Assembly (NCBI RefSeq): GCF_030252185.1
Contig: NZ_CP126970.1
Coordinates: 1,178,001-1,242,000 of the forward strand
From: Corynebacterium suedekumii
GTDB lineage: Bacteria > Actinomycetota > Actinomycetes > Mycobacteriales > Mycobacteriaceae
Reading direction: 5' to 3'
Length of the DNA stretch: 64,000 bases
Position numbers and translations under genes: made by a program
Shown: positions 1-64,000 of the stretch, piece after piece
Numbering within the stretch: the first letter of the stretch is position 1
Layout: each line of letters opens with the position of its first letter
Notes under the pieces: model-generated
The model's input: only the letters and a program-made list of their open reading frames with translations
Database searches by the model: none
What the model was told of the DNA's origin: nothing

Positions 1-243
1 TCCACGCTTATCGCGAGATAACTGATCCCTTCCGATCTTGATGCACGGGTCTTGTACCCCGTCAGGAGCACTTCCAGAAAGCTGTGGTTTGCCCACGCCC
101 TGGAACCCTCCCGGCCAGTCATGGCAATCAGGAACTGGCGTTGCGCCCTGGCCCCGAGCCCGGACAACGTTATAGAGAAATCGAGAAGCGAATTCCCACC
201 GCTCCTAAAATGTGATGTGGGACTAGCGAGGAAGAGGATAAGC
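1..243 (+). promoter_or_regulatory. Leader of the S10 ribosomal operon
   Basis: No convincing gene lies here. The rpsJ frame is open back to an ATG at 52, but the extra residues resemble no S10 protein, so this is read as untranslated leader. A purine-rich Shine-Dalgarno stretch (GAGGAAGAGG, 228-237) lies just before the GTG at 244. The promoter is not clear and may lie upstream of the window. Confidence 0.5.
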
Positions 244-549
244 GTGGCCGGACAGAAGATCCGCATTCGGCTTAAGGCCTACGACCACGAGGCGATCGAC
301 GCATCCGCGAAGAAGATCGTCGAGACCGTCACCCGTACGGGTGCCCGCGTCGTCGGCCCGGTGCCGTTGCCCACCGAGAAGAACGTGTACGCCGTTATTC
401 GTTCTCCCCACAAGTACAAGGATTCTCGCGAGCACTTCGAGATGCGCACTCACAAGCGCCTGATCGACATCCTCGACCCGACGCCGAAGACGGTTGATGC
501 CCTCATGCGCATCGATCTTCCGGCCAGCGTCGACGTGAACATTCAGTGA
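244..549 (+). CDS. rpsJ: 30S ribosomal protein S10
   Basis: S10 is a small-subunit head protein; in other bacteria it also pairs with NusB in antitermination. The 101-residue product begins [16 protein letters not shown], the normal start of actinobacterial S10, and ends at the usual place. I chose GTG 244 over the upstream ATG at 52 because the length fits the family and a Shine-Dalgarno sequence sits 6-7 bases before it. It is the first gene of the S10 operon; rplC follows after 32 bases. Confidence 0.96.
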
Positions 550-581
550 TCGACGAAATACTTGGCACCGGAGAATAAATA

Positions 582-1238
582 ATGAGTGAAAACGAGATCA
601 AGGGAATCCTGGGCACCAAGCTCGGTATGACCCAGGTCTTCGACGAGGACAACCGTGTTATCCCGGTGACCGTCGTCGAGGCCGGGCCGTGCGTGGTCAC
701 CCAGATTCGCACCAAGGACACCGATGGCTACACCGCCATCCAGATCGCCTTCGGCGACATCGACCCGCGTAAGGCCAACAAGCCTGCCGCAGGTCACTTC
801 AAGAAGGCCGGCGTTACCCCCCGCCGCCACGTGGCTGAGATTCGCATGGACGATGTCTCCGGCTACGAGGTCGGTCAGGACTTCACCGTGGACATCTTCG
901 AGGGCATCACCTACGTCGACGTCACCGGTACCTCCAAGGGCAAGGGCTTCGCCGGCGGCATGAAGCGCCACGGCTTCGCCGGCCAGGGTGCCGCTCACGG
1001 TAACCAGGCCGCCCACCGTCGCGTGGGTGGCATCGGCGCCGCCGCGACCCCGGGCCGCATCTTCAAGGGCAAGCGTATGGCTGGCCGCATGGGTAATGAC
1101 CGCGTCACCACCCAGAACCTCAAGGTTCAGAAGATTGACGCTGATGCCAACCTGCTGCTCATCAAGGGTGCGATCCCGGGTGCGCGCGGCGGCATCGTCA
1201 CCGTTAAGACCGCAGTGAAGGGCGGTGCACACGCATGA
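582..1238 (+). CDS. rplC: 50S ribosomal protein L3
   Basis: L3 is an early assembly protein of the large subunit and reaches toward the peptidyl transferase centre. The 218-residue product starts [20 protein letters not shown] and carries the long glycine-rich central loop ([19 protein letters not shown]) that penetrates the rRNA core. A GGAGAATAA ribosome binding stretch precedes ATG 582. Its stop codon overlaps the start of rplD by four bases (ATGA), indicating translational coupling. Confidence 0.98.
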
Positions 1239-1888
1239 CCAATCTGAAGCTCGACGTCCACACCGCCGAGGGCAAGACCGACGGCCAGGTGGAGCTCCCG
1301 GCCGAGATCTTTGACCGCGAGGTGTCCATCGCTCTGATGCACCAGGTGGTCAACGCACAGCTCGCCGGCGCCCGCCAGGGCACCCACTCCACCAAGACCC
1401 GCGCCGAGGTGCGTGGCGGCGGCCGCAAGCCGTTCCGCCAGAAGGGCACCGGCCGCGCCCGCCAGGGCTCGATCCGTGCTCCGCACTTCACCGGTGGTGG
1501 TATCTCGCACGGCCCGAAGCCGCGCGACTACTCCCAGCGCACCCCCAAGAAGATGAAGGCCGCCGCTCTCTGCGGTGCCCTGACCAACCGTGCCCAGGCT
1601 GATCGCATCCACGTGATCACCGAGCTGGTTCCGGGTCAGACCCCGTCGACCAAGTCGGCCCGCGCCTTCTTCGAGCGTCTCACCGACCGACGCAACATCC
1701 TGTTCGTCGTCGGCCGCGAGGACCTCAACGCCCGTCGCAGCGCCAACAACCTGCCGGGTGTCCACATCCTGGACGCCGGTCAGCTGAACACCTACGACGT
1801 GCTTCACGCCGACGATGTCGTGTTCTCCGTTGAGGCCCTGCATGCCTTCATCAACCGCAACAAGGTTGCGGACCAGGAGGAGAACTAA
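1235..1888 (+). CDS. rplD: 50S ribosomal protein L4
   Basis: L4 lines the peptide exit tunnel. In Escherichia coli it also autoregulates the S10 operon; whether that holds here cannot be seen from sequence. The 217-residue product has the typical basic extended loop ([20 protein letters not shown], about residues 51-70) that inserts into 23S rRNA. Start overlaps rplC (ATGA) and stop overlaps the rplW start (TAATG), so rplC-rplD-rplW are tightly coupled. Confidence 0.98.
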
Positions 1889-2193
1889 TGGCCAAGATCG
1901 CAAACCCGCGCGACATCATCATCGCCCCGGTGGTCTCCGAGAAGTCCTACGGCCTGATGGAGCAGAACGTGTACACGTTCCTCGTCGACCCGGCTTCCAA
2001 CAAGACCCAGATCAAGATCGCCGTCGAGGAGATCTTCGGCGTCAAGGTCGCTTCCGTCAACACCGCCAACCGTGAGGGCAAGCGCAAGCGCACCCGCACC
2101 GGTTACGGTCAGCGCAAGTCGACCAAGCGCGCCTACGTGACCCTCCGTGAGGGCAGCGACTCCATCGACATCTTCGGCGGCTCCGCCGCCTAA
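1888..2193 (+). CDS. rplW: 50S ribosomal protein L23
   Basis: L23 sits at the exit-tunnel mouth and is the docking point for trigger factor and signal recognition particle. The 101-residue product is full length, with the conserved N-terminal [15 protein letters not shown] and the basic [19 protein letters not shown] loop. Its ATG shares one base with the rplD stop. rplB follows after 24 bases behind a GAGAAAAGGA binding site. Confidence 0.98.
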
Positions 2194-2217
2194 GGCGTCG
2201 AGAGAAAAGGACACATT

Positions 2218-3054
2218 ATGGCTATTCGTAAGTACAAGCCGACAACCCCGGGTCGCCGCCAGAGCTCCGTCTCCATGTTCGACGAGATCACTCGTTCGAC
2301 CCCGGAGAAGTCTCTGCTGCGCCCGATCCACAAGACCGGTGGCCGTAACACCCACGGTCACATCACCACCCGTCACAAGGGTGGCGGACACAAGCGTCGC
2401 TACCGCGTCATCGACTTCCGTCGCAACGACAAGGACGGCATCCTGGCCAAGGTCGCTCACATCGAGTACGACCCGAACCGGACCGCCAACATCGCGCTGC
2501 TCCACTACTACGACGGCGAGAAGCGTTACATCCTCGCCCCGAAGGGCCTGAAGCAGGGCACCATCGTCGAGTCCGGCGCCAACGCCGACATCAAGGTGGG
2601 CAACAACCTGCCGCTGCGCAACATCCCGACCGGTACCACCATCCATAACGTGGAGCTGAAGCCGGGCGCCGGCGCCAAGCTCGCCCGTTCCGCCGGTTCG
2701 TCCATCCAGCTGCTCGGTAAGGAAGGCACCTACGCGGTCCTGCGTATGCCCTCCACCGAGATCCGCCGCGTGGACATCCGTTGCCGCGCGACCGTCGGTG
2801 AGGTCGGCAACGCCGACCAGATCAACATCCGTTGGGGCAAGGCCGGCCGTATGCGCTGGAAGGGCGTTCGCCCTTCCGTCCGTGGTGTCGTCATGAACCC
2901 GGTCGACCACCCGCACGGTGGCGGCGAGGGCAAGACCTCGGGTGGTCGCCACCCGGTGTCGCCGTGGGGCCAGAAGGAAGGCCGCACCCGCAACCCGAAC
3001 CGTTACTCGAACAACATGATCGTGCGTCGCCGCCGGTCCAACAAGAAGCGCTAA
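2218..3054 (+). CDS. rplB: 50S ribosomal protein L2
   Basis: L2 is the most conserved large-subunit protein and is needed for subunit joining and peptidyl transferase activity. The 278-residue product is complete. It carries the C-terminal [13 protein letters not shown] motif, which contains the histidine known to be important for peptidyl transfer, followed by the usual basic tail ending RRRRSNKKR. Fourth gene of the S10 operon; rpsS follows 15 bases later. Confidence 0.98.
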
Positions 3055-3069
3055 GAGGAGGTAAACGAT

Positions 3070-3348
3070 ATGCCACGCAGCCTGAAGAAGGGCCCGTTCG
3101 TCGACGAGCACCTCCTCAACAAGGTGGACGCTCAGAACGACAAGGGCACCAAGCAGGTCATCAAGACCTGGTCCCGCCGTTCCACCATTCTCCCAGACTT
3201 CATCGGTCACACCTTCGCCGTCCACGACGGCCGCAAGCACGTGCCGGTGTTCGTGGACGACTCCATGGTCGGCCACAAGCTCGGTGAGTTCGCACCCACC
3301 AAGACCTTCAAGGGTCACGTCAAGGACGACAAGAAGGGACGTCGATAG
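3070..3348 (+). CDS. rpsS: 30S ribosomal protein S19
   Basis: S19 forms a head complex with S13 and touches the A-site tRNA region. The product has 92 residues, the family's normal length, and begins [16 protein letters not shown] near-perfect Shine-Dalgarno sequence (AGAGGAGG, 3054-3061) sits in the 15-base gap after rplB. rplV follows two bases after the stop. Confidence 0.98.
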
Positions 3349-3350
3349 CG

Positions 3351-3713
3351 ATGAGTGACACCATCACCTCCGCACGCGCGACGGCCAAGTACGTCCGCAC
3401 CTCCCCGATGAAGGCTCGCCGCGTCCTTGACCTGGTCCGCGGCAAGTCCGTCGCCGAGGCCCTCGCCATCCTGAAGTACGCTCCGCAGGACGCCGCGAAG
3501 CCGGTGGCCAAGGTCGTCGCATCCGCGGCCGCCAACGCAGAGAACAACTTCGGCCTGGATCCGCGCACCCTGGTCATCTCCGAGGCTTTCGCCAACGAGG
3601 GTCCGACCATGCGTCGTTTCCAGCCGCGCGCACAGGGCCGTGCTTTCCAGATCCGTAAGCGTTCCAGCCACATCACCGTTGTGGTTGAGAGCCAGAAGGA
3701 AGGGGCCAAGTAG
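3351..3713 (+). CDS. rplV: 50S ribosomal protein L22
   Basis: L22 reaches down the exit tunnel with a long beta hairpin; changes in this hairpin cause macrolide resistance in other bacteria. The 120-residue product includes the conserved [19 protein letters not shown] start and the hairpin region ([20 protein letters not shown]). No deletions in the hairpin are apparent. The stop codon TAG shares its last base with the GTG start of rpsC. Confidence 0.98.
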
Positions 3714-4468
3714 TGGGCCAGAAGATTCATCCTCACGGCCTCCGGCTGGGCATCACTTCCGACTGGAAGTCCCACTGGTACGCCGAGAAGCAGTACGCCG
3801 ATTACCTCGCCGAGGACATCAAGATCCGTGAGTTCCTGTCCAAGGGCCTGGATCGCGCCGGCATCGCCGACGTCGTCATCGAGCGCACCCGTGACCGCGT
3901 CCGCGTCGACATTCACACCGCCCGCCCGGGCATCGTGATCGGTCGCCGCGGTGCTGAGGCCGACCGCATCCGCCGCGAGCTGGAGAAGCTCACCGGCAAG
4001 ATGGTCGCCCTCAACATCCTCGAGGTCAAGAACATCGACGCCAACGCAGCTCTGGTGGCTCAGTCCATCGCCGAGCAGCTGGTCAACCGTGTCGCGTTCC
4101 GTCGCGCCATGCGTAAGGCCATCCAGTCCGCCATGCGCCAGCCGCAGGTCAAGGGCATCAAGGTCGTGTGCTCCGGTCGTCTCGGCGGTGCCGAGATGTC
4201 CCGCACCGAGCGCTACCACGAGGGTCGCGTTCCGCTGCACACCCTGCGCGCCGAGATCGACTACGGCACCCACGAGGCCCACACCACCTTCGGACGCATC
4301 GGCGTCAAGGTGTGGATCTACAAGGGTGACGTCGTCGGCGGTCGTCGCGAGTCCGAGATCAACGCCCCGGCCGAGCGCCGTGGCCGCGGTGACCGCAACG
4401 AGCGTGGCGGTCGTCCGCGCCGTGGCGGTGCCCGTCGCCAGCGCGCCGAGCAGAAGCAGGAGGGCTAA
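3713..4468 (+). CDS. rpsC: 30S ribosomal protein S3
   Basis: S3 lines the mRNA entry channel and has helicase-like activity with S4 and S5. The 251-residue product starts at a GTG ([20 protein letters not shown]) and contains the KH domain with the GxxG motif seen as GRRG (about residues 82-85). The C-terminal 35 residues form an Arg/Gly-rich tail ([16 protein letters not shown]), longer than in E. coli but usual in actinobacteria. Start overlaps rplV by one base. Confidence 0.98.
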
Positions 4469-4470
4469 GA

Positions 4471-4887
4471 ATGCTTATCCCCAAGCGCGTGAAGTACCGT
4501 CGCCAGCACCGTCCGCACCGCTCGGGCGTGTCCAAGGGCGGCAACCGCATCACCTTCGGTGACTACGGCATCCAGGCTCTCGAGCCGGCCTACATCACCA
4601 ACCGTCAGATCGAGTCCGCACGTATCGCCATCAACCGCCACGTCAAGCGTGGTGGCAAGGTGTGGATCAACATCTTCCCGGATCGTCCGCTGACCCAGAA
4701 GCCGCTCGGCGTGCGTATGGGTTCCGGTAAGGGCCCGGTCGAGAAGTGGGTCGCCAACGTCAAGCCGGGTCGCGTTCTCTTCGAGATGAGCTACCCCGAC
4801 GAGGCCACCGCCCTCGAGGCTCTGCGCCGCGCCGGCCAGAAGCTGCCCTGCAAGGTCCGCATCATCAAGAAGGAGGACCAGTTCTAA
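4471..4887 (+). CDS. rplP: 50S ribosomal protein L16
   Basis: L16 organises the A-site tRNA binding region of the large subunit. The 138-residue product is the normal length and begins [17 protein letters not shown]. The conserved [10 protein letters not shown] loop is present at about residues 81-90. It starts two bases after rpsC, and its TAA overlaps the rpmC ATG by one base (TAATG). Confidence 0.98.
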
Positions 4888-5117
4888 TGGCAACCGGTAC
4901 CCCTGCTTTCGAGTACCGCGAGCTCGACGCCGCTGAGCTCGAGACTCGCCTGACCGAGGCCAAGGAAGAGCTGTTCAACCTGCGCTTCCAGCTCGCCACC
5001 GGTCAGCTGACCAACAACCGCCGCCTTCGCACGGTCAAGCGCGACATCGCCCGCATCTACACCGTTATCCGCGAGCGTGAGCTGGGCCTGTCCGTCGTCC
5101 CGGGAGCTGAGGCTTAA
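4887..5117 (+). CDS. rpmC: 50S ribosomal protein L29
   Basis: L29 lies beside L23 at the exit tunnel. The reading frame is open upstream to 4746, inside rplP, but the true start is ATG 4887, overlapping the rplP stop by one base. This gives a 76-residue two-helix protein with the family signature [14 protein letters not shown] and the basic [12 protein letters not shown] segment. The N-terminal dozen residues exceed the E. coli form but are usual in actinobacteria. Confidence 0.97.
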
Positions 5118-5119
5118 TC

Positions 5120-5401
5120 ATGAGTGAGGCAACTGTGAACGACAAGAAGGAGAAGGGCGCCCGCAAGGTCCGCACCGGCTACGTGGTTTCTGACAAGATG
5201 CAGAAGACCATCGTGGTCGAGCTGGAGGACCGTAAGCAGCACGCTCTCTACGGCAAGACCATCCGCTCCAACTCCAAGGTCAAGGCCCACGATGAGAACG
5301 GGGAAGCCGGCGTCGGCGACCGCGTCCGCATCGAGGAGACCCGTCCGCTGTCCAAGGACAAGCACTACCGACTCCTGGAGATCGTGGAGAAGGCCAAGTA
5401 G
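5120..5401 (+). CDS. rpsQ: 30S ribosomal protein S17
   Basis: S17 is a primary 16S rRNA binding protein with an OB fold. The 93-residue product has the [16 protein letters not shown] strand pair and the conserved [21 protein letters not shown]-terminal half. Eight or so extra N-terminal residues are hydrophilic. It is the last gene of this S10 operon: a strong GC-rich hairpin follows, and the next ribosomal gene (rplN) lies about 10.8 kb further on. Confidence 0.98.
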
Positions 5402-5430
5402 GAGCTCTCTTAACGACGCCCAGCGTCCCC

Positions 5431-5466
5431 GGCCCCGCCACAACCCCCGAGGTTGTGTGCGGGGCC
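5431..5466 (+). terminator. Hairpin terminator after the S10 operon
   Basis: GGCCCCGC (5431-5438) pairs with GCGGGGCC (5459-5466), and CACAACC (5439-5445) pairs with GGTTGTG (5451-5457), leaving a five-base loop and one bulged T. No T run follows, so termination may need help from other factors. Confidence 0.7.
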
Positions 5467-5551
5467 GCGGTGATTCCCGAACCTCATGTGAACCTGACAA
5501 TGTCCTAGTAATATGACGTGAACCACATCCCCCGTCCCCTCAACCCCTAGG

Positions 5552-7083
5552 ATGTCCATGTCCTTCATGTCTCGGAGCGCCATCATCGCTCCCAAGGAAT
5601 TCAACCGGTGGCTGATCCCACCGGCAGCGCTGGCGATCCACCTGTCCATCGGACAGGTCTACGCCTTCAGTGTGTTCAAGCTCCCCCTCATGGATCATTT
5701 CGACGTCCGAGAGGTCGCCGTCGGCTGGATCTTCTCGCTCGCCATCGGCATGCTCGGCCTGTCCTCCGCCATCGCCGGCACCTGGGTGGAGCGGGTGGGT
5801 CCCCGAGTCTCCATGGCCACCTCCGGCGCCTTCTGGGTGGTGGGTTTCTTCGTGGCCACCCTGGGCATCTACACCGGCCAGCTGTGGCTGGTCTATGTCG
5901 GCTACGGCCTCATCGGCGGTATCGGACTGGGCATCGGCTACATCTCGCCCGTGTCCACACTGATGAAGTGGTTCCCGGACCGCCCGGGCCTGGCCACGGG
6001 CCTCGCCATCATGGGCTTCGGTGGCGGTGCGCTCATCGCCAGCCCCGCCTCCAACTCGCTCATGGCCTTCTTCGGCGGGGGTTCCGAGACGTCCGAGCTG
6101 GCCAACGGTCTGCCGCAGACGTTCCTCACCCTCGCCATTCTCTACCTGGTCGTCATCGCCCTCGGTGCCTACGCCATCCGGTTGCCGCACCCGGACTGGC
6201 GGCCGAAGGGTACGACCACACGAAGGCCGTGGACAAGCTCATGCAGACCAAGGGCAGCGTCTCCGCCGACCGGGCGATCCGGACGCCGCAGTTCTGGCTG
6301 CTGTGGGTGGTCCTGTTCACCAACGTCACCGCCGGTATCGGCATCCTGGAGAATGCCGCCCCGATGATCAGCGACTACTTCCCGCACATCGCGGCGGGTG
6401 CGGCGGCCGGCTTCGTCGGTCTGCTGTCGCTGACCAACATGGGTGGCCGCTTCGTCTGGTCGACGGTGTCCGACTGGATCGGCCGCAAGAACATCTACAT
6501 GATCTACCTGGGTGTGGGCCTGCTCATGTATCTGACGATCGCCACCCTCGGTGCCTCGTCGATGGTCGTCTTCGTTCTCGCGGCGCTGGTCATCCTGTCG
6601 TTCTACGGTGGCGGCTTCGCCACCATCCCGGCGTACCTGCGTGACATGTTCGGTGTCTACCAGGTCGGTGCGATCCATGGTCGGCTGCTCACCGCTTGGT
6701 CGGCGGCCGGTATCGCTGGTCCGCTCATCGTCAACATGGTCGTCGAGTCACAGGCCTCCCGTGGTCTCGAGGGGCAGGATCTCTACCAGCTCAGCCTCTA
6801 CATCATGGCGGGTGTGCTGGCCGTCGGTTTCATCGCCAACTTCCTCATCCGCCCGGTGGCCGAGAAGAACTTCGTGGACCCAGCGATCGTCGAGGCGAAG
6901 ATCGAGGCGGACCGGCAGGCCGTCCTCGACGCGGAGGCGGAGGCCAAGGAGGCCGGGAAGACCGGCGGCAACTCCGGCGGCGTCCATGCCACGGTGTCCA
7001 TGATTCTCGCCCTGTTCATCGGAGCGAGCCTCGCCTTCGGTCTGTTCCAGACCGCGGTGAAGGCGGCGGGGCTGTTCATGTAG
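5552..7083 (+). pseudogene. OFA-family MFS transporter, frameshifted
   Basis: Twelve-helix major facilitator of the oxalate/formate antiporter (OFA) group, by eye; substrate unknown. The first half reads from ATG 5552 (RWLIPPAALAIHLSIGQVYAFSVF) to HPDWRP near 6203. The second half then continues one base out of phase as EGYDHTKAVDKLMQTK and runs to 7083. Adding one base in CGGCC(C/G)GAAGGG at 6203-6205 restores one protein of about 510 residues. Nothing else looks damaged, so this may be a sequencing error or a very recent mutation. A perfect hairpin terminator follows. The gene separates the S10 operon from an efflux locus. Confidence 0.8.
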
Positions 7084-7101
7084 CGACCGTCGTCTCCCGG
7101 T

Positions 7102-7126
7102 ACCCCTCACCCGGTGGGTGAGGGGT
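7102..7126 (+). terminator. Hairpin terminator after the OFA transporter
   Basis: A perfect 11-base-pair stem, ACCCCTCACCC (7102-7112) with GGGTGAGGGGT (7116-7126), and a three-base loop lie 18 bases after the stop codon. No long T run follows. Confidence 0.75.
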
Positions 7127-7192
7127 CATCTGATTCCGCAGCGTCTCAGTATTCGTTCAGTTAGTTGGGGGCTTAGCCTGAGAAATCTTATG

Positions 7193-7198
7193 TAGCTT
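7193..7198 (+). promoter_or_regulatory. Probable -10 box of a leaderless transcript (MacA-like gene)
   Basis: TAGCTT lies seven bases before ATG 7206, so transcription would begin at or next to the start codon. No Shine-Dalgarno sequence is visible, which agrees with leaderless initiation. The same geometry recurs before several other genes in this window. Confidence 0.4.
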
Positions 7199-7205
7199 CA
7201 GCCGT

Positions 7206-8872
7206 ATGGACGACAGACAGGCGACAGCGACCCCCGTATTCCGCAGGCGAAGGATCCTCATCCCGGCTGCGATCGGAGGCGTGGCCGCGCTCGTCGCCGC
7301 CGGATACCTCCTCACCCCGGCGGGGCCGGCGACGACGGTATCCGCCGACGACTACCGGGTGGTCAACCGGGACGACGTGGTCAGCCGCGTCATGGTCAGC
7401 GGTACCGTCGCCCCGCAACGCAGTGTCACCCTCTCTACCCATCTCAGCGGACCGGTGGACAGGCTGAACGTCAAGGTGGGGGACCATGTCAACGCGGAGC
7501 AGATCCTGGCCACCATCGACGTCTCGGCTCAGGAGCGTGAGCTGGACACCTAGCGCGCCCAGCAGGCGACCGGGGACGCCAGTGCGGTGTCCCAGCTGGA
7601 GCAGGCACAGCAGCAGTACCAGCAGTACAAGGACGGTCTCGACCAGGGGCTCAACCAGCAGGTGATCAGCGCTGAAGCCGCCCTCCGGACGGCCGACGGG
7701 CAGTACACCGAGGCGCAGGCGACCTTTGAGGCGAAGACCCGGGAACGCGCCACCGGATCCGAGGCGCAGATCAGGGAGCAGGGTACCGCCGTGGAGAATT
7801 CCCGCACCCAGGTCGTCTCCGCCGCCCTCGAGGCCCTGCGCAGCGGAGTGACCGCCGTGGACACCCTCGCCGGATCCGAACCGGAGGCTGGACAGCCCGG
7901 GCCGGCGGCGGAGAACGGCGCCGGGGCGGCAGGGGCGGTGATCGGCACGGCCGATTCCGTCAACCGCCTGCACGGCGCCGCTCAGACCCTCACCCAGAGT
8001 CAGCAGTCCTATGAGGCGACGCTGGAGAAGGTGGACCAGGACCTGGCCGCCCAGCAGCGTGCCGTGGGCAGGCATTCGAGGCGCGGAAGGAGGCGGCCAT
8101 CGCCCTCGAAGCGGCGCGGCTGGCGGCGAATCAGCAGCTGGCCACCCACGCCAGCGCCGTCGACCAGGCCTACCGCAGTGCCCAGGCGGCGCAGTCGGCC
8201 TCTGCCCAGGGCAGCAGCCAGCTGCAGGTCGACATCGCCGCCCGTGATGTGAGGACCCCGATGAGCGGGATCGTCACGTCGGTCGCGGCGGAGGAGGGAA
8301 AACCGGCGGCAGGAACGCTGCTCACGGTCGCGGACGAGGGAGCGCTGCTCGTCCGCACCGAGGTCAAGGAGATCGACGTCCCGCAGATCACGGTGGGTGA
8401 CACCGTCACCGTCACCACCCCGACCACCGGGGATCGTGAGTACCGGGGAACCGTGCGGTTCGTCTCCCCGGTGGCCTCACCGGGACCGGCGGCCGGCGAG
8501 GAGCAGCCGAAGGACCCCGGCAGCCGGAGGGCGACGTTCCCGGTGGAGATCGAGATCACCGGGCCCGTCGACGGCCTGCGGATCGGTGGTACGGCCAAGG
8601 CCCGGATCATCACCGACCGGGAGACCGGGGTGCTGGCCGTGACCCGTGACGCGGTCCTCGGGGACAACGGGGTCTCTTACGCCCTCGTCCTCGCCGAGCA
8701 GGACGGGGAGCATCAGGTGCAGCGACGCCAGGTGCGCCTCGGCGCTGCCAACGACATCGACGTCGCCGTCGTCGACGGTGAGCTCGCGGACGGCGACCGG
8801 GTGATCACCCAGCCGTCGGAGTTCCAGGAGTTCGAGGGACAGGACGTGGCGGTCGATGACGCACGTGATTGA
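7206..8872 (+). pseudogene. MacA/HlyD-like efflux adaptor, broken by a stop and a frameshift
   Basis: Membrane-fusion (periplasmic adaptor-like) protein that would partner the MacB-like ABC exporter encoded next. Residues 1-115 hold one N-terminal membrane helix and a lipoyl/biotinyl-like half (VAPQRSVTLSTHLSGPVDRL). An in-frame TAG (7551-7553) follows, probably from CAG. The same frame then continues through a Gln/Ala-rich coiled coil to about 8069. There one base seems lost (GTGGG C AGGCATTC), and the last part (RTPMSGIVTSVAAEEGKPA onward, barrel and C-terminal domains) reads in another frame to 8872. With both lesions repaired the protein has about 555 residues. It overlaps the ATPase gene by 17 bases. 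Confidence 0.8.
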
Positions 8873-9542
8873 GATGCGCGGCGTCGTCAAGCGGTACAAC
8901 ACCGGAACCCCCGCCGAGCTGACGGTGCTGCACGGCTGCGACTTCCACACCGACGCGGGGGAGTTCGTGTCCGTGGTGGGCACCTCCGGCTCCGGCAAAT
9001 CGACGCTCATGAACATCATCGGACTGCTCGACCGGCCCACGGCGGGCACGTACACCTTCAACGGCACCGACGTCCTGTCGGTCGGCGACGACGAACTGGC
9101 CCGCCACCGCAGCCGCAACATCGGCTTCATCTTCCAGAACTTCAACCTCATCGGGCGTATCGACGCCGTCCGCAACGTCGCCATGCCCATGATGTACGCC
9201 GGGGTGCCCGCCCGGGAACGCCACACCCGGGCCCGGGACCTGCTGGAGATGGTCGGCATGGCCGACCGCATGGACCATCTGCCCAACGAGCTCTCCGGCG
9301 GACAGAAACAGCGCGTCGCCATCGCCCGCGCCCTGGCCAACGACCCGGACCTGCTGCTGGCCGATGAACCGACCGGCGCCCTCGACTCCGCCACCGGGCG
9401 CATGGTCATGGACCTGTTCCACGAACTCAACCGGGACCACGGCAAGACCATCGTCTTCATCACCCACAACCCGGAGCTGGCCGCCGAGACCACCCGCGTG
9501 GTCACCATGGTCGACGGGGTCATCGACGGGAGTGCACCGTGA
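8856..9542 (+). CDS. MacB-type ABC transporter ATP-binding protein
   Basis: ATPase subunit of a MacAB/LolCDE-like exporter at the cytoplasmic face of the membrane. The 228-residue product has Walker A GTSGSGKST (42-50), signature LSGGQKQR (about 146-153) and Walker B LLLADEPTGAL (about 167-177). Its start lies inside the end of the adaptor gene, and its stop overlaps the permease start (GTGA), so the three genes form an operon. Exported substrate unknown: candidates for this class are antibiotics, peptides or lipids. Confidence 0.93.
   Translation: MTHVIEMRGVVKRYNTGTPAELTVLHGCDFHTDAGEFVSVVGTSGSGKSTLMNIIGLLDRPTAGTYTFNGTDVLSVGDDELARHRSRNIGFIFQNFNLIGRIDAVRNVAMPMMYAGVPARERHTRARDLLEMVGMADRMDHLPNELSGGQKQRVAIARALANDPDLLLADEPTGALDSATGRMVMDLFHELNRDHGKTIVFITHNPELAAETTRVVTMVDGVIDGSAP
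9155..9167 (+). repeat. 13-base element GCGTATCGACGCC, copy 1
   Basis: Exact copy of a 13-mer found eight times in the window. This one is inside the ABC ATPase gene, encoding part of GRIDAV. Confidence 0.6.
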
Positions 9543-10819
9543 GCCTGAGAGAATCCGTCGGCCTGGCCCTGACCAGCCTGCGCGCGAACACGATGCGCTC
9601 CCTGCTGACCCTGCTGGGGGTGATCATCGGCATCGCCTCCGTGATCACCATCCTCACCCTGGGGCAGTCCCTCAAGTCCCAGACCGCCGCGAGCCTGGAA
9701 CAGGCCGGCGCCAGCGACTACACCGTCCAGGTCCAGGCCCGCCCCGACCCCGGGACCCCGGAGAGCGAGGCCGCGGGACCTCCTGTGGCGGACGTGATCA
9801 AAGATCCGGACGACCGCATCTCGGCGGAGATGATCGACCAGCTCTCTGCGACTTTCGGGGACCGGATCACGGATGTGTCGGTGGGGGACTCCTCCTACGT
9901 CTCGGGGACCATGACCGCAGGCGGCCGGACCCACGCCACCACTCTCAAAGGCGTCAACCCCGACCATCTGACCCTGAAGAACATCACCCTGGCCCAGGGC
10001 AGGGCACTCAGCGACGACGACGTGCAGGGGGACCGGTCCGTGGCGGTCATCTCCCCGGCCGCGGTCACGGAACTCTTCGGCGGGGACGCCCGCTCCGCCC
10101 TCGGGCAGGAGATCGAGTTCGAGGGGGACCAGGGGTTCACCTCCCTCGTGGTCGTCGGCGTCTACGCCGACGAGACCGGCGGGGGGATCATGTCCGGCGG
10201 GCCGGCCCCCTCGACGCTCTACGTCCCCTACCCGGTGGAACAACGGGTCGCGGAGAGCACCGGAACCTGGGACAGCGTCACCGTCCGGGTCGACGCCGCC
10301 GACAGCGCGTCCGGATCGGTCCGACAGGACCTGCAGAGGTTCGTCGACCGGTGGTACTCCGACAACCCCGACTACCGGGCGGTGATCACCGACATGAAGA
10401 AGGAGCTCGAGCAGTTCTCCACCATGCTCTCGTCGATGAGCATCGGGCTCTCCGCCATCGGCAGCATCTCGCTGCTCGTCGGCGGCATCGGGGTCATGAA
10501 CATCATGCTCATCACCGTCACGGAACGGACCCGGGAGATCGGCGTCCGCAAGGCGTTGGGCGCCACCCGGCGTGACATCCGAACCCAGTTCGTGGTGGAG
10601 TCGATGATCGTGTGTCTGATCGGCGGGCTCGTCGGCATCGTGCTCGGTGGTGCCTTCGGCATGATCGGCTCGACGCTGCTGGGCGCCCTGGTGTTCCCGC
10701 CCCTCGGCGGAGTCCTGGTCGCCCTGGTCTTCTCCCTGGCCATCGGCCTGTTCTTCGGCTACTACCCGGCGAACAAGGCGGCCCGCCTCGACCCGATCGA
10801 GGCGCTGCGCTACGAATAG
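9539..10819 (+). CDS. MacB/FtsX-type ABC transporter permease
   Basis: Membrane subunit of the exporter. The 426-residue product starts at GTG 9539, overlapping the ATPase stop. It has one N-terminal helix (SLLTLLGVIIGIASVITIL), a large extracytoplasmic MacB-like core domain (about residues 45-280), then three C-terminal helices with the FtsX signature (LLVGGIGVMNIMLITVTERT REIGVRKALGA). Intact, unlike the adaptor. It ends five bases from the convergent GTPase gene with no obvious terminator in between. Confidence 0.93.
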   Translation: MSLRESVGLALTSLRANTMRSLLTLLGVIIGIASVITILTLGQSLKSQTAASLEQAGASDYTVQVQARPDPGTPESEAAGPPVADVIKDPDDRISAEMIDQLSATFGDRITDVSVGDSSYVSGTMTAGGRTHATTLKGVNPDHLTLKNITLAQGRALSDDDVQGDRSVAVISPAAVTELFGGDARSALGQEIEFEGDQGFTSLVVVGVYADETGGGIMSGGPAPSTLYVPYPVEQRVAESTGTWDSVTVRVDAADSASGSVRQDLQRFVDRWYSDNPDYRAVITDMKKELEQFSTMLSSMSIGLSAIGSISLLVGGIGVMNIMLITVTERTREIGVRKALGATRRDIRTQFVVESMIVCLIGGLVGIVLGGAFGMIGSTLLGALVFPPLGGVLVALVFSLAIGLFFGYYPANKAARLDPIEALRYE

Positions 10820-10824
10820 GCCCC

Positions 10825-12417
10825 TCAGCGACCTGCCGCGACGTGGATCTTCTCCAGGAAACGGGCGTAGCGGGAGCGGATCTCCGCGAGCGGCTCGACC
10901 ACCTCGGCGGCGGAGATCTCCGCGACCTCCTTCCGTAGCGCACGCCGGGTGCGACGTTTCACCCCGTTGCCGATGGCCAGGCCGAACACCCCGGTGAACA
11001 GGCCCAGCAGGATGCCGAGCAACAATCCGCCGAGGATGAGCAGGGTAGGGATGGGCCAGCCCTCGATCTCGGGGATGATGTCGTCCATGAGCGGGTACAG
11101 CGCGCCGGGCAGGAACGCGGCCAGCAGATACCAGGCCACACCGACCAACGCCGCGAGCAGGGCGAGCCACTGGATGACGGTGAACAGGCCCCAGGCGCCT
11201 GACGGCTGGGCGGGCAGTGTCGTGCGGGCGGCGGCCCGGTCGAGTTCCTCGGGCAGCTCGTCGACGATGGTCTCGGTCCGGTCGACGACCGCGCCGGCCC
11301 ACCGGTCGGGCAGACCCTCGGCGACGTCGGCGGCGTAGCCCCGCACACCCCGGTTGGCCACCGCACGCCCGGAGGCGTCCAGCGCCGGGAGGGAGGAGCG
11401 GTGGACGCCGGTCTCATCGGCCTCCTCGCGCAGGCCGAGGCGTCGCAACGGGTCGGCGCGCAGGCGCAGCATCCAGGAGGTGAGCAGCCACCCGGTCTTC
11501 TGGCCGAGGCGTTTGCGGTAGGCGGCGGCGGTGACGGTGGCGAGGCGGTCGGCGCCGGCGGCGTCGGCAAGCAGCTCGTCCATCCGGCGTTTCGCGGAGG
11601 CGGGCACCTCCTTGAGGGGCTTCTGCCCGGCCCAGGGGGCGGTGACGGTGGCCAGGTCGGCCTCGATGCGGGCGGTCTGGGCGGTGTGGGCGGCGGCGAC
11701 CCGGGCGATGGCGCGGCGCAGGTCCTCGACGCCGTCACCGGTCTTCGCGGAGGTGGGGATAACGGAGACCTTCTTCAGGCCGTCCTCGCGCAGCAGCTGT
11801 TCGAGGGAACCGGCGACGGCCTTCCGGTCGGGCTCGCTGAGCTTGTCGGACTTGTTGAGCACCGCCAGGGTCACCGCGCTGTGCGAGGCGTGGGGGCGGA
11901 TGAAGTGGTCGTGGATGATCGAGTCGGCGTACTTCTCCGGGTCGGTGACCCACACCAGGACGTCGACCTGGCCGGCCAACCGGGTCGCGATCTCCCGGTG
12001 CACCGGCTCGACCGAGTCGAAGTCCGGCAGGTCGAGGAGGATGAGTGGACCGGCCTTCGGGGCGAACTCCCCGGGGCGGTTGCGGCGGTCCTCCACCTCG
12101 AGCCAGTTGAGCAGCTCCTCGGAACCCACCGGGTCCCACACCGCGGCCAGCGGGGAGGAGGTGGTCGGACGGCGGGCGGCCGTCCTGCCCAGATCCTCGC
12201 CGACGACGGCGTTGAACAGGGAGGTCTTGCCCGATCCGGTGGCGCCGAAGAAGCCGACGACGGTGTGCTCGGCGGACAGTTCACGGCGTTCGCCGGCGGC
12301 GTCGGCGACGCGCGTGAGCGCGGCGTGTTCGGCGGGGGAGAGGTACTCGGCGCCGAGGGCGGCGGCGTCGTCAAGCGCGGAGAGGCGCTCGGACAGGGAA
12401 TGCTTGCGTCCGAACAT
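10825..12417 (-). CDS. Dynamin-like membrane GTPase (second of a pair)
   Basis: Membrane-associated large GTPase of 530 residues. G1 is GATGSGKTS (58-66), G3 is DLPD (129-132) and G4 is NKSD (188-191). Two hydrophobic helices near residues 405-435 and 450-480 form a membrane hairpin, an arrangement seen in bacterial dynamin-like and YfjP-type GTPases that act on membranes. Its ATG overlaps the stop of the upstream partner GTPase (TGATG), so the two are made together. The physiological role is not known to me: membrane protection or remodelling is an inference from the fold. Confidence 0.8.
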   Translation of the reverse strand: MFGRKHSLSERLSALDDAAALGAEYLSPAEHAALTRVADAAGERRELSAEHTVVGFFGATGSGKTSLFNAVVGEDLGRTAARRPTTSSPLAAVWDPVGSEELLNWLEVEDRRNRPGEFAPKAGPLILLDLPDFDSVEPVHREIATRLAGQVDVLVWVTDPEKYADSIIHDHFIRPHASHSAVTLAVLNKSDKLSEPDRKAVAGSLEQLLREDGLKKVSVIPTSAKTGDGVEDLRRAIARVAAAHTAQTARIEADLATVTAPWAGQKPLKEVPASAKRRMDELLADAAGADRLATVTAAAYRKRLGQKTGWLLTSWMLRLRADPLRRLGLREEADETGVHRSSLPALDASGRAVANRGVRGYAADVAEGLPDRWAGAVVDRTETIVDELPEELDRAAARTTLPAQPSGAWGLFTVIQWLALLAALVGVAWYLLAAFLPGALYPLMDDIIPEIEGWPIPTLLILGGLLLGILLGLFTGVFGLAIGNGVKRRTRRALRKEVAEISAAEVVEPLAEIRSRYARFLEKIHVAAGR

Positions 12418-14105
12418 CAGGCACCCGCCTGGGCGCGGACGTCACGTTCCGCGGTCTCGGCGGCGGCGATGAGCTCGGCGGACGTCGTGCCGCGCAGCAG
12501 CTCGTCGGTGACCGGGAGGAACCGGGCCCGTTCGGTGGCCATGAGCTCGGCGATGCGGACGTCGAGGTCCTCGCGCGCCTGCTGGGCCATGCGACGGACG
12601 GCGTCCTCACCGAAGATGGTCTCCAGCAGCTTCTGGCCCACCACGGCGGACCCGCCCGCGATGGCGATCTCGCCGCCGGTCAGCCCCGCGGTGGAGGCGA
12701 AGACGACGAGCATGAGCGCGACGGTGATGACGTTGAGCCCGAAGGACATGATCCGGGCCTTCATCCGCTTGTCACCGGCGGTGTTCTGGATCGTCTCCAC
12801 GAGCCCGGCCTGCCACTGCCGGACCAGCTCGGCGGCGCGCTCCTCGATGTGCGGACTCGCGGACGCCAGCGCCGGATCCGACTGGGCGCGCAGCTCCGGG
12901 GCGGCCGATCCGAGATGGGACCACGTGCGGGTGGCGGCGGTCTCGGCGGCATCGACGACGACGGCGTGGAGGCCGGCCTCGATCTCCGTCTCCACCTCGC
13001 GGACCGGGGCGGGCCGACCGGTGAAGAAACTGCCGATCCGGTCGACGGCCAGGGAGTACCAGCGCTCGATGGTGCGGAACGCGTCCGAGGTGCCCACGAA
13101 GTCCTGCCAGCGCTGCAGCACCTCCTGGCGGAGCAGGTTGCCGTCGCTCGTGGCGTCGATGACCTGCTCGCGGGCGCGCTCGTAGTTTGCGTCGATGACC
13201 TCGGTGAGCTGGCCGCCGAACTCCTCCTGCCGGCGGCGCAGATCCGCGAGCCGGTCCACCCGGTCGCCGAGGCTGGTGAGCGCGCCGAGCACGGTCTTCC
13301 CGGCCATGGCGCGGCGGGCGGCGGTGTCCTCGGCCAGGGAGTGCAGGTGATCCCGGATCGGCTGGACGAGGTTGTCCGGCAGCAGGGTCTCCACCTGGCC
13401 GGCGTCAGGGACCGTGTACAGGGTGGCCTCGCCGAGCCCGGCCTCCGCCATCATCCGGCGCAGGTCATCCGGCACGGTGGCCAGGGCGTCCTCGTCGACG
13501 CGATTGAGCACGACGATGACCTCGATGTCCCGGCCGGCGGCGTCATTGAGGAAGTTCCACACCATCTGGTCCGCGTAGCGCGCCGGGGTGGTGACGAACA
13601 CCCACAGATCCGCCGCCGCCAGCAGCTGGGAGGCCAGCGCCCGGTTGCGGTCGTCGATGGAGTCGAAGTCGGGGGCGTCGAGCAGCGCCAGACCCGGGCT
13701 CACCGCCCCGGAGGCGACGGTGCGCAGGGACGTCGCCGAGGGATTCGCCCCCGCCTCACCCTGCTCCCGCGCCAGGCCGGGCAGCACCCGGGTGGAGTTG
13801 AACCACGCCGAGTCCGCCGGGTTAGCCACCAGCACCGGCTGCCGGGTGGTCGGCCGGATCACACCCGAGGTGGTCACCTGCTGGCCCACGATCGCGTTGA
13901 CCAGCGTCGACTTGCCACTGCCCGTCGAGCCACCCACGACGGCCAGGAGCGGGGCGTCGATGTTGGCCAGGCGCGGCAGGATGTAGTCGTCGATCTGGGC
14001 GACCAGCGCCCCGGCTTCCACCCGGGCGGATTCGTCTGTGGAGAATTCGGTGCCGGCCAGCGCATCACGCAGACCGGTCACGGACTCCAGTGTCATCTCA
14101 GTCAC
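12417..14105 (-). CDS. Dynamin-like membrane GTPase (first of a pair)
   Basis: About 562 residues. G1 is GSTGSGKS (59-66), G3 is DAPDFDS, and G4 is NRVD, with Arg where Lys is usual. A hydrophobic hairpin near the C-terminus (VITVALMLVVFASTAGL) should embed in the membrane. The frame is open to 14372, but that part opposes another gene. I chose GTG 14105 because a CACAAT box lies six bases upstream, giving a leaderless start; ATG 14096 is the alternative. Paired with the overlapping downstream GTPase. Hetero-oligomer formation is likely by analogy with paired bacterial dynamins. Confidence 0.75.
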   Translation of the reverse strand: MTEMTLESVTGLRDALAGTEFSTDESARVEAGALVAQIDDYILPRLANIDAPLLAVVGGSTGSGKSTLVNAIVGQQVTTSGVIRPTTRQPVLVANPADSAWFNSTRVLPGLAREQGEAGANPSATSLRTVASGAVSPGLALLDAPDFDSIDDRNRALASQLLAAADLWVFVTTPARYADQMVWNFLNDAAGRDIEVIVVLNRVDEDALATVPDDLRRMMAEAGLGEATLYTVPDAGQVETLLPDNLVQPIRDHLHSLAEDTAARRAMAGKTVLGALTSLGDRVDRLADLRRRQEEFGGQLTEVIDANYERAREQVIDATSDGNLLRQEVLQRWQDFVGTSDAFRTIERWYSLAVDRIGSFFTGRPAPVREVETEIEAGLHAVVVDAAETAATRTWSHLGSAAPELRAQSDPALASASPHIEERAAELVRQWQAGLVETIQNTAGDKRMKARIMSFGLNVITVALMLVVFASTAGLTGGEIAIAGGSAVVGQKLLETIFGEDAVRRMAQQAREDLDVRIAELMATERARFLPVTDELLRGTTSAELIAAAETAERDVRAQAGA

Positions 14106-14152
14106 CACATCATTGTGGCAGATGAACACACATGCGCGGTGCCGATCCGCCG

Positions 14153-14158
14153 TATCCT
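14153..14158 (+). promoter_or_regulatory. Probable -10 box, leaderless start of the 14166 gene
   Basis: TATCCT lies seven bases before ATG 14166 and no ribosome binding site is visible. The divergent GTPase promoter overlaps this short 60-base region. Confidence 0.4.
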
Positions 14159-14165
14159 GGTCACC

Positions 14166-15077
14166 ATGACGAGGTGGCGGGAGGTGGGCATCGGGCTGCT
14201 GCTCGTGCTCGGCGCGGTGGTGGTGAGCATTCTGGCGGTGATCGCCGTTGCCTGGTGGAACCTCGCCCAGCTCGACCGGGAGATCACGGAGGCGAATGAA
14301 CGCCCCGTCCCGACCGCCACCTTCGACCCGGACGGCGGGCGGACCATCGCCGAGCGCACCCGGCAACTGCACCCGGACGCCTCCGTGTCCTCGGAGATCA
14401 CGGCGGCGGACGGCGACAGTGGCAGAGTCGACCTCGACGTCGTGCTCGGGGACACCACCGTCGAGGAGATCGGCGGTGTCGTAGACACGGTCACCGCCTC
14501 GCCCGCCTCGGGGTGGGACATCCGTCTACAGGTGCGGGGAACCGTCGACGGGCGTGACGCCGAGGTAAACGGGCATGACGCGGCGGCATGGCAGGAGATG
14601 TCCCCGGTCCTCGCCTCCCCGCTCACCGAGGGACATCACCTGCGATTTGGTCTGCGGGGCGATCCGGAGCTCGACGTGTGGTGGCGTGAACCGGGGGCAC
14701 AGAACTGCGACCTGGCGTGGGAGGTGGACGCCGCCGTCGACCTCATGGCCGCCCTCGGCGAGGAGACCGGCTGGACGGGTGACGGCGATCCCCGGGTGCG
14801 CGTGGCCCGCGACGCGTGCGGCATCGCGGATGTCTCCCTCGTCGACCCCGTGGACGGCCGGGAGGAGCAACATGCGGACCTCATCGCCATCGTGGACGCC
14901 GTCCCGCCGGAGGTCGGGAGGCTGCGCCTGCTCACCCACGTCGACGACCGCGGGACCCGGTTGTCGGTGAGCGCCCTCGACCGGGAGCGTGAGCCGGTCG
15001 ACGAGGACCTCGCCCCTGTCCTCACCCGGTGGTCCCACGGGCCGGTGGCCCTCAACGGCTCCCCGGTGTCTGGTTGA
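14166..15077 (+). CDS. Membrane-anchored protein of unknown function
   Basis: A 303-residue protein with one N-terminal helix (IGLLLVLGAVVVSILAVIAV, residues 8-27) and a hydrophilic domain expected outside the membrane. I do not recognise the domain. It contains two cysteines (CDLAW near residue 181 and DACG near residue 218) that could pair. The start is set by the -10 box seven bases upstream; the longer open frame opposes the GTPase gene. The next gene starts eight bases after the stop and encodes another anchored protein; the two probably act together. Confidence 0.75.
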   Translation: MTRWREVGIGLLLVLGAVVVSILAVIAVAWWNLAQLDREITEANERPVPTATFDPDGGRTIAERTRQLHPDASVSSEITAADGDSGRVDLDVVLGDTTVEEIGGVVDTVTASPASGWDIRLQVRGTVDGRDAEVNGHDAAAWQEMSPVLASPLTEGHHLRFGLRGDPELDVWWREPGAQNCDLAWEVDAAVDLMAALGEETGWTGDGDPRVRVARDACGIADVSLVDPVDGREEQHADLIAIVDAVPPEVGRLRLLTHVDDRGTRLSVSALDREREPVDEDLAPVLTRWSHGPVALNGSPVSG

Positions 15078-15085
15078 CTGGTCCC

Positions 15086-15958
15086 ATGATCCGCGCACTG
15101 AGAACGCTGGCCACGGGCCTGGTCGCCGCGACGGCCGTGGCCTGGACCGCCGCATGCGGAATCCCCGACGCCGGGCCGGTGCTGGAGACGATGGAGTCGC
15201 AGGCCCGGGAGCGGGGTCTGTCGGACCGGGTCCGCTACTCCGCGACCTCCGACGGCACCCCGGGGACCATGCCGACGATGATGGGCCCGCGGGAGGAGAC
15301 CACGCCCGCCGGTTTCACGGAGCTGGTCGATCTGCTGCAGGACAACCTCTCGGCCGCGCGGACAGCCGGGTACGACACCCTGAACGGCAACGTCGTGTCC
15401 GTGGTGGGGGACACCGAGATCCAGATGCGGACCGTCCCCGGCCCCGCCACCCAGGAGGTCCTTGAGGCACTGATCGACCCGGGGGTCACCCGCATGGAGG
15501 TCAACAGCCCGGACACCCTGGTGCTCGAGGTGTGGCCGGAGAGGTACCGGACGATCGCATCCCTGGCCCCGCAGCTGACTCAGGCCCTGGAGGAGGGGAG
15601 ACATCCCGGGGTCGTGAGGATCAGCCCGGTGCACACCGACAGTGCCCTGCACCTGCACCCGGGCGGGCTCACCGAGGAGGTGATCTACGACAGTCTCCTC
15701 CTCGCGGACCGGATGCGGGCGGCGGCCGGTGAGATGTACCTTCCGGAGATCCACGTGCGGGAGGGGAGGATCGACCGGATCCAGGCCCGGCACGAGACGA
15801 TCGAACCGCAGTTCATCACCGCGCTGGCGCAGGTGGCACCGGACGGCACCGGGCTGTCGGTCGGGCGCCATGATGCTGTCATCGGCGGGGAGTCCGGGGA
15901 GCCGCCCGCGAGCGAGGAGGAGCGGGTGCTGCGGGAGCTGGTGGAGCGCCCGTCCTGA
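15086..15958 (+). CDS. Putative lipoprotein of unknown function
   Basis: A 290-residue exported protein. The first 24 residues form a lipoprotein-type signal (RALRTLATGLVAATAVAWTAAC) with a lipobox-like TAAC ending at Cys24; the Thr at -3 is unusual but tolerated. The mature part is acidic and unfamiliar to me, with no catalytic motif. ATG 15086 is chosen because it gives the signal peptide; the frame is open further upstream inside the previous gene. It precedes rplN by 216 bases. Confidence 0.7.
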   Translation: MIRALRTLATGLVAATAVAWTAACGIPDAGPVLETMESQARERGLSDRVRYSATSDGTPGTMPTMMGPREETTPAGFTELVDLLQDNLSAARTAGYDTLNGNVVSVVGDTEIQMRTVPGPATQEVLEALIDPGVTRMEVNSPDTLVLEVWPERYRTIASLAPQLTQALEEGRHPGVVRISPVHTDSALHLHPGGLTEEVIYDSLLLADRMRAAAGEMYLPEIHVREGRIDRIQARHETIEPQFITALAQVAPDGTGLSVGRHDAVIGGESGEPPASEEERVLRELVERPS

Positions 15959-16174
15959 ACTGCCGGTGATTTGGATTCTGCCCGGTGAGCGTGGTTGACT
16001 ATCCGGGTTGACCGTGCTGGTCGGGGTCGGGTGCTTTTCCGGACTCGACGCCGAGACCCTTCGACCGTCTGCGTGACGCGTTCGTCGATAAGCAGGGGCA
16101 ACGGCAGGACATACAAGACCAGGTGCGTGCAGGCCGGAAATCTCACGCACATCAATCCAGGTCAGGAGACCACA
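15959..16174 (+). promoter_or_regulatory. Leader of the rplN-rplX-rplE operon
   Basis: A 216-base gap that must carry the promoter of the second ribosomal block. It contains two TTGAC boxes (15994-15999 and 16008-16013) but no clear -10 that I can defend. One-mismatch relatives of the 13-base element are present (TCGTCGATAAGC at 16082-16093). A Shine-Dalgarno AGGAGA (16164-16169) precedes the GTG of rplN. Confidence 0.45.
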
Positions 16175-16543
16175 GTGATTCAGCAGGAATCGCGTCTGAA
16201 GGTCGCCGACAACACCGGTGCCAGGGAAATCCTGTGCATCCGCGTGCTCGGTGGCTCGACCCGACGCTTTGCCGGAATCGGTGACACCATCGTCGCCACC
16301 GTCAAGGAGGCCACCCCGGGTGGCAACGTGAAGAGCGGCGAGATCGTCAAGGCCGTCATCGTCCGTACCAAGAAGGAGACCCGTCGTCCGGACGGCTCCT
16401 ACATCCGCTTCGACGAGAACGCGGCTGTCCTCATCAAGGCCGACAATGAGCCGCGCGGCACCCGTATCTTCGGCCCGGTTGCTCGTGAGCTTCGTGACAA
16501 GAAGTTCATGAAGATCGTGTCGCTTGCACCGGAGGTGATCTAG
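16175..16543 (+). CDS. rplN: 50S ribosomal protein L14
   Basis: L14 forms part of the intersubunit bridge and the docking face for silencing factor RsfS. The product of 122 residues has the family length and starts [20 protein letters not shown] at GTG 16175, with AGGAGA six bases upstream. The signature [20 protein letters not shown] is present. It heads a three-gene remnant of the spc operon and ends directly before the TTG of rplX. Confidence 0.98.
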
Positions 16544-16858
16544 TTGAAGATCCACAAGGGCGATATGGTCCTCGTCATCTCTGGCCCCGACAAGGGTGCC
16601 CAGGGCAAGGTCATCCAGGCTTTCCCGAAGACCGAGAAGGTCCTCGTCGAGGGCGTCAACCGCATCAAGAAGCACGTCGCCAACTCCGCTCCGGAGCGTG
16701 GCGCCGAGTCCGGTGGCATCGTCACCCAGGAGGCACCGATCCACGTCTCCAACGTGATGGTCCTGGACTCCGACGGCAACCCGACCCGCGTCGGTTACCG
16801 CTTCGACGAGAACGGCAAGAAGGTCCGTGTCTCGCGTCGTAACGGGAAGGACATCTAA
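16544..16858 (+). CDS. rplX: 50S ribosomal protein L24
   Basis: L24 is an assembly initiator of the large subunit near the tunnel exit. The 104-residue product begins at TTG 16544, immediately after the rplN stop (TAGTTG), and has the KOW motif [18 protein letters not shown] (residues 6-23). Use of TTG, an inefficient start, in a tightly packed ribosomal operon suggests dependence on coupling to rplN. One base separates its stop from the rplE start. Confidence 0.97.
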
Positions 16859-16859
16859 C

Positions 16860-17414
16860 ATGGCCGAGAACTACACCCCGCGTCTGAAGACTCGCTACCG
16901 CGAGGAAATCCGCACCAAGCTCAACGACGAGTTCTCCTTCGACAACGTCATGCAGATCCCGGGCGTTTCCAAGGTCGTCGTCAACATGGGCGTCGGCGAG
17001 GCTGCCCGTGACTCCAAGCTGATCAACGGCGCCATCGAGGATCTGACCCTCATCACCGGTCAGAAGCCGCAGCTGCGTCGCGCCAAGACCTCCATCGCGA
17101 ACTTCAAGCTTCGTGAGGGCATGCCGATCGGCGCCCGCGTCACCCTCCGTGGTGACCGTATGTGGGAGTTCCTCGACCGTCTGCTGACCGTCGCCCTCCC
17201 GCGTATCCGCGACTTCCGCGGCCTGTCGGACCAGCAGTTCGACGGCCACGGCAACTACACCTTCGGCCTCACCGAGCAGACCATGTTCTACGAGATCGAC
17301 GTCGACAAGGTTGATCGTCCGCGCGGCATGGACATCACCGTCGTCACCACCGCCACCAACAACGACGAGGGTCGTGCCCTGCTCCGCGAGCTGGGCTTCC
17401 CCTTCAAGAAGTAG
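16860..17414 (+). CDS. rplE: 50S ribosomal protein L5
   Basis: L5 carries 5S rRNA into the large subunit and contacts the P-site tRNA. The 184-residue product starts [20 protein letters not shown]; the frame is open a little upstream, but ATG 16860 lies right after the rplX stop and fits homologs. The conserved [20 protein letters not shown] and [20 protein letters not shown] stretches are present. In many bacteria rpsN follows; here a terminator and a 4.3-kb insertion follow instead. Confidence 0.98.
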
Positions 17415-17417
17415 GTA

Positions 17418-17430
17418 GCGTATCGACGCC
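17418..17430 (+). repeat. 13-base element GCGTATCGACGCC, copy 2
   Basis: Intergenic exact copy four bases after the rplE stop and just ahead of the terminator hairpin. Confidence 0.65.
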
Positions 17431-17454
17431 GGCCCGTACCCGGCGCCGCGCCTT

Positions 17455-17481
17455 CACCCCCACCGCACTGCGGTGGGGGTG
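17455..17481 (+). terminator. Strong hairpin terminator after rplE
   Basis: CACCCCCACCGCA (17455-17467) pairs perfectly with TGCGGTGGGGGTG (17469-17481), followed by TCGTCGTTTCT. It lies between convergent rplE and the GNAT gene and can serve both. Confidence 0.85.
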
Positions 17482-17490
17482 TCGTCGTTT

Positions 17491-17775
17491 CTAGGGTTCG
17501 GTGACCAGGTCCGCGTAGCGCGGATTCTTGTTGACGAAGGAGCGAACCGCCGGGCACGTGATCATCGCCTTGAGCTCCCGGGTGCGGATGTCCTCGAGGG
17601 CGTGGCGGGCCAGCTCCCCGGACAGCCCCTGCCCGGCGAATTCCTCGGTGATCTCCGTGTGCTCGAGGTCGACGGCACCCGCGAACAGGATGTAGCTGAG
17701 GTGACCCACCTCGCGACCGTCGACGGTGAGGACGTAGGCGTGGCGGGCGGTGTCATTACGTATCTGGTGGGCCAT
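17491..17775 (-). CDS. Small GNAT-type N-acetyltransferase
   Basis: A 94-residue protein of the compact YjdJ-like acetyltransferase group. The acetyl-CoA binding loop appears as EFAGQGLSGELARHAL (residues about 45-60), preceded by strands LTVDGREVGHLSYI. The substrate is unknown. A TAGGCT box (17783-17788, minus strand) lies seven bases before the ATG, so the message is probably leaderless. It is convergent with rplE and shares its terminator. Confidence 0.82.
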   Translation of the reverse strand: MAHQIRNDTARHAYVLTVDGREVGHLSYILFAGAVDLEHTEITEEFAGQGLSGELARHALEDIRTRELKAMITCPAVRSFVNKNPRYADLVTEP

Positions 17776-17782
17776 ACCCCGG

Positions 17783-17788
17783 AGCCTA
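17783..17788 (-). promoter_or_regulatory. Probable -10 box, leaderless start of the GNAT gene
   Basis: On the minus strand TAGGCT lies seven bases before the ATG at 17775, with no Shine-Dalgarno sequence between. Confidence 0.4.
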
Positions 17789-17799
17789 GCCCGCCGGGG

Positions 17800-18624
17800 T
17801 CAGGACAGCTCGCCGGAATAGAGGTTGAAGCGGTCGCCGCGGGTGAAGCCGGTCAACGCCAGTCCCGCCTCCCGTGCCAGTTCCACCGCCAGGGAGCTGG
17901 CCGCCGACACGGCCACCAGCCCACCGAAACCGGCGGTGACCGCCTTCTGCACCAGTTCGAAGGACGCCCGGGAGCTCATCACCAGGAGGAGGTTGTCCGC
18001 CGGCAGCCGGCTCTCCAGCAGTAGGTGCCCGATGACCTTGTCGGCGGCGTTGTGGCGGCCGATGTCTTCCCGGACGACGACGGCCTCCCCGTCGAGGGTG
18101 AATGCCCCGGCGGCGTGCAGGCCGCCGGTGCGGCGGAACTGCTTCTGCTCCTCCCGCAGGCGATCCGGGAGGGTGACCACGACAGCCGGATCGAGGGTGA
18201 TCTGCGTGAGGGGCCGGTCGGAACGGCGCATGATCTGGTCGATGGAGCTGGTGCCGCACACCCCGCAGGCCGAGGACGTCGGCGTGAGGCGCAACAGCTC
18301 GGGCCCGGGTGGGGCGACTCCGGCGGCCAGCTCCACGTCCAGGACGTTGTAGGTGTTCATGCCGTCGACTCCGGTCGCTCCTGCACAGTAGCGGGCGGTG
18401 GACACATCCGCGGCGGAGGTGATCAGCCCTTCGCCGTAGAGGAATCCGTGGAGGAGTTCGACGTCGTGGCCGGGGGTGCGCATGGTAGTGGTCAGGGTCG
18501 GGCCACCGACGCGGATCTCCAGGGGTTCCTCGACGGTGACGGTGTCCGCGCGGGTGTCGGTGTGGACCCGGTCCCCGTCGACGGTGACCCGGGTGACGGC
18601 GAAGCTGCGGTTGAGGCGCCCCAT
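17800..18624 (-). CDS. fdhD: Formate dehydrogenase accessory sulfurtransferase FdhD
   Basis: FdhD moves sulfur from a cysteine desulfurase to the molybdenum cofactor of formate dehydrogenases. The 274-residue product has the functional CxxC as CGVCGTSS (Cys120, Cys123). It also shows the conserved MRTPGHDVELLHGFLYGEG and VVREDIGRHNAADKVIGHLL blocks. Its ATG overlaps the stop of the DUF6457 gene (TGATG). No formate dehydrogenase gene is in the window; the deletion scar immediately upstream may have removed one, which is inference. Confidence 0.93.
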   Translation of the reverse strand: MGRLNRSFAVTRVTVDGDRVHTDTRADTVTVEEPLEIRVGGPTLTTTMRTPGHDVELLHGFLYGEGLITSAADVSTARYCAGATGVDGMNTYNVLDVELAAGVAPPGPELLRLTPTSSACGVCGTSSIDQIMRRSDRPLTQITLDPAVVVTLPDRLREEQKQFRRTGGLHAAGAFTLDGEAVVVREDIGRHNAADKVIGHLLLESRLPADNLLLVMSSRASFELVQKAVTAGFGGLVAVSAASSLAVELAREAGLALTGFTRGDRFNLYSGELS

Positions 18625-18902
18625 CAGGCCTGCTCCTCGCCTACGAGCAGGGCGGTGAGACGGGCGATGCGCTCGCGGACCTCGGGCACGGGGTCGCCGC
18701 CGGCGCGGCCGGCGGAGAGACCGACGAGGAAGGCGGTGACCGGGGCGGCCGGCCGGGAGGGGCCGTGGGCGACGTCGCGGGTGAGATCCAGCAGATCACG
18801 CATGAGGTCGCGCACCAGGGCGGGGTCCAGGTCCAGCTCGGTGGCGGCGGTGTCCAGCCACCGGTGGGCGGAGTCGAGGTTCTCGTTCTTACGCTCGGGC
18901 AT
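18624..18902 (-). CDS. DUF6457-type small protein linked to fdhD
   Basis: A 92-residue helical, acidic protein (AHRWLDTAATELDLDPALVR) of the family often found beside fdhD and molybdenum cofactor genes in actinobacteria. The function is unknown; a role in molybdenum enzyme maturation is suggested only by position. It overlaps fdhD by one base, and the preceding MFS fragment on the same strand by 14 bases, so it once formed an operon with that transporter. Confidence 0.75.
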   Translation of the reverse strand: MPERKNENLDSAHRWLDTAATELDLDPALVRDLMRDLLDLTRDVAHGPSRPAAPVTAFLVGLSAGRAGGDPVPEVRERIARLTALLVGEEQA

Positions 18903-19097
18903 GCGGCTCAGTGTAGTTGCCGGTGTAGAACGCCTGACCCCGGTTCATCGCCAGCAGGAGCCCGGCGACGGTGATCGCCAGGAGCAGGGGGAGCAGGCGG
19001 AAGGCGAGCTCGAAGTCGCCGGTGGCGTCCTGGACGAACCCCCACAGCGGTGTGCCTGCGGCGGTGCCCACCGAGAAGACGGTGGCGCCGAGGCCAC
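18889..19097 (-). pseudogene. C-terminal remnant of an MFS transporter
   Basis: On the minus strand about 65 residues read GLGATVFSVGTAAGTPLWGF, then two hydrophobic segments and a polar tail ending GNYTEPHARA. This matches the last two helices and tail of a major facilitator. The frame closes upstream at about 19105 and the first ten helices are missing. The neighbouring DNA to the right belongs to a different MFS gene on the plus strand, which lacks its own beginning. See the scar near 19097. Confidence 0.65.
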
Positions 19098-20252
19098 GAC
19101 GCCCTCACCAAGGCCCAGATCGGTAACCTCACCACCTTCTTCTACATCACCTTCATCGTCATGACCTTCGTGGCGGGCTGGTTCGTGGACAAGTTCGGCT
19201 ACAAGATCTTCGTCCCCATCTGTCTGCTCCTCCTCGTCGTCGGTGAGGTCTTCTTCGGAGGCGCCGGGCTCATCGGTGGCGGCGCCTTCGCCGTCATGAT
19301 CATCCTCGCCCGCATGATCGTCGGCTTCGGTCAGGCCGGCTACACCAACGGCACCCCGCCGATCATCGCCCGCATCTTCTCCCCGGAGGTCCGCGGTTCC
19401 GCCCAGGGTCGCGTCGTCGCCACCGCCGGTATCGGCACCATCCTCGTCTACCTGGTGTTCCAGCCCTTCATCGTCCAGAACGACTTCCGCATCGCCTTCT
19501 GGATCATGGCCGCCCTGTTCGCGCTCTGCTTCTTCCTGTTCATCTTCCTCGTGCCCTCCAACCCGGAGGCCAGCGACCCGGCCGCCGCCGAGGCCGCTGC
19601 CGCCGCCGCAGCGGCACCGAAGAAGGACGTCAAGATCACCGAGGCGTGGTCCAACCGCAACGCCCTGGTCCTCGCCGTGACCCTCCTGCTCAACAACCTC
19701 GTCGGCGTGGCCCTGCTCAACTGGTCCAACGTCATGTACGTCGAGACCTTCAACCCGTCGACCGCCGCCCTGACCGTCGTCATGGTCGGCTACGGCATCA
19801 CCCTGCTGGTGGCCACCTGGACCGCCGCCGACGTGATCAAGAAGTTCTTCTCCGGCCGTGAGAAGCAGTTCATGTTCATGATGCGCGTCATCGGTGCCGT
19901 CTTCCTCGTCGCCACGGTCGTGGTCCCGCTCTTCGTCAGCGGTGCCGCCGGCTTCTGGATCTCCGCGATCTGCCTCTGGATGTCCTCCATGGCCATCATG
20001 TGGGCCTTCGGTGTCATCCTCATGCTGCCGTACCAGACCATCCCGGTCCGCATCATCGGCTCCGCCTTCGCCGTCATCAACATCGGCGCCTTCGTCGGCG
20101 GCATCGTCCAGGGCTCCGGCATCGGCATCCTCGTCGACATCACCGGCGGCTACGTCGTCCCGTTCATCGTCATGGCTGTCCTGCTGCTCATCTCCGGCCT
20201 GGTCCCGTTCCTGCTGAAGAACAAGACCCCGGAGGAGCTGGCCGCCGGCTAG
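19093..20252 (+). pseudogene. MFS transporter lacking its N-terminus
   Basis: From about 19098 the frame encodes a well-formed major facilitator (DALTKAQIGNLTTFFYITF) through to AAG at 20252, about 385 residues and roughly eleven helices. Between helices 6 and 7 is an Ala-rich linker followed by PKKDVKIT. The first helix and about 60 residues expected of the family are absent. The only upstream ATG (19050) lies in the antisense of the other MFS fragment and encodes Arg-rich residues, so translation is doubtful. Substrate unknown. A hairpin terminator shared with the M20 gene follows. Confidence 0.7.
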
Positions 20253-20272
20253 ACCCACCCCACCTACGCCGA

Positions 20273-20302
20273 ACCCCCTGACCGGATTGCCGGGCAGGGG
20301 GT
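20273..20302. terminator. Bidirectional terminator
   Basis: ACCCCCTG (20273-20280) pairs with CAGGGGGT (20295-20302), with an inner CCGG/CCGG stem. It lies between the convergent MFS fragment and the M20 hydrolase gene. Confidence 0.7.
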
Positions 20303-20316
20303 CTCGTCGTGCGACG

Positions 20317-21516
20317 TCAGCGGGTCAGCCAGGTCGAGGCAGCGACGACGATCGCCGCCAGCCCCGTGTCCAGTGTCGGCTGCAGATCGGGTGCGAACGC
20401 CGGATTGTGGTTGCCGGGGGCGGCGGCCTGGTCGACGAAGCCGCCCAGCCCCCAGTAGGTGTACGGCACCCCGAGGGCGTCGGGGATGACGGTGAAGTCC
20501 TCGGACGCGGAGACGGGTGCCAGGTCCTGGGAGCGGTCCCCGAACCACGCGTCGAAGGACTCCCGCACCGCGGCGGTGACGTCCGCGTCGTTGTCGGTGA
20601 CCGGGTACTGGTCGTAGTACTCGAACTCCGGTTCCCGCGGGCTTCTCGACGCCGCGCACTCCGCCCGTACGATCCGCTCGATGGCGGCGTGCAGGTGCTT
20701 CTCCACGTCCTCGTCATACGCGCGGGTGTTGATGAGCAGCTCCGCGCTGGCGGGGATGATGTTGGACTTCGAGCCCGCCTGCAGGGCGCCGACGGTGACC
20801 ACGGCGACGTCGGTGGGGGAGACCTCACGGGCGACGATGGTCTGCAGGCGCAGGACGATGGAAGCGCCGAGCACGACCGGGTCCACCCCCTTCTCCGGCA
20901 TGGAACCGTGGGTGCCGGTGCCGTGGACGGTGACCCGGATGGAGGCGGCAGCCGACAGTGTGGGCCCTGGGTTGGTGCCCACGTGTCCGCCGGGGATGGT
21001 GCCCAGGACGTGCTGGCCGAGGTAGACGTCCGGGGTGGGCATGATCTCGGCGATGCCCGCCTCGACCATGGACCGGGCCCCGGCGGCCGCCTCCTCACCG
21101 GGCTGGAACACGCCGATGAAGGTGCCGGACCACGCGTCGCGGTGGCGGTGGAACGCCAGGCACGCGCTGAGCAGTGAGATGATGTGGACGTCATGCCCGC
21201 AGGCATGGGCGACGTCGCCGGTCGCGGCATAGGGCTTGCCGGAATCCTCGGTGATCGGGAGGGCGTCGATGTCCGCCCTCATGGCCACGGTCGGACCGTC
21301 TTCGTTGGCGATGACGGCGACCAGGCCCGTGCGGCCCACTGCGCGGACGTCGATGCCGGCGGCCTCGAGTTCGGTGCGGATGCGGTCGGCGGTGCCGAAC
21401 TCCTGCATCGACAGTTCGGGGTGCCGGTGGAAGTGGATGTAGAGCTCTTCCCGCTGCTCGCGGGTGGTGTCGAGGTCGGCGAGAAGGGCGTGGACGGAAT
21501 CACGGTTGAGGGACAT
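20317..21516 (-). CDS. M20-family amidohydrolase (aminoacylase/hippurate hydrolase-like)
   Basis: A 399-residue cytoplasmic metal-dependent amidohydrolase of the AmiA/HipO/IAA-amino-acid hydrolase type. The conserved ACGHDVH holds metal ligands (about residues 105-111), GEEAAAGA the catalytic glutamate pair (about 144-151), and a dimerisation domain covers about residues 190-300. Likely reaction: release of an amino acid from an N-acyl amide; the acyl group cannot be told. A TAGCGT box six bases before the ATG suggests a leaderless message. Confidence 0.88.
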   Translation of the reverse strand: MSLNRDSVHALLADLDTTREQREELYIHFHRHPELSMQEFGTADRIRTELEAAGIDVRAVGRTGLVAVIANEDGPTVAMRADIDALPITEDSGKPYAATGDVAHACGHDVHIISLLSACLAFHRHRDAWSGTFIGVFQPGEEAAAGARSMVEAGIAEIMPTPDVYLGQHVLGTIPGGHVGTNPGPTLSAAASIRVTVHGTGTHGSMPEKGVDPVVLGASIVLRLQTIVAREVSPTDVAVVTVGALQAGSKSNIIPASAELLINTRAYDEDVEKHLHAAIERIVRAECAASRSPREPEFEYYDQYPVTDNDADVTAAVRESFDAWFGDRSQDLAPVSASEDFTVIPDALGVPYTYWGLGGFVDQAAAPGNHNPAFAPDLQPTLDTGLAAIVVAASTWLTR

Positions 21517-21801
21517 GAGCCCACGCTACGCCGACCGGTCGGGGGATTTTGTTCCCGCAGGTCGGGGTAGTAGTGTGGGTCGTCGGACTCGTGCGCCCTT
21601 TTCGCGGGCGCGCCGGACCGTCCTAGAACATGAACATCCCAACTTTGTTGTAGGCCCCCCGCCAACATGGCGACCGAGTGGAAAGTGGCAGCGAGCGCCC
21701 CGGGTTACTGAGCCCGGGGAGCGTGAAGTGGCCCGACGGAACACTCGGCCACGACCACGGTGGGTAAGGGAACCCCAACGAGAAAGGTGCCGGTCACACT
21801 A
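21517..21801 (+). promoter_or_regulatory. Promoter and leader of the rpsH operon
   Basis: A promoter is visible: TTGTTC (21549-21554), a 16-base spacer, then TAGTGT (21571-21576). About 220 bases of leader follow. It contains a CCCCGGG/CCCGGGG hairpin near 21698-21720 and an AGAAAGG stretch (21781-21787) before the start codon. I see no gene in it. A long leader suggests post-initiation control, but no known ribosomal-protein leader class could be assigned by eye. Confidence 0.55.
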
Positions 21802-22200
21802 ATGACCATGACAGATCCTATCGCCGACATGCTGTCGCGTGTGCGCAACGCGAACCACGCGCACCACGACACCGTGTCGATGCCCTCCTCGAAGCTGAAG
21901 GTCAACATCGCGGAGATCCTCAAGCAGGAGGGCTACATCGCTGAATACACCGTCGAGGACGCCAAGGTCGGCAAGACCCTGTCCCTCGAGCTGAAGTACG
22001 GCCCGTCCCGTGAGCGCTCCATCGCTGGTGTGCGTCGCGTGTCCAAGCCGGGTCTGCGCGTGTATGCCAAGTCCACCAACCTGCCGCAGGTCCTCGGTGG
22101 CCTGGGCGTGGCCATCATCTCCACGTCCCAGGGCCTCCTGACCGACCGCCAGGCAACCGAGAAGGGTGTAGGCGGAGAAGTCCTCGCCTACGTCTGGTAA
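21802..22200 (+). CDS. rpsH: 30S ribosomal protein S8
   Basis: S8 is a central-domain 16S rRNA binder; in E. coli it represses the spc operon. The 132-residue product has the family length and begins [20 protein letters not shown]. The C-terminal [20 protein letters not shown] motif is conserved. ATG 21802 is preferred over upstream in-frame starts on homology. It heads the rest of the spc operon; rpsN, which commonly precedes rpsH, is absent. Confidence 0.98.
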
Positions 22201-22217
22201 GGGAGGATTGAGAACAC

Positions 22218-22754
22218 ATGTCGCGTATCGGTAAGGACCCGATTGCCATCCCGTCCGGCGTCACCACGACGATCGACGGCCAGAACATCGAGGTCAAGGG
22301 CCCGAAGGGCACCCTGTCTCTCGAGGTTCCGGCTCCGATCTCCGTCGTTGAGCAGGACAACGAGCTCGTTGTCTCCCGCCCGGACGATCACCGCAAGAAC
22401 CGTGCTCTGCACGGTCTGTCCCGTTCACTCGTCAACAACATGGTTGTCGGCGTGACCGAGGGCTACACCATCAAGATGGAGATCTTCGGCGTGGGTTACC
22501 GCGTCCAGGCCAAGGGCAAGAACCTCGAGTTCGCCCTCGGTTACTCCCACCCGATCCTGATCGAGGCTCCGGAGGGCGTCACCTTCGCGGTTGACGGAAC
22601 CACCAAGTTCTCCATCACGGGTATTGACAAGCAGCAGGTCGGGCAGATCGCCGCCAACATCCGTCGTCTGCGGAAGGACGACCCCTACAAGGGTAAGGGC
22701 ATCCGCTACGAGGGCGAGCAGGTCCGCCGCAAGGTCGGAAAGACGGGTAAGTAA
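22218..22754 (+). CDS. rplF: 50S ribosomal protein L6
   Basis: L6 supports the factor-binding region near the sarcin-ricin loop. The 178-residue product begins [15 protein letters not shown] and ends with the conserved [19 protein letters not shown] segment before a basic tail. GGGAGG (22201-22206) provides the ribosome binding site. rplR starts two bases after its stop. Confidence 0.98.
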
Positions 22755-22756
22755 GC

Positions 22757-23161
22757 ATGAGCAACACTGCAGAGAACTCCAAGCGCACGCCGGTCGGCAA
22801 GGACATCTCGTCCCGCCGCCGCGCTGCCCGCGCACGCCGTCATTTCCGTATCCGCAAGACCCTGCGTGGCACCCCCGAGGCGCCGCGTCTGGTCGTGCAC
22901 CGCACCTCCCGTCACCTGCACGTGCAGGTCATCGACGATGCCGCCGGCCACACCCTGGTCGCCGCCTCCACCATGGAGCCGGACGTGCGCACCGTCGAGG
23001 GAGACAAGAAGGCCAAGGGTGCCAAGGTCGGTGAGCTCATCGCTGAGCGCGCCAAGGCTGCCGGCATCGAGAAGGTCGTCTTCGACCGTGCGGGCTACAA
23101 GTACCACGGCCGCATCGCCGCTCTGGCCGATGCCGCACGTGAAGGTGGTCTGAAGTTCTAA
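22757..23161 (+). CDS. rplR: 50S ribosomal protein L18
   Basis: L18 joins L5 in binding 5S rRNA. The 134-residue product has a hydrophilic N-terminal extension of about 15 residues ([15 protein letters not shown]), then the conserved [19 protein letters not shown] and [21 protein letters not shown] 40-base gap to rpsE follows. Confidence 0.98.
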
Positions 23162-23201
23162 TGATCACCGACTCCAAGAACATCAACGGAAGGATCGCGT
23201 A

Positions 23202-23837
23202 ATGCCGGGACGTGAACGGCGTGACGGCGGACGCTCCGCCGACGACAACAACAAGAAGAACGATCGCAACGAGCGTCGCGGCGGCCGCCGCGACGACCGT
23301 CGCAATCAGCAGCAGGACGAGCGCAACCAGTACATCGAGCGCGTCGTCACCATCAACCGCGTGTCCAAGGTCGTGAAGGGTGGTCGTCGCTTCAGCTTCA
23401 CCGCTCTGGTGATCGTGGGCGACGGCCAGGGCATGGTCGGCGTCGGTTACGGCAAGGCCAAGGAAGTTCCGGCTGCCATCCAGAAGGGTGCTGAAGAGGC
23501 TCGCAAGAACTTCTTCCGCGTCCCGATGGTCGGCGGCACCATCACCCACCCGGTCCAGGGTGAGGCCGCAGCGGGCGTCGTCATGCTCCGCCCGGCCGCA
23601 CCGGGTACCGGTGTCATCGCCGGCGGCGCCGCCCGCCCGGTGCTCGAGTGTGCTGGCATCCAGGACATCCTGTCGAAGTCCCTGGGCTCCGACAACGCCA
23701 TCAACGTCGTCCACGCCACCGTGGCCGGCCTGAAGCAGCTGGTCCGCCCCGAGGAGGTCGCCGCTCGCCGCGGAAAGACCCTCGAGGAGGTCGCTCCGGC
23801 TCGTATGCTGCGCGCCCGCGCAGGTCAGGAGGCGTAA
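23202..23837 (+). CDS. rpsE: 30S ribosomal protein S5
   Basis: S5 acts in decoding fidelity; mutations in its loop give spectinomycin resistance or error-prone decoding elsewhere. The 211-residue product has a double-stranded-RNA-like N-domain beginning at [20 protein letters not shown]. It carries a highly charged extension of about 45 residues, rich in Arg, Asp, Asn and Gln, likely disordered and typical of actinobacteria but not of E. coli. Start and stop are clear. Confidence 0.98.
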
Positions 23838-23840
23838 ACC

Positions 23841-24026
23841 ATGGCTCTGAAGATCACCCTCAACAAGGGTTACGTCGGCGAGAAGCCGAAGACCCGTGCA
23901 AATCTGCAGGCCCTCGGCCTGCGCAAGATCCGCCAGTCCGTGATCAAGCAGGACAACGAGGCTGTCCGCGGACAGATCCTCGTCGTGCGTCACCTGGTCA
24001 CGGTCGAAGAAGTGGCAGGGGAGTAA
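23841..24026 (+). CDS. rpmD: 50S ribosomal protein L30
   Basis: A 61-residue small large-subunit protein near 5S rRNA. It has the family fold signature ([30 protein letters not shown]) and is full length. It starts three bases after rpsE and ends three bases before the GTG of rplO. Confidence 0.97.
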
Positions 24027-24029
24027 CAC

Positions 24030-24476
24030 GTGAGCGACATCATCAAGCTTCATGATCTGCGCCCGGCGAAGGGCGCCAACACGCCGAAGACCCGTGTGGG
24101 TCGAGGCGAGGCCTCCAAGGGTAAGACCGCAGGCCGTGGTACCAAGGGCACCCGCGCCCGGAAGCAGGTTTCGGCCGCTTTCGAGGGTGGCCAGATGCCG
24201 CTGCACATGCGTCTGCCGAAGCTCAAGGGCTTCAAGAACCCGAACAAGGTCGTCTTCCAGGTCGTCAACGTCGCCGACCTCGAGAAGGCTTTCCCGAACG
24301 GTGGCGACGTCACCGTCGCCGACATCGTCGCTGCGGGCCTCGTGCGCCCGAAGCAGCCGGTGAAGGTGCTCGGTAACGGCGACCTCGGCGTCAAGCTGAA
24401 CGTCACCGCCACCAAGTTCTCCAAGTCTGCCGTCGAGAAGATCGAGGCAGCCGGCGGTTCCGTCACCGAGGCCTAG
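24030..24476 (+). CDS. rplO: 50S ribosomal protein L15
   Basis: L15 is a late-assembly protein with a long glycine-rich N-terminal arm penetrating 23S rRNA. The 148-residue product starts at GTG 24030 ([20 protein letters not shown]) and shows the glycine- and basic-rich arm ([18 protein letters not shown]). It ends the rpsH operon; a strong hairpin follows before secY. Confidence 0.98.
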
Positions 24477-24483
24477 ACCCCTC

Positions 24484-24496
24484 GCGTATCGACGCC
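24484..24496 (+). repeat. 13-base element GCGTATCGACGCC, copy 3
   Basis: Intergenic exact copy, seven bases after the rplO stop and just before the terminator, the same placement as behind rplE. Confidence 0.65.
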
Positions 24497-24506
24497 GCGT
24501 CGAACC

Positions 24507-24546
24507 CACCGCGCCCCCGCACCGTCACCGGTGTGGGGGCGCGGTG
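24507..24546 (+). terminator. Strong hairpin terminator after rplO
   Basis: CACCGCGCCCCCGCACCG (24507-24524) pairs almost perfectly with the complementary arm ending at 24546, leaving a loop of a few bases and one G-U pair. It separates rplO from secY. Confidence 0.85.
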
Positions 24547-24690
24547 CATGTCGGGCCCCGGAGCGGGCCCGCTCACCGGACCGTGACTCGGCTGTGACAT
24601 GGGGGCACTGGTAGGCTGATCAAGTCAATCGTGTCAAACCCTTGTCGCTGCGGCGTGCCCGCAGCCATGAGACAAGGCCAGGAGGCTTAG

Positions 24691-26013
24691 TTGTCCGCCA
24701 TCATCCAGGCATTCAAGGATGTCGATCTGCGCAAGAAGATCATCTTCACTGTGCTCATGGTCATCCTCTACCGCGTCGGCGCGCAGATCCCGTCCCCGGG
24801 CGTGGACTACGCGGCGATCAGTGGTCGACTGCGTGAGCTCACCCAGGAGCAGGGCAGCGTCTACTCGCTGATCAACCTCTTCTCCGGAGGTGCGTTGCTG
24901 CAGCTGTCGATCTTCGCCATCGGCATCATGCCGTACATCACGGCGTCGATCATCGTGCAGCTGCTCACCGTGGTGATCCCGCACTTCGAGGAACTGAAGA
25001 AGGAAGGGCAGTCCGGGCAGTCGAAGATGATGCAGTACACGCGTTATCTCACCCTGGCGCTGGCCCTTCTGCAGTCCGCCGGTATCGTCGCCCTCGCGGA
25101 CCGCGAGCAGCTGCTCGGCCAGGGCATTCAGGTGCTCGTCGCGGACCGCACCATCTGGGACCTGATCATGCTGGTCGTGGTGATGACTTCGGGCGCGATC
25201 CTCGTCATGTGGCTCGGTGAGCTCATCACGGAGAAGGGCGTGGGCAACGGCATGTCGCTGCTCATCTTCGCCGGTATCGCCACCCGACTGCCCACCGACG
25301 GCATGAACATCCTGCAGACCTCCGGTGGCGTCATCTTCGCCCTCGTCGTCGCGGCGGTCATCCTCCTCGTCGTCGGTGTCGTGTTCGTCGAGCAGGGCCA
25401 GCGCCGTATCCCGGTGCAGTACGCCAAGCGCATGGTCGGCCGCCGCCAGTACGGTGGCACCTCCACCTACCTGCCGCTCAAGGTCAACCAGGCCGGCGTC
25501 ATCCCGGTCATCTTCGCCTCCTCGTTGATCTACATGCCGGTGCTCATCACGGAGATCGTCAACTCCGGTTCCGCGACGGTGCCGGACAACTGGTGGCAGC
25601 GCAACGTCATCCAGTACCTCATGACCCCGTCGTCGTGGCAGTACATCGTCGTGTACTTCGTGCTCATCATCTTCTTCTCCTACTTCTACGTCTCCGTGCA
25701 GTACGACCCTCACGATCAGGCGGAGAACATGAAGAAGTACGGTGGATTCATCCCGGGTATCCGCCCGGGCCGACCGACCGCGGAGTACCTCGGTTTCGTC
25801 ATGAACCGCCTTCTCTTCGTCGGTGCCGCCTACCTCGGCATCATCGCTGTCCTGCCGAACATCGCGCTCGACATGGGCGTGGGCAACGCCAGCGCCGGTA
25901 TGACCGCCTTCGGCGGTACCGCCATCCTGATTATGGTGTCGGTTGCCCTGACCACCGTGAAGCAGATTGAATCCCAGCTTCTCCAAAGCAACTACGAAGG
26001 ACTGCTCAAATGA
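24691..26013 (+). CDS. secY: Protein translocase channel subunit SecY
   Basis: Core of the SecYEG membrane channel for protein export. The 440-residue product has the expected ten helices and starts at TTG 24691 ([16 protein letters not shown]), behind AGGAGG (24680-24685). Conserved segments include [15 protein letters not shown] and the cytosolic loop [20 protein letters not shown]. Its stop overlaps the adk start (ATGA). The TTG may limit SecY output. Confidence 0.97.
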
Positions 26014-26555
26014 GACTCGTACTCCTCGGACCCCCCGGTGCCGGCAAGGGCACCCAGGCCGCTCTCCTCTCGGAGAAGCTGGGTGTGCCGCACATCTCCA
26101 CCGGTGACCTCTTCCGCGCCAACATCGGTGAGGGCACCCCGCTCGGTGTCGAGGCGAAGGGCTACATCGACGCCGGCAAGCTCGTCCCCACCGACGTCAC
26201 CGCCCGCATGGTCAAGTCCCGCCTCGCCGAGTCCGACGCCGCCAACGGCTTCCTCCTCGACGGTTTCCCCCGCACCGTGGAGCAGGCGGACATCCTCACC
26301 GACCTGCTGTCCGAGAACGGCCAGCAGCTCGACGGGGTGCTCAACTTCAACATCGCCGAGGACGTCGTCGTCGAGCGCATGCTCGCCCGTGGTCGCGCAG
26401 ACGACAACGAGGAGACGATCCGTACCCGTCTCGGTGTCTACCGCGACGAGACCGCGCCGTTGATCGACCACTACGGCGCCGCCATCATCACCATCGAGGC
26501 CGAGGGTGAGGTCGAGGAGATCAACGACCGCGCCATGGCTGCCCTGGGTAAGTAG
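26010..26555 (+). CDS. adk: Adenylate kinase
   Basis: Converts ATP plus AMP to two ADP in the cytoplasm. The 181-residue product has the P-loop GPPGAGKGT (7-15), the AMP-site LLDGFPRT motif and a short lid ([12 protein letters not shown]) without zinc cysteines, the usual actinobacterial short form. Overlapping secY by four bases, as in most bacteria. A hairpin terminator follows. Confidence 0.97.
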
Positions 26556-26574
26556 CCGTCAGCCCAGTCAACGT

Positions 26575-26611
26575 GGGGCCGCCTCCCGGGATCATCCCGG
26601 GGCGCGGCCCC
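26575..26611 (+). terminator. Hairpin between adk and map
   Basis: GGGGCCGC (26575-26582) pairs with GCGGCCCC (26604-26611), with an inner CCCGGGAT/ATCCCGGG stem; TCCGTCTTTG follows. It probably reduces read-through into map. Confidence 0.75.
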
Positions 26612-26641
26612 TCCGTCTTTGTCCCAGAGGAGTGAACACAC

Positions 26642-27436
26642 ATGGGTTTCCGTTCCAAGCGCCGCACCATCCCCGCCAAGACCCCCGGTGAGCTGGACGC
26701 CATGCAGGCCGCCGGTGAGATCGTCGGCCGCGCGCTGCAGGCAGTCAAGGCGGCCGCCGGCCCCGGCGTCAGCACCCTCGAGCTCGACGCCGTCGCTGAG
26801 GCCACCATCCGCGATGCCGGCGCGGTTCCGACGTTCCTGGGCTACCAGGGGTTCCCCGGATCCATCTGCGCCTCCGTCAACGACGTCATCGTCCACGGCA
26901 TCCCCGACGCGGAGACCGTCCTGCACGACGGCGACCTCATCTCCATCGACTGCGGAGCCACGTTCGAGGGCTGGGTGGGGGACAGCGCCTGGTCCTTCGG
27001 GATCGGAGAGGTCTCCGATGACGTGGACCGCCTCAACCGCGCCACCGAATGGGTGCTCATGGAGGGCCTCAAGGCCATGGTCCCGGGTAACCGGCTCACC
27101 GACGTCTCCCACGCCCTGGAGTTGGCCACCCGCGCCGCGGAGAAGCAGTTCGGCGTCGCCCTGGGCATCGTCGACGGCTACGGCGGACACGGCATCGGGC
27201 AGACCATGCACGAGGAGCCCTACCTGGCCAACGAGGGCAAGGGAGGTCGGGGCCCGTTGATCCAGGAGGGATCGGTGCTGGCCATCGAGCCGATGCTCTC
27301 CCTCGGCACGACCGACAGCGCCGTGCTCGATGATGACTGGACCGTGGTCACCCTCGACGGATCCGTCGCCGCGCACTGGGAGCACACCGTCGCGGCCACT
27401 GACCGGGGCCCCCGAATCCTCACCCCCAGAAAGTGA
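26642..27436 (+). CDS. map: Type I methionine aminopeptidase
   Basis: Removes the initiator methionine from new proteins. The 264-residue product has the five metal ligands in the usual places: Asp in SIDCG and GDSAW, His in GYGGHGIG, Glu in HEEPY, and Glu in the C-terminal WEHT. No N-terminal SH3-binding or zinc-finger extension. It follows adk by 86 bases with AGAGGAG (26626-26632) as binding site. Confidence 0.96.
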
Positions 27437-27485
27437 GGCGGAGGAAATTACTTCCCCCGGTTCGATGAATTCTCAATATTTGCCT

Positions 27486-27491
27486 TATACT
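27486..27491 (+). promoter_or_regulatory. Probable -10 box, leaderless L,D-transpeptidase start
   Basis: TATACT, six bases before ATG 27498, in an AT-rich stretch. No Shine-Dalgarno sequence is present, so a leaderless message is likely. Confidence 0.5.
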
Positions 27492-27497
27492 CCTCTC

Positions 27498-28217
27498 ATG
27501 CGTTTTCTTCCCCGCCGGGTAGCCGGTGCCCTCGCGTCCGTCGCCACCGCAGCCACCCTGCTGGTCTCCCCCGCCGTCGCCTCCGCCCAGGCGCCCCTCC
27601 CGGAGCTGTCCTCCGGTGTCGAGGAGATGGCCGGCCAGGTCGGTTCCTCCCAGGATGATCTGCGTGACTCCGCCTGGCAGACCCGCAACACCATCCACCA
27701 GCAGACCAATGTGCTGCACCCGCAGACCGCCAACGCCATCCGCGGCGCGGTCGACGGTGTGGTCGAGGGTGTCTTCCCGGGCCTGATCAACGAGAAGATC
27801 CAGGCCTCCCGCCCGGCACCGGCCCCCGCGGCCGCTCCGGCCGCGGCGCCGATCCCGCAGTTCGACTACGGCTCCTGCCCGAAGGACGCGAAAGCCTGCG
27901 TCGACATCGACGGCCGCCGCACCTGGCTGCAGAACAACGGCCAGGTCTACTACGGTGACGTCTTCCACGGTCCGGGTCGTGCCGGCCATGAGACCCCGCG
28001 CGGTACCTTCTACGTCAACCGCAAGGTCAAGGACGAGATCTCCTGGGAGTTCAACAACGCCCCCATGCCCAACGCCGTGTACTTCACCTACAACGGCCAC
28101 GCGTTCCACGCCGGTGACCCGAACATCCTCTCCCACGGTTGCGTCCGCCTCAACTACCAGGACTCGCTGAAGTTCTTCAACGACCTGCGGATCGGCGACA
28201 AGGTCTACATCTACTAG
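27498..28217 (+). CDS. Secreted L,D-transpeptidase (YkuD domain)
   Basis: Exported peptidoglycan enzyme that would form 3-3 cross-links or attach proteins. The 239-residue product has a Sec signal ending near ASA-QA (residue 30), a helical middle region, a Pro/Ala linker (about residues 106-120) and a YkuD domain. The catalytic motif SHGCVRL holds His213 and Cys215. Cysteines at 127 and 134 may form a disulfide. ATG 27498 is supported by the signal peptide and the -10 box. Its position between map and infA is an insertion into the usual order. Confidence 0.9.
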   Translation: MRFLPRRVAGALASVATAATLLVSPAVASAQAPLPELSSGVEEMAGQVGSSQDDLRDSAWQTRNTIHQQTNVLHPQTANAIRGAVDGVVEGVFPGLINEKIQASRPAPAPAAAPAAAPIPQFDYGSCPKDAKACVDIDGRRTWLQNNGQVYYGDVFHGPGRAGHETPRGTFYVNRKVKDEISWEFNNAPMPNAVYFTYNGHAFHAGDPNILSHGCVRLNYQDSLKFFNDLRIGDKVYIY

Positions 28218-28264
28218 TCCCCGGTTCTGCGGTCCGGGCGGAACCGCACAACGCTACCCTCGCG

Positions 28265-28277
28265 GGCGTCGATACGC
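28265..28277 (-). repeat. 13-base element GCGTATCGACGCC, copy 4 (reverse)
   Basis: Intergenic exact copy on the minus strand. Its GCGTCGA pairs with TCGACGC eleven to seventeen bases downstream, forming a hairpin ahead of a T-rich stretch (TGTTTTGTTTT). It may be the terminator of the L,D-transpeptidase gene. Confidence 0.65.
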
Positions 28278-28299
28278 ATGTCGACGCTCCGGGGGTGTT

Positions 28300-28328
28300 T
28301 TGTTTTCCGGCCCCGGTGCAGGTAGAAT
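28300..28328 (+). promoter_or_regulatory. Promoter of infA
   Basis: TTGTTT (28300-28305), a 17-base spacer and TAGAAT (28323-28328) fit a housekeeping sigma promoter well. About 90 bases of leader follow, with a hairpin GTGCCG/CGGCAC (28387-28406) just before the ribosome binding site GGAGGA. Confidence 0.7.
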
Positions 28329-28422
28329 GTCGCTTTGGTGTATGTGCGCCTGCGCATGCGCCAGCAGTAGGCCTGTAAATATGCAGGTGCCGCACTGAAA
28401 CGGCACCAGGAATGTGGAGGAT

Positions 28423-28641
28423 ATGGCTAAGGAAGGCGCAATTGAGGTTGAGGGTCGCATCGTCGAACCCCTGCCGAACGCAATGTTCCGTGTCGAGCTC
28501 GACAACGGACACAAGGTTCTCGCTCACATCAGTGGCAAGATGCGCCAGCACTACATCCGTATCCTCCCCGAGGATCGCGTCGTTGTGGAGCTGTCTCCGT
28601 ACGACCTGACCCGCGGTCGCATCGTCTACCGCTACAAGTAA
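28423..28641 (+). CDS. infA: Translation initiation factor IF-1
   Basis: A 72-residue S1-like OB-fold protein that occupies the A site during initiation. The sequence [19 protein letters not shown] and [20 protein letters not shown] are diagnostic. GTGGAGGA lies before the ATG. In many bacteria rpmJ follows; I could not find it in the 200 bases to rpsM. Confidence 0.97.
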
Positions 28642-28841
28642 GAACCATTCGCCTCCCTGCTCCACCGCGTGCGAGGGGGCTGCATTCCATGCGGCTCCGG
28701 CACGTCCACTCACCTTCGGCCACGGTGGCTGAAGCCCCACGGAACACGGTCCATCGTCCGGTCATCGGTCCGGGCAAAGCACCGCCTGGTGGGGACGAGC
28801 AGGGAGAAAACCACCGTAACAACCCGAAAGGTACGTACCAC
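28642..28841 (+). other. Gap between infA and rpsM without a gene
   Basis: Two hundred bases with no supportable gene. The expected small rpmJ (37 residues, with a zinc-binding Cys-Cys-Cys-His set) was looked for and not seen in the sense frames. The end carries a GGTACGTACC palindrome (28830-28839) just before rpsM; the function is unclear. Confidence 0.5.
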
Positions 28842-29210
28842 ATGGCACGTCTTGCTGGTGTTGATCTTCCGCGCAACAAGCGCATGGAGGTCGCACTCAC
28901 CTACATCTACGGCATCGGCCCCGCCCGTGCCGCCAAGCTGCTCGAAGAGACTGGCATCTCTCCCGATCTGCGCACCGACAACCTGTCCGATGACCAGGTT
29001 GCCGCTCTCCGTGACGTCATCGAAGCCACCTGGAAGGTCGAGGGTGACCTCCGCCGCGAGGTTCAGGCTGACATCCGTCGCAAGATTGAAATCGGCTCCT
29101 ACCAGGGTCTGCGCCACCGTCGTGGCCTGCCCGTCCGGGGCCAGCGCACCAAGACCAACGCTCGTACGCGTAAGGGTCCGAAGAAGACGATCGCCGGAAA
29201 GAAGAAGTAA
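28842..29210 (+). CDS. rpsM: 30S ribosomal protein S13
   Basis: S13 links the head to the large subunit and contacts tRNA. The 122-residue product begins [20 protein letters not shown] and has the helix-hairpin-helix [18 protein letters not shown] and the [20 protein letters not shown] motif. First gene of the alpha operon; ATG 28842 fits homologs, whereas the frame upstream is open but unrelated. Confidence 0.98.
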
Positions 29211-29213
29211 ACC

Positions 29214-29618
29214 ATGCCTCCGAAGACACGCTCTGGCGCGCGCCGTACCGGCCGTCGCGTCGTAAAGAAGAACGTGGCCCAGGGCCACGCCTACATCAAG
29301 TCCACCTTCAACAACACCATCGTGTCCATCACCGACACCAACGGTGCTGTCATCTCCTGGGCCTCCTCCGGCCACGTCGGGTTCAAGGGCTCCCGTAAGT
29401 CCACCCCGTTCGCTGCGCAGATGGCCGCCGAGTCCGCCGCCCGCAAGGCGATGGATCACGGCATGAAGAAGGTTGACGTGTTCGTCAAGGGTCCGGGCTC
29501 CGGCCGCGAGACCGCCATCCGTTCCCTCCAGGCCGCCGGCCTCGAGGTGTCCTCGATCTCGGACGTGACTCCGCAGCCGCACAACGGCTGCCGTCCGCCG
29601 AAGCGTCGTCGCGTTTAA
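29214..29618 (+). CDS. rpsK: 30S ribosomal protein S11
   Basis: S11 sits on the platform near the E site. The 134-residue product shows [17 protein letters not shown] and the C-terminal [15 protein letters not shown], both strongly conserved. Starts three bases after rpsM and precedes rpsD by 27 bases with a GAGGAAAGGAAAGG binding stretch. Confidence 0.98.
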
Positions 29619-29645
29619 TCAAGAGGAAAGGAAAGGAAACTTACA

Positions 29646-30251
29646 ATGGCTCGTTACACCGGCCCCGTTACCCGTAAGTCCCGCCGCCTCCGCGTCGACC
29701 TCGTCGGCGGAGACATGGCATTCGAGCGTCGCCCCTACCCGCCGGGTCAGGCTGGCCGCGCCCGTATCAAGGAGTCCGAGTACCTCCTCCAGCTGCAGGA
29801 GAAGCAGAAGGCCCGCTTCACCTACGGCGTCATGGAGAAGCAGTTCCGCCGCTACTACGCCGAGGCGAACCGTCGTCCCGGCAAGACCGGCGACAACCTG
29901 CTCGTCCTCCTGGAGTCCCGTCTGGACAACGTCGTCTACCGCGCAGGTCTGGCACGCACCCGCCGCCAGGCCCGTCAGCTGGTCTCCCACGGTCACTTCA
30001 CCGTGAACGGCAAGCGCGTCAACGTCCCGTCCTTCCGGGTCTCCCAGTACGACATCATCGATGTCCGGGAGAAGTCCCGGAAGATGATCTGGTTCGAAGA
30101 GGCCCAGGACAACCTCGTCGACTCCGTCGTCCCGGCCTGGCTGCAGGTCGTTCCGTCCACCCTGCGCATCCTCGTGCACCAGCTGCCCGAGCGCGCCCAG
30201 ATCGACGTTCCGCTGCAGGAGCAGCTCATCGTCGAGCTCTACTCGAAGTAA
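29646..30251 (+). CDS. rpsD: 30S ribosomal protein S4
   Basis: S4 nucleates small-subunit assembly and affects decoding accuracy; in E. coli it represses the alpha operon. The 201-residue product has the S4 RNA-binding domain (SRLDNVVYRAGLARTRRQAR, then VSHGHFTVNGKRVNVPS). No zinc-binding cysteines at the N-terminus, so it is the zinc-free type. A palindromic CCGGCACGCGTGCCGG hairpin (30264-30279) lies in the gap before rpoA. Confidence 0.98.
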   Translation: MARYTGPVTRKSRRLRVDLVGGDMAFERRPYPPGQAGRARIKESEYLLQLQEKQKARFTYGVMEKQFRRYYAEANRRPGKTGDNLLVLLESRLDNVVYRAGLARTRRQARQLVSHGHFTVNGKRVNVPSFRVSQYDIIDVREKSRKMIWFEEAQDNLVDSVVPAWLQVVPSTLRILVHQLPERAQIDVPLQEQLIVELYSK

Positions 30252-30356
30252 CCCTTCCGCCGGCCGGCACGCGTGCCGGTCACGGGAATCTTCACCCCCT
30301 CGCAATCCTCATTCCGACCGACGTCAAATAGCGGGCGTCGACTCAAGGAGAGTTCC

Positions 30357-31372
30357 ATGCTTATTTCCCAGCGCCCCTCGCTCACCGAGGAGTACATCGA
30401 TTCCGCTCGTTCCCGGTTCGTCATCGAGCCGCTCGAGCCCGGTTTCGGCTACACCCTCGGCAACTCGCTGCGCCGGACCCTGCTGTCGTCCATCCCGGGC
30501 GCAGCCGTCACCTCCATCAAGATTGACGGTGTGCTCCATGAGTTCACCACCATCAACGGCATGAAGGAAGACGTCTCCGAGGTCATCCTCAACATCAAGG
30601 GTCTGGTCCTGTCCTCCGACTCCGACGAGCCGGTGGTCATGTACCTGAGCAAGGAAGGCCTGGAGAGGTCACCGCCGGCGACATCCAGCCGCCGGCCGGT
30701 GTGGAGATCCACAACCCGGATCTGCACATCGCGACCCTCAACGAGAACGCCAAGCTCGACATCGAGCTCATCGTGGAGCGTGGCCGCGGCTACGTTCCGG
30801 CGGCCACCACCGCCGGCGGAGGCGACATCGGCCGGATCCCGGTCGACCAGATCTACTCCCCGGTGCTGAAGGTCAGCTACAAGGTCGAGGCCACCCGTGT
30901 CGAACAGCGCACGGACTTCGACAAGCTGATCATCGACGTTGAGACCAAGAACTCCATCACCGCCCGCGACGCCGTCGCATCGGCGGGCAAGACCCTCGTC
31001 GAGCTCTTCGGCCTCGCCCGTGAGCTCAACACCGCCGCCGAAGGCATCGAGATCGGCCCCTCCCCGCAGGAGACCGAGTACATCGCCGCCTACGGCATGC
31101 CGATCGAGGACCTGAACTTCTCCGTTCGTTCGTACAACTGCCTGAAGCGTCAGGAGATCCACACCGTCGGTGAGCTCGCAGAGTGCACCGAGTCGGACCT
31201 GCTGGACATCCGCAACTTCGGTCAGAAGTCCATCAACGAAGTGAAGATCAAGCTCTCCGGCCTGGGTCTGACCCTGAAGGACGCCCCCGAGGATTTCGAC
31301 CCCTCCACCCTGGAGGGCTACGACGCTGAGACCGGCGATTTCGTCGACACCGACGCGGAAGATTCCGAGTAG
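30357..31372 (+). CDS. rpoA: RNA polymerase alpha subunit, split by a one-base loss
   Basis: Alpha forms the polymerase assembly platform and its C-terminal domain contacts promoter DNA and activators. From ATG 30357 the frame encodes [20 protein letters not shown] to [10 protein letters not shown], then leaves frame at about 30658-30660. The rest ([20 protein letters not shown] onward) reads in another frame to 31372. Adding one C in GGCC(C)TGGAGAGG restores a normal 338-residue alpha, including the CTD ([20 protein letters not shown]). Because alpha is essential, a sequencing or assembly error is by far the likeliest cause. AAGGAGAG precedes the start. Confidence 0.95.
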
Positions 31373-31417
31373 AACGCCCACCCGCGCTCACCACACATGT
31401 AATCGAGGAGTACCAAC

Positions 31418-32005
31418 ATGCCTACCCCTAAGAAGGGCGCCCGTCTCGGCGGCTCCGCGCAGCACCAGAAGAGGATCCTGTCCAACCTGGCTGCGTCGCT
31501 GATCGAGCACGGCGCAATCAAGACCACCGACTCCAAGGCCAAGGCCCTGCGTCCCTACGTGGAGAAGATCATCACCAAGGCCAAGGACGGCTCCGTCGCC
31601 GCCCGCCGCCAGGTGCTGGCCGACGTCCCGCAGAAGGACGTCGTCGCCTACCTCTTCAACGAGCTGGCCCCGAAGTTCGAGAACCGTGCCGGTGGTTACA
31701 CCCGCATCATCAAGCTCGAGAACCGCGCCGGTGACAACGCCCCGATGTCCCAGATCTCCCTCGTTCTCGAGGAGACCGTGAGCACCGAGGCCACCCGTGC
31801 CACCCGCGCCGCCGCCTCCAAGAAGGCTGCTGCCGAGGAGGCTCCGGCTGAGGAGACCAAGGCCGAGGAGACCACCGCCGACACCGCCGCTGACGCCACC
31901 GAGCCGAACGAGGGCGACGTCGAGGCCGAGGCTCCGGCTCAGCCGGAGTCCGCTGCCGAGGAGTCCGCCGAGGCCAAGGCTGACGAGAAGGCTGACGAGA
32001 AGTAG
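31418..32005 (+). CDS. rplQ: 50S ribosomal protein L17 with long acidic tail
   Basis: L17 lies near the tunnel exit. Residues 1-120 are a normal L17 ([40 protein letters not shown]). The remaining 75 residues are an Ala/Glu/Thr-rich, low-complexity acidic tail, probably disordered, longer than the short tails of most bacterial L17 proteins. A textbook terminator follows, ending the alpha operon. Confidence 0.97.
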
Positions 32006-32037
32006 CTCTCCCCGCACACCTCAGTTCGCTGAGTCGA

Positions 32038-32080
32038 CCGCACCCGTCCCGCACACCGCGGGGTGGGTGCGGTTTTCTCT
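32038..32080 (+). terminator. Rho-independent terminator after rplQ
   Basis: CCGCACCC (32038-32045) pairs with GGGTGCGG (32065-32072), with a CCCGC/GCGGG inner stem, directly followed by TTTTCTCT. This is the clearest intrinsic terminator in the window. Confidence 0.92.
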
Positions 32081-32108
32081 GTGCACCACCCGGTATCGTG
32101 AACCCACC

Positions 32109-32981
32109 ATGACTACCGATCCCCTCCGCCTGCGCCTCGACCTGGCCTATGACGGCACCGACTTCCACGGTTGGGCCCGGCAGGCGCCGCAGGACGGCGT
32201 GGAACTCCGCACGGTGCAGGCGGTGCTGGAGGACGCGCTGTCGCGCATCCTGCGTATCGACGCCGCCCTCACCGTCGCCGGCCGCACCGACGCCGGCGTC
32301 CACGCCGCCGGCCAGGTCGCGCACCTTGATGTGCCCGCCGACCGTCTCGAGCAGCGGTCCATCGACGGCGACCCCGCCCGTCTGGTCCGGCGCCTGGGCC
32401 GACTTCTGCCCGAGGATGTGCGGGTGCACGACGTGACGATCGCCCCGCCCGGCTTCGACGCCCGTTTCTCCGCCCTGCGCCGCCACTACGTCTACCGCGT
32501 GACCACCCACCCGCGGGGCGCGCTGCCGAGCCGGGCCCGGGACACCACGGCGTGGCCGAAACCCGTCGACGTCGATGCGATGCAGGCGGCCGCGGACGTC
32601 CTCGTCGGCCTCCATGACTTCGCGGCGTTCTGCCGGGCGAAGCCGCACGCCACCACGGTGCGTGATCTGCAGGCGTTCACCTGGCATGACGTGTCCACCC
32701 CGGCGGAGCCGCAGCTCTACGAGGCGTACGTCACCGCGGACGCCTTCTGCTGGTCCATGGTCCGCTCCCTCGTGGGCACGTGCCTGGCGGTGGGGGAGGG
32801 CCGCCGGGGGGCCTCGTTCGCCGGCGAGCTTCTCGACGAACGCGTGCGTTCCTCCCGCGTCCCCGTCGCCGCCGCCCGGGGTCTGAGTCTCGTCGGGGTG
32901 GACTACCCGGCGGACGAGGAGCTGGCGGCCCGTGCGATGGTCACCCGGGACCGGCGGGACATTCCGGAGCGTTCGGGCTAG
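32109..32981 (+). CDS. truA: tRNA pseudouridine(38-40) synthase TruA
   Basis: Makes pseudouridine at positions 38, 39 and 40 in the anticodon arm. The 290-residue product has the N-terminal [16 protein letters not shown] and the catalytic aspartate in [10 protein letters not shown] (Asp61). Downstream are the second-half motifs [10 protein letters not shown] and [17 protein letters not shown]. The ATG at 32109 fits homologs. truA after rplQ is standard order. Confidence 0.95.
32252..32264 (+). repeat. 13-base element GCGTATCGACGCC, copy 5
   Basis: Exact copy inside truA, encoding part of LRIDAA. Confidence 0.55.
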
Positions 32982-33079
32982 GCGAGCCGAGCCGGTGGTG
33001 TCAGGGTCGTTGGTTACACTCTGTTCTGTCATTCAGTACGACTGAACCTTAATGAAATCTGAGAAGGCGGTGGCCGAGG

Positions 33080-35413
33080 GTGGACCTGCTCCAGGCGGTG
33101 CTCATCACGGCGCTGGTGTTCACCGTGCCCGGAGCCGCCCTCGCCTGGGTCTCCGGTCTCCGCCTGCCCTGGGCCCTGGCCTCCTCGATCCCGGTGAGCT
33201 TCGGCACCTTCGGGCTGGTCGGCTGGCTGCTCGGCGTCATCGGCTGGCGCTTCGACACCCCCTCCTACCTGCTCATCTACGCCGGCCTGTTCCTCCTGGC
33301 CGTCGTGTGGAGGCTCGGGTTCATGCTCGTCGGACGACGTCGGCACCGTCCGGTTCCGGCAGTCGAGTCTGAGGCGGAAGCGGAACCCTCGGAACCGGTG
33401 GAGGCGGTGCCGGAGACTCCGGCGGGGTCCACGGCGGCGTCGATACGCGGGGAGGGGGAGAACCGCCGGGAAGGCGGCATCCTCGACCCCGCCTGGCTGT
33501 TGCCCGCCGCGGGCGTGTTCACCGGCATCTGGCTGTTCCTGTCCCAGGGATTCCGTTTCCTCGAGATGGCGCCGGGGCAGCTGGAGAACATCGTCCAGGG
33601 CTGGGACGTGCACTGGCATGCGTCGATGGTCCGCTGGATCATGGACGAGGGCATCGCCGACCCCACCCGCATGGGCGAGCTGCGCAACATCGAGACCGCC
33701 GCCGACCTCTACTACCCGTCGGCCTGGCACACCGGTGCGTACCTCGCCGCCGACCTGGTCGGGCTGAGTCCCATCGCCGCGATCAACATGACCAGCATCG
33801 TGCTGCCGGGCATGGCGCTGCCGCTGTCCGCGGCGATGATCGCCTGGAAGATGGTGGGCAACCGCGGGCTGACCGCCCAGCTGGCGGCCGGCATCGCGGG
33901 TATCGCGATCTTCGCCTCGCCGGTGCTCATGTGGATCGGCACCTACGTCGGCGCCTGGCCCTACCTCGGGGCCATCGCCGTCAGCGGCACCGTCCTCGCC
34001 CTGTTCATGCACGTGCCCTACCGGCCGATCGCCGCCTTCGCCGCCGCGGTGTCCTTCACCGGTCTGGTGCAGCTGCACCCCTCGGCGGTGACCATCCTGC
34101 TCATGGTGCTGGCGCTGTGGTGGCTGTTCCACCTCGTGTGGGCACCCGCCCGCCGGTACACCTCCGTCGCCGGGAAGATCGGCGCCCGGTTCCGGGATCT
34201 CGGCTGGCTGGCACTGGCCGGTGGCGTGGGCACCGTCGTCCTCCTGCCGCAGCTGCTGTCCGGGTCGGAGGCCACCGAGGAGGTCTCCTCCTTCACCGCG
34301 TACGAGGACGTCACCCGCGAGGAATCGTGGCTGAAATCCATCTACATGCAGACCCGGCACATCGACGCCTTCCCCGATTTCGACCCGACCCTGCTGCTGT
34401 GGCTGGCGGGCATCGGCGGCGTGGCGCTGATCCTGTGGCGTCGCAACCTGTGGGCCCCGATCTTCTACGGCCTGAGCGTCTGGCTGACCGCCAACTCCCT
34501 CATGCCGTTCGCCGAGCCGTGGAACGAGTGGCTCGACATCATCGGCTCGCTGCACTACTCCACGGCCCACCGCCTGGTCATGCCGGTGGCACTGTTCACC
34601 TTCGCCGCCGCCGGCGTCGGCGTGGCCGTGATCATCCGCCTGCTCAGCCTCGCTCCGGTGAAGAAGTGGGCACCGTGGACCACGGTCGTCTCGATCATCC
34701 TCGGGCTGGTCGCCGGCTGGGGCACGGTCCGGTGGGCCACCGCCGACGAGGTCCTCGAGGGTGCGGAATGGGGCATCAACGGCCCGCGTCTCGACGGCCG
34801 GATGGTCTCCGACGTCGACCTGCGCGCCTTCGACTGGCTGGCACAACAGCCCGGCGCCTACGACGGACTCATCATGGGTGAGCCCGCCGACGGCCACGGC
34901 TGGATGTACGCCTACAACTCCCTGCCCTCGGTCATGCGGCACTACCTGTGGCCCGACGCCAAACCCGGCACGGACACGGAGCTGCTCTACTGGCACGGCG
35001 ACCTCCTCGGCGTGGGAAACAACGACGACCCCGAGCAGACCAACACCGTCGACCAGGCGGCGAAGGACCTCGACGTCAGGTTCTTCTATGTCTCCCCGTG
35101 GAACTTCTGGGACTTCCAGGAACCGCACCTGCCGCTCATCGACGGCCTGTGGCTCACCCCGGGTGTCACGCCCGTCTACCGGGAGGCCAACGTCGCCATC
35201 TTCGCCGTCAACGAGGCCTTCACCGACGCCGAGATCGAGCAGATGCGCGCCCCGGGCAACTCCCCGGAACCGCTCCCGCCGCTGCCGACCGACGAGACCG
35301 GTGCGGAGACGATCCACCGGCCCACCAAGCCTGACCTGGGTGGACCCAACCCGCTGCAGACCCCGGGAAACCCGGACACTCCTCCGGTTGAGATACCTGC
35401 CACCCGGCCTTAG
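33080..35413 (+). CDS. Large polytopic membrane protein (DUF6541/GT-C-like)
   Basis: A 777-residue integral membrane protein starting at GTG 33080 (MDLLQAVLITALVFTVPGAA). It has about four N-terminal helices, a charged loop rich in Glu and Pro (about residues 95-140), then further helices up to about 555, and a large C-terminal domain outside the membrane. It resembles the actinobacterial DUF6541 family; the overall plan is like GT-C glycosyltransferases, so a role in cell-envelope glycan or lipid glycosylation is possible but not shown. eccB starts 44 bases downstream. Confidence 0.72.
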   Translation: MDLLQAVLITALVFTVPGAALAWVSGLRLPWALASSIPVSFGTFGLVGWLLGVIGWRFDTPSYLLIYAGLFLLAVVWRLGFMLVGRRRHRPVPAVESEAEAEPSEPVEAVPETPAGSTAASIRGEGENRREGGILDPAWLLPAAGVFTGIWLFLSQGFRFLEMAPGQLENIVQGWDVHWHASMVRWIMDEGIADPTRMGELRNIETAADLYYPSAWHTGAYLAADLVGLSPIAAINMTSIVLPGMALPLSAAMIAWKMVGNRGLTAQLAAGIAGIAIFASPVLMWIGTYVGAWPYLGAIAVSGTVLALFMHVPYRPIAAFAAAVSFTGLVQLHPSAVTILLMVLALWWLFHLVWAPARRYTSVAGKIGARFRDLGWLALAGGVGTVVLLPQLLSGSEATEEVSSFTAYEDVTREESWLKSIYMQTRHIDAFPDFDPTLLLWLAGIGGVALILWRRNLWAPIFYGLSVWLTANSLMPFAEPWNEWLDIIGSLHYSTAHRLVMPVALFTFAAAGVGVAVIIRLLSLAPVKKWAPWTTVVSIILGLVAGWGTVRWATADEVLEGAEWGINGPRLDGRMVSDVDLRAFDWLAQQPGAYDGLIMGEPADGHGWMYAYNSLPSVMRHYLWPDAKPGTDTELLYWHGDLLGVGNNDDPEQTNTVDQAAKDLDVRFFYVSPWNFWDFQEPHLPLIDGLWLTPGVTPVYREANVAIFAVNEAFTDAEIEQMRAPGNSPEPLPPLPTDETGAETIHRPTKPDLGGPNPLQTPGNPDTPPVEIPATRP
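33436..33448 (-). repeat. 13-base element GCGTATCGACGCC, copy 6 (reverse)
   Basis: Exact copy inside the charged loop of the large membrane protein gene (encoding AASIR). Confidence 0.55.
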
Positions 35414-35457
35414 GCTCACGGGGAACCAACCGCGCTAGTCATCAAGGGGGAGATGGC

Positions 35458-36699
35458 GTGAGTTCTCCAGTGCTGCCCACCACCAGGGCACAGGTGTCGG
35501 GGCACCGCTTCCTGCAACGCCGCGTCGAACACGGCCTCGTGCTCGGCGACATCCGCATGATCCACGACCCGTTGGGGGCCCGGCGCCGGGCGATGATCTT
35601 CGGGCTCGTCGCCGTGGTCCTCATCGGACTCGGCGCCGGCCTCATGGCGTGGTTGCGTCCCGCCGCCGACCCGGGTGGGGACGCCCCGATCCTGCAGACC
35701 GCCGACGGCGCCCTGTTCGTCCGCGTGGACGACACCGTCCACCCGGTGGCCAACCTCGCCTCCGCCCGGCTCATCGCCGGCGAACCCGCCGAGCCCGCCC
35801 GGATCGCCGACCACCTGCTCGCCGGCCTCAACCGGGGTGCCCCGGTGGGCATCCATCCCGCCCCGACCCTGCTGGCCGGGGAGAGCGGGCACGATCCCGC
35901 CTGGTCGGTGTGCTCCGACCCGGACGGGGTCACGGTGCTGGCCGGCGCAGAGACCTCGCCGCTGGGTGGTCACCGCGGTGTGCTGGCCGTCGGGGCGGAC
36001 CGCGACTGGGTGCTCACCACCACGGGTCGGGCCGAACTCCCGCCCGCCGGCAGCCCCGAGGGCCGGGTCATCCGCCGCGCCCTGGGCATCACCGCCGACA
36101 CCCCACGCTGGCGACCCCCGGTCGAGGTCCTGACGGCGGTCACCGAGCTGACCCCGCTGCGCCCACCTGCGGACCTCCCGCACGCCCTCCTGGACACGGG
36201 AACACAGACCTGGGCACAGACGCCCGCGGGCATCACCCCGGTCACCGACGTGCAGGCCGAGATCCTCACCGGCATGGGGGTGCGCACCCGCACCGTGGCA
36301 CCCGAGGACACCGCCTCGCTTGCCGACGCCCCCGCGTTCCCCGGCCTGCCCGCCATCGCACCGATGTGGGTCGACCCGCAGGTGGTCACCGTCTGCGTCG
36401 GCGGAGACGGTGGCACGACCACCTTGCCGCCTGAGCTGGAGACACCGGCACCGGTACTGCTGCCCGGTGACGGCATCGCCGACCAGTTCATCGGCCTCAC
36501 CGAGGGTGCCCGTGCGGTGAGCACCGGCCACGGCCACCACGTCATCGACGCCACAGGCCTGCGCCACGAGGTACCGGACCGGGCGGCCCTGGCCGCCCTG
36601 GGCCTGCCGGAACCGGTGCCCGCCCCGTGGGACATCATCCGGCTGCTGCCGGAGGGCGCCCGGCTGGACGCGGAGGCCGCGCGGACGTCCACCCACTGA
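35458..36699 (+). CDS. eccB: ESX-4 type VII secretion protein EccB
   Basis: EccB is a core component of the ESX membrane complex, with one helix and a large outer domain. The 413-residue product begins LPTTRAQVSGHRFLQRRVEH and has its single membrane segment (FGLVAVVLIGLGAGLMAWLR) at about residues 49-68. The outer domain has the single cysteine pair expected of the family (Cys145 region and Cys in VTVCVGGDG). GTG start with AAGGGGGA upstream. Order matches Rv3450c of M. tuberculosis ESX-4. Confidence 0.93.
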   Translation: MSSPVLPTTRAQVSGHRFLQRRVEHGLVLGDIRMIHDPLGARRRAMIFGLVAVVLIGLGAGLMAWLRPAADPGGDAPILQTADGALFVRVDDTVHPVANLASARLIAGEPAEPARIADHLLAGLNRGAPVGIHPAPTLLAGESGHDPAWSVCSDPDGVTVLAGAETSPLGGHRGVLAVGADRDWVLTTTGRAELPPAGSPEGRVIRRALGITADTPRWRPPVEVLTAVTELTPLRPPADLPHALLDTGTQTWAQTPAGITPVTDVQAEILTGMGVRTRTVAPEDTASLADAPAFPGLPAIAPMWVDPQVVTVCVGGDGGTTTLPPELETPAPVLLPGDGIADQFIGLTEGARAVSTGHGHHVIDATGLRHEVPDRAALAALGLPEPVPAPWDIIRLLPEGARLDAEAARTSTH

Positions 36700-36734
36700 C
36701 GGGAACCTCGAGGGGGTTGAACCGTTAAATATTC

Positions 36735-37163
36735 ATGGCGACAATGCGGCAGATGGTCTCGGAGCGGGTGGACCGGCTCTCCGAGACCCACGCCCAGTCG
36801 AAGAAGGGGAAGTACGGTTTCCTCGTCCGCCCGCTCACCCTCGCCCTCGGCTGGACGGTGTTCATCGTCGGCCTCATCACCATCCCGCTGCCCGGGCAGG
36901 GATGGCTGACCACCTTCCTCGGCGTGGGCATCCTCTCCCTCGAGGTGACATGGGCCCACGACCTGCTGCACTGGGCAGTGCGGCTCTACGACCGCTTCTT
37001 CGCCTGGTTCCGTCGGCAGCCCCAGAGCACTCGCATCGTGCTGGTCACGCTGCTCATCCTGGTGATCTGGGTGATCTTCGCCGGCATCATTTACGGCGCG
37101 TGGCGGGCCGGGACGCTCGACTTCCTCACCCCGTACGCCGCGGAGATCGGCCTGGAGCGCTGA
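36735..37163 (+). CDS. TIGR02611-family small membrane protein
   Basis: A 142-residue protein with three hydrophobic segments (LALGWTVFIVGLITIPLPGQ, a short one near residue 65, and VLVTLLILVIWVIFAGIIYG). It belongs to the actinobacterial TIGR02611 family of unknown function. A GGGAACCT box (36704-36711) lies upstream, but there is no matching GTCCAAC box at 16 bases, so I do not call an ECF promoter here. Its 3' end overlaps the convergent mycP gene by 38 bases. Confidence 0.75.
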   Translation: MATMRQMVSERVDRLSETHAQSKKGKYGFLVRPLTLALGWTVFIVGLITIPLPGQGWLTTFLGVGILSLEVTWAHDLLHWAVRLYDRFFAWFRRQPQSTRIVLVTLLILVIWVIFAGIIYGAWRAGTLDFLTPYAAEIGLER

Positions 37164-38259
37164 CCCGGCCGAGCAGTGTTCCGCCGAGGACCAGGGCGGC
37201 CAGGGTGGCCAGCAGCGTGATCGCCCGCTGACCTGCGGCGGGATCCTCCGGGGTCGGGGCGGCGGCGGCCACCTGCCGGGGCTCAGTGATGTAGGCGCCG
37301 GGAAGGTGCGTGAGCGCGGTGTGCGGGTCGACGGCCCCGTGGCTGGGTTCCGCCGCCTGGCGGATCCGCTCCCGCAACTGAGCTGCCGAATCCCCCGGAT
37401 GGCGCTGCCGCAGGAGAGCCGCCACACCGGTGACCACCGGGGCCGCGAAGCTCGTGCCCTCGAACGCCACCTCCTGCCCCTGGGCGGTGACCATGCCCGC
37501 CGCCCAGCCGTCACCGGACGGGGAGACGCCGGTGGTGACCCGGCCGGGGGCGCTGAGCACATTGTCCGCCGGAAGGGAGTACTCCGCCAGGGAGTGCGGA
37601 TCATCCGCGTGGCGGGCGGCGACGGGCAGGACGGTCGGGGAGTGCGCCGGGTAGACCACCGCCCCGGGAAGGCAGGCGCCGCCGTTGTTGCCGGATGCGG
37701 AGACCACGACGACGCCCTGCTCCTCGGCGCGGAGGAGGGCGTGGTCGAGGACGGCGGCGTCGAGAAGCGCCGCCTGATCAGCCGGCACGCAGGACACGAC
37801 GGAGATGTTGAGTACCTGCGCACCGGCGTCGAGCGCGGCGTGGATCGCGTCGGCGAGACTGGCGAGCGTGCCCGCGGAATCAGCGTCCGGCTGACGGTAG
37901 TGCGCGCTGGACTGCCGGACGCTGAGGATCGTCGCCCCGGGGGCGACCTCGCGGATGACACCGGCGACGACGGTGCCGTGCCCGTCGCAGTCGAGAAGCG
38001 GATCGGGGGTGGCCGGAGCGACCAGGTCCGCGACCGGATCCACCGGGGCGAGCTGCGGATGATCGGCCACGCCCGTGTCGATCACCGCCACCCGCACGCC
38101 CTCGCCGCGCGCGATGCGGTGGGTGTCCCCGAGAGCGAACTGCGGCGCCGGGCCGGGCGCGGGAAGCACGGCGGCACAGGGGGTGTCGGGTTCCTGTGCG
38201 GTCACCGGTGGAGGAGTGAGCAGGGCCAGGACGGTGAGCGACGCGAGAATCCGTCTCAT
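37126..38259 (-). CDS. mycP: Mycosin, ESX-associated subtilisin-like protease
   Basis: Membrane-anchored serine protease of type VII systems, needed for complex stability. The 377-residue product has a signal peptide (RRILASLTVLALLTPPPVTA), the triad Asp61 (VAVIDTG), His94 (DGHGTVVAG) and Ser270 (EGTSFAAP), and a C-terminal anchor (ITLLATLAALVLGGTLLG). ATG 38259 overlaps the eccD stop (ATGA), which fixes the start; the longer open frame runs into eccD. Minus strand, as Rv3449 relative to its ESX-4 neighbours. Confidence 0.94.
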   Translation of the reverse strand: MRRILASLTVLALLTPPPVTAQEPDTPCAAVLPAPGPAPQFALGDTHRIARGEGVRVAVIDTGVADHPQLAPVDPVADLVAPATPDPLLDCDGHGTVVAGVIREVAPGATILSVRQSSAHYRQPDADSAGTLASLADAIHAALDAGAQVLNISVVSCVPADQAALLDAAVLDHALLRAEEQGVVVVSASGNNGGACLPGAVVYPAHSPTVLPVAARHADDPHSLAEYSLPADNVLSAPGRVTTGVSPSGDGWAAGMVTAQGQEVAFEGTSFAAPVVTGVAALLRQRHPGDSAAQLRERIRQAAEPSHGAVDPHTALTHLPGAYITEPRQVAAAAPTPEDPAAGQRAITLLATLAALVLGGTLLGRVSAPGRSPRRTG

Positions 38260-39587
38260 CCCAGCCCCCGGATGAGGGCGAATAGGCCCGCCTGGTGGGC
38301 GGCCAGCGGAAGGACCGCGGCGACGGCGAGCGACTCCGCCCGTTCCCACCACACGACGGTCGTCGGTTCCAAATCGCGCACGTGCGGGGTCCACACCGGG
38401 GCGGTCACCGCCGCGAGCACGACCAGACCAGCGATCCCCAGCTGCACCGGATGCCCGGAACCGTGCGCCGCCGCCAGGGCCGTACCGACCGCCCCCGCGA
38501 GCCCGATGAGCAGCCACGCCCACGCCACCACCGGTTGATGATGGCGGGCGGCGTGCAGCAGGACCGCCCCGGCGACCGCGACGCAAATCGCCAACGCGAA
38601 CCCGCCGCCCTGCCAACCGAGGGTCAGCACCGCGGGGACCATGGCGGCGGCGGTCCCCAACGACAGGCCCTCATGCAGACGCTGGGCGCGCCGGGCACGG
38701 TCATCCACGTCCGACTGCACCTTGTCGGCGACGCCCAGATCCTGGCCCGCCGTGGGCACGCGTGGTACCCGCAGGCCGGCCGCCTTTGACGCCCAACCGG
38801 GAAGCGCAGCGATGACCGGAACCCCGGCACCGACGATGACCGCGGCCGACGCCACCCCGGGGCTGGCGGCGTGCTCCGGCAGGAAAGCGCCACCGACACC
38901 GAGGGTGGTGAACCCGGCCACCGCGACGAGCGCCGCTCCCGTGCGGGCACCCAGGCCACCGAGGACAGCGGTGAGGAGCAGCGCCGCCAGCATCGCCCCC
39001 GTGGCGGCCAGACCCGCCCAGCCGAGGGTGTCCGGGGTGAGCCGGTCCGCCGGATCTGCCGCCTCGAGGACGGAGGTGCCCGCGGCGGCCGCGGTGAGCA
39101 GGATCGTGGCGGTCCCCAGGACCTGGAAGCGGCGCTGCCAGACGAGCATCGCCACCGTGGCCACGGCACCGACCGCCAGCGCGACCGACACCGGCTGAAA
39201 CGCGAGGACGAGCACGATGAGCCCGGCGCAGCCGGTGAGCGAGGCCGCGGTGGCCAGGCCGCTCGTGCCGGCACCCGGCGCGGTGGCGACCAGGGACTCG
39301 GCCGCGTCCCGGATGACCGGGGCGGCGGACTCGTGGCGCGGGGTGAGCACGATGACGGATCCGTGGTCCAGCGGAGTCTGGTGCAGCGGGACCGCCGCGT
39401 CGAGCTGCTGGCCGCCGGCCGTCATGGCGTGCCACGGCCGGGAGATCCGGGGAGCCCCGCACAGGGTGACGATCTCCGGGATGAGATCCGCCAGGGATGA
39501 ACCGGCCGGCAGAGCGACATCGGCCTCCCGGTGATAGCCGCCGACGTGGAAGCGGACGGTCAGGCGCAGAACATGGTCAAGACTCAC
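38256..39587 (-). CDS. eccD: ESX-4 type VII secretion channel protein EccD
   Basis: EccD forms the large membrane ring of ESX complexes. The product has an N-terminal ubiquitin-like YukD domain (about residues 1-85: LRLTVRFHVGGYHREADVAL) and about eleven membrane helices. GTG 39587, with GGGGGA nine bases upstream, is the preferred start, giving 443 residues; an ATG at 39623 is the alternative. It is divergent from eccC and coupled to mycP by a four-base overlap. Confidence 0.9.
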   Translation of the reverse strand: MSLDHVLRLTVRFHVGGYHREADVALPAGSSLADLIPEIVTLCGAPRISRPWHAMTAGGQQLDAAVPLHQTPLDHGSVIVLTPRHESAAPVIRDAAESLVATAPGAGTSGLATAASLTGCAGLIVLVLAFQPVSVALAVGAVATVAMLVWQRRFQVLGTATILLTAAAAGTSVLEAADPADRLTPDTLGWAGLAATGAMLAALLLTAVLGGLGARTGAALVAVAGFTTLGVGGAFLPEHAASPGVASAAVIVGAGVPVIAALPGWASKAAGLRVPRVPTAGQDLGVADKVQSDVDDRARRAQRLHEGLSLGTAAAMVPAVLTLGWQGGGFALAICVAVAGAVLLHAARHHQPVVAWAWLLIGLAGAVGTALAAAHGSGHPVQLGIAGLVVLAAVTAPVWTPHVRDLEPTTVVWWERAESLAVAAVLPLAAHQAGLFALIRGLG

Positions 39588-39845
39588 GTGGATGATCCCC
39601 CAGGTAACGGTCGGGCCGGGCACACCCCCTGTGCCCTGCTGCCGACATCTTCACCCACCGTCGCTGTCCTGTCCACCGGAGGATGCTCGCCAGGTCCCCC
39701 GGGCAGGCTCGCTCTGCGGGACCCGGTGATCTGCCCTAGGATCACGCCAGACATGTCCGCGTGGTCGCGGATCTCCGGTGGGGGTGACCGGGCGGACCAT
39801 GCGCACCGACATGGGTATGACACGGGTATCACCAGGGGGAAGAAC
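39588..39845. promoter_or_regulatory. Divergent eccD/eccC promoter region
   Basis: About 258 bases between the two divergent ESX transcription units. I see an AGGGGGA binding site (39835-39841) before eccC and a GGGGGA before eccD, but no ECF-type GGGAACCT box of the kind found ahead of esxU. Confidence 0.45.
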
Positions 39846-42800
39846 ATGCTCGGAGTACATCTCGACCGCGTCGTGGAGCCGATCAGCTCGGCCGAACGCG
39901 AACCTGCGCCACCGCTGCCGCAGGGCACACTCACCGCGGAGACGGTGCCGCCGGCACACCGGCCCGGGCCGTTGCCGCTCATCCGCATCCTCATGCCCGT
40001 GGTGATGATCGCCGGTATGGCCGCCATGGTCGGGTTAATGATGCTCGGCGGGGCCGGCGCCAGTCCGATGATGCTCATCTTCCCGCTCATGATGGGGATG
40101 TCACTGCTCATGATGTTCTCCCCGCCGGCCGGCGAGGACGTCGACGAGACCCGCCGCACCTATCTGCGGCACCTGGGAGCGCTGCGGGAGAAGGCCCTCG
40201 ACCATGCCGAGCGGCAGCGGGCCCACGAATTCCACCGCCACCCCGACCCCGCCGAACTGTGGTCGCGGGTGGGCACCCGGCGGCTGTGGGAACGCGGTGC
40301 GCAGGACGCGGACGCGCTCGAGGTGCGCATCGGCATCGGGGACACCGGGTTGTGCACCCCGGTGCAGGTGCCGGACTCGGGTGCGCCGGAGGACCTCGAT
40401 CCGGTGTGCGCGGTGAGCCTGCGACGCACCGTCCGGGCGGTGAACACCTGCCCCGGGATGCCGGTGGCGGTGCAGCTGCAGGCCTTCCGTTTCCTCGGGA
40501 TCTCCGGCCCGGGTGCCGCCGACCTCGCGCGGGCGATCGTCGGCCAGCTGGTCACCGCGCACGGCCCGGAGACCATCGGACTGGAGGTCATCGGCCAGGG
40601 CTGGGACTGGGTGAAATGGCTGCCCCACACCCGCGCGCCGGAGACCGCGGCCTTCCGTGTGCTCATCGTCGACTCGGTGACCACCACCGGCACCGAGCCC
40701 TACCTTGATGATCCGGTGTGGACCACCATCATCGACGTCGGTTCCCGGTCCACCACCGCCCTGGGCATGCGCTGCGAGCAGGAGGGCTTCGCCCTGTCCG
40801 CCGACGATGAGCTGCGGGCCCACACCGCCGCCGGCATGGAGGTCCTCGGCCGGCCTGACCGGCTCCGGGAGGAGGAGGCCGTCATCCTCGGTCGGGCACT
40901 GACCCGATCCCGCCGCCCCGACAGCACCACCTCCGGCACCGGCAAGGACCTCACCTCACTCATCGGGCTGGCGGACATCGAGCAGCTCACCCCTGAGACC
41001 ATGTGGCCGGGGCGGGAGCAGTCCCGGCAGCGGCTGGTGGTCCCCATCGGCACCACCCCGCAGGGCGTGCCGGTGCGCCTGGACCTCAAGGAGTCCGCCC
41101 ACGGAGGCATGGGGCCGCACGGGTTGTGCATCGGCGCCACCGGCTCCGGAAAGTCGGAGCTGCTGCGCACCCTGGTCGTCTCCCTGGTCGCGACCCACAG
41201 TCCGGAGGAACTCAACCTCGTCCTCGTCGACTTCAAGGGTGGCGCCACCTTCCTCGGGCTGGAGGCACTGCCGCACACCTCCGCGGTGATCACCAACCTC
41301 GCCGACGAGGCCGTCCTCGTGGAGCGCATGTTCGACGCCATCTCCGGCGAACTCAACCGCCGGCAGGAGGTGCTGCGCGCGGCCGGCAACATCGCCAACG
41401 TCACCGACTACACCGCCGCCCGCCTGGCCGGCCGCGATGACCTGGAACCGCTGCCGGCACTTGTCATCGTCGTCGACGAGTTCTCGGAACTGCTCGCCGC
41501 CCACCCCGACTTCGCCGACCTCTTCGTCGCGGTCGGTCGACTCGGCCGCTCGCTGCACGTCCATCTTCTCCTGGCCAGCCAACGACTCGAGGAGGGCGAC
41601 TACGCGGTCTGGACTCGCACCTGTCCTACCGGATCGGGCTGAAGACCTTCTCCGCGGCCGAATCCCGCCAGGTCCTCGGCGTCACCGACGCGCACCACCT
41701 GCCCGCCCAGCCGGGCGCCGGGTACCTGCGTCACGACGCCGACGACCTCACCCGATCCCAGGCCGCCTACGTCTCCGGGCCGCTGGCGCGCCGGGATGTC
41801 TCGGCCCTGCCGGGCGAGGGGGCGGGCCGGGTGGCGCTGTTCACCGGATGGGACCAGTTCGACGTCGCCGACACCCCGACGGTCTACGACGAGTCGACGA
41901 CGCTGCTGGACACCGTCGTCGACCGGGCCCGCACCACCGCGCAGGCCCGTGGGCTGCACGCCCACCGCATCTGGCTGCCTCCGCTGCCCGCCGCCATCGA
42001 ACTGTCCGGCGTGGCCGAGGACGTCGGGGAGCTGGCTGCCGCGATCGGCATCATCGACCGGCCCTATCACCAGCGGCAGGATCCGCTCATCCTCGATCTC
42101 ACGGCCGGCGGTGGGCACGCCGCGCTCTGTGGTGGCCCACAGACCGGTAAATCCACCGCCCTGCGTACGATCGTCGCCTCGCTGGCCGCCACCCACGGCA
42201 CCGACCGGGTCCGGTTCTACGTCCTCGACCTCGGCGGCGGAACCCTGGGCACCCTCGACCGACTACCGCACGTGGCGGGCGTGGCCGACCGCCACGACCC
42301 GGAACGGGTCCGCCGCATCATCGACGAGGTCACCGGCCTCGTGGAGTCCCCGGAGGAGCGTCACACCTTCCTCGTCGTCGACGGCTGGCACGCCGTCGCC
42401 GGTGACTTCGAGGATCTGGTCGAACCGATCACCCGCCTGGCCGCCGACGGCCCCAGCGCCCGGGTCCACCTGCTGCTGTCCACCCCGCGCTGGACCGTCC
42501 TGCGCCCGGCGATCCGGGACCTGATCACCCACCGGCTGGAACTGAAACTCGGCGAGCCGATGGATTCGCTCATCGACCGCAAAGCGCAGCAGAAACTGCC
42601 CGGCCTGCCGGGCCGGGGGCTCACCGCCGACGGCGGACACATGCTCATCGCCCGCAGCTCCCACCAGGACCTCGCGCACATCAGCGCCACCGCCGGTGAC
42701 CCGGTACCGCGCCTCAAGGTCCTGCCGGCCCACCTCACTTCGGCCGAACTCGCACCCACCGCGGGAATTCCACTGGCCGTCGGCGGTCCACGCCTGGAGA

Positions 42801-43450
42801 CCCTGGCGTGGGACCCGGCCACCAGCCCGCACGTCGTCTGCATCGGCGGGCAGGGGGCAGGCAAGTCGACGTGGCTGGCCACCGTCGCAGCCGGCATCAC
42901 CAGCCTGGGGCCCGAGGCGGCCCGCATGGTGGTCATCGACCACCGCCGCGCCCACCTGGGCACCCTGGACGAGAGCATGGTCGCCGCCTACTCGGCCACC
43001 AGTGCCGCCACCCAGACGGTGCTCGCCGACGCCGTGGCGACCCTCACCGCCCGGCTTCCCGGCCCCGACATCACCCCGGCGCAGCTGGCGGCGAGGAACT
43101 GGTGGTCCGGTCCGGAGATCTACCTGCTCATCGACGACCTCGACCTCGTCACCGACCACCTGCTCCACCCGCTCGTCGACCTGCTGCCGCACGCCCGCGA
43201 CATCGGCCTGCACCTGGTGCTGGCCCGGAAATCCGGCGGCATCGGCCGCGCTCTGTTCGGCGCGTTCTTCTCCGCCGTCCGCGACCAGTCCCCGGCCGTG
43301 ATGCTTCTCGACGCCGACCGGGACGAGGGCGCCATCTTCGGCATCAAGCCCGTCCCCCAGCCACCGGGTCGCGGCACCTGGCAGGTCCGTGGTGAGACGG
43401 TCGGCGTGTGCCAGATCGCCACCGTCCCTGGCGACGGAGGTGACGCATGA
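39846..43450 (+). CDS. eccC: ESX-4 type VII secretion ATPase EccC, split by a one-base loss
   Basis: FtsK/SpoIIIE-like motor that recognises and drives WXG100 substrates. Two membrane helices (about residues 46-93) precede three ATPase domains: Walker A GATGSGKSE (about 429), GGPQTGKST (about 762) and GGQGAGKST (about 1000). The frame is lost near 41597 after LASQRLEEG. Adding a C (GGGC(C)GACTACG) continues as RLRGLDSHLSYRIGLKTFSA and gives about 1201 residues, the normal size. The lesion matches the one in rpoA, so an error is more likely than inactivation. Confidence 0.9.
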
Positions 43451-44439
43451 GCGCCCCCGCCCTGCCCGGCACCCTGACCATCACGGTGCTCGACACCGCC
43501 ACCATCTTCGAGGGCCCCGACACCGTCTACCGCTACGACCTGCCCGGCACCGGCATCATCGACGGGTGGGCGCTGCAGGCCGTGGTCGACCAGGCGAAGG
43601 AGATCTGCAGTCTGCACTGGCCGGACGTCGAGATCATCGTCGACGCCCCCGAAGCGGCCACCGAGGTCCTCACCCGGACCTTCCTCAACAAGGGGGTGGC
43701 GGCCTATCCCACCGAGGCACTGCGGGAGACCACCCTCCCCGGCGCCGACGACGACGGGGGAGAGGTCACCATCACCCGCCCCACCGAATCGGCCGGGCGG
43801 GGCCGCCACCGGCTGGGCCGACACTCCTGGTTCCACCCCTTCCAGCTCGTCATCGCGGCCGTCGTCCTCACCATCGCCGGCCTGAGCTGGTGGCTCGTCG
43901 GCGGCCAGAGTCCGCCCCAGGAAGCGGCGGAGGAGACGGCGGCGGCGTCCGCCCCGACCCCGGCGGAGACGGCACCTGAGACGACGGCGACCACGGCGGC
44001 GTCGACAAGCAGGGAGCCGGAACCACCGACCACAGTGCTGGAGCTGGCGGGCCTGTCCGTGGCCACGCCCGAGGGATTCCGGCTGGAGGACCGCGACGGC
44101 GGGCTCGTGGCGGTGGGGGAGGACCCCGCGCTGCGGATCCACCTCGCCGCCGATCCCGTCTACTCCGTGCCCGCCGACGCGGTGCTCGCGCAGATAGCGG
44201 CGATGGTCGACACCGACCCCACCCTCCACCCCCTCGACCCCGAGCGGCGCGCCCAGGGCGATGAGACCACCCGGTACCGGGAAGTTCCCGGCGACGGCTC
44301 CGAGGTCACGTGGAGCACATGGATCGAGGACGGCCACCAGCTCAGCGTCGGATGCCAGACCCGGCAGGAACCGACGATTCCGCAGGCAGCGGCCTGCCGC
44401 ATGGCGCTCGACAGCCTCCGGCTGACCGGGCGGACATGA
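43447..44439 (+). CDS. Type VII secretion-associated protein (Rv3446c-like)
   Basis: A 330-residue protein matching the ESX-4 Rv3446c family by position and layout. It has a cytoplasmic N-domain (residues 1-125), one helix (FQLVIAAVVLTIAGLSWWLV, about 135-155), a Thr/Glu/Ala-rich linker (about 160-200) and an outer C-terminal domain with two cysteines. The start overlaps eccC by four bases (ATGA). Function unknown; probably an ESX-4 assembly or control factor. Confidence 0.85.
   Translation: MSAPALPGTLTITVLDTATIFEGPDTVYRYDLPGTGIIDGWALQAVVDQAKEICSLHWPDVEIIVDAPEAATEVLTRTFLNKGVAAYPTEALRETTLPGADDDGGEVTITRPTESAGRGRHRLGRHSWFHPFQLVIAAVVLTIAGLSWWLVGGQSPPQEAAEETAAASAPTPAETAPETTATTAASTSREPEPPTTVLELAGLSVATPEGFRLEDRDGGLVAVGEDPALRIHLAADPVYSVPADAVLAQIAAMVDTDPTLHPLDPERRAQGDETTRYREVPGDGSEVTWSTWIEDGHQLSVGCQTRQEPTIPQAAACRMALDSLRLTGRT
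43998..44010 (-). repeat. Variant of the 13-base element (GCTTGTCGACGCC)
   Basis: Reverse-strand variant, differing from the main form at three positions, inside the linker region of the Rv3446c-like gene. A second identical copy lies in alr at 59888-59900. Confidence 0.4.
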
Positions 44440-44455
44440 AAACTTCTCCCCGCCC

Positions 44456-44487
44456 GGGAACCTCCGGCCCGTTTCCGGAGTCCAACA
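44456..44487 (+). promoter_or_regulatory. ECF-sigma-type promoter of esxU-esxT
   Basis: GGGAACCT (44456-44463), a 16-base spacer and GTCCAACA (44480-44487) lie 93 bases before esxU. The identical pair of boxes with the same spacing occurs at 48031-48062. In M. tuberculosis the ECF factor SigM controls esxT-esxU through a similar GGAAC/CGTC-type promoter, so SigM is the natural candidate here; that link is inference. Confidence 0.7.
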
Positions 44488-44580
44488 TGCGTGGAAGGGT
44501 CGCACCGCGGCCTTCTCCGGGGGACCGTCGGGGACCAGCCCCGACACCACACCAACTTCCATCCCGAGGGGGGAAACACC

Positions 44581-44898
44581 ATGACAGCAATGTTCAGGAC
44601 CGAATCCGACGTGATGCTGGCCACCGCCGGCCGCGTCGACACCACCAACTCCGAGGTGCAGGGCGAACTGACCCGCCTGCAGGGCGTCGTCGACGGCGTC
44701 CGCGGCAGCTGGGCCGGCAGCGCACAGGTGAGCTTCGACCAGCTCATGCAGCGCTGGGACACCTCCGCGCGCGAGCTACGCGAGGCGCTGACCAGCATCT
44801 CCGACAACATCCGCCACAACGCCCGGTCCTTTGAATCGACCGAGGCCGACAACTCCCAGGCCTTCACCGCCGTCGGCGGCCAGGGCCTGGCTCTCTAG
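44581..44898 (+). CDS. esxU: WXG100 protein, EsxU-like ESX-4 substrate
   Basis: Small helical-hairpin protein secreted as a dimer with EsxT. It has 105 residues, the same as Rv3445c (EsxU) of M. tuberculosis, with the turn motif W-A-G at 44-46. A classical YxxxD/E signal at the C-terminus is not visible; FESTEAD is the closest. It follows the Rv3446c-like gene by 141 bases that hold an ECF-type promoter, and precedes esxT by 15 bases. Confidence 0.92.
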   Translation: MTAMFRTESDVMLATAGRVDTTNSEVQGELTRLQGVVDGVRGSWAGSAQVSFDQLMQRWDTSARELREALTSISDNIRHNARSFESTEADNSQAFTAVGGQGLAL

Positions 44899-44913
44899 GA
44901 ACAGGACACCACC

Positions 44914-45201
44914 ATGGACGCAATCAAGTACCAGTTCGGCGCCATCGAGGCCGCCGCCGGCGACATCAACGCCACCTCCGGCCGCATCAACGGACTGCTC
45001 GCCGACCTCAAGTCCCAGATCCAGCCGATGGTGAGCACCTGGGAAGGTGACTCCGCCGTCGCCTACCAGGAGGCACAGGCCAAGTGGGACCGATCGGCCA
45101 CCGAGCTCAACACCATCCTGTCCACCATCTCCCGCACCGTCTCCCAGGGCAATGACCGCATGAGTGACGTCAACCGCATGGCCGCCGCCAGCTGGGGCTG
45201 A
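44914..45201 (+). CDS. esxT: WXG100 protein, EsxT-like ESX-4 substrate
   Basis: Partner of EsxU. The 95-residue product is a helical hairpin with the turn motif W-E-G at 43-45 and a heptad-rich second helix ([20 protein letters not shown]). It lacks a YxxxD/E tail. Position before rplM equals Rv3444c. A strong hairpin terminator follows at 45285. Confidence 0.92.
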
Positions 45202-45284
45202 CCGGATCCCGCCACCACCGGCGGCCGGCCACCTCACCCGTGACCCACGGGCAGACGCGGACCCATCGGCCGGCCGTCGTCGCT

Positions 45285-45316
45285 GACGGTGACAGCCCGG
45301 GCAGGCTGTCACCGTC
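45285..45316 (+). terminator. Terminator of the esxU-esxT operon
   Basis: Perfect 13-base-pair stem GACGGTGACAGCC (45285-45297) with GGCTGTCACCGTC (45304-45316) and a six-base loop. Confidence 0.85.
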
Positions 45317-45376
45317 CACCTCCACCGCCCGCGACATCCTGGACTGCTTCGGCAGCTCCGAACCGTCGCGGGCGGT

Positions 45377-45406
45377 TTGGTGTTGCCGGGGGTGGTCCCA
45401 TACACT
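45377..45406 (+). promoter_or_regulatory. Promoter and leader of rplM-rpsI
   Basis: TTGGTG (45377-45382), an 18-base spacer and TACACT (45401-45406) form a plausible housekeeping promoter. About 150 bases of leader follow to the TTG start. The rest of the 365-base gap after esxT holds only the terminator and no gene I can support. Confidence 0.5.
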
Positions 45407-45566
45407 CAGGAGTCTGTGTGTGCTGTCCCGACGCACGCGTTCTCCCCTGGGAGATCATGCGGACCAGGACGGCAGGTCACCTCGCGGGTCCCCACCGGCC
45501 GCCGGATGTGACTGTGGCGCGCAGCGTTTGGCCGGCAGCCCCCAGACAGACTTTCAAGGAGTCATT

Positions 45567-46010
45567 TTGTCTACTTACCACCCGACGAGCGGTGACATCA
45601 CCCGCAAGTGGTACGTCATCGACGCCACCGACGTGGTGCTGGGCCGACTCGCCTCCCACGTGGCAGACCTGCTGCGCGGCAAGGGCAAGCCCCAGTTCAC
45701 CCCGAACGTCGACTGCGGCGATCACGTCATCGTGATCAACGCCGACAAGGTCCACATCTCCTCCAACAAGCGCGACCGCGAGATGCGCTACCGCCACTCC
45801 GGCTACCCGGGTGGTCTGAAGTCCATGACCCTGGGTAAGGCTCTGGACACTCGCCCGGACCGCGTGGTCGAGGAAGCAATCGTCGGCATGATGCCGCACA
45901 ACAAGCTTTCCCGTTCCTCCGCCAAGAAGCTCCACGTTTTCACCGGCTCCGATCACCCGTACGCCGGCCAGAAGCCCGAGACCTACGAGATCAAGCAGGT
46001 GGCACAGTGA
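45567..46010 (+). CDS. rplM: 50S ribosomal protein L13
   Basis: L13 is an early assembly protein. The 147-residue product reads [20 protein letters not shown] after a TTG start at 45567; AAGGA (45556-45560) is the binding site. The conserved [20 protein letters not shown] block is present. The longer open frame upstream is not L13. It overlaps rpsI (GTGA). Confidence 0.97.
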
Positions 46011-46552
46011 CTGACCCGAACCTGAACGACGACTCCACCGTGGCCGAGGCAGCCGACATCCAGGCCGCCACCGCCGCCACCGAGGAGTTCAACTACACCA
46101 TCGGCGACGCCGTCGCTCCCGAGGTCGAGGCCGATGAGGCAGAGGTCGAGACCTCCGTCCACTTCGACGGCCCGATCCAGACCGTCGGTCGCCGTAAGCG
46201 CGCCATCGCCCGCGTGCGCGTGGTCGCCGGCTCCGGCGAGATCACCTGCAACGGTCGTCCGCTGGACGAGTACTTCCCGAACAAGCTGCACCAGCAGGAC
46301 ATCCTGTCCCCGCTGGCTCTGCTGGAGCGTGAAGGCCAGTTCGACATCAAGGCCAACATCTCCGGTGGCGGTCCGACCGGCCAGTCCGGCGCCATGCGCC
46401 TGGCCATCGCCCGTGCACTGAACCTTTACAACCCGAGCGATCGCGCAGCCCTGAAGAAGGCTGGCTTCCTCACCCGTGACGCCCGTGCCGTCGAGCGTAA
46501 GAAGGCCGGTCTGCACAAGGCACGTCGTGCCCCGCAGTACTCCAAGCGTTAA
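46007..46552 (+). CDS. rpsI: 30S ribosomal protein S9 with N-terminal extension
   Basis: S9 contacts the P-site tRNA with its C-terminal tail (RRAPQYSKR, conserved here). The 181-residue product carries an acidic extension of about 52 residues ([20 protein letters not shown]) before the S9 core at [13 protein letters not shown]. Such extensions occur in actinobacteria; the role is unknown. GTG start overlaps the rplM stop. Confidence 0.97.
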
Positions 46553-46561
46553 TCACCTCTC

Positions 46562-46574
46562 GCTTGCCGACGCC
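46562..46574 (+). repeat. Variant of the 13-base element (GCTTGCCGACGCC)
   Basis: Lies ten bases after the rpsI stop, overlapping the terminator stem: the same placement as the exact copies behind rplE and rplO. Identical variants occur at 36318-36330 (eccB) and 63503-63515 (tsaB). Confidence 0.5.
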
Positions 46575-46608
46575 GCCCCCTCCCGCCTCATGCGGAGGGT
46601 GGCGGCGT
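46570..46608 (+). terminator. Hairpin terminator after rpsI
   Basis: ACGCCGCC (46570-46577) pairs with GGCGGCGT (46601-46608) around an inner CCCTCCCGC/GCGGAGGG stem. Confidence 0.8.
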
Positions 46609-46653
46609 TCGCCGTTCCCGGGGTCGGACTCTTTGGCTCTCCACAGCCACATG

Positions 46654-46659
46654 CATAAT
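46654..46659 (+). promoter_or_regulatory. Probable -10 box, leaderless glmM start
   Basis: CATAAT lies seven bases before ATG 46667, and CTTTGG is 17 bases further upstream. This supports ATG 46667 over ATG 46658 as the glmM start. Confidence 0.45.
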
Positions 46660-46666
46660 GGACGCC

Positions 46667-48010
46667 ATGACTCGACTCTTCGGAACTGACGGTGTTCGCG
46701 GCCTGGCGAACAAGGACCTCACCGTCTCCATGGCCCTCAAGCTCGGTGCGGCCGCCGCCCGGGTGCTCACCGCCGACCGGAAATCCTCCGACCTGCGCCC
46801 CATCGCCATCGTCGGCCGTGACCCCCGGGTCTCCGGCGAGATGCTGGCGGCCGCCCTGTCCGCCGGCATGGCCTCCTGCGGTGTCGACGTCCTCCGCGTC
46901 GGCGTCATCCCCACCCCGGGTGTCGCGTTCCTCACCGACGACTACGGTGCCGACATGGGTGTGATGATCTCCGCCTCGCACAACCCGATGCCGGACAACG
47001 GCATCAAGTTCTTCTCCTCCGGTGGCCGCAAACTCCCCGACACCGTCGAGGACGAGATCGAGGCCGCCATGAACGATCTCCCGGAGACCGGCCCGACCGG
47101 CACCGGCGTCGGCCGCGTCATCGAGGAGGCCCCGGACGCCCAGGACCGCTACCTCGCCCACCTCCGGGAGGCCACACCCACCGACCTGACCGGCATCAAG
47201 GTCGTCGTCGACTGCGCCAACGGCGCCGCCTCCGAGGTTGCCCCGCTGGCGTATGAGGCCGCCGGTGCGGAGGTCATCGCCATCCACAACCGCCCGAACG
47301 CGCTCAACATCAACGACAACTGCGGTTCCACCCATATCGAGCAGGTGCAGAAGGCCGTCATCGAGCACGGCGCCGACCTGGGCCTGGCCCATGACGGCGA
47401 CGCCGACCGCTGCCTGGCCGTCGACGCCGCCGGCAACGTCGTCGACGGTGACCAGATCATGGCCATCCTCGCGGTGGGCATGAAGGAGAAGTCGGAGCTG
47501 CGGAAGAACACCCTCGTGGCCACCGTCATGAGCAACCTGGGTCTGCGGATCGCCATGGAGGAGCAGGGCATCACCATGCTCGAGACCAAGGTCGGCGACC
47601 GCTACGTCCTCGAGGAGCTCAACGCCGGCGGCTTCAGCCTCGGCGGCGAGCAGTCCGGCCACATCGTCCTGCCCGACCACTGCACCACCGGTGACGGCAC
47701 CCTCACCGGTCTCAAGCTCATGTCCCGCATGGCCGAGACCGGCAGCTCCCTGGCCGAGCTCGCCGGCGTGATGACGGTCCTGCCGCAGGTGCTCATCAAC
47801 GTCCCCGTCGAGGACAAGAACGCCATCATGGGCGACGAGCGCGTCAACGCCGCCATCCGCGAGGCCGAGGAGGAACTCGGCTCCACCGGTCGCGTCCTGC
47901 TCCGTGCCTCCGGCACCGAGGCCCTGTTCCGTGTCATGGTCGAGGCCGCTGAGAGTGAGCAGGCACGCAAGGTCGCCGGCCGGCTCGCCGCCGTCGTGGC
48001 CTCCATCTGA
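46667..48010 (+). CDS. glmM: Phosphoglucosamine mutase
   Basis: Converts glucosamine-6-phosphate to glucosamine-1-phosphate for UDP-GlcNAc and peptidoglycan. The 447-residue product begins [20 protein letters not shown] and has the phosphoserine loop ISASHNP (Ser102), the metal loop DGDADR and the sugar loop GGEQSGH. The C-terminal phosphate loop is [17 protein letters not shown] 46667 is chosen by homology and the -10 box. glmS, the preceding step, lies 4.8 kb downstream. Confidence 0.96.
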
Positions 48011-48030
48011 CGATAAATTTTCCGGTTTCC

Positions 48031-48062
48031 GGGAACCTTTGGCCCCCTCGGGCAGTCCAACA
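48031..48062 (+). promoter_or_regulatory. ECF-sigma-type promoter matching that of esxU
   Basis: GGGAACCT (48031-48038), a 16-base spacer and GTCCAACA (48055-48062) repeat exactly the boxes and spacing found before esxU. It starts the operon at 48102. Confidence 0.7.
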
Positions 48063-48101
48063 CTGGTGTAGACCAGTTGCGACTTCACGAGGGGGATTGT
48101 C

Positions 48102-48401
48102 ATGTCCGGGATCAGACTGGACCATCGGGCGGCGAAGGCGGCACTGCGACGCCTCATGGCGGAGGGGGAGGACCACCACCGTCGTCACACCGCGACCACG
48201 CCGGCGCTACCCGCCACCGCCGCGGGTCGCGCGTTCGTCGACCGGGGAGCGGCCATCGCCGACGCCCTGCGCCGGGTGCACGAGCACGGCGCCCGGAGTA
48301 TCGACGCCCTGCGGGCCACCGCGGACGCCGCAGCGGAGCAGGTGGACGTCTTCCGCGACGTCGATAAGCGCAACGCCGACGACCTGGCGGGACGCTCATG
48401 A
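48102..48401 (+). CDS. Small helical protein of unknown function (Rv3440c position)
   Basis: A 99-residue protein, mostly alpha-helical and charged (LDHRAAKAALRRLMAEGEDH; DALRATADAAAEQVDVFRDV). No WXG motif, but its size and its Ala-rich helices resemble type VII substrate-like proteins. GAGGGGGA (48089-48096) precedes the ATG. It lies downstream of glmM, as does the similar-sized Rv3440c in M. tuberculosis. The ECF-type promoter shared with esxU makes an ESX-4 connection likely; this is inference. The next gene overlaps by four bases (ATGA). Confidence 0.7.
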   Translation: MSGIRLDHRAAKAALRRLMAEGEDHHRRHTATTPALPATAAGRAFVDRGAAIADALRRVHEHGARSIDALRATADAAAEQVDVFRDVDKRNADDLAGRS

Positions 48402-49150
48402 CCGCGGCAGGCTACGGCGCAGCCGTGGACATGCTCCGCACCGCCTCCCGCGGCACCTACCGCGGGCCGGCGATCCCCGTACCCAAACTTATCGACGCCC
48501 TCCGCACCACCGAGGGCCTCAACCCCGACGACCTGGTCACCCACACCCGCGCCGCCGCCGGACCTGCCGCCGGGGCCTGGCTCGGCCCCCTGATCCAGGG
48601 GCTGCTCACACTGCTCGCCGAAATCGCCCTCGCCGAACTCCTCCGCCGCCTGGTCGACCGGGCCCAGGACTGGTGGGACAACCGGGACGCCGCCAGGAAA
48701 CTCGAGGACTCGGCAGAAGACGCCGGCAACGCACTCAAGGGCATCGAGGACGTCGCCGACACCGCACTCACCGAGATCACCGACGCCCTCACCGCCGTGA
48801 TCACCCACCTCTGCGCCTTCCTCTCCCGCATCGACCCCGCCGCCCACCCCGGCATGTTCCAGGAATGCGTCGGAGCCGGCTCCGACCTCATCGACTCCGC
48901 CGGTGACGCACTGCTCCAGACCTGCGCCGACCGCGACGAAGCCGTCGCCGGCTGCCTCGACGAGTTCCTCGCCCGCTGCGAGGCGGTCTGTGAACAACCC
49001 GTCGCCGTCCCACAGAAGGACGTGGCCCGATGCGACAAACCACCAGCCGCACCGGTGCCGGCCCCGGAGAGCCCCGTGCCCCCGGTCGCGCCTGGCGTTC
49101 CGGTGTCTCCGGTTGCCCCGGTTGCCCCGGGTTTTCGGGTGAGGCGGTGA
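48398..49150 (+). CDS. Ala/Pro-rich protein, first part (probably one gene with the next)
   Basis: A 250-residue reading frame. It has a helical N-terminal two-thirds with a hydrophobic stretch (WLGPLIQGLLTLLAEIALAE, about residues 60-80) and a cysteine-rich segment (about residues 165-210). A Pro/Ala/Val-repeat tail (PVPPVAPGVPVSPVAPVAPG) follows. The tail continues naturally into the following frame if one T is added to TTTT at 49132-49135 (APGFSGEAVTAPQ). The joined protein of about 484 residues would match the size and composition of the Ala/Pro-rich Rv3439c. Alternatively the two are separate genes coupled by GTGA. Confidence 0.65.
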   Translation: MTAAGYGAAVDMLRTASRGTYRGPAIPVPKLIDALRTTEGLNPDDLVTHTRAAAGPAAGAWLGPLIQGLLTLLAEIALAELLRRLVDRAQDWWDNRDAARKLEDSAEDAGNALKGIEDVADTALTEITDALTAVITHLCAFLSRIDPAAHPGMFQECVGAGSDLIDSAGDALLQTCADRDEAVAGCLDEFLARCEAVCEQPVAVPQKDVARCDKPPAAPVPAPESPVPPVAPGVPVSPVAPVAPGFRVRR

Positions 49151-49848
49151 CCGCGCCGCAGTCCTCCGGTGCTCCGACCCCGGCTCCGGCTCCGCCAACG
49201 TCGGCAGGCGGGTCTGCGCCGGTGGCGCCGGTGGCGCAGGAACAAACGACAACACCGCAGGCCACGGCGCCGGCCGTTCCCGAGACCCGGGCCGACGACC
49301 ACCCGCCGACCACTCCCACCGAATCCGTGCCGGAGACCGCCCCGGACGGGGACGCGCCCGAGGACCTGCCGACCTCCCCACAGACCGTCACCCCGGGACC
49401 CGTGGACGAGACCACACCGGCAGCCGGAAACTGCGCCGACGTGCTCGGTGCCGCAGGCCTGGGAGTGGCGGCCCTCGGCCTGGCGCTGCTCATCAGCCTG
49501 CTGGAGGAGTGCCTGCCGGAGCTGGCAGGGGCGGACTTGGTTCCCGATGTCGTTCCGGAACCCGCTGAGGCAGCAGAACCGCTGATGGAACCGGCTGCGG
49601 AGTCCGGGATCGAACCTGAAACGGAATCGGCCCTCGCCGAGGTACCGGAACCGACACCACCGCCCAAGCAGACCGCGCCGGAGCCACCGGCGCCCCCGGC
49701 TGACCTCACCGACGTCCCCGAACCGCCACCGCCACCCAAGCAGGAGATCCCCACACCGCCAGCGGCGGACATGCCCGCCCCAGCCCCCGACAACACTTCC
49801 ACCCCGGCACCGGTGCCGGGCGGCGCACGAAAGGCAGGTGAATGGTGA
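49147..49848 (+). CDS. Ala/Pro-rich membrane protein, second part
   Basis: From GTG 49147 this frame gives 233 residues: a Pro/Thr/Ala-rich stretch, one membrane helix (VLGAAGLGVAALGLALLISL, about residues 100-119), and a Pro/Glu-rich tail with two PPPKQ repeats. It is probably the C-terminal half of the preceding gene, separated by a lost T; as it stands it overlaps the first part by four bases. A surface-exposed stalk anchored near its middle is the plain reading. Function unknown. Confidence 0.6.
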   Translation: MTAPQSSGAPTPAPAPPTSAGGSAPVAPVAQEQTTTPQATAPAVPETRADDHPPTTPTESVPETAPDGDAPEDLPTSPQTVTPGPVDETTPAAGNCADVLGAAGLGVAALGLALLISLLEECLPELAGADLVPDVVPEPAEAAEPLMEPAAESGIEPETESALAEVPEPTPPPKQTAPEPPAPPADLTDVPEPPPPPKQEIPTPPAADMPAPAPDNTSTPAPVPGGARKAGEW

Positions 49849-50072
49849 TGGAGTTCGAGGAGTTCTCCCGCCAGTTCCGCGCTCGGACCACCCAGCGGAT
49901 GATCGAGTTCGAGAAGGCGCTCGCCAAGGCTCAGGAGCGGGTGGAGAAGTCCACGGCAGCGCCGACGCCGCGGACCCGTTCTACCACGCCCGCGCAGGCC
50001 CCCGGGGGACACACGCCGGCCCTTCGACCGGGTGCACGGGGTCAGGTGCAAGGAGTGCTGCGGAGGAACTGA
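49842..50072 (+). CDS. Small helical protein at the end of the 48.1 kb operon
   Basis: A 76-residue hydrophilic protein (MVMEFEEFSRQFRARTTQRM) with one predicted long helix and a Thr/Pro-rich basic tail. I do not recognise it. The start could be ATG 49842, GTG 49845 or ATG 49848, the last overlapping the previous stop as TGATG. Tight spacing makes it part of the operon that begins at 48102. Confidence 0.55.
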   Translation: MVMEFEEFSRQFRARTTQRMIEFEKALAKAQERVEKSTAAPTPRTRSTTPAQAPGGHTPALRPGARGQVQGVLRRN

Positions 50073-50120
50073 CGGGGTCCTCACCGGTCCTCGAGAGGGT
50101 CTCACTATAAACGGGGGTAA

Positions 50121-50189
50121 TAGAACGTCTATTCTAGCAATAGGGGTTGACGGTGCCGTTCGTGGCGGTAGACTCGAACATGTAAGCGA
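50121..50189 (+). promoter_or_regulatory. Promoter of the HNH gene with LexA-like half site
   Basis: TTGACG (50147-50152), a 16-base spacer and TAGACT (50169-50174) form a good promoter. TCGAACATGT (50174-50183) overlaps its downstream edge and matches the left half of the actinobacterial LexA box (TCGAAC-N4-GTTCGA); the right half keeps only CGA. An inverted repeat TAGAA-N6-TTCTA lies at 50121-50136. Confidence 0.45.
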
Positions 50190-50220
50190 CAGGGGAATCG
50201 TTGAAGAATCGGGGGTGACA

Positions 50221-51744
50221 ATGGTGTCACGGCAGATCACACAACTGGTCGACCAGATCGAGGTCGCCATGACCACCCTGGCTGATCTCATGGCCGAACC
50301 CGATCATGTTGACTTCCACTCGGTGCGGGCTGATTTCATCCGCCTGGAAAAGACCATGAACGCCAAAGCCTACCTCGACGCCTCGTTTGCCTGGCTGGTA
50401 GAACGCTCCGACGCCGGCCGCCTGGTCGGTTCCAGTCGGCCCATCGACTTCCTCATCACAGCACTCGGGTTGTCCTGGCAGGAAGCAGTCGACCGGGTCG
50501 GACGCGGTGAGGGACTGTTCACCACACCGGCCGTTGCACCCATGCCCACCCCGGAACCTGAGGCAGGGGAATCCGCCGAGGAGACACAGAAACGCGAGCA
50601 CAAGCTTCGGGAGGAAGAAGCCCGCCGCCAGCAGGAAGACGAGGATGCCCAGAAACAGGCCCGGGACCAGGCCCGCAAGGTCGCCGCAGAGAAACAGAAG
50701 ATCATCCGGCAGGAACTCCGCACCCTCAACGAGCATTCCTCCCCCAGTCGTGCTGTGCTGCAGGCAGAAGCATTGAAGGAGGCAGGCCACCGCTCCCCGG
50801 AGGATCTGCGGGTCTGGCTGCGCCGGAAGGTGACCAACGCCAATGCCGTTGGACGCCAACCCGACGGGAGAAAGGACCGGCTGGCCGGGCACAAGAAACG
50901 CGCCCTGCGTCTGGGTAAGCAGGACACCGACGGCAACGTGAGTATCTCCGGGTCCCTGCCAGCGGATGTCGCTGCGATGCTCACCGCCGCCCTGGCACCG
51001 GGACTACGCCCCGGAGCGAACACAGAAGTGCCAGACGACAAGGACAAGCGCAGCCGGGCCCAACGCGCCGTCGACCAGCTCAGTGTGCTGCTGTCACGTC
51101 TGCTGTCGGACGAGTCACCGAAGTCCCGTCAGGGGGTTGGTTCGGTGGTGGTCAGCATGACCACAAAAGATGTCGAGGAGATGACCGCAGACAGCCGGTT
51201 CCTGTCGAATACCGGGCATCTGCTCTCGGCGTTGGACATCCTCACCCTCGGTGCTGCTGCCTTTGACCTTGGTGTGCTGCATGACGAGCAGGGTCAGCCG
51301 TTGGCCCTGGGTCGGACGAAACGCACGGCAACCCTGTATCAGCGACTCGCTCTGTTTGCCTATGAGGGGTTGTGTGCCTGCGGTACCTGTGACGGGGCGA
51401 TGATTCATGCCCATGTGCACCACATAATGCCGTGGGCCCGGGGTGGGGTGACGGATCTGGAGTACCTCACCCTGGAGTGCCCACCCCATCATGCGGATAA
51501 CAATGACAACCAGGATGGGGCCGGTGGGATGGGGCATATGGTGCGGGACCCGGAAACGGGACGGGCGGGGTGGCAGCCACCGGATGGTGGGCCGATCCAG
51601 TTCAACGACACCGAACTACAGGAATATTCTGCGGGGGCGAAGATCAGGGCGAGATCGAAACCGCCTGGCCCCACCGTGTCCCCACCCGCCGACAACCCGA
51701 AACCCGGCCCCACGGGCCTGTTCGACCTGCCCACCGGCGGATGA
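50221..51744 (+). CDS. 13E12/DUF222-family HNH endonuclease-like protein
   Basis: A 507-residue protein of the family repeated in actinobacterial genomes (REP13E12). It has an N-terminal DUF222 region, a Glu/Gln/Lys-rich coiled coil (about residues 124-165), and a C-terminal HNH domain. The HNH domain shows GLCACGTC, then HVHHIMPWARGG (about residues 398-409), then LECPPHH. Members are often scattered and mobile; no terminal repeats were seen. Base composition looks slightly less GC-rich than its neighbours. A cruciform terminator follows. The upstream LexA-like site agrees with DNA-damage induction known for some mycobacterial members. Confidence 0.85.
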   Translation: MVSRQITQLVDQIEVAMTTLADLMAEPDHVDFHSVRADFIRLEKTMNAKAYLDASFAWLVERSDAGRLVGSSRPIDFLITALGLSWQEAVDRVGRGEGLFTTPAVAPMPTPEPEAGESAEETQKREHKLREEEARRQQEDEDAQKQARDQARKVAAEKQKIIRQELRTLNEHSSPSRAVLQAEALKEAGHRSPEDLRVWLRRKVTNANAVGRQPDGRKDRLAGHKKRALRLGKQDTDGNVSISGSLPADVAAMLTAALAPGLRPGANTEVPDDKDKRSRAQRAVDQLSVLLSRLLSDESPKSRQGVGSVVVSMTTKDVEEMTADSRFLSNTGHLLSALDILTLGAAAFDLGVLHDEQGQPLALGRTKRTATLYQRLALFAYEGLCACGTCDGAMIHAHVHHIMPWARGGVTDLEYLTLECPPHHADNNDNQDGAGGMGHMVRDPETGRAGWQPPDGGPIQFNDTELQEYSAGAKIRARSKPPGPTVSPPADNPKPGPTGLFDLPTGG

Positions 51745-51767
51745 CCGGATGAGGCGGGGAACAAAGA

Positions 51768-51809
51768 GACGACGCACAGTACGGGTATCAACCCCTGCGG
51801 TGCGTCGTC
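51768..51809. terminator. Bidirectional cruciform terminator
   Basis: GACGACGCAC (51768-51777) pairs with GTGCGTCGTC (51800-51809), with a GGGT/ACCC inner stem. It lies between the convergent HNH and hydrolase-fold genes. Confidence 0.75.
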
Positions 51810-51826
51810 AGTGTGGGAGAAAGCGG

Positions 51827-52681
51827 CTACTTCTCCAGCTCGCTGAGCTTCGTGCTGCCTTCAGCCCCGGCTTTCTTGGCCAGGTCGCGGCCGGCGAAGG
51901 ATTCGACGTTCTTGCCCTCGGCGAGCTTGGCGGAGAAGGCGGAGTACTTGCGCTGGTCATCCAGCTGGTGGAGCAGGAAACCGGTGAGCAGGCCGCGGGC
52001 GACCTCGGTGCCGGAGGCCTGCGAGAATCCTTGACCGATGGCGAGACGGAAGAGAGTGTCCTCGGTGAAGCCGACCTGGTTACCGTTGTCGACCTCGCGG
52101 TAGGCACAGGGGCCACCCCAGTTGTAGGCGACCTTGGCTGGGTTGCCGGTATCGAAGAGATCGTGCTTGCCGGCACCGATGACCAGTCCCGGGGCGGTGA
52201 CCGAGCGGGCGGCCTCATAGGCCGGCGGGGCGGTGACCGCGGGGTAGAGCGCACCGACAGCGCGGACCATGGAGTTGTTTGCGGCGGTGAGCACCGCGGC
52301 GCCGGCGCCCATGCCGTGGCCGGCGATGCCGAGCTTGCCGGGGGAGACGGTGACATTGCCGTTGCCGAGCTTCACACCAGCGGCGATCTGCAGGGCGGTC
52401 TCCAGGTCAGCGGCGAAACCGCGGTGGTCGGGGACCAGGCCGGTTTCAGTGTCGGGGGCGGTGACAACGATGCCCCAGCTGGCGAGATGGCGCAGCGTGC
52501 CGTGGTAGACCTTGATCGACTTGGTCCAGTCGTGTCCGAACGCGATCGCCGGGACGCCGTTGCCCTCGGCGGGGGCGTAGACCTTGCCCGGGAGGCCGGC
52601 GTAACTGAGATCGCCGACGAGCACGCGGTGCGGTCCGCGCTTGGACAGTTGGGCCAGGTGCTTCTTCAGATTCTCAGACAC
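51827..52681 (-). CDS. Alpha/beta-hydrolase-fold protein lacking the nucleophile
   Basis: A 284-residue cytoplasmic protein with the dienelactone/PAF-acetylhydrolase-like fold. The strand-turn-helix that normally carries the nucleophile reads GIAGHGMGAGAAV, so Gly123 stands where Ser or Cys is expected in GHSMG. An acid (AGKHDLFD) and oxyanion region (AFGHDW) are otherwise recognisable. Either it is not an esterase or it has changed function. GTG 52681 is preferred; the frame is open to 52738. Divergent from glmS. Confidence 0.7.
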   Translation of the reverse strand: MSENLKKHLAQLSKRGPHRVLVGDLSYAGLPGKVYAPAEGNGVPAIAFGHDWTKSIKVYHGTLRHLASWGIVVTAPDTETGLVPDHRGFAADLETALQIAAGVKLGNGNVTVSPGKLGIAGHGMGAGAAVLTAANNSMVRAVGALYPAVTAPPAYEAARSVTAPGLVIGAGKHDLFDTGNPAKVAYNWGGPCAYREVDNGNQVGFTEDTLFRLAIGQGFSQASGTEVARGLLTGFLLHQLDDQRKYSAFSAKLAEGKNVESFAGRDLAKKAGAEGSTKLSELEK

Positions 52682-52769
52682 GCCCACCAGGATAGTGGAA
52701 CTTATCGACGTCGCGGAGACGGACGCGGAGACGGACACGGGGGAGGGGCGCGGTGGTGGGGGACAGGTG

Positions 52770-52782
52770 GGCGTCGATACGC
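52770..52782 (-). repeat. 13-base element GCGTATCGACGCC, copy 7 (reverse)
   Basis: Intergenic exact copy in the glmS upstream region, covering where the -35 box would be expected. A relative (CTTATCGACGTC) lies at 52694-52705. Confidence 0.6.
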
Positions 52783-52790
52783 GAATCCAC

Positions 52791-52796
52791 TACAGT
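52791..52796 (+). promoter_or_regulatory. Probable -10 box, leaderless glmS start
   Basis: TACAGT lies seven bases before ATG 52804 and no ribosome binding site is present. A leaderless message leaves no room for a glmS ribozyme leader, which is not seen. Confidence 0.5.
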
Positions 52797-52803
52797 TTTC
52801 GCT

Positions 52804-54681
52804 ATGTGTGGAATCGTTGGATACGTCGGTGAACGACAGGGCCTCAACCTCGCGCTGGATGCGCTGCGACGCATGGAATACCGCGGGTACGACTCGTCCG
52901 GTATCGCCGTCGCCGGAACCGACGCCGAGGGCGGTCGTGTCATCAACATGGTCAAGCGGGCCGGCAAGCTCGCCAACCTGGAGGACAAAATCGCCGAGGT
53001 CGGCGAGGACACCTTGACCGGCACCACCGCGATCGGGCACACCCGCTGGGCCACGCACGGCCGGCCCACGGACGCGAACGCGCACCCGCACATGTCCTTC
53101 GACGGACGTGTCACCATCGTGCACAACGGAATCATCGAGAACTTCGCCCCGCTGCGCGCCGAGCTGGAGGCCGCCGGCATCGAGCTGAAGTCCGAGACCG
53201 ACTCCGAGGTCGCCGCCCACCTGCTGGCGCAGGCCTACAACGACGGCGAGACCGCCGGCGACTTCCGCGCTTCCGCGCTTCACGTGCTGGGCCGTCTCGA
53301 AGGCGCGTTCACCGTGCTGTTCATGCACGCCGACCACCCGGACCAGATCATCGCCGCCCGTCGCTCCACCCCGCTCATCGTCGGCGTGGGCGAGGGCGAG
53401 ATGTTCCTCGGTTCCGACGTCGCCGCGTTCATCGAGTACACGAAGAACGCCGTGGAGCTGGACCAGGACAACGTGGTCGTCATCACCAGGGACGGTTACG
53501 AGGTCCTCAACTTCGACGGCTCCGCCGCCGAGGGCAAGCCCTTCACCATCGACTGGGACCTCGCCGCCGCCGAGAAGGGCGGCTTCGACTCGTTCATGAT
53601 GAAGGAGATCCACGAGCAGCCGGCAGCCGTCCGCGACACCCTCGCCGGCCACTACCAGGACGGGCGTGTCGTCCTCGACGAGCAGAACATCTCTGAGAAC
53701 GACCTCAAGAGCATCAACCAGGTCTTCGTCGTCGCCTGTGGTTCCGCCTACCACTCCGGTCTGCTGGCCAAGTACGCCATTGAGCACTGGGTCCGCATCC
53801 CCGTGCAGATCGAGGTGGCCTCCGAGTTCCGCTACCGCGACCCGGTTCTCGACGAGCGCACCCTCGTCCTGGCCATCTCCCAGTCCGGTGAGACCGCCGA
53901 CACCCTCGAGGCCGTGCGCCACGCCAAGACCCAGGGGGCGAAGGTCCTCGCCGTGTGCAACACCAACGGTTCCCAGATCCCGCGCGAGTCCGACGCTGTC
54001 CTCTACACCCACGCCGGCCCCGAGATCGGCGTCGCCTCCACCAAGGCGTTCCTCGCCCAGGTGGCCGCCAACTACATCGTCGGCCTCGCCCTCGCCCAGG
54101 CCAAGGGCACCAAGTACCCCGACGAGATCGCCGAGATCTGGCAGGCACTCGAGGACATCCCCGGCAAGATCGAGCAGGTCCTCGGCACTAAGGACCAGGT
54201 CCAGGAGATCGCCGACGTCCTCGGTGCCGTCCGCACCATGCTCTTCCTCGGCCGCGGTGTCGGCTTCCCCGTGGCCCTCGAGGGGGCGCTCAAGCTCAAG
54301 GAACTGGCCTACATCCACGCCGAGGGGTTCCCCGCCGGCGAGCTCAAGCACGGCCCCATCGCCCTCATCGAGGACGACCTGCCCGTCGTCGTGGTCGTGC
54401 CCTCCCCGCGTGGCGTCAAGCTGCTGCACTCGAAGATCGTGTCCAACATCCAGGAGATCCGGGCCCGCGGCGCGAAGACCATCGTCATCGCGGAGGAGGG
54501 TGACACCGCCGTCGAGCCCTACGCCAACTGGCTGATCACCATCCCGGAGTCCGCCTCCATCATGCAGCCGCTGCTGGCCACCATTCCGCTGCAGTACCTG
54601 GCCGCGGATATTGCGCGGGCCTGCGGCAACGATGACATCGACAAACCGCGTAACCTGGCGAAGTCCGTGACCGTGGAGTAA
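52804..54681 (+). CDS. glmS: Glutamine-fructose-6-phosphate aminotransferase
   Basis: Makes glucosamine-6-phosphate from fructose-6-phosphate and glutamine, the entry to peptidoglycan and UDP-GlcNAc synthesis. The 625-residue product has the nucleophile Cys2 (MCGIVGYVGERQG), the glutamine-site loop THGRPTDANAHPH and two SIS domains with ACGSAYHSG and SQSGETADT. The C-terminus DKPRNLAKSVTVE is conserved. It fits the genomic neighbourhood of glmM and alr. A hairpin terminator follows. Confidence 0.97.
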   Translation: MCGIVGYVGERQGLNLALDALRRMEYRGYDSSGIAVAGTDAEGGRVINMVKRAGKLANLEDKIAEVGEDTLTGTTAIGHTRWATHGRPTDANAHPHMSFDGRVTIVHNGIIENFAPLRAELEAAGIELKSETDSEVAAHLLAQAYNDGETAGDFRASALHVLGRLEGAFTVLFMHADHPDQIIAARRSTPLIVGVGEGEMFLGSDVAAFIEYTKNAVELDQDNVVVITRDGYEVLNFDGSAAEGKPFTIDWDLAAAEKGGFDSFMMKEIHEQPAAVRDTLAGHYQDGRVVLDEQNISENDLKSINQVFVVACGSAYHSGLLAKYAIEHWVRIPVQIEVASEFRYRDPVLDERTLVLAISQSGETADTLEAVRHAKTQGAKVLAVCNTNGSQIPRESDAVLYTHAGPEIGVASTKAFLAQVAANYIVGLALAQAKGTKYPDEIAEIWQALEDIPGKIEQVLGTKDQVQEIADVLGAVRTMLFLGRGVGFPVALEGALKLKELAYIHAEGFPAGELKHGPIALIEDDLPVVVVVPSPRGVKLLHSKIVSNIQEIRARGAKTIVIAEEGDTAVEPYANWLITIPESASIMQPLLATIPLQYLAADIARACGNDDIDKPRNLAKSVTVE

Positions 54682-54699
54682 CCCGTCCGGGATCGCCGA

Positions 54700-54733
54700 G
54701 ACCCCTTCTCCCGCATGCGCGGGGGAGGGGGTC
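54700..54733 (+). terminator. Hairpin terminator after glmS
   Basis: GACCCC (54700-54705) pairs with GGGGTC (54728-54733) around a CTCCCGC/GCGGGGGAG inner stem. It separates glmS from the convergent ferredoxin reductase gene. Confidence 0.75.
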
Positions 54734-54770
54734 GTGTCGTCGGTGGGCGGTGGCTGTCACCGGGACGGCG

Positions 54771-55907
54771 TCAGGCCACCGTCTCGGTGGCAGCCAACCT
54801 GTGCAGCCGGGGGATCGGCATGCGCATGTTGAGGGCGGCGGCAGTACCGGAACCTGGCCAGTGCAGCACCGCCGCCCGATCGGCGAGGTCACCCTCGACC
54901 ACCACCGGATCCTCCTCGCCGGAGGGGATGGGCCCGCTCATCTTGAGTGACTGGCCCCACTGATCGGTCCAGAAGTAGACGGGGTGGTCGAGGGCGGGGG
55001 CGTCATCGCCGTGCAGGAGTGCAGCTGCGGCCACCTTGCCCTGTTCAATGGCCGTGGTCCAGATCGGTTTCCGGCCCACCCCCGACGGGCCGTTGATCCA
55101 GGTGACGTCACCGGCGGCGACGATCCGGTCGGTGATCCGGCAGCGGTCGTCGGCGATGAGGCGACCGCCAGCCAGCAGACCCGAGTCTTCCAACCAGCCG
55201 ATGTTCGGCAGATCCCCGGCGGCGGTGATGACGATGTCCGAGGTCAGCTCGGACCCGTCGGTGAGGGTGACGGTCATGCCTTCGCCGAACTCCCGGACCG
55301 TCGACACCATGGCGTCGATGACCCGCAGTCCCTGCTCGAGGGCGGCATCGGTGAGAATGCCGCCGAGCAGTGACCCGAGATGCAGTTCCATCGGGGTGCC
55401 GGGATGGACCAGGGTGACGGGGCAACCGAGGCCGACGGCTCCGGAGGCGACCTCCATGCCGAGTGGTCCGCCGCCGATGACGGTGACCGTCGGTCGGTCG
55501 AGGAGATGGCGCTTGAGCACGGCGGCGTCGTCCAGCGATCGGAGCGTGAGTTCGCGCGCGCTGTCGGTGAAGCGGCGGGCGTGGGAGCCGGCGGCGATGA
55601 TCAGGCCGTCGAAGCCCACCTGGGTGCCGTCATCGAGGGAGACGGTGCGGCCGTCGGTGTCGAGGCCGACGGCGGTGCGGCCGAGTAGTTCGGTGCCGCC
55701 GTGGGTGGGGTCGGGGAGTGTGCCCACGTCGAGGTCCTCGCCGGGGGCGAGGGCGACCTTGGACAGGGCGGGGCGGGAGTAGGTGGCGTGCGGTTCCTCG
55801 CCGATGATGGTGAGGGCTCCGTCGTATCCGAGGCGGCGGAGGGTGTCGCCGGCGGTCAACCCGGCCACGCCGTTTCCGACGATGACGATGCTGTGCAGGT
55901 CAGCCAT
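54771..55907 (-). CDS. FAD-dependent ferredoxin reductase of the P450 system
   Basis: A 378-residue reductase of the putidaredoxin/rubredoxin reductase type that passes NAD(P)H electrons to the ferredoxin encoded just upstream. The FAD motif is IVGNGVAGLTAG (about residues 9-20), the NAD(P) motif VIGGGPLGMEVASG (about 142-155) and the second FAD contact RIVAAGDVTW. The gene starts four bases after the ferredoxin stop, so the two form an operon divergent from lysR. Electron acceptor: probably the P450 at 57.2 kb by way of the ferredoxin. Confidence 0.9.
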   Translation of the reverse strand: MADLHSIVIVGNGVAGLTAGDTLRRLGYDGALTIIGEEPHATYSRPALSKVALAPGEDLDVGTLPDPTHGGTELLGRTAVGLDTDGRTVSLDDGTQVGFDGLIIAAGSHARRFTDSARELTLRSLDDAAVLKRHLLDRPTVTVIGGGPLGMEVASGAVGLGCPVTLVHPGTPMELHLGSLLGGILTDAALEQGLRVIDAMVSTVREFGEGMTVTLTDGSELTSDIVITAAGDLPNIGWLEDSGLLAGGRLIADDRCRITDRIVAAGDVTWINGPSGVGRKPIWTTAIEQGKVAAAALLHGDDAPALDHPVYFWTDQWGQSLKMSGPIPSGEEDPVVVEGDLADRAAVLHWPGSGTAAALNMRMPIPRLHRLAATETVA

Positions 55908-55911
55908 GTGC

Positions 55912-56109
55912 TCACACCAGCTTCAGGGCGGCGACGGGGCAGACGCGGACGGCGTCCTGCGCGGTGGGCAGGTCGGCTTCGTCGATCTCGGGGCGGTCGA
56001 TGACCAGTTCGCCGTCATCGTCGAGGTGCATGAGGTCCGGGGCGGCCTCCTCGCAGAGGCCGTGGCCCTCGCAGCGCGGGCGGTCGAGTTCGATGCGGGT
56101 GGTGCTCAT
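55912..56109 (-). CDS. Ferredoxin with CxxHxxC cluster motif
   Basis: A 65-residue electron carrier. The ligands are Cys13, Cys19 and Cys57 (CEGHGLC and CPVAAL), with His16 where a second cysteine sits in four-iron ferredoxins. Such three-Cys small ferredoxins usually carry a [3Fe-4S] cluster and serve P450 enzymes. It would link the downstream reductase to the cytochrome P450. Confidence 0.9.
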   Translation of the reverse strand: MSTTRIELDRPRCEGHGLCEEAAPDLMHLDDDGELVIDRPEIDEADLPTAQDAVRVCPVAALKLV

Positions 56110-56186
56110 GAGTGTCCTCCTGGTGGTGCGGACGTCGATGTGACCGGCGTCATGGTGGTGTGGTTCTGAGCGTCGCAGAACAGCCG

Positions 56187-56204
56187 CAATGTGTCTAATG
56201 AATG
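56187..56204 (-). promoter_or_regulatory. Putative LysR operator between ferredoxin and lysR
   Basis: On the minus strand it reads CATTCATTAGACACATTG, sharing ATTCATT-x-G-x-CA with the repeat before the P450 gene (57176-57191). It is placed to control both the ferredoxin operon and lysR itself. Confidence 0.45.
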
Positions 56205-56216
56205 TTTCTCATGGGT

Positions 56217-56222
56217 TATATT
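56217..56222 (+). promoter_or_regulatory. Probable -10 box, leaderless lysR start
   Basis: TATATT lies six bases before ATG 56229 in an AT-rich region; no ribosome binding site is seen. Confidence 0.5.
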
Positions 56223-56228
56223 CGTCAT

Positions 56229-57143
56229 ATGGATACCTCCGGCCGTCGGTCGACCGTCAACCTGGCGACGGTGGACCTCAACCTCCTCGTCTCGCTCCAT
56301 GCGTTGCTGGAGGAGCGCTCCGTCACCGGCGCGGCCGAGCGGCTCGGTCTGTCCCAGCCGGCGATGAGCCACGCCCTGCGACGGATCCGGAAACTGTTCG
56401 ACGACCAGATCCTCGTCCGGGAGGGCAATCGCAGCATCCTCACGCCACGGGCCAAGGGTCTGCTCGGGCCCCTGCGTGATGTGCTCTCCCGCACCTCCGG
56501 GCTACTGGGCGGGGAGATTTTCGACCCCCGGCACAGTCAGCGGACCGTCACCGTCGCCATGTCGACGTCGGTCGCCTACATTCTCGGTGGACCGCTGACC
56601 CGCCTGCTGGAGGAGCAGGCCCCGGGGGTTCGGCTGCGGGTGATCACGACGGCGGACATGTCCGACGCGGTGTTCACCGAAGGGCAGGCCGATGTGCTGC
56701 TGCTCGCCGAGGGGTACGCCTCCTCGCACTCGCGGGAGCGGCTTTTCGACGATGACTGGGTCGTCGTCAGCGGCACCCCCGGCCTCAGCGCCGACAACGT
56801 CGTCGACCGCCTGTGGACCTGGCCTCACGTGGTGCTCGACGCCGACCGCATCCCCCGCCCCTACGAGATGCTGCGCCACCGGGGTATCGAGGTGGACATC
56901 GATGTCCGCGTCAACGACTGGTTGCTGGTCCCGCAGTTCGTCGAGGGGATGCGTCGCGTCGGTCTGCACCGGCGCCGGATCATGGAACGAATGGCCCGGC
57001 ACCGGGAGCTCTACTTCGTCCCCTTCCCCTTCGATCTGCTCGGCCTCAGCGTGGACATGGTGTGGAACCCCTGGTTGGCTGACGATGCCTACCGTGGCTG
57101 GTTGCGGGACCTGCTCGTGCAGGCGGCCTCGGGTGGCGAATGA
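56229..57143 (+). CDS. LysR-type transcriptional regulator of the P450 island
   Basis: A 304-residue regulator of the NahR/NodD-like LysR group. The winged helix-turn-helix covers about residues 14-75 (LLVSLHALLEERSVTGAAER, LGLSQPAMSHALRRIRKLFD), and the inducer-binding domain follows. ATG 56229 is chosen because a TATATT box lies six bases upstream; ATG 56202 or 56211 would add residues with no homology support. It is divergent from the ferredoxin operon and precedes the P450 gene. The inducer is probably an aromatic acid, by family analogy. Confidence 0.88.
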   Translation: MDTSGRRSTVNLATVDLNLLVSLHALLEERSVTGAAERLGLSQPAMSHALRRIRKLFDDQILVREGNRSILTPRAKGLLGPLRDVLSRTSGLLGGEIFDPRHSQRTVTVAMSTSVAYILGGPLTRLLEEQAPGVRLRVITTADMSDAVFTEGQADVLLLAEGYASSHSRERLFDDDWVVVSGTPGLSADNVVDRLWTWPHVVLDADRIPRPYEMLRHRGIEVDIDVRVNDWLLVPQFVEGMRRVGLHRRRIMERMARHRELYFVPFPFDLLGLSVDMVWNPWLADDAYRGWLRDLLVQAASGGE

Positions 57144-57191
57144 CATTCGCCAGATGAATGGGGGAGATCACAAATATTCATTTGTCAGATG
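57144..57191 (+). promoter_or_regulatory. Putative LysR operators ahead of the P450 gene
   Basis: CATTCGCCAGATGAATG (57144-57160) is an inverted repeat CATTC-N7-GAATG. A second half-related copy, ATTCATTTGTCAGATG, lies at 57176-57191. Both resemble the site at 56187-56204. They lie between the lysR stop and the P450 start, the expected place for a LysR activator. Confidence 0.5.
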
Positions 57192-57217
57192 TATCGCCCT
57201 GAGGTTGACTGTGGCCC

Positions 57218-58408
57218 ATGACACACGCCACCGCCACCGCCGTTCCCACCACCGACCTCGACCTCTTTTCCGACGAGGTTCTGGGCAACCCCACGACGTA
57301 CCACAACCAGCTGCGTGAACAGGGCACCGTCGTCCACGTCCCCGCCAACGACGTCTGGGCGATCACCCGCTACGACCAGGTCCGCGACGCCCTCGGCGAC
57401 CCGCTCACCTTCTCCTCCACGAAGGTCGCCTTCAACGACACCTCCAACGGCTACCTCCGGGGCACCTCACTCGCCTCGGATCCGCCGCAGCACGGACCCC
57501 TGCGTGCCGCCCTGTCCGAGAATCTCAACAACCGCGCCATGCGGAAGATGAAGGACGACATCTTCGCCAAGGGTGACGTGCTCGTCAGGGAGCTGGCCGC
57601 CACGGGGGAGTTCGACGGCATGACGGAACTGGCGGAGGCATTCCCGGTCTCCATCGTCATGGACCTCATCGGCATCCAGGGGGAGATCCGGGAGAAGATG
57701 CTGCCCTGGGGTGAGGCCGCCTTCAACATGCTCGGGCCCCTCAACGAGCGCGCCACCTCCGGCCTCCCGCTCGTCGGTGAACTCGTCGAGTGGACCCACC
57801 ACACCGTCAAGGCAGACGACCTTCTCGAAGGCTCCATCGGCCGGGCCCTGTTCGCCGCCGCCGAGCGGGGAGACATCCCCCACGAGGCCTGCGGCATGAT
57901 CATCCACCAGTACATCGCCGCCGGCCTGGACACCACCATCACCTCCATCGGTAACGCCCTCGAGCTTTTCGCCGCGCACCCGGACCAGTTTGAACTGCTG
58001 CGCTCCGATCTCTCCCTCGTCCCGGCCGCCTTCATGGAGGTGCTCCGTCTGCGTACCCCCGCTCCGGTGCTGGGCCGCGGAACCACCCGCGACGTCGAGG
58101 TCGACGGCACGACCATCCCCGCCGGGGCCCAGGTCGCGCTGCTTCTCGACGCCGGCAACCTCGACCCCCGCCACTACGACAACCCCGAGGTCTTCGACAT
58201 CCGCCGCAACCCGGTGGACAACCTCGGCTTCGGCTACGGCATCCACGGTTGTGCCGGCCAGGCGCTCGCCCGCCTCGAGGCCCAGGCCGTCATCAAGGCG
58301 CTGGCCACCCACGTCGAGTCCTACACCGTGGCCCGGACCGAGCGTCGCCTGAACAATTTCACCCACCCGTTCTCCTCCATTGAGATCACGGACGTCGTGC
58401 TCGCCTGA
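57218..58408 (+). CDS. Cytochrome P450, CYP199-like
   Basis: A 396-residue soluble bacterial P450. The I-helix has AGLDTT (235-240), the K-helix EVLR (274-277), and the heme loop FGYGIHGCAGQALAR carries Cys345. Segments such as ELAEAFPVSIVMDLIGI and LPWGEAAFNMLGPLNE resemble, from memory, CYP199 enzymes that oxidise para-substituted benzoates; that substrate assignment is tentative. Electrons should come from the divergent ferredoxin and reductase genes. The LysR gene and operator repeats lie immediately upstream. Confidence 0.88.
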   Translation: MTHATATAVPTTDLDLFSDEVLGNPTTYHNQLREQGTVVHVPANDVWAITRYDQVRDALGDPLTFSSTKVAFNDTSNGYLRGTSLASDPPQHGPLRAALSENLNNRAMRKMKDDIFAKGDVLVRELAATGEFDGMTELAEAFPVSIVMDLIGIQGEIREKMLPWGEAAFNMLGPLNERATSGLPLVGELVEWTHHTVKADDLLEGSIGRALFAAAERGDIPHEACGMIIHQYIAAGLDTTITSIGNALELFAAHPDQFELLRSDLSLVPAAFMEVLRLRTPAPVLGRGTTRDVEVDGTTIPAGAQVALLLDAGNLDPRHYDNPEVFDIRRNPVDNLGFGYGIHGCAGQALARLEAQAVIKALATHVESYTVARTERRLNNFTHPFSSIEITDVVLA

Positions 58409-58447
58409 GAAACTGCGCGACCCGGCGCACCCCGCCGGAACACCCGC

Positions 58448-58453
58448 TACCCT
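58448..58453 (+). promoter_or_regulatory. Possible -10 box before the maleylacetate reductase gene
   Basis: TACCCT lies seven bases before ATG 58461. The P450 gene ends 52 bases upstream, so the reductase may have its own leaderless transcript or be cotranscribed. Confidence 0.3.
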
Positions 58454-58460
58454 CGCCACC

Positions 58461-59528
58461 ATGAGTCTCACCTTCCATCACGTCACCCTCGGCCAGCGCG
58501 TCCTGTTCGGGGCAGGGCAGGCCGCCACCCACCTGGCGGAGGAGATCGACCGCTTCAGTGCGGAGCGGGTCATGGTCATCGCCAGTCCCCGGGAGATGGA
58601 CCGGGCCCGGGAGATGTTCGCCGGGATCGAGGTGGCGGTGTGGCACGACGACATCGCCATGCATGTGCCGGTGGAGGTGGCGGACCGGGCCCGGGACGCC
58701 GCGCGTCTGGGGCACATCGACCTGCTGGTCACGGTGGGTGGTGGTTCGGCGGTGGGGACCGCGAAGGCGGTGAGTCTGACCTCGGGTCTGCCACAGGTCG
58801 CGGTGCCCACCACCTACGCCGGTTCGGAGGCGACCAATGTGTGGGGGATGACGGAGGCCGGCCGGAAGGTCACGGGGACGGACGACGTGGTTCTGCCGGT
58901 GTCGGTGATCTACGATCCCGAGCTCACCCTGTCGCTGCCGGTGGGGCTGTCGGTGGCGTCGGGGTTCAACGGCATCGCGCACTGCGTCGATTCCCTGTGG
59001 GCGCCGAGGGTCGATCCGATCACTGCGGCCCTGGCGACGGAGGGGGCCCGGGCGTTGGCGGCGGGCCTGTCGCAGATCGTGGAGGACCCCGCCGCCGTCG
59101 ACGGCCGTGATCAGGCCCTCTACGGTGCCTATCTCGCCGCGGTCTCCTTCGCGTCTGCCGGATCGGGCATGCACCACAAGCTCTGCCACATCCTCGGCGG
59201 CACCTTCAACCTGCCGCACGCCCAGACCCACGCCGTCGTCCTGCCGTATGTGCTGGCCTTCAACGCGCCGCACGCCCCGGCGGCGGAGGCGCGGCTGGCC
59301 ACCGCCTTCGACGCTCCGACGGCGCTGGCGGGTCTGCAGGATCTGCGACAGCGTCTCGACGCCCCGCGGTCCCTCGCCGAGCTCGGCTTCACCGCCGAGG
59401 GCATCCCGGCCGTGGTGGAGCAGGCCCTCGAGGCGGTCCCGGACTCCAACCCCCGCGAGGTCACCGCGGACAATCTCACCGCGCTGCTCACGGCGGCGCT
59501 GCAGGGGGCGGATCCGGCCGGCGGGTGA
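58461..59528 (+). CDS. Maleylacetate reductase-like iron-type alcohol dehydrogenase
   Basis: A 355-residue NAD(P)H-dependent reductase; the length and sequence fit maleylacetate reductases, which convert maleylacetate to 3-oxoadipate at the end of hydroxyquinol and resorcinol breakdown. The dinucleotide loop is VGGGSAVGTAKA, followed by PTTYAGSEATNVWG, and metal-site histidines occur in GIAHCVD and HHKLCHILGG. No ring-cleaving dioxygenase is in the window. It lies 52 bases after the P450 gene in the same direction. A different iron-ADH substrate remains possible. Confidence 0.85.
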   Translation: MSLTFHHVTLGQRVLFGAGQAATHLAEEIDRFSAERVMVIASPREMDRAREMFAGIEVAVWHDDIAMHVPVEVADRARDAARLGHIDLLVTVGGGSAVGTAKAVSLTSGLPQVAVPTTYAGSEATNVWGMTEAGRKVTGTDDVVLPVSVIYDPELTLSLPVGLSVASGFNGIAHCVDSLWAPRVDPITAALATEGARALAAGLSQIVEDPAAVDGRDQALYGAYLAAVSFASAGSGMHHKLCHILGGTFNLPHAQTHAVVLPYVLAFNAPHAPAAEARLATAFDAPTALAGLQDLRQRLDAPRSLAELGFTAEGIPAVVEQALEAVPDSNPREVTADNLTALLTAALQGADPAGG

Positions 59529-59551
59529 TCGGCGGTCCTCGTCAAGGGTGG

Positions 59552-59557
59552 CAGAAT
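59552..59557 (+). promoter_or_regulatory. Possible -10 box before alr
   Basis: CAGAAT lies seven bases before ATG 59565, so a leaderless start there would make the alr protein three residues shorter than from ATG 59556. Confidence 0.3.
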
Positions 59558-60662
59558 GAGCACCATGGATCTGCTCACCGCCCGCATCGACCTGGATGCG
59601 ATCGCCCACAACACCCGCACGATCAAGGGCCTTATCGGGGATGTCCGGCTCATGGCGGTGGTCAAGGCCGACGGGTACGGGCACGGGGCGCTGGAGGCGG
59701 CCCGGATCATGGCGGACAACGGTGCGGACGCGTTCGGGGTGGCGACGCTGCGGGAGGCGGTGGCGTTGCGGGAGGGCGGCGTCGATAAGCCGGTGCTGGC
59801 GTGGCTGTGGTCGCCGGAGCAGGACATCGCGGAGGCGCTCGCCCTGGGCGTCGAGCTCGGCGTCCCCTCCCTCGCCCACGCACGCACGCTTGTCGACGCC
59901 GCCGTGCCCGCCCGCGTCTGCGTCAAGGTCGACACCGGTCTGCACCGCTCCGGGGTCGACGAGGCGGACTGGGACGAGGTGTTCACCTTGCTGCGGGATG
60001 CCGACCACCTCACCGTCACCGGGGTTTTCTCCCACCTGGCCTGCGCGGATGAGCCGGAGCATCCGGCCAATGACGCCCAGGCGACCGCGTTCGGCCGGGC
60101 CATCGCCCGTGCCCGCTCGCTGGGACTCGACGTCCCGGTCAACCACCTGTGCAACTCACCGGCGGCGCTGACCCGCCCCGACCTGCGCCATGAGCAGGTC
60201 CGGGTGGGGGTGGCCATGTACGGTCTGGAGCCGGTGCCGGGCCTCAACCACGGGCTGCGGCCGGCGATGACGTGGGCTGCGTCGGTGCTCGTGGTCAAGC
60301 CGATTACGGCGGGGGAGGGCACCAGCTACGGGCTGACGTGGACGGCCGGGGAGGACGGTTACCTCGCCGTCGTGCCGGCCGGGTATGCGGACGGGGTGCC
60401 GCGGAACTGGCAGGGCCACCTCGAGGTCGGCATCGGCGGGAAACGGTACCCGCAGGTCGGGCGGGTGTGCATGGACCAGATCGTCGTGTCCCTGGGCGCC
60501 AACGAGTTCGGCGTGCAGCCTGATGATGAGGCCGTTATCTTCGGGGAGGGCGGCATGAGCGCCACCGAGCTGGCCGCCGCCACCGGCACCATCAACTACG
60601 AGGTGGTCTGCCGTCCCACCGGCCGGACGGTCCGCACCTACGAGGGAGGGGTGCACCTGTGA
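59556..60662 (+). CDS. alr: Alanine racemase
   Basis: Makes D-alanine for peptidoglycan using pyridoxal phosphate. The 368-residue product has the PLP lysine in VVKADGYGHG (Lys37), the second catalytic base tyrosine in GTSYGL (about residue 258), and the VGRVCMDQ motif. The start may be ATG 59556 or ATG 59565. The stop overlaps the tsaE start (GTGA). The alr-tsaE-tsaB order is common in actinobacteria. Confidence 0.95.
   Translation: MSTMDLLTARIDLDAIAHNTRTIKGLIGDVRLMAVVKADGYGHGALEAARIMADNGADAFGVATLREAVALREGGVDKPVLAWLWSPEQDIAEALALGVELGVPSLAHARTLVDAAVPARVCVKVDTGLHRSGVDEADWDEVFTLLRDADHLTVTGVFSHLACADEPEHPANDAQATAFGRAIARARSLGLDVPVNHLCNSPAALTRPDLRHEQVRVGVAMYGLEPVPGLNHGLRPAMTWAASVLVVKPITAGEGTSYGLTWTAGEDGYLAVVPAGYADGVPRNWQGHLEVGIGGKRYPQVGRVCMDQIVVSLGANEFGVQPDDEAVIFGEGGMSATELAAATGTINYEVVCRPTGRTVRTYEGGVHL
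59778..59790 (-). repeat. Variant of the 13-base element (GCTTATCGACGCC)
   Basis: Reverse-strand variant inside alr differing from the main form at one base. Confidence 0.45.
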
Positions 60663-61168
60663 GAAGCGACTTTCCCGCCCGTGGCACGCGCCGCCTCGAC
60701 ACCGCCGCCGACACCCGGGCCTTCGGCGAGGAGCTCGGCCGGGCGCTGCAGGCCGGGGACGTGGTCATCCTCGACGGCCCGCTCGGCGCGGGCAAGACCA
60801 CGCTCACGCAGGGCATCGCCGCCGGTCTCGGTGTCAGGGGGCGGGTGACCTCCCCGACCTTCGTCATCGCCCGGGAGCACCGCTCCACCGTCGGCGGCCC
60901 CACCCTCGTCCACGTCGACGCCTACCGGCTGCTCGGAGAGGGGTCCTCCGGTGATCCACTCGGTGAGCTCGACGCGCTCGACCTGGACACGGAACTTCTC
61001 GACGCCGTCGTCGTCGCCGAATGGGGCGGCGGCCTCGTCGAGCAGATCACCGAGGAATACCTGTTCATCCACCTCGACCGGGAGACCGCGGTGCGGGAGG
61101 ACCCGGATTCGGAGGCCCGCATCTTCACCTGGGAGCTGCGCAGCCCGGGTTTGCCGGACCAGGTCTAG
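60659..61168 (+). CDS. tsaE: tRNA threonylcarbamoyladenosine ATPase TsaE
   Basis: ATPase that works with TsaB and TsaD to place the t6A modification at position 37 of ANN-reading tRNAs. The 169-residue product has the P-loop GPLGAGKTT (40-48), the SPTF switch segment and the conserved VHVDAYRL with VVVAEWG. GTG start overlaps alr. Partner tsaB is encoded two genes downstream. Confidence 0.95.
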   Translation: MRSDFPARGTRRLDTAADTRAFGEELGRALQAGDVVILDGPLGAGKTTLTQGIAAGLGVRGRVTSPTFVIAREHRSTVGGPTLVHVDAYRLLGEGSSGDPLGELDALDLDTELLDAVVVAEWGGGLVEQITEEYLFIHLDRETAVREDPDSEARIFTWELRSPGLPDQV

Positions 61169-61177
61169 GAGAGTTCA

Positions 61178-62791
61178 ATGGCGGGTGTGCTGGACTTTCT
61201 CGCCGCAAACCCCCTCATCGCGCTGGTGGCCATCCTCGCGATCGGCCTCGCCCTCGGACGGATCCGCGTGTTCGGCCTCTCGCTCGGCGCGGCCGCCGTC
61301 CTCTTCGTCGCCCTCGGCCTGTCCACCGCCAACCCGGACATCCAGATCCCGCCGCTGGTGTTCCAGCTGGGCCTGGCGATGTTCGTCTACGCCATCGGCC
61401 TGACCGCCGGCGAGCGTTTCTTCGCGGAGTTCCGCACCCGCGGCTGGCGCCTGACCCTGTTCATGATCGCGCTGCTCACTTCCCTGGTCGGCCTCTCGGT
61501 CGCCCTGGTCAAGGGCCTGGGTCTGCAGGCGACGACGGGTGCCGGCATGTTCGCCGGAGCCCTGACGTCGACCCCGGGCATGGCGGCGATCGTCGCCATG
61601 GTGGAGCAGACCGACCCGGCGGCCGCGGGTGAGCCGGTCATCGGATATTCGCTGGCCTACCCGGGTGCCGTCCTCGGCTCCATCCTCGTCGCCGCCGTCG
61701 GCGCGGCCCTGCTCAAGGTAGACCACATCGGCGACGCGCGCGCCGAGGGCCTCATCATCGCCCCACTGGAGTGGGACGGGCTGCGCATCGGCCCCGGGAT
61801 CACCGGAACGGTGTCCCAGCTGCCGGCATTGGCAGGGGCGGACGTCATCGCCACCCGCATCGTCCACGGTCCGCACGACCACACCCTCGCCGCCCCCACC
61901 GACGAACTGCACGAGGGCATGGTCCTGGTGATCAACGGCACCCATGAGGCCATCGCCGCCGCCCAGGCCGCCCTCGGCGAGCCGGTCGACGTGTCCATCG
62001 AGGGCACCGACCTGGTGTACAAGCGCCTGACGGTCTCCAATCCGCGGATCGTCGGTCGAACCCTCGCCCAGCTCAACACCGTCGACGCCGGATTCCAGAT
62101 CGCCCGCATCCGCCGCGGTGACTCCGATGTCGTGCCCGCGGCCGACGATGTTCTCAACTACTCCGACCGCGTCCGGGTGGTCGCCGCCCCCAACCGGATG
62201 GCGGAGGTCCGCACCTACCTGGGGGACTCGGAACGCTCCCTGGCCGCCCCGGATCTGCTGCCCTTCGCCCTCGGCCTGCTGCTGGGTCTGCTGCTCGGCG
62301 CGATCCCCGTCCCCTTGCCCGGTGGTTCGGTGCTCTCCCTCGGATTCGGCGGCGGCCCCATCGTCGCGGGCCTGGTCCTCGGCGCGCTGCACCGCACCGG
62401 GCCGGTCACGTGGACCATGCCGTATCACGCGGTGAACACGGTGAGCACCCTCGGTCTGGCGCTGTTCCTCGCTGGCGTGGGCACCACCGCGGGCGCGGGA
62501 TTCCGGGACGCCCTCACCGACCCGTCCTCCCTGACCTACATGGCGGCCGGCTTCGCGGTGACGCTGGCGTCGGCGCTGCTGTGTGCCGTCATCGGCATGC
62601 TCGTGCTGCGGCTGCGCTGGGACGAGGCGATGGGCGTGGCCGCGGGCGCGACGACGAATCCGGCGATCATCTCCTACCTCAACGGGCAGACGGGCACCGA
62701 GCTGGCGACCCGTGGCTACGCCACCGTGTACCCGACGGCGATGATCGGCAAGATCATCGCCAGCCAGATTCTCCTGCTCCTGCTGCTGTGA
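61178..62791 (+). CDS. AspT/YidE-type putative transporter with two TrkA-C domains
   Basis: A 537-residue polytopic membrane protein. Two related five- or six-helix halves (about residues 1-175 and 365-537) flank a cytoplasmic region with two RCK_C/TrkA-C-like domains (about residues 190-350). This is the layout of the aspartate:alanine exchanger family and E. coli YidE/YbjL. Both halves carry the GxxTAG-like motifs (AIGLTAGERFF; GVGTTAGAGFRDAL). Substrate unknown. AGGAG (61168-61172) precedes the ATG. Confidence 0.85.
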   Translation: MAGVLDFLAANPLIALVAILAIGLALGRIRVFGLSLGAAAVLFVALGLSTANPDIQIPPLVFQLGLAMFVYAIGLTAGERFFAEFRTRGWRLTLFMIALLTSLVGLSVALVKGLGLQATTGAGMFAGALTSTPGMAAIVAMVEQTDPAAAGEPVIGYSLAYPGAVLGSILVAAVGAALLKVDHIGDARAEGLIIAPLEWDGLRIGPGITGTVSQLPALAGADVIATRIVHGPHDHTLAAPTDELHEGMVLVINGTHEAIAAAQAALGEPVDVSIEGTDLVYKRLTVSNPRIVGRTLAQLNTVDAGFQIARIRRGDSDVVPAADDVLNYSDRVRVVAAPNRMAEVRTYLGDSERSLAAPDLLPFALGLLLGLLLGAIPVPLPGGSVLSLGFGGGPIVAGLVLGALHRTGPVTWTMPYHAVNTVSTLGLALFLAGVGTTAGAGFRDALTDPSSLTYMAAGFAVTLASALLCAVIGMLVLRLRWDEAMGVAAGATTNPAIISYLNGQTGTELATRGYATVYPTAMIGKIIASQILLLLLL

Positions 62792-62852
62792 GCCGCCCGC
62801 GCGGGGAGTACCGTGGAGGGGACATTCCCTCAACCCCTCTAAGGAGACCCCT

Positions 62853-63335
62853 GTGCGCCTGAGCAAAGCCGGACTGGGCATCGTTGCCGCCGTCGTCGTC
62901 GCCTGGATCGCCGTCCTGGCCCTCATCATCGCCCTGCGACCGACCGGGACGGAGACGCGATTCGAGGCCGCCGGGGCACTCGAGCAGGCCGTCGCCGGCA
63001 TGGACGAGGATGGCCTCAACGTCGTCGGCCTGTCCCCGGGCGACATCTACGGGGAGGAGTGGATCGCCGCCGCCGTCGTGTGCCCCTTCGCCACCGAGCA
63101 GGGCATCGCCCAGACCTACGAGGCCGACGCCAGCGAACTCAACCTCGGTACCGAGGGCGTCCCGGAGGACACCAACTACCTCCTGCTCCGCGACGCCGAG
63201 GGTGGCCAGGCCTTCGACCGGATCGACCGTTCCGAGATCGACCTGTGCACCGTCCCGCTGCAGGGCTACTTCGATTCCCGCGTCATGCTCCCGCTGGGCA
63301 AGACCCAGGAGGGTGGCTGGGCGCTGCTCGGTTAG
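62853..63335 (+). CDS. Small anchored exported protein of unknown function
   Basis: A 160-residue protein with one N-terminal helix (LGIVAAVVVAWIAVLALIIA, residues 8-27) and an acidic outer domain containing two cysteines (about residues 77 and 133) that may form a disulfide. I do not recognise the domain. AAGGAG (62841-62846) lies six bases before the GTG start. It sits between the AspT-like transporter and tsaB, 61 bases after the former; related function is not implied. Confidence 0.7.
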   Translation: MRLSKAGLGIVAAVVVAWIAVLALIIALRPTGTETRFEAAGALEQAVAGMDEDGLNVVGLSPGDIYGEEWIAAAVVCPFATEQGIAQTYEADASELNLGTEGVPEDTNYLLLRDAEGGQAFDRIDRSEIDLCTVPLQGYFDSRVMLPLGKTQEGGWALLG

Positions 63336-63349
63336 CCCGACCCCTCCAC

Positions 63350-63355
63350 TACCCT
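63350..63355 (+). promoter_or_regulatory. Possible -10 box before tsaB
   Basis: TACCCT lies seven bases before the GTG at 63363, the spacing of a leaderless start. Confidence 0.3.
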
Positions 63356-63362
63356 GGACGAC

Positions 63363-64000
63363 GTGTTAGTACTCGCGATCGACACGTCCACCCCCGACCT
63401 GGTCACCGGCCTGGTCGACACCTCCGACGGTTCCGCCCGCGACCGGGTCATCGAGGGCACCCGCGCCCACAACGAACAGCTCACCCCCACGGTGCAGGCC
63501 CTGCTTGCCGACGCCGCGGTGGGCTTCGCCGACCTCGACGCCGTCGTCGTCGGCTGTGGTCCGGGCCCGTTCACGGGCCTGCGCGTCGGCATGGCCACCG
63601 CGGCCGCCTTCGGCGACGCGCTCGGCATCCCCGTCCACGGGGTGTGCTCCCTCGACGCGATCGCCCGTCGCCTGCCCGCCGGCCGGGTGCTGGTGGCCAC
63701 CGACGCCCGCCGCCGGGAGATCTACTGGGCCACCTACGACGGGCACGCCCGCACCCACGGACCCGACGTCATCGCGCCGGGTGAGCTGGCCCTGCCGCAC
63801 GAGGTCGACGTGGTGTCGGTGCCGGCGGCGCTGGGGGAGAAGCTGCCGGGGCAGCTGCGGGGCGTCGATACGCATGATCTGGCGCCGGACGCCGCATCCT
63901 TGGTGGCGAGCGCGGACCTGACCGCAACGCCGGAGCCGCTGGTCCCGCTGTACCTGCGGCGGCCCGACGCGAAGGAACCGGCGGCGAGGCAGCCGTCACC
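63363..64000 (+). CDS. tsaB: tRNA threonylcarbamoyladenosine protein TsaB (partial at window end)
   Basis: Inactive Kae1-like partner that holds TsaD and TsaE in the t6A complex. The 212 residues visible begin VLVLAIDTSTPDLVTGLV and include the conserved VVGCGPGPFTGLRVGMATAA and VATDARRREIYWATY. The end of the window cuts the frame close to the expected C-terminus. rimI and tsaD would be expected next. GTG start by homology. Confidence 0.94.
   Translation, partial: MLVLAIDTSTPDLVTGLVDTSDGSARDRVIEGTRAHNEQLTPTVQALLADAAVGFADLDAVVVGCGPGPFTGLRVGMATAAAFGDALGIPVHGVCSLDAIARRLPAGRVLVATDARRREIYWATYDGHARTHGPDVIAPGELALPHEVDVVSVPAALGEKLPGQLRGVDTHDLAPDAASLVASADLTATPEPLVPLYLRRPDAKEPAARQPS
63861..63873 (-). 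repeat. 13-base element GCGTATCGACGCC, copy 8 (reverse)
   Basis: Exact copy inside tsaB, encoding part of RGVDTH. Confidence 0.55.

Follow-up and report, generated by a model that had tools for sequence, protein, structure and literature searches.

A candidate SigM regulon joining ESX-4 genes with recombination and nuclease genes in Corynebacterium

The ESX-4 locus of Corynebacterium suedekumii raises the question of whether two identical promoter-like sites, one before esxU-esxT and one after glmM, belong to a common regulon, which sigma factor would read them, and what such a regulon would serve. The window analysed here is a stretch of 64,000 nucleotides of contig NZ_CP126970.1. Our results suggest, with a probability of roughly 0.8, that one regulon read by SigM links ESX-4 to genes for recombination and nucleases, irrespective of the function it serves.

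The paired sites and the genes behind them

The first-pass annotation had described the same boxes at both places and no third complete copy. Both observations held in the window: GGGAACCT-N16-GTCCAACA was exact at two 32-base sites with identical boxes and spacing, no further copy was present, and none arose in 100 dinucleotide shuffles. The whole-genome scan (2,858,263 bases, one contig) added a third exact copy on the minus strand (C1:1135952-1135983), 5' of an AbiEi-like gene. A loose ECF core (GGAAC..GTCNNA, one mismatch) was at chance level in the window, with 14 occurrences observed and 16.9 expected. The expectation that the motif would exceed chance across the genome failed for the 16-base pattern with up to three mismatches, which gave 30 sites against 21 for its reversed control and was mostly noise, so the counts were taken from stricter patterns; it stood for the core GGGAACC-N17-GTCYAA, which at one mismatch or fewer gave 18 sites against 1 for the reversed pattern. 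When the spacer of GGAACC..GTCYAA was allowed to vary from 15 to 19 bases, all 11 matches had exactly 17 (reversed control, 4), and 588 exact core sites were found in 151 Corynebacterium genomes against 13 for the reversed control. Among unique exact sites, a start codon lay 4-8 nt past the box at 78 of 111 in Corynebacterium (12 in the control interval) and at 26 of 42 in other genera (2 in the control interval). It is almost certain from these patterns that the sites form a real regulon, and we infer that they probably act as active promoters.

Table 1. Coordinates in the window of the two sites and of the genes around them
Feature	Position	Strand	Basis
EccC, C-terminal ATPase part	41831..43450	+	TIGR03925, 578.6 bits, over cut-off
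ESX-4 gene, T7SS_Rv3446c-type protein	43447..44439	+	TIGR03931, 151.7 bits, over cut-off
Promoter-like site 1, GGGAACCT-N16-GTCCAACA	44456..44487	+	Exact match; precedes esxU-esxT
esxU, WXG100 protein	44581..44898	+	PF06013, 77.8 bits; ORF table
esxT, WXG100 protein	44914..45201	+	PF06013, 77.3 bits; TIGR03930, 86 bits
Promoter-like site 2, boxes and spacing as site 1	48031..48062	+	Exact match; 3' of glmM
orf99, opens the operon; small protein with a predicted helical hairpin	48102..48401	+	AlphaFold2, pLDDT 85.9
Long operon protein, N-terminal part, helical domain	48398..49150	+	Aligns to N-terminal half of relatives
Long operon protein, C-terminal part, other frame	49030..49848	+	Aligns to C-terminal half of relatives
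orf76, small gene closing the operon, overlaps preceding gene	49842..50072	+	Family in 8/15 genomes

An additional in-frame GTG for esxU lies at 44491, 5 nt past the box of site 1. The T7SS_Rv3446c-type gene is located directly upstream of this site; it and the EccC gene are neighbours and do not lie behind site 1.

The operon proposed after glmM (48102-50072) exists, although its long gene is split here over two frames, while it is a single frame in the relatives that were read. The N-terminal part of the long protein was modelled with a pLDDT of 85.1 (residues 1-210), and the C-terminal part is Pro/Glu-rich and ends in RKAGEW. The orf99 family was present in 10 of 15 genomes, and its product is related to that of the first gene in a second regulon operon, the one carrying the wall hydrolase. 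Neither orf99 nor orf76 had a Pfam or NCBIfam match, and WXG100 and EspC profiles likewise failed to match orf99 and all 10 sequences in its alignment. In structure searches with orf99 and the N-terminal domain of the next protein, the long helices matched many unrelated chains. Its products may plausibly serve ESX-4 as substrates, chaperones or partners at the cell surface. The M. tuberculosis genes Rv3440c-Rv3439c may be its orthologues, as their position after glmM suggests. Rv3439c has been reported to bind the PDZ domain of Rip1.

Membership of the regulon

The esxU promoter was present at one mismatch or fewer in 35 of 44 named Corynebacterium loci (29 exact, 6 with a single mismatch) and absent from 9; the post-glmM promoter, in the 42 loci with a readable glmM end, was present in 33 (30 exact, 3 with a single mismatch) and absent from 9. 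Both were kept in 30 named loci, which supports the proposal that the operon shares a regulon with esxUT; the set proved wider and includes recA. The genes recurring 3' of the sites were esxUT, the operon of the window, an NlpC/P60 operon, and genes for an HNH protein and for AbiEi/DUF559 proteins, together with tagI (PF03352), a SAF-domain gene, recA-recX and eccC; an EccC-like gene follows a site at two loci (L236 and L237). Families were counted in 15 genomes picked among the matches listed, with a relaxed pattern for the C. suedekumii genome itself, and AbiEi/DUF559 proteins were among the commonest members (7/15 genomes). The first gene came from no shared family at 36 of 115 sites. Some sites had genes that the gene caller overlooked, such as tagI at L072 and esxU at L133, which lowers the family counts. 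Further members were treY-like, mscL-like and RelA-like; these three names and RecX, as well as EccC outside the C. suedekumii genome, were assigned by eye, with no model.

Sites preceded related genes in other genera too (42 sites in 40 regions of 9 genomes, picked among the matches listed), with AbiEi/DUF559 proteins at 8 of the 42. The third gene of the NlpC/P60 operon matched NF050072 (SatS) over nearly its full length with 309.8 bits (cut-off 700), and its product appears to be related to the SatS export chaperone and is not filed as SatS. The SAF-domain member scored over the cut-off for PF08666 and reached 35.5 bits with TIGR03177 (CpaB), below the cut-off of 71.

SigM as the candidate reader and the place of recA

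SigM is very probably the factor that reads these sites, judging from the sequence comparisons. The candidate gene adjoins trxB-trxA, and its product gave the best of 82 matches to NF007225, at 157.6 bits against a cut-off of 190; it is named SigM because of this position and best match. Of the 116 genomes with a close SigM, 93 had at least two exact sites, versus 6 of the 35 without one, a comparison that ignores relatedness. We rejected the view of these 35 genomes as SigM-less, since in 22 of 23 re-examined, all but G134, an ECF match and trxB share one short locus (in G116 it comes in two pieces), and the group is hence termed divergent SigM. There were also 19 genomes with a SigM match and no exact site. 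The first-pass annotation had pointed to SigM, which in M. tuberculosis controls esxT-esxU through a promoter of the GGAAC/CGTC form, and a role of SigM here gains indirect support, as motif numbers track SigM conservation and 41 of the 42 other-genus sites read CGTCYAA. In the mycobacterial SigM module the anti-sigma gene rsmA directly follows sigM, whereas here no frame was called, and no anti-SigM gene seen, between sigM and trxB at the 13 loci, of 19, that had both genes called; the other 6 were unreadable by the gene caller. A C. glutamicum study sought a SigM-dependent promoter, confirmed none and asked for further work, and we found no SigM-ESX-4 regulon of Corynebacterium in the portions of the literature searched.

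The motif with at most one mismatch and a spacer of 16-18 bases preceded recA at 28 of 30 loci (Markov control, 0.1/30), with boxes less perfect than those of other members. A recA box within two mismatches was found in 12 of 15 genomes that had no exact site anywhere. No recA site was found in G017, G106, G107 and G145, which have a divergent SigM and 6-7 exact sites each. A TGAACC box first noticed at recA preceded regulon genes at 11 of 11 sites in four genomes whose SigM is divergent; because the box was taken from recA, only the 7 sites not at recA are independent, and three of these genomes (G054, G076 and G125) are close relatives. The box was absent from four control genomes. Such a concerted switch of the -35 box before the same genes points to one sigma factor.

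Purpose of the regulon and comparison with known systems

In the programme that we propose, one ECF sigma factor, most likely SigM, would act through GGGAACC-N17-GTCYAA on the ESX-4 genes, recA-recX, the wall-hydrolase operon and the predicted nuclease genes. We picture the hydrolase as opening the wall and ESX-4 as placing partner proteins, with DNA processed by the nucleases and TagI and recombined by RecA. The SigM-ESX-4 contact response of M. smegmatis is said to have been described by Clark et al. in 2018. In that species, SigM of the recipient is reported to be freed on contact with a donor and to govern ESX-4 along with a nuclease and a hydrolase of the cell wall, and conjugal transfer to need recipient ESX-4 and recA (excerpts of PMC9514802 and PMC8262963). 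Contact-dependent DNA transfer may be the purpose of the regulon, at somewhat less than even odds in our analysis. A broader reading is more tentative still: in the Mycobacteriaceae, SigM could act as master switch for an ancient programme of recipient competence, in which contact would call up ESX-4, the wall-opening hydrolase, pilus-like proteins, the AbiEi/DUF559 and HNH nucleases and RecA, and ancestral ESX-4 would be part of natural DNA exchange and not of virulence secretion.

Chance repetition of the site in GC-rich DNA, as the chance-level loose core and the near-control three-mismatch scan would allow, is refuted by the excess over reversed controls and the fixed start distance, with fixed spacing and conserved targets besides, and its probability is negligible. 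Reading by another ECF factor, such as SigE or the orphan ECF at C1:222636, is improbable: C. glutamicum SigE is reported to share the -35 GGAAC, but its -10 is given as GTT, not GTC, and the orphan, which we rejected as the reader, is present in 27 of the 151 genomes, and these have fewer sites (at least two in 9/27 versus 90/124 of the others).

SigM might also govern a general envelope or oxidative stress regulon, with ESX-4 and recA just two of many outputs. The adjacency of trxB, the treY-, mscL- and RelA-like members and the reported control of C. glutamicum sigM by SigH are in line with this, but genes for ESX, the wall and DNA predominate among the recurrent members, and the C. glutamicum thioredoxin promoters once ascribed to SigM proved SigH-dependent; we consider it unlikely. 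Somewhat less doubtful is that the same SigM regulon serves antagonism and self-protection, with ESX-4 and the hydrolase likely acting on neighbours or the cell's own wall, and with RecA, TagI and AbiEi/DUF559 proteins guarding or repairing its own DNA. AbiEi/DUF559 genes are common in the set, TagI repairs alkylated DNA, and no DNA-uptake gene recurred among the regulon members, all of which fits this reading, but no toxin-immunity pair was apparent next to the sites, and the reported precedent in M. smegmatis is DNA transfer.

The SigM-read coupling of ESX-4 with recombination and nuclease genes would matter in several respects. The motif is a concrete candidate for a SigM promoter, and its targets can be named across many species of Corynebacterium. 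With recA in the ESX-4 promoter class, the link of the ancestral type VII system with recombination would extend beyond one mycobacterial model. The concerted -35 change in four genomes offers a natural experiment in sigma-promoter co-evolution. To our knowledge, no functional setting is known for AbiEi/DUF559 proteins, and the regulon would supply one.

In Vibrio cholerae, TfoX/QstR co-regulate contact-dependent secretion and competence, which is alike in outline in that one regulator couples such secretion with DNA recombination; the regulator and machinery are unrelated, and the corynebacterial set differs in its lack of a recurrent uptake gene. The GGAAC/CGTC consensus of the M. tuberculosis type fits the other-genus sites, whereas Corynebacterium mostly has A before GTC (84/111 sites). 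M. tuberculosis SigM is reported to activate esx-4 genes including esxU and esxT, and the sites here likewise precede esxUT; recA, which carries a site here, is not named as a SigM target in the available parts of that report (PMC10117145). In C. glutamicum, the single ESX-4-like type VII system is reported to be under Fur and tied to iron uptake (PMC12607788, in excerpt), so that the same secretion system in the same genus is linked to Fur and iron there and to a SigM-type promoter here; the two controls could act together. The M. smegmatis contact response, as far as the consulted parts of PMC9514802 and PMC8262963 describe it, resembles the present set in combining SigM-type promoters with esxUT and with genes for a wall hydrolase and a nuclease under a common regulator, and in Corynebacterium recA-recX, tagI, the AbiEi/DUF559 genes and the SAF-domain gene carry the site as well.

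Two promoter-like sites and their core motif

The first-pass annotation had described two promoter-like sites, before esxU (site 1) and after glmM (site 2), and both were found as exact matches at their positions. The full pattern (two boxes, 16-base spacer) was absent from every shuffle of the window, and the genome-wide scan proposed by that annotation returned one further exact copy. With three mismatches the scan gave 30 sites versus 21 for the reversed control, which is mostly noise. The core GGGAACC-N17-GTCYAA with at most one mismatch occurred at 18 sites versus 1 for its reversed control, indicating that the motif is above chance across the genome. When the spacer was left free between 15 and 19, all 11 matches had 17 bases (reversed control, four matches).

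At least one exact core site was present in 108 of 151 Corynebacterium genomes, with 588 sites in total versus 13 for the reversed pattern. The own genome was assigned to Corynebacterium because the closest named genes to EsxT were all from it, with up to 89% identity. The site before esxU was exact in 29 of 44 named loci, carried one mismatch in 6 and was absent from 9, while that after glmM was exact in 30 of 42, carried one mismatch in 3 and was absent from 9. This conservation, together with the gene families shared behind the core sites, upholds the earlier proposal that the post-glmM operon belongs to the esxU-esxT regulon. Recurring families lie downstream of 14 of the 18 sites of the own genome, and the same was observed when 115 sites from 15 genomes, picked among those listed, were read and the downstream genes clustered; the first gene was uncalled or outside the shared families at 36 of these. 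An EccC-like gene follows an exact site in two loci (L236 and L237).

Gene families behind the sites, in the own genome and in the 15 genomes read
Family	Own genome	Genomes of 15	Remark
SAF protein	yes	11	SAF domain
orf99	post-glmM operon	10	
Long operon protein	post-glmM operon	9	
orf76	post-glmM operon	8	
orf93	second operon	6	93 aa
NlpC/P60	second operon	10	PF00877, 86.7 bits
SatS-related	second operon	10	
HNH	yes	9	GmrSD_C/HNH, hydrophobic start
Membrane-protein neighbour of HNH		9	
EsxUT	yes	8	
MscL		8	name by eye
AbiEi/DUF559	five sites (L069, L074, L075, L068, L079)	7	only L075 exceeds Pfam cut-offs (AbiEi_4, DUF559)
200-aa protein	yes	7	202 aa, no Pfam match
TreY-like	after 202-aa protein	4	name by eye
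TagI	yes	7	PF03352, 217.5 bits; own copy missed by gene caller
RelA-like		5	name by eye
DUF3558	yes	3	lipoprotein, with long Gly/Ala-rich protein
RecA	yes	3	-35 box with one mismatch
RecX	with recA	3	name by eye
EccC		3	name by eye
No assigned family	L042, L043, L044, L047		L043 site within a long frame

A promoter predicts a transcript start a few bases past its -10 box. Of 111 unique corynebacterial sites, 78 have an ATG or GTG 4-8 nt past GTCYAA (12 in the 24-28 nt interval), and so do 26 of 42 sites of other genera (2 in that interval). Leaderless transcripts would produce this spacing, which, as far as sequence goes, fits the start soon after the box on which the earlier promoter reading depended. 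At site 1 a GTG in frame with esxU lies 5 nt past the box, in addition to the usual esxU start, and at site 2 orf99 starts 41 nt past it.

Across the family, 146 of 201 genomes carry the site, and they span 24 of 31 genera; 16 of the 201 are Corynebacterium. Controls matched 0-2 times per genome. The 42 sites read outside Corynebacterium came from 40 regions of nine genomes picked among those listed, and the base before GTC was C at 41. A gene of a corynebacterial family followed 13 of them (AbiEi/DUF559 8, RecA 2, HNH 1, NlpC/P60 with a SatS-related gene 1, EsxUT-like 1). Another locus suggests a possible pilus link (L302 in the coordinate table).

The sigma factor and recA

Eight sigma-70 region 2 matches were found in the own genome, and their neighbours mark two as primary-type and six as ECF-type genes. 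One of the latter, sigM, precedes trxB; its product scored 157.6 bits against NF007225, under the cut-off of 190. At least two exact sites were present in 93 of 116 genomes with a close SigM match versus 6 of 35 others (Fisher p 1.7e-11, kinship ignored), and within the 116 the number of sites climbed with the SigM score (Spearman 0.59). The orphan ECF factor was rejected as a candidate, its association with site number running opposite to that of SigM. For SigE and SigH of C. glutamicum, the reported -10 box is GTT, not GTC. Of 23 re-examined genomes that were first scored without SigM, 22 showed an ECF match at the trxB locus once the threshold was lowered, and these are described here as having a divergent SigM.

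Among the 30 recA loci closest to the query, 28 had the motif GGGAACC-N(16-18)-GTCYAA with at most one mismatch in the 260 bases upstream (Markov controls, 0.1 of 30). It was exact at 13 and present at 17 with the spacer fixed at 17, and it also occurred at recA in two genomes of other genera (L317, L323). Among the matches listed, an exact site lay 69-102 bases 5' of recA in G012, G057, G085, G089, G120, G130, G141 and G142. As a regulon member, recA may be under weaker or dual control.

In four genomes with a divergent SigM (G054, G066, G076, G125; three are close relatives), recA carried TGAACC-N17-GTCTAA. A scan for TGAACC-N17-GTCYAA returned 11 sites across the four genomes and none in G000, G085, G142 and G148, and reversed controls were empty. 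All 11 precede regulon-set genes: recA in each of the four genomes and the NlpC/P60 operon in three of them, with esxUT, an HNH gene, a RelA-like operon and an orf99-like operon (E 3e-4) behind one site each; because the box was discovered at the four recA sites, seven of the 11 are independent. The SigM of these genomes has diverged over its whole length, region 4.2 included. A concerted switch of the -35 box across a promoter set is difficult to account for unless a single sigma factor reads them all. The best-supported reading is that one sigma factor, most likely SigM, activates ESX-4, wall, nuclease and recombination genes.

G017, G106, G107 and G145 also have a divergent SigM yet retain 6-7 exact sites, none upstream of recA, which counts against its membership. 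All seven sites of G017 read TTGTCTAA, perhaps a further lineage-specific -10 variant. A mobile element has probably inserted in sigM of G116, because recombinase-like and phage-like frames lie at or near the ends of the break.

Coordinates of the features
Feature	Coordinates	Observation
Window	C1:1178001-1242000	genome of 2.86 Mb
Site 1	window 44456-44487	before esxU
Site 2	window 48031-48062	after glmM
EccC	window 39531-43450	two frames, 703 and 539 aa, separated by a gap; one frame, 1173-1284 aa, in other genomes
Long operon gene	window 48398-49848	two overlapping frames
DUF222-HNH gene	window 50221-51744	3' of post-glmM operon
Close copy of DUF222-HNH gene	L084:2724-4229	adjoins orphan ECF sigma gene
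AbiEi-like gene	L068:1742-2761	behind site; appears broken or fragmentary
AbiEi-like gene	L079:4052-4653	behind site; appears broken or fragmentary
Pilin-like frame, other genus	L302:535-1157	motif 5 nt before small frame, then TadE_Rv3655c protein (over cut-off)
sigM of G116	C1:2951216-2962349 (L418, L395)	two pieces ~10.6 kb apart (ends only read); recombinase-like frame (by eye) at break, phage-like frames near opposite end

The post-glmM operon

Profile comparison relates the orf99 protein to the protein encoded first in the NlpC/P60 operon (probability 87, E 4e-6), and gave it no clear kinship with EsxU (probability 13); orf99 is predicted to form a helical hairpin. The second protein is a single chain of 334-556 residues in eight relatives. 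Its N-terminal domain is predicted to be helical, its middle is rich in Pro and Glu, and its tail is conserved. The tail RKAGxW ended 22 of the 25 named-locus frames with a readable end, including one that has an additional residue; of the remaining three, two were close variants and one differed. In all 32 listed named relatives a single frame covers the matched part, and the two frames in the window therefore mean either that the gene is disrupted here or that the assembly is wrong.

Position after glmM suggests Rv3439c as a putative M. tuberculosis counterpart of this protein. Rv3439c has been reported to bind the Rip1 PDZ domain, so the RKAGxW tail could be a PDZ ligand. The operon has the look of a module of partner proteins within the regulon, and a sister operon adds a wall hydrolase.

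Comparison with mycobacterial SigM

SigM control of esx-4 genes is reported in mycobacteria (PMC10117145). Our literature search found no SigM-ESX-4 regulon of Corynebacterium, and a C. glutamicum study sought a SigM-dependent promoter and confirmed none.

For M. smegmatis, a review reports that SigM is released in the recipient on donor contact and that a nuclease gene, a wall-hydrolase gene and ESX-4 are under SigM control; transfer is reported to need recipient ESX-4 and recA (PMC9514802, PMC8262963). In Corynebacterium, a SigM-type factor would likewise switch on the ESX-4 genes along with wall, nuclease and recombination genes, and such a programme may serve the receipt of DNA. The main rival is that it serves antagonism or self-protection. 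We propose receipt of DNA because the corynebacterial set holds the same kinds of genes as the M. smegmatis SigM set, with recA added in Corynebacterium.
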